This document shows positions 1 through 5,159 of a DNA stretch of 5,159 bases, piece after piece. The notes under the pieces were generated by a model. It saw nothing but the letters and a program-made list of their open reading frames with translations. It was not told the DNA's origin and ran no database searches. The first letter of the stretch is position 1, and the number at the start of each line of letters is the position of its first letter. The stretch comes from an uncultured Erysipelotrichaceae bacterium (GTDB lineage Bacteria > Bacillota_I > Bacilli_A > Erysipelotrichales > Erysipelotrichaceae). Location of the stretch: assembly GCA_902782955.1 (NCBI GenBank), contig CACZPD010000253.1, forward strand, positions 1-5,159, written 5' to 3'. The position numbers were made by a program, and so were the translations under genes.

Positions 1-190
1 ATAAGAAAGCTAACTATATAAAAATCAAGTAGTTCAGATGAAATAGTCTGAAAATAAACGAATTACCTGATGTGCTAGCTGAAGAAGTAATATTTGTTCT
101 TTGAAATTGTGAATATGGATTGTAACAGACGCACTTAAAACAACTGCTGAAGCAGAAGAGATATGCGACAGTGATTGCGGCTTAGGATGC
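1..190. other. Non-coding flank and 3' end of the IS110 element
   Basis: No reading frame of convincing length lies here. The stretch follows the stop of the leftward IS110 transposase, so its right part should be the element's 3' non-coding end and its left part the chromosomal flank. A short inverted repeat, TTCAGA (33-38) with TCTGAA (47-52), could form a weak hairpin. CTGC/GCAG around 144-155 forms a small GNRA-like TGAA tetraloop hairpin. The exact border between element and chromosome cannot be read directly. A candidate is the 7-bp AGTCTGA at 45-51, which recurs at 1656-1662. Confidence 0.5.
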
Positions 191-1378
191 TCAACTCAGC
201 AGAGCCGGATCAAACTGCTGCCCTGTCTTTAACAGGTGGAAGATAACCCTTAAAAGCTTTCTGACGCAGTGTCCATGCGCGCAGCGGTGAGACTTGCCCT
301 GAGAGATCTTGAGGTCATAGTAGTCTTTGAATGCTTTGTTGTTATTGATGACAGGCAGAATGATCTGATACAGGGTCTTGCGGAGATACTTGGATCCTTT
401 CTTAGTGATCTTAGTATGCTGGGCTTTGTACTGCGATGATTCATGGGTAAGAGGCGCTACACCGGCGTATTTGATGATCTGTCTGTGATCTGTGAAGTTG
501 TTGATATCTCCTAATTCGGATAAAATGGATGTACCAGAGAAGTGTGAAATCCCTGGTATGGAAAGGATAGGAGAGTTTATCTGGCGTGAGAACTCTTCTA
601 TTTTTTTGTCGACCTCATCCAGCTGCGCATCGATCAGTACGATCTGGTCGATGAGGTGGCGGATCTGGATAACTTCTGAAACAGAAGAGATACCGATGGA
701 CTTCTTTGCGGCTTCCTTGAGCTTCTCGGCAGTCAGGGATATGCGATTGCCTCTTCCTTTGAACTCAAAGCACTTTCTGAGGCTGCGTATGTCCGCTTTG
801 GCAATGCTTTCCGCACTGCCGTATGACCTGAGCACATTCATGTAGACAACGCCGTATTTCGAATTGAAGAGGCTGTTGTATTCGGGGAATACGATGTCAA
901 TACACTTCTGAAGACGGTTGTAATAGACGTTAAGTTCTTCCTTGAGATCATGATGATGCCTGGTCAGGCAGCGCTGTTCATAAAGATCAAAGCGGTTGAC
1001 TTTGAAGATCCTGTACGGCTTCTTGCCTTTCTTGTTGGAAGATAAGACATCACAGATCGTCAGGGAATCAAGCTTGTCATTCTTGGAGATACTTCCGGAA
1101 GCCTTCCTGGTCAGATCGGTTGTGACCGGATTGATCAGGGCGACGGAATACGCTTTGTCCAGAAGATATTTGAGGAGAGGAAAATGGTAATGGCCGGTAT
1201 CTTCCATGCCGATCAGGACATCCTTTTTCGGATATTTCCGGATACAGGAGATGAACTGTTCGAAGCCTTTCAGATCATTGTTGATCCTGGAAGGCTCGCA
1301 GAGGACTTCACCGTCTTCCTTGCGGACAATGGTAAAGTAGTGGGAGTTCTTCCCGATGTCGATTCCAATCAGAATCAT
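191..1378 (-). CDS. IS110-family transposase (DEDD recombinase)
   Basis: This 395-residue protein is the recombinase of the element. In this family an N-terminal RuvC-like DEDD domain and a C-terminal transposase domain act together with a bridge RNA to join donor and target DNA. The N-terminal domain is visible in IGIDIGK (Asp7), GMEDTGHYH (Glu59) and NDKLD (Asp101 and Asp104). These fit the four acidic residues of the DEDD motif. A mostly helical, probably coiled-coil stretch runs from about 230 to 268. The C-terminal domain follows, with SIPGIS (273-278), the helix-hairpin-helix-like turn, and YAGVAPLTHESSQ (304-316). Ser314 or Ser315 there is the candidate catalytic serine. The frame is full length with no break. 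The start is set by GAAAGGAG, 9 nt upstream of the ATG. Context makes self-contained transposition likely. The assignment to IS110 is firm; the exact subgroup is inferred from the long 5' spacer. Confidence 0.95.
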   Translation of the reverse strand: MILIGIDIGKNSHYFTIVRKEDGEVLCEPSRINNDLKGFEQFISCIRKYPKKDVLIGMEDTGHYHFPLLKYLLDKAYSVALINPVTTDLTRKASGSISKNDKLDSLTICDVLSSNKKGKKPYRIFKVNRFDLYEQRCLTRHHHDLKEELNVYYNRLQKCIDIVFPEYNSLFNSKYGVVYMNVLRSYGSAESIAKADIRSLRKCFEFKGRGNRISLTAEKLKEAAKKSIGISSVSEVIQIRHLIDQIVLIDAQLDEVDKKIEEFSRQINSPILSIPGISHFSGTSILSELGDINNFTDHRQIIKYAGVAPLTHESSQYKAQHTKITKKGSKYLRKTLYQIILPVINNNKAFKDYYDLKISQGKSHRCAHGHCVRKLLRVIFHLLKTGQQFDPALLS

Positions 1379-1387
1379 AAGTAGTGA

Positions 1388-1406
1388 CTCCTTTCAATTG
1401 AGAAAG
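1388..1406 (-). promoter_or_regulatory. Transposase ribosome binding site inside a small hairpin
   Basis: Reading leftward, CTTTC (1406-1402) can pair with GAAAG (1395-1391) across a 6-nt loop. The second arm is part of the strong Shine-Dalgarno GAAAGGAG (1395-1388), which ends 9 nt before the transposase ATG. Pairing would partly mask the ribosome binding site, a plausible way of keeping transposase levels low. The 5-bp stem is weak, so the masking effect is inference. Confidence 0.45.
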
Positions 1407-1590
1407 CATGCGAATGTCCGGACCACAGCACTTATCCAACAAACCCTGGTCAAAGGATACGAATTCAAAAGACTCATCTAACTGATCATTATTTCAGGAT
1501 AAGGCGTGGTGAGATCCTTTCTAAAGTAGTCAAAGCCACAAGGAAGAGTACAAATCCACATTCACACATTTCAATTCTACAGGATTTCAA
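1391..1590 (-). ncRNA. Candidate IS110 bridge RNA
   Basis: This non-coding stretch lies directly upstream of the IS110 transposase and on the same strand, where IS110-subgroup elements encode their bridge RNA. Three stems can be seen in the leftward transcript. The first is 1582-1587 with 1552-1557 (6 bp, 24-nt loop). The second is 1540-1544 with 1515-1519 (5 bp). The third and strongest pairs 1506-1510 with 1422-1426, 1504-1505 with 1428-1429, and 1497-1503 with 1431-1437. That gives 14 pairs interrupted only by bulged bases 1427 and 1430, around a 59-nt loop. The large loop fits a guide-bearing loop. Its 5' side (1486-1471) matches sequence at the element's edge. The extent is approximate because no promoter or RNA end is obvious. 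No terminator precedes the transposase, so the RNA may be processed from, or share, the transposase leader. Confidence 0.5.
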
Positions 1591-1668
1591 AAACCGCAAT
1601 CGGCAACGGTTAATAAAGCCGACAGAAAGGAAAAGGTATATCCTTCTTGAACATCAGTCTGATGAGTC
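1471..1668. repeat. 16-nt inverted match, putative guide (1471-1486) versus junction (1653-1668)
   Basis: The sequence at 1471-1486 and the reverse complement of 1653-1668 agree at 14 of 16 positions: GACTCATC, two mismatches, then ACTGAT. The mismatched bases of the second copy are C1659 and T1660, exactly at the centre of the large hairpin beside the element. A match of this quality between two stretches of about 50-60 nt is unlikely by chance. It may be a bridge-RNA guide and its DNA partner, or two arms of a long-range RNA stem in the leader transcript. The sequence alone does not separate the two. Confidence 0.6.
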
Positions 1669-1682
1669 AATAAGAATATACC
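1635..1682. repeat. 48-nt near-perfect hairpin in front of the HAD operon
   Basis: The dyad centres on T1658. Its outer stem is GGTATAT (1635-1641) with ATATACC (1676-1682). Next come CTT (1643-1645) with AAG (1672-1674), and TTGA (1647-1650) with TCAA (1667-1670). The inner stem is CATCAG/CTGATG (1652-1664). Only single mismatches and one small asymmetric internal loop interrupt it. It ends one base before the ribosome binding site at 1683-1688. It has no U tail in either direction, so it is not an ordinary intrinsic terminator. It could be a leader RNA hairpin controlling translation, a DNA operator, or a palindrome targeted by the IS110 element. A weak promoter-like pair (TTGAAC 1647-1652, TAAGAA 1671-1676) would place the inner dyad between -35 and -10. 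Confidence 0.7.
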
Positions 1683-1694
1683 AGGAAGATATCT

Positions 1695-2312
1695 ATGATA
1701 CGAAATATATTGTTTGACATGGGCAACGTCCTGATCCGGTTCGATCCGGACCGGTTTATGAATGATCTCGGCTGTACAGAAAAGGAAAAGAAGGTCCTGA
1801 TGAGCGAACTGTTCCGCAGTATCGACTGGGTGGCATCAGACCGCGGTCTGATCGATGAAGAAGAACTGATCCGCCGTGCCTGTAAAAGAACAGATCCCTC
1901 CCTGCATGACAAGATCAGGGAACTGGCAAATCACTGGCACCGTAAGCATCTGATGATCGAGGGAAGTGAAGAACTGGTATCCGAGTTATATGAAAACGGA
2001 TATGAACTGTATCTTCTGACCAACGCCGCTCCGGGGCATCATGTCTACTGGCCGCAGTATCCCGTTTCCCGCTATTTTCCGCCGGAACGGGTCTACCTTT
2101 CGGCAGATTACAAATGCATGAAGCCAAGCCCGGATTTCTTTGAAGGGGCTGTAAAACTGTTCTCCCTGAAGAAGGAAGAATGCATATTCATCGATGACAG
2201 CGTACTCAATGCGGAAAGCGCCGTATACTGCGGCATACAGGCGATCGTATTCAATGATGATATTGATGAACTGCGCAGGAAGCTGAAAGCAGCCGGCATA
2301 CGTGTAAAATAG
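1695..2312 (+). CDS. HAD-superfamily phosphatase (subfamily IA, YihX-like)
   Basis: This 205-residue haloacid-dehalogenase-type hydrolase probably dephosphorylates a small phosphorylated metabolite in the cytoplasm. All four HAD motifs are present. Motif I is FDMGNVL with nucleophile Asp8. The usual second Asp is Gly10, as in YihX and the N-terminal domain of soluble epoxide hydrolase. Motif II is LLTN (Thr109), motif III is CMKPSPDFF (Lys143), and motif IV is FIDDS (Asp167, Asp168). The helical cap lies between about residues 15 and 90. The start is supported by AGGAAG at 1683-1688, 6 nt upstream. It is followed after 30 nt by an alpha/beta hydrolase on the same strand, so the two are probably co-transcribed. 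The IS110 element ends just upstream and may have separated the gene from its original promoter. The substrate is unknown: sugar phosphates are the family's commonest, but nothing here points to one. Confidence 0.9.
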   Translation: MIRNILFDMGNVLIRFDPDRFMNDLGCTEKEKKVLMSELFRSIDWVASDRGLIDEEELIRRACKRTDPSLHDKIRELANHWHRKHLMIEGSEELVSELYENGYELYLLTNAAPGHHVYWPQYPVSRYFPPERVYLSADYKCMKPSPDFFEGAVKLFSLKKEECIFIDDSVLNAESAVYCGIQAIVFNDDIDELRRKLKAAGIRVK

Positions 2313-2342
2313 CGAGCGATATTTTTTATCCAGGAGTTGCAT

Positions 2343-3083
2343 ATGCAGTATAAAGAATACGGAAAAGGAAACACAGATACCATCATCCTGCTTCACGGCG
2401 GCGGTCTTTCCTGGTGGAATTACCGTTCTGAAGCAGAACTTCTGCAGGAAGAGTATCATGTCATCCTGCCGGTTCTCGACGGTCACGCAGACAGCGACAG
2501 ACCGTTCACAACCATTGAAGACAACGCTTCCGAACTGATCTCGTTCATTGATGAGAACTGCGGGGGAGGGGTATTGCTTATCGGAGGGCTTTCGCTAGGC
2601 GCTCAGGTCCTGCTGGAAACACTGTCACAGCGAAGTGATATCTGCAGGTATGCCCTTGTCGAAAGCGCGGCTGTCATACCTTCCAAGCTAACAAACGCAC
2701 TGATCGGGCCTGCCTTCGGCAGCAGCTACAGCCTGATCAAAAACAGAGGCTTTGCGAAGATGCAGTTCAAGAGTCTGCGTATCCGGGAAGACCTCTTTGA
2801 AGATTATTACCGCGATACCTGCAAGATATCCAAACCGGATATGATCGCTTTCATGAAAGCAAATACTTCCTATTCCCTGAAAGAATCCCTTGCGGATACA
2901 GCTGCGCAGGTCCATATTCTTGCCGGGGAAAAAGAAAACCGGGAGATTCTGCGGTCAGCTGACCTAATCCAAAAAGCACTCCCTTCAAGTTCCCTCAACA
3001 TCCTGCCGGATCTGCATCACGGGGAGTTCTCCCTCAATTACCCGGAACAGTATGTCCGGTATATGAGCGAAATGATCCTGTAA
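2343..3083 (+). CDS. Alpha/beta-fold hydrolase
   Basis: This 246-residue protein is a cytoplasmic alpha/beta hydrolase, probably an esterase or lactonase-like enzyme. LLHGGG (16-21) provides the oxyanion hole. GLSLGAQ (82-88) is the nucleophile elbow with Ser84, and LHHGEF (224-229) carries the catalytic histidine, most likely His226. The acid after strand 7 is usually in a GxxD motif. Here the stretch reads GEKEN (195-199), so Glu198, or another residue, would have to serve. A TTG codon in frame at 2337 would lie immediately after the AGGAG at 2332-2336, which is too close. The ATG at 2343 has a proper 6-nt spacing and is taken as the start. There is no signal peptide. It lies 30 nt behind the HAD gene with no terminator between them, and a hairpin terminator follows its stop. 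The substrate cannot be inferred. Confidence 0.88.
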   Translation: MQYKEYGKGNTDTIILLHGGGLSWWNYRSEAELLQEEYHVILPVLDGHADSDRPFTTIEDNASELISFIDENCGGGVLLIGGLSLGAQVLLETLSQRSDICRYALVESAAVIPSKLTNALIGPAFGSSYSLIKNRGFAKMQFKSLRIREDLFEDYYRDTCKISKPDMIAFMKANTSYSLKESLADTAAQVHILAGEKENREILRSADLIQKALPSSSLNILPDLHHGEFSLNYPEQYVRYMSEMIL

Positions 3084-3093
3084 ATCACATTTA

Positions 3094-3131
3094 AACAGGC
3101 ATCTTCCGTAACCGGGAGATGCCTTCTTTAT
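3094..3131 (+). terminator. Intrinsic terminator of the HAD/hydrolase operon
   Basis: AGGCATCT (3097-3104) pairs perfectly with AGATGCCT (3117-3124). The pairing extends by two C-G pairs and a G-T pair, leaving a 6-nt loop. The U tail after it is interrupted (CTTTCTTTA-like) but T-rich. It sits 13 nt after the hydrolase stop and 16 nt before the end of the convergent nuclease gene, so it may stop transcription from both sides. Confidence 0.75.
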
Positions 3132-3140
3132 CATTTATTC

Positions 3141-4067
3141 TTACGGATTGCATGATCCGCAGGGAATATATCCCTCCTGTATCAGCGTCTCCCTGTCCGC
3201 ATGGACTGCTTTTTTGTTTTTTTCTTTCATGTTTCTGACACCGTCGCAGTCCGGATAATGAAACCGGAGCGTACGGATATTGATAATATAATCATTTTCT
3301 GCCGGTTCGGAACGGGTGATCTCTTCTGTCCTGTAACTGTCTCCCGTCAGGTATTCGATTTCCACGCCGGGCTGTACATTATGACAGAAAACACAGAACT
3401 TAAGCCCTTCCCCATGATCCTCTATGGAAACTGCTTCCAGCAGGACGCCCCTGCACACCAGTTCATCATCTATGAATACCGGTACAGATCTGTACAGAAC
3501 ATGATTTCCTGTACTGCGGATATAATATGCGGTCATATTCTCATATGCCAGCATACCCGCAATATTCATGTACCTTGTCCCTGTAATTAACTGTCTCGCA
3601 TCGTTGTCGCCGCAGAGTTCATAGGCGATCAGATGACATCTGTTGTACAGATATTTATCCTCGATCAGGTCATCATACCGGACTGTTTTCCAGCCGGTCG
3701 GACGGATCATCCCGATGGATCCGCGGGGCCGGTCCGGTATGGTTTCCGGTCCCAGCAGCGCTTCGGCTGTGCCGCATCTTCCTTCTGCATCAAACTCCGA
3801 AAGACGCAGGTATGTTTCCGTTACTTCAGGATATTCCGTAAATGAAGGTTCATTCTCATTGATTACGGTTACAGCTTCCCCTGTATACTCCGGGATCTCC
3901 GGGTTTTCTTCCGGCATTGTCTCCTCATAATGATTTGCGGCCGGCAGGACATTGCTTTTGCCTGTATGCAGATACGGAAGGATCACAAAAAAACACGCTC
4001 CCAGCAATACTGCCGCAGCTATAACCGCTATGCATATCTTTACGATCTTATGAGACTTCCTGCGCAT
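3141..4067 (-). CDS. Membrane-anchored DNA/RNA non-specific endonuclease (EndA/NucA type)
   Basis: This 308-residue protein probably cleaves extracellular DNA or RNA at the cell surface. Lys/Arg residues and a hydrophobic helix (8-33) form an N-terminal anchor. LLGAC (21-25) resembles a lipobox, but the hydrophobic run continues beyond it, so a membrane anchor is preferred. A low-complexity acidic, proline-rich linker spans about 45-82. The nuclease core follows. YNRCH (141-145) is the family variant of the DRGH motif with general-base His145. LITGTRYMN ends in Asn168, the likely Mg-ligand. NHVLYR and the NVQPGVEIEYLTGD region complete the fold. The C-terminal tail has HxxxC (270-274) and CxxC (303-306), a probable zinc knuckle. 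The ATG at 4067 is chosen because AGGAAA lies just before it. The same frame stays open upstream to 4523, but that stretch is antisense to the YvlD gene. The gene is convergent with the hydrolase operon. Confidence 0.9.
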   Translation of the reverse strand: MRRKSHKIVKICIAVIAAAVLLGACFFVILPYLHTGKSNVLPAANHYEETMPEENPEIPEYTGEAVTVINENEPSFTEYPEVTETYLRLSEFDAEGRCGTAEALLGPETIPDRPRGSIGMIRPTGWKTVRYDDLIEDKYLYNRCHLIAYELCGDNDARQLITGTRYMNIAGMLAYENMTAYYIRSTGNHVLYRSVPVFIDDELVCRGVLLEAVSIEDHGEGLKFCVFCHNVQPGVEIEYLTGDSYRTEEITRSEPAENDYIINIRTLRFHYPDCDGVRNMKEKNKKAVHADRETLIQEGYIPCGSCNP

Positions 4068-4091
4068 TCTTTCCTGTTTCCTGCTTTTTAT

Positions 4092-4100
4092 AATATACCA
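4092..4100 (-). promoter_or_regulatory. Extended -10 promoter for the nuclease gene
   Basis: Reading leftward, TGG-TATATT (4100-4092) is an extended -10 element. It would start transcription near 4085, leaving a leader of about 18 nt that still contains the AGGAAA before the nuclease ATG. No good -35 is seen, which extended -10 promoters can tolerate. The assignment rests on position and motif only. Confidence 0.45.
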
Positions 4101-4143
4101 GATTAAAAACCCGGATATGCGTACCAGTCTGCATGAAATATAA

Positions 4144-4187
4144 GATTCATTCAGAATCATTGACTCACATAAAAAAAGTGCTATATT
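4144..4187 (+). promoter_or_regulatory. Sigma-A promoter of the YvlD-like gene with an adjacent dyad
   Basis: TTGACT (4160-4165) and TATATT (4182-4187) are separated by 16 nt, a good housekeeping promoter. The expected start site is at about 4194-4195, on or next to the A of the ATG at 4195. A dyad, GATTC (4144-4148) and GAATC (4154-4158), touches the upstream edge of the -35. It is a possible operator or activator site shared with the divergent nuclease gene. Confidence 0.65.
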
Positions 4188-4194
4188 ACGCTGT

Positions 4195-4536
4195 ATGAAA
4201 AAGCTAATAAGTACATTTATCGCGGATTGTGTCGCGTTATTCATCGCTGACGGTCTGTTCTCGCAGGTAAGTTTTACGAGCAACACCGCAATCGTCGCTG
4301 CAGCTTTCGCACTGGCAGTACTCAATATGTTTGTAAAGCCTGTGCTGAAATTCATATCCCTGCCTGTCACATTCCTGACATTCGGCCTGTTTTCCCTGAT
4401 CATCAACGGTGCTGTCATTCTGTGGGCGTTCAGCCTCGCAGACGGCGCAGGCATTACCGGTATGGGACCGGCGATACTGACATCCTTCGTTGTCAGCATC
4501 GTGACCAGTGTCATATGCGGCAAGGACGATGACTGA
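4195..4536 (+). CDS. YvlD-like membrane protein (phage holin family 4, superfamily IV)
   Basis: This 113-residue integral membrane protein has four predicted helices, at about 5-24, 31-47, 57-81 and 91-108, and a short acidic C-terminus (GKDDD). The family hallmark is the segment from LNMFVKPVL (43-51) through SLPVTFLTFGLF (55-66) into the third helix. The role of this family is not well established. Bacillus YvlD is linked to the cell-envelope stress regulon, and the holin name reflects similarity only, since no phage gene is nearby. No ribosome binding site precedes the ATG. The promoter position explains this by predicting a leaderless mRNA. The gene is divergent from the nuclease with 127 nt between the two starts and is followed by its own terminator, so it is a single-gene transcription unit. 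Confidence 0.85.
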   Translation: MKKLISTFIADCVALFIADGLFSQVSFTSNTAIVAAAFALAVLNMFVKPVLKFISLPVTFLTFGLFSLIINGAVILWAFSLADGAGITGMGPAILTSFVVSIVTSVICGKDDD

Positions 4537-4556
4537 TAAGTAAATGATCAGTAAAC

Positions 4557-4592
4557 AGAAGTGTTTTCGGAAAACACTTCTTTTTTGTTTTT
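4557..4592 (+). terminator. Strong intrinsic terminator after the YvlD-like gene
   Basis: An 11-bp perfect stem pairs AGAAGTGTTTT (4557-4567) with its complement at 4571-4581 around a CGG loop, in a UUCGG-like tip. A T run (4581-4592, broken by one G) follows directly. It lies 20 nt after the stop codon. Confidence 0.95.
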
Positions 4593-4755
4593 CATGTTAT
4601 TACAGTTACTATTCTGTGGATTTAAGATCCTCTATATAAATGCATTTCTGTGTTTTATCTAAATATGTTTAATGTTGAATTGTATAATTAATACTGTAAA
4701 TCTAAATAATCAGTATCGCTTAATTAAGCAGAAAATAATCAACAAAGATGATATA
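4593..4755. other. AT-rich spacer without a gene
   Basis: No coding frame or RNA gene can be supported here. A TATAAT at 4683-4688 has no matching -35 and nothing to transcribe rightward except the end of the IS3 element. A perfect 12-bp palindrome, GCTTAATTAAGC (4718-4729), is the only other structure. The low GC contrasts with the genes on its left and suggests a tolerant landing site for the insertion sequence. Confidence 0.6.
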
Positions 4756-5159
4756 TGAACCGCCCCACAAAAATGGGACAGTCATAAAAAAGACCGGGAA
4801 AGGTATGACATCCTGAAGTCAACAGGAGTCATGCCTTTTAGTTTTCTTTGGGGTCTCGCATAGTTATAGAAATGAATGTAATGGTCAACCTTTTGTATCA
4901 GTTCATCATTTGTCTTCGGAAGGTCATACAATTCCAGGTATTCACTTTTCAGATGCCCGAAAAAGTTCTCGCAGCACGCATTATCATAGCAGTTCGCTTT
5001 CCGGGAGTGAGAAACAGTAATACCATGATCATCCAGATACCGGATGTATACGGTATTTGTATACTGAAATCCCTGATCCGAATGAATCACACAGAACCGG
5101 GTTGGATCCCAGTTGTTCCCGATCGCCTTATATACGTTGTTCATCACCAGTTTAAGGTC
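4756..5159 (-). mobile_element. IS3-family insertion sequence, 3' end only
   Basis: The element tip begins with TGAACCGCCCCAC at 4756 and continues through AAAATGGGACAG. This is the TG-starting terminal repeat style of IS3-family elements of the IS150 type, with the CCCA/TGGG mini-stem they often show. The transposase stop lies 26 nt inside the tip. The rest of the element, including orfA, the other repeat and any target duplication, lies beyond the window. The bases just before the tip (ATATA) would be part of the target duplication. Confidence 0.8.
4782..5159 (-). CDS. IS3-family transposase OrfB, C-terminal part
   Basis: The frame is open to the window edge, so the N-terminus, including the first catalytic Asp, is missing. 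About 125 C-terminal residues are visible. HSDQGFQYTN contains the second catalytic Asp (codon 5076-5078). CENFFGHLKSE contains the catalytic Glu (codon 4968-4970). Exactly 35 residues lie between them, the DD(35)E spacing of the IS3 family. The final stretch has the usual YNYARPQRKLKGMTPVDF ending. The GTG and ATG codons at 5142-5147 are internal, because the upstream residues DLKLV continue the family pattern. The visible part has no frameshift, so the copy may be active. It integrates and excises its own element as an RNase H-fold transposase, normally made by frameshift fusion with OrfA. Confidence 0.92.
   Translation of the reverse strand, partial: DLKLVMNNVYKAIGNNWDPTRFCVIHSDQGFQYTNTVYIRYLDDHGITVSHSRKANCYDNACCENFFGHLKSEYLELYDLPKTNDELIQKVDHYIHFYNYARPQRKLKGMTPVDFRMSYLSRSFL

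Follow-up and report, generated by a model that had tools for sequence, protein, structure and literature searches.

We favour, with some reservation, the reading that the left end of an IS110-group insertion sequence from an uncultured Erysipelotrichaceae bacterium encodes an 'anti-guide', a short segment complementary to the donor guide of the element's own bridge RNA, and that the RNA made from the circular form of the element would mask its own donor guide. Comparison of related elements shows that the two segments involved, 1658-1668 and 1471-1483, form a conserved and co-varying complementary pair. The pairing is well supported, and the masking is suggested by start-site prediction and folding. 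The coordinates refer to the window, that is, the whole stretch of 5,159 nt that was analysed, and are collected in Table 1.

Table 1 Features of the window and the evidence used to place them
Feature	Position	Strand	Evidence or remark
IS110-group insertion sequence	8..1684	-	Uninterrupted relative CCATAAGAAAGGAAGATATCTATG in L118; ends compared among copies
CT core copies, one per element end	8-9 and 1683-1684		
Host flanks of the element	1-7 and 1685 onward		
Left donor (LD) AGTTAG at right-end tip	10..15	-	Adjoins core 8-9
-35-like TTGATT, predicted circle-junction promoter	23..28	-	17 bp from -10 when ends are joined
IS110 recombinase/transposase, 395 aa	191..1378	-	Pfam PF01548 (108.1 bits), PF02371 (78.5 bits); relatives IS621 8wt6, ISCro4 9t56
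Bridge RNA body	1410..1567	-	Minimum-energy fold of window sequence; relatives by eye
Bridge RNA closing stem	1558-1565 (GTGAATGT) with 1410-1417 (ACATTCGC)		
RDG ACCAGG in donor-binding loop	1445..1450	-	RNAalifold
3' arm of donor-loop inner stem	1461..1464	-	Pairs with 1472-1475
Donor-binding loop 5' strand AGTTAGATGAGTC	1471..1483	-	LDG AGTTAG and 5' arm of inner stem
Right target guide (RTG) AGAAAGGAT	1514..1522	-	RT:RTG statistics
Left target guide (LTG) CTCTTCCT, target-binding loop	1541..1548	-	LT:LTG statistics
Internal -10-like TAGAAT	1574..1579	-	About 7 nt before bridge RNA body
TTCCTTTCT, complementary to transposase Shine-Dalgarno (1388-1395)	1624..1632	-	By eye
Left-end inverted repeat GGTATATTCTT...AAGGATATACC	1635..1682	-	Local hairpin competing with anti-guide pairing
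Left-end anti-guide GACTCATCAGA	1658..1668	-	Complementary to donor-binding loop 5' strand; predicted +1 at 1668
-10-like TATATT, predicted circle-junction promoter	1675..1680	-	Preceded by TGG (extended -10)
Core and right donor CTGGT	1680..1684	-	Complement of RDG ACCAG; RNAalifold columns 1-5 with 293-297
Host HAD-hydrolase gene, whose Shine-Dalgarno received the element	1695..2312	+	Pfam PF13419/PF00702; relative with uninterrupted site in L118
DNA/RNA non-specific endonuclease domain protein	3141-4172	-	PF13930
Small holin-superfamily-IV-like membrane protein	4195-4536	+	PF04020
Second transposase, 3' part	4782-5159	-	Integrase-core domains (rve_2, rve_3); runs off window

The transposase is distantly related to those of IS621 and ISCro4, and relatives were found at 35 loci with 27-83% identity over the best segment. 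Several features place the element in the IS110 group. First, both Pfam profiles score above cut-off, as for a DEDD transposase with a Transposase_20 domain, judged by the profile matches. Second, a long non-coding left end of 304 nt separates the left core from the start codon of tnp. Third, the bridge RNA has loops matching target and donor, and a putative promoter, recognized from its sequence, spans the joined ends. Fourth, insertion at the dinucleotide core is scarless, as the uninterrupted site in L118 indicates. The original prediction of an IS110 element with a bridge RNA was borne out. In the IS1111 group, in contrast, the RNA-coding end lies downstream of tnp and subterminal inverted repeats of 7-17 bp (as defined in PMC11208160) are present, whereas here the RNA is encoded upstream. 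No Rfam match was obtained at gathering scores, no relative was confirmed among viral contigs, and a search of 392 further genomes of the G010 order gave only the known copy.

Both junctions are fixed by the uninterrupted site in L118, a genome with the same neighbour gene (protein 92% identical); a transposase search of that genome, in which an empty answer means little, found no copy. Same-genome copies at different sites give the left end as ...TTC CT GGTATATT and the right end as ...TATAGTTAG CT. Since the junctions are fixed, the segment 1653-1668 lies inside the element. It had been predicted to mark the element's edge, with the junction near the CT at 1659-1660, but the CT core of the uninterrupted site falls at 1683-1684, 15 bp beyond 1668. 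In copies inserted at unrelated places, too, the segment lies within the element, an outcome that the original prediction itself had named as contrary to it.

The bridge RNA has the target- and donor-binding loop layout known for IS110 elements, as far as described in the accessible portions of PMC11208160 and PMC11208158. As judged from pairing statistics, the target-binding loop (1514-1548) is the one that reads the chromosome: LT:LTG pairing amounts to 7.05 of 9 positions for own partners and 5.59 for permuted ones (0 of 2000 permutations, n=62), and RT:RTG pairing to 6.43 of 8 against 4.98 (0 of 2000, n=56). L078, which had no regex match, was left out of both counts. The LT count further excludes L094, whose insertion point is the tip of another element, and three rows whose left flank is short; the RT count excludes ten rows lacking a usable right flank. 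The donor loop showed no relation to the left flanks (4.21 own vs 4.24 permuted). The loop of the 1422-1510 stem had been proposed as a guide for either the chromosomal target or the element's own end. The second alternative stands, and by sequence comparison the loop is the donor-binding one, reading the ends of the element itself; the first, with 1471-1486 as a chromosomal guide, is rejected, and the left flanks expected to co-vary with it track the other loop. The LDG sequence AGTTAG is identical to that of the right-end tip, as seen when the sequences are compared. RDG:RD pairing carries double changes from CG to AU and from GC to AU, and the donor-loop inner stem is paired in 100% of cells over 34 rows, with double changes in two of its four pairs.

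The segment 1471-1486 (GACTCATCTAACTGAT) and the reverse complement of 1653-1668 (GACTCATCAGACTGAT) are, as originally noted, identical at 14 of 16 positions, with the two mismatches opposite the CT at 1659-1660. Among 300 dinucleotide shuffles of the non-coding stretch (304 nt), 4 contain a non-overlapping inverted match of at least 14 of 16, so the match is modestly unusual and weak on its own. It gains its significance from conservation across 35 distinct elements (the window's included): each has, at a distance of 13-15 nt from the core, an anti-guide that complements the donor guide (LDG) together with the adjoining arm of the loop's inner stem. The conserved part is GACTCATC (1661-1668), the ACTGAT half being, by eye, an extension in the closest relatives of the window's element, whose own anti-guide copy has an A-A mismatch at one position. 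Over the 35 elements, the anti-guide forms 9.94 Watson-Crick pairs of 12 with its own loop and 9.25 with permuted partners (0 of 5000 permutations). Counted loci were only those whose loop fits one fixed pattern; L008 and L042, for which the wrong core had been taken and which carry the segment by eye, were dropped before this count. The decayed L053 is in the permutation, pair-probability and tree counts and out of the later 34-row alignment.

The covariance fold that the original prediction had suggested recovers the helix: with the 34 aligned left ends, RNAalifold pairs columns 19-25 with 251-257 unaided. Counted over 11 pairs in the same alignment, 94.1% of cells are paired, compared with 22-39% in slid registers. 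Double changes occur in six of the 11 pairs, a number reached by one of 500 shuffles, and the covariation score is 0.249 against 0.170 in shuffled alignments (0 of 500). When changes were placed on a FastTree transposase tree, eight same-branch Watson-Crick double changes were found (simulated mean 1.03, maximum 6; 0 of 5000), and registers slid by 1-4 gave 0-1. This tree is rough because some reading frames are broken; L021, L022 and L053, whose frames are broken, sit on long odd branches, and none of the eight changes falls there. Two changes each are in columns 2, 8 and 9 and one each in columns 4 and 5. For columns 2, 4 and 5, which hold four of the eight, the right end offers no counterpart; this argues that the left end follows the sequence of the RNA loop and not that of the LD donor DNA. 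The helix also has exceptions: its outermost pair is unpaired in 7 of 33 rows, L040, L068 and L075 have a C-A mismatch, L086 pairs at 7 of 13 positions, and 21 of the one-sided changes lead to a mismatch. An out-of-sample set comprised nine loci, of which L126 is the same element as L020, and the stretches examined of L128 and L107 had no usable left end. In this set, the loop strand of L131 (AGTTGGATAAGTC) is absent from the earlier rows and is matched over 11 bp by the left end of the same element; in L127 the left end matches the loop over 12 bp (both by eye).

The position of the anti-guide agrees with a predicted promoter. When the ends are joined, a TTG-type hexamer (TTGATT in 21 rows) stands 17 bp from TATATT, TATATA or TATAAT in 31 of 36 rows, these rows having been preselected by a pattern that requires TTG near the tip. 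In the other five, the pattern took the TTGTCT of the tip; by eye, the spacer is 17 in L097, L083 and L094 and 18 in L110. The 7th-8th base after the -10 is GA, AG, AA or AC in all 36 rows, and the predicted start falls within one base of the beginning of the anti-guide. The covariation and this promoter geometry favour pairing within one leftward transcript, which had been named as the competing reading. An internal start is also conceivable, as the alignment column of the internal -10 fits TAnnAT in 30 of 34 elements. In the complementarity of TTCCTTTCT to the transposase Shine-Dalgarno, noticed by eye, both sides are nearly invariant; the conserved TTCCTTTCT also resembles the element's own target site. 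Between the left-end hairpin and the internal -10, the leader (1590-1624, minus strand) has by eye the look of an H-type pseudoknot, with TCGGC..GCCGA interleaved with AACCG..CGGTT, and its first helix changes in step in relatives (ATCAACC/GGTTGAT, CCAGTTT/AAACTGG; by eye).

We propose the following mechanism. The circle-derived RNA would carry, in its first dozen bases, the antisense of its own donor guide, and would fold this 5' end onto the guide. It would then be held off donor DNA until the recombinase or the donor displaces the 5' end. An RNA begun at the internal -10 would have no such 5' end and its donor guide would be free, and in a read-through RNA the complete left-end hairpin would be present, a structure able to sequester the anti-guide. 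Because the bases taken up by the anti-guide helix are those of the LDG and of the inner stem's 5' arm, the two folds are mutually exclusive. In folding predictions for 34 elements, the mean unpaired fraction of the LDG is 0.20 in the +1 transcript, 0.39 when its first 13 nt are shuffled, 0.34 in the read-through RNA and 0.40 with the internal start. Of the 35 elements, 23 have at least one helix pair with a probability above 0.5 in the +1 transcript, and 8 also in the read-through RNA, the latter blurring the switch. For the window's own copy, the predicted masking is weak (LE:DBL pair probability at most 0.14; LDG unpaired 0.43 vs 0.48) because CATCA/TGATG can pair locally; stronger masking is predicted for relatives such as L039 and L040. 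In L082, the LDG is predicted to be closed already without the leader. Since the folds differ by transcript start, the start site may set whether the donor guide is readable. As a tentative extension, to which we give rather less than even credence, the start site would tell the element whether it is a circle or an insert, junction RNA being masked and internal or read-through RNA open. In this scheme, the masked transcript would be the one made in the circle, for which no advantage is evident.

Other explanations of the helix were considered. The junction transcript's 5' end may pair with the loop for folding or stability with no switch involved, for example to protect the 5' end or to hold the RNA until the recombinase binds, with the leader maybe trimmed later. 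The same covariation is expected from such a clamp; however, the bases that the helix covers (LDG and the inner stem's 5' arm) are needed for other pairings in the donor-bound loop known from IS621, and we regard this explanation as unlikely. A further possibility is a site at the DNA level: the donor loop would pair with the top strand of the left-end DNA (RDG with CTGGT, and deeper inside the LDG strand with GACTCATC), and this site, located at the junction promoter, would serve for parking or for repression. The RDG:RD and anti-guide helices are collinear on the same left-end strand, so RNA-DNA pairing would leave the same covariation. Against it, the LDG of IS621 pairs with the bottom strand of LD (PMC11208160), one-sided changes from Watson-Crick pairs lead to G-U in 26 cases and to a mismatch in 21, which suits RNA-RNA pairing without proving it, and the start of the segment coincides with the predicted +1, a position not required of a DNA site. 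We consider such a site improbable.

The complementarity may also be a by-product of local constraints, with the left-end hairpin, the promoter and the inner stem together mimicking it. Both structures exist (the left-end inverted repeat is paired in 90.5% of cells, the inner stem as given above), the two together have a double-change pair count reached by 24 of 500 shuffles, and the raw match, as noted, is modest. However, the double changes on the tree are confined almost wholly to the true register, those in the LDG (columns 8 and 9) lie outside the inner stem, and the later-found L127 and L131 fit; this explanation is largely refuted and very improbable. The reading of 1653-1668 as target or junction with its core at 1659-1660, which has the CT opposite the mismatch in its favour, is rejected as next to impossible given the core position, the flanks tracking the other loop and the segment's place inside the element at unrelated sites.

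The anti-guide was undetected in IS621 and in most tested relatives below about 40% identity. For IS621, in which we assigned the positions of left end and loop strand ourselves, the donor loop was matched at the left end no better than in shuffled sequence (203 of 400). In shuffle tests of 400, the match was not significant in the distant L048, L062, L031, L032, L112 and L116, and in L117 it was reached by 9 of 400 shuffles, in AT-rich sequence and at another position. This per-element test is weak, as the positives W, L039, L108, L104 and L097 gave 7, 0, 2, 4 and 91 of 400. By eye, the segment is absent in L133, L134 and the L136/L140 pair (38-40% identical to L108), and the loop of L134 fits the donor-loop pattern despite the missing segment.

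Compared with known systems, the window's element has several common and several different features. Like it, IS621 and ISCro4 have a homologous recombinase, a long left end upstream of tnp, target- and donor-binding loops, a CT core and a joined-end promoter (as far as covered by the available text of PMC11208160). The transposase has 395 aa here, in contrast to the 328 and 341 aa chains of IS621 and ISCro4. The bridge RNA of IS621 presumably begins close to the left core without a leader, whereas here the RNA body is about 115 nt away from the core, and about 100 nt of this distance belong to the anti-guide-bearing leader from the predicted +1. In ISPpu9, an IS110-family element of Pseudomonas putida, the tnp start was mapped inside the element, position -82 reaching all but two nt. 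As predicted for the window's element, the start is inside the left end and the ribosome site of tnp can be covered by folding of a long 5' leader, but control in ISPpu9 is exerted on translation via the separate small RNAs Asr9 and Ssr9; the covered part of the source (PMC8450116, for all statements on ISPpu9) describes no leader pairing with a donor guide. The seekRNA of ISEc21 and IS1111-type elements likewise comes from a non-coding end, with a longer potential precursor and a shorter abundant form, and no anti-guide is described for them in the portion covered of PMC11187229. Among the titles and abstract openings listed for the bridge RNA, IS110 and seekRNA literature, none describes an anti-guide, with bioRxiv and most subscription papers outside this survey.

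The element's clade also shows a preference in its insertion sites. Of the 62 insertions with enough left flank, 52 have an open frame of 35 codons or more that points away from the element and starts with ATG, GTG or TTG at a distance of 6-22 nt from the core, compared with 479 of 1950 random places in the same flanks; several of the 62 are copies of a single element within one genome. The clade thus appears to insert into Shine-Dalgarno sites, and the window's element is inserted in that of the HAD-hydrolase gene at 1695, antisense to the struck gene (1-9 and 1683-1697). In most of the printed flanks, the core AG preserves AGGA beside the host start codon, so the struck gene may retain a ribosome site. 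The L094 copy stands directly at a sequence like another element's right-end tip (left flank ATATAGTTGTCT), a tandem-like insertion. In addition, a 1563-bp circular 'plasmid' of Monoglobus pectinilyticus (L112, 1-1563) is made up of a single IS110 element (36% identity), the ends of which are separated by CTCACCT, and is either a circle or an assembly of tandem copies.

To our knowledge, how natural elements switch their bridge RNAs off has hardly been studied. Our results carry the warning that conserved complementarity between a guide loop and a left end need not mean a target or a junction, and the clade's preference for ribosome-binding sites is a further trait that can be tested. If the self-masking is true, the co-varying 5' anti-guide would be a built-in lock, testable by point mutations. 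Bridge RNAs are being developed as programmable recombination tools, and an anti-guide could make them conditional.
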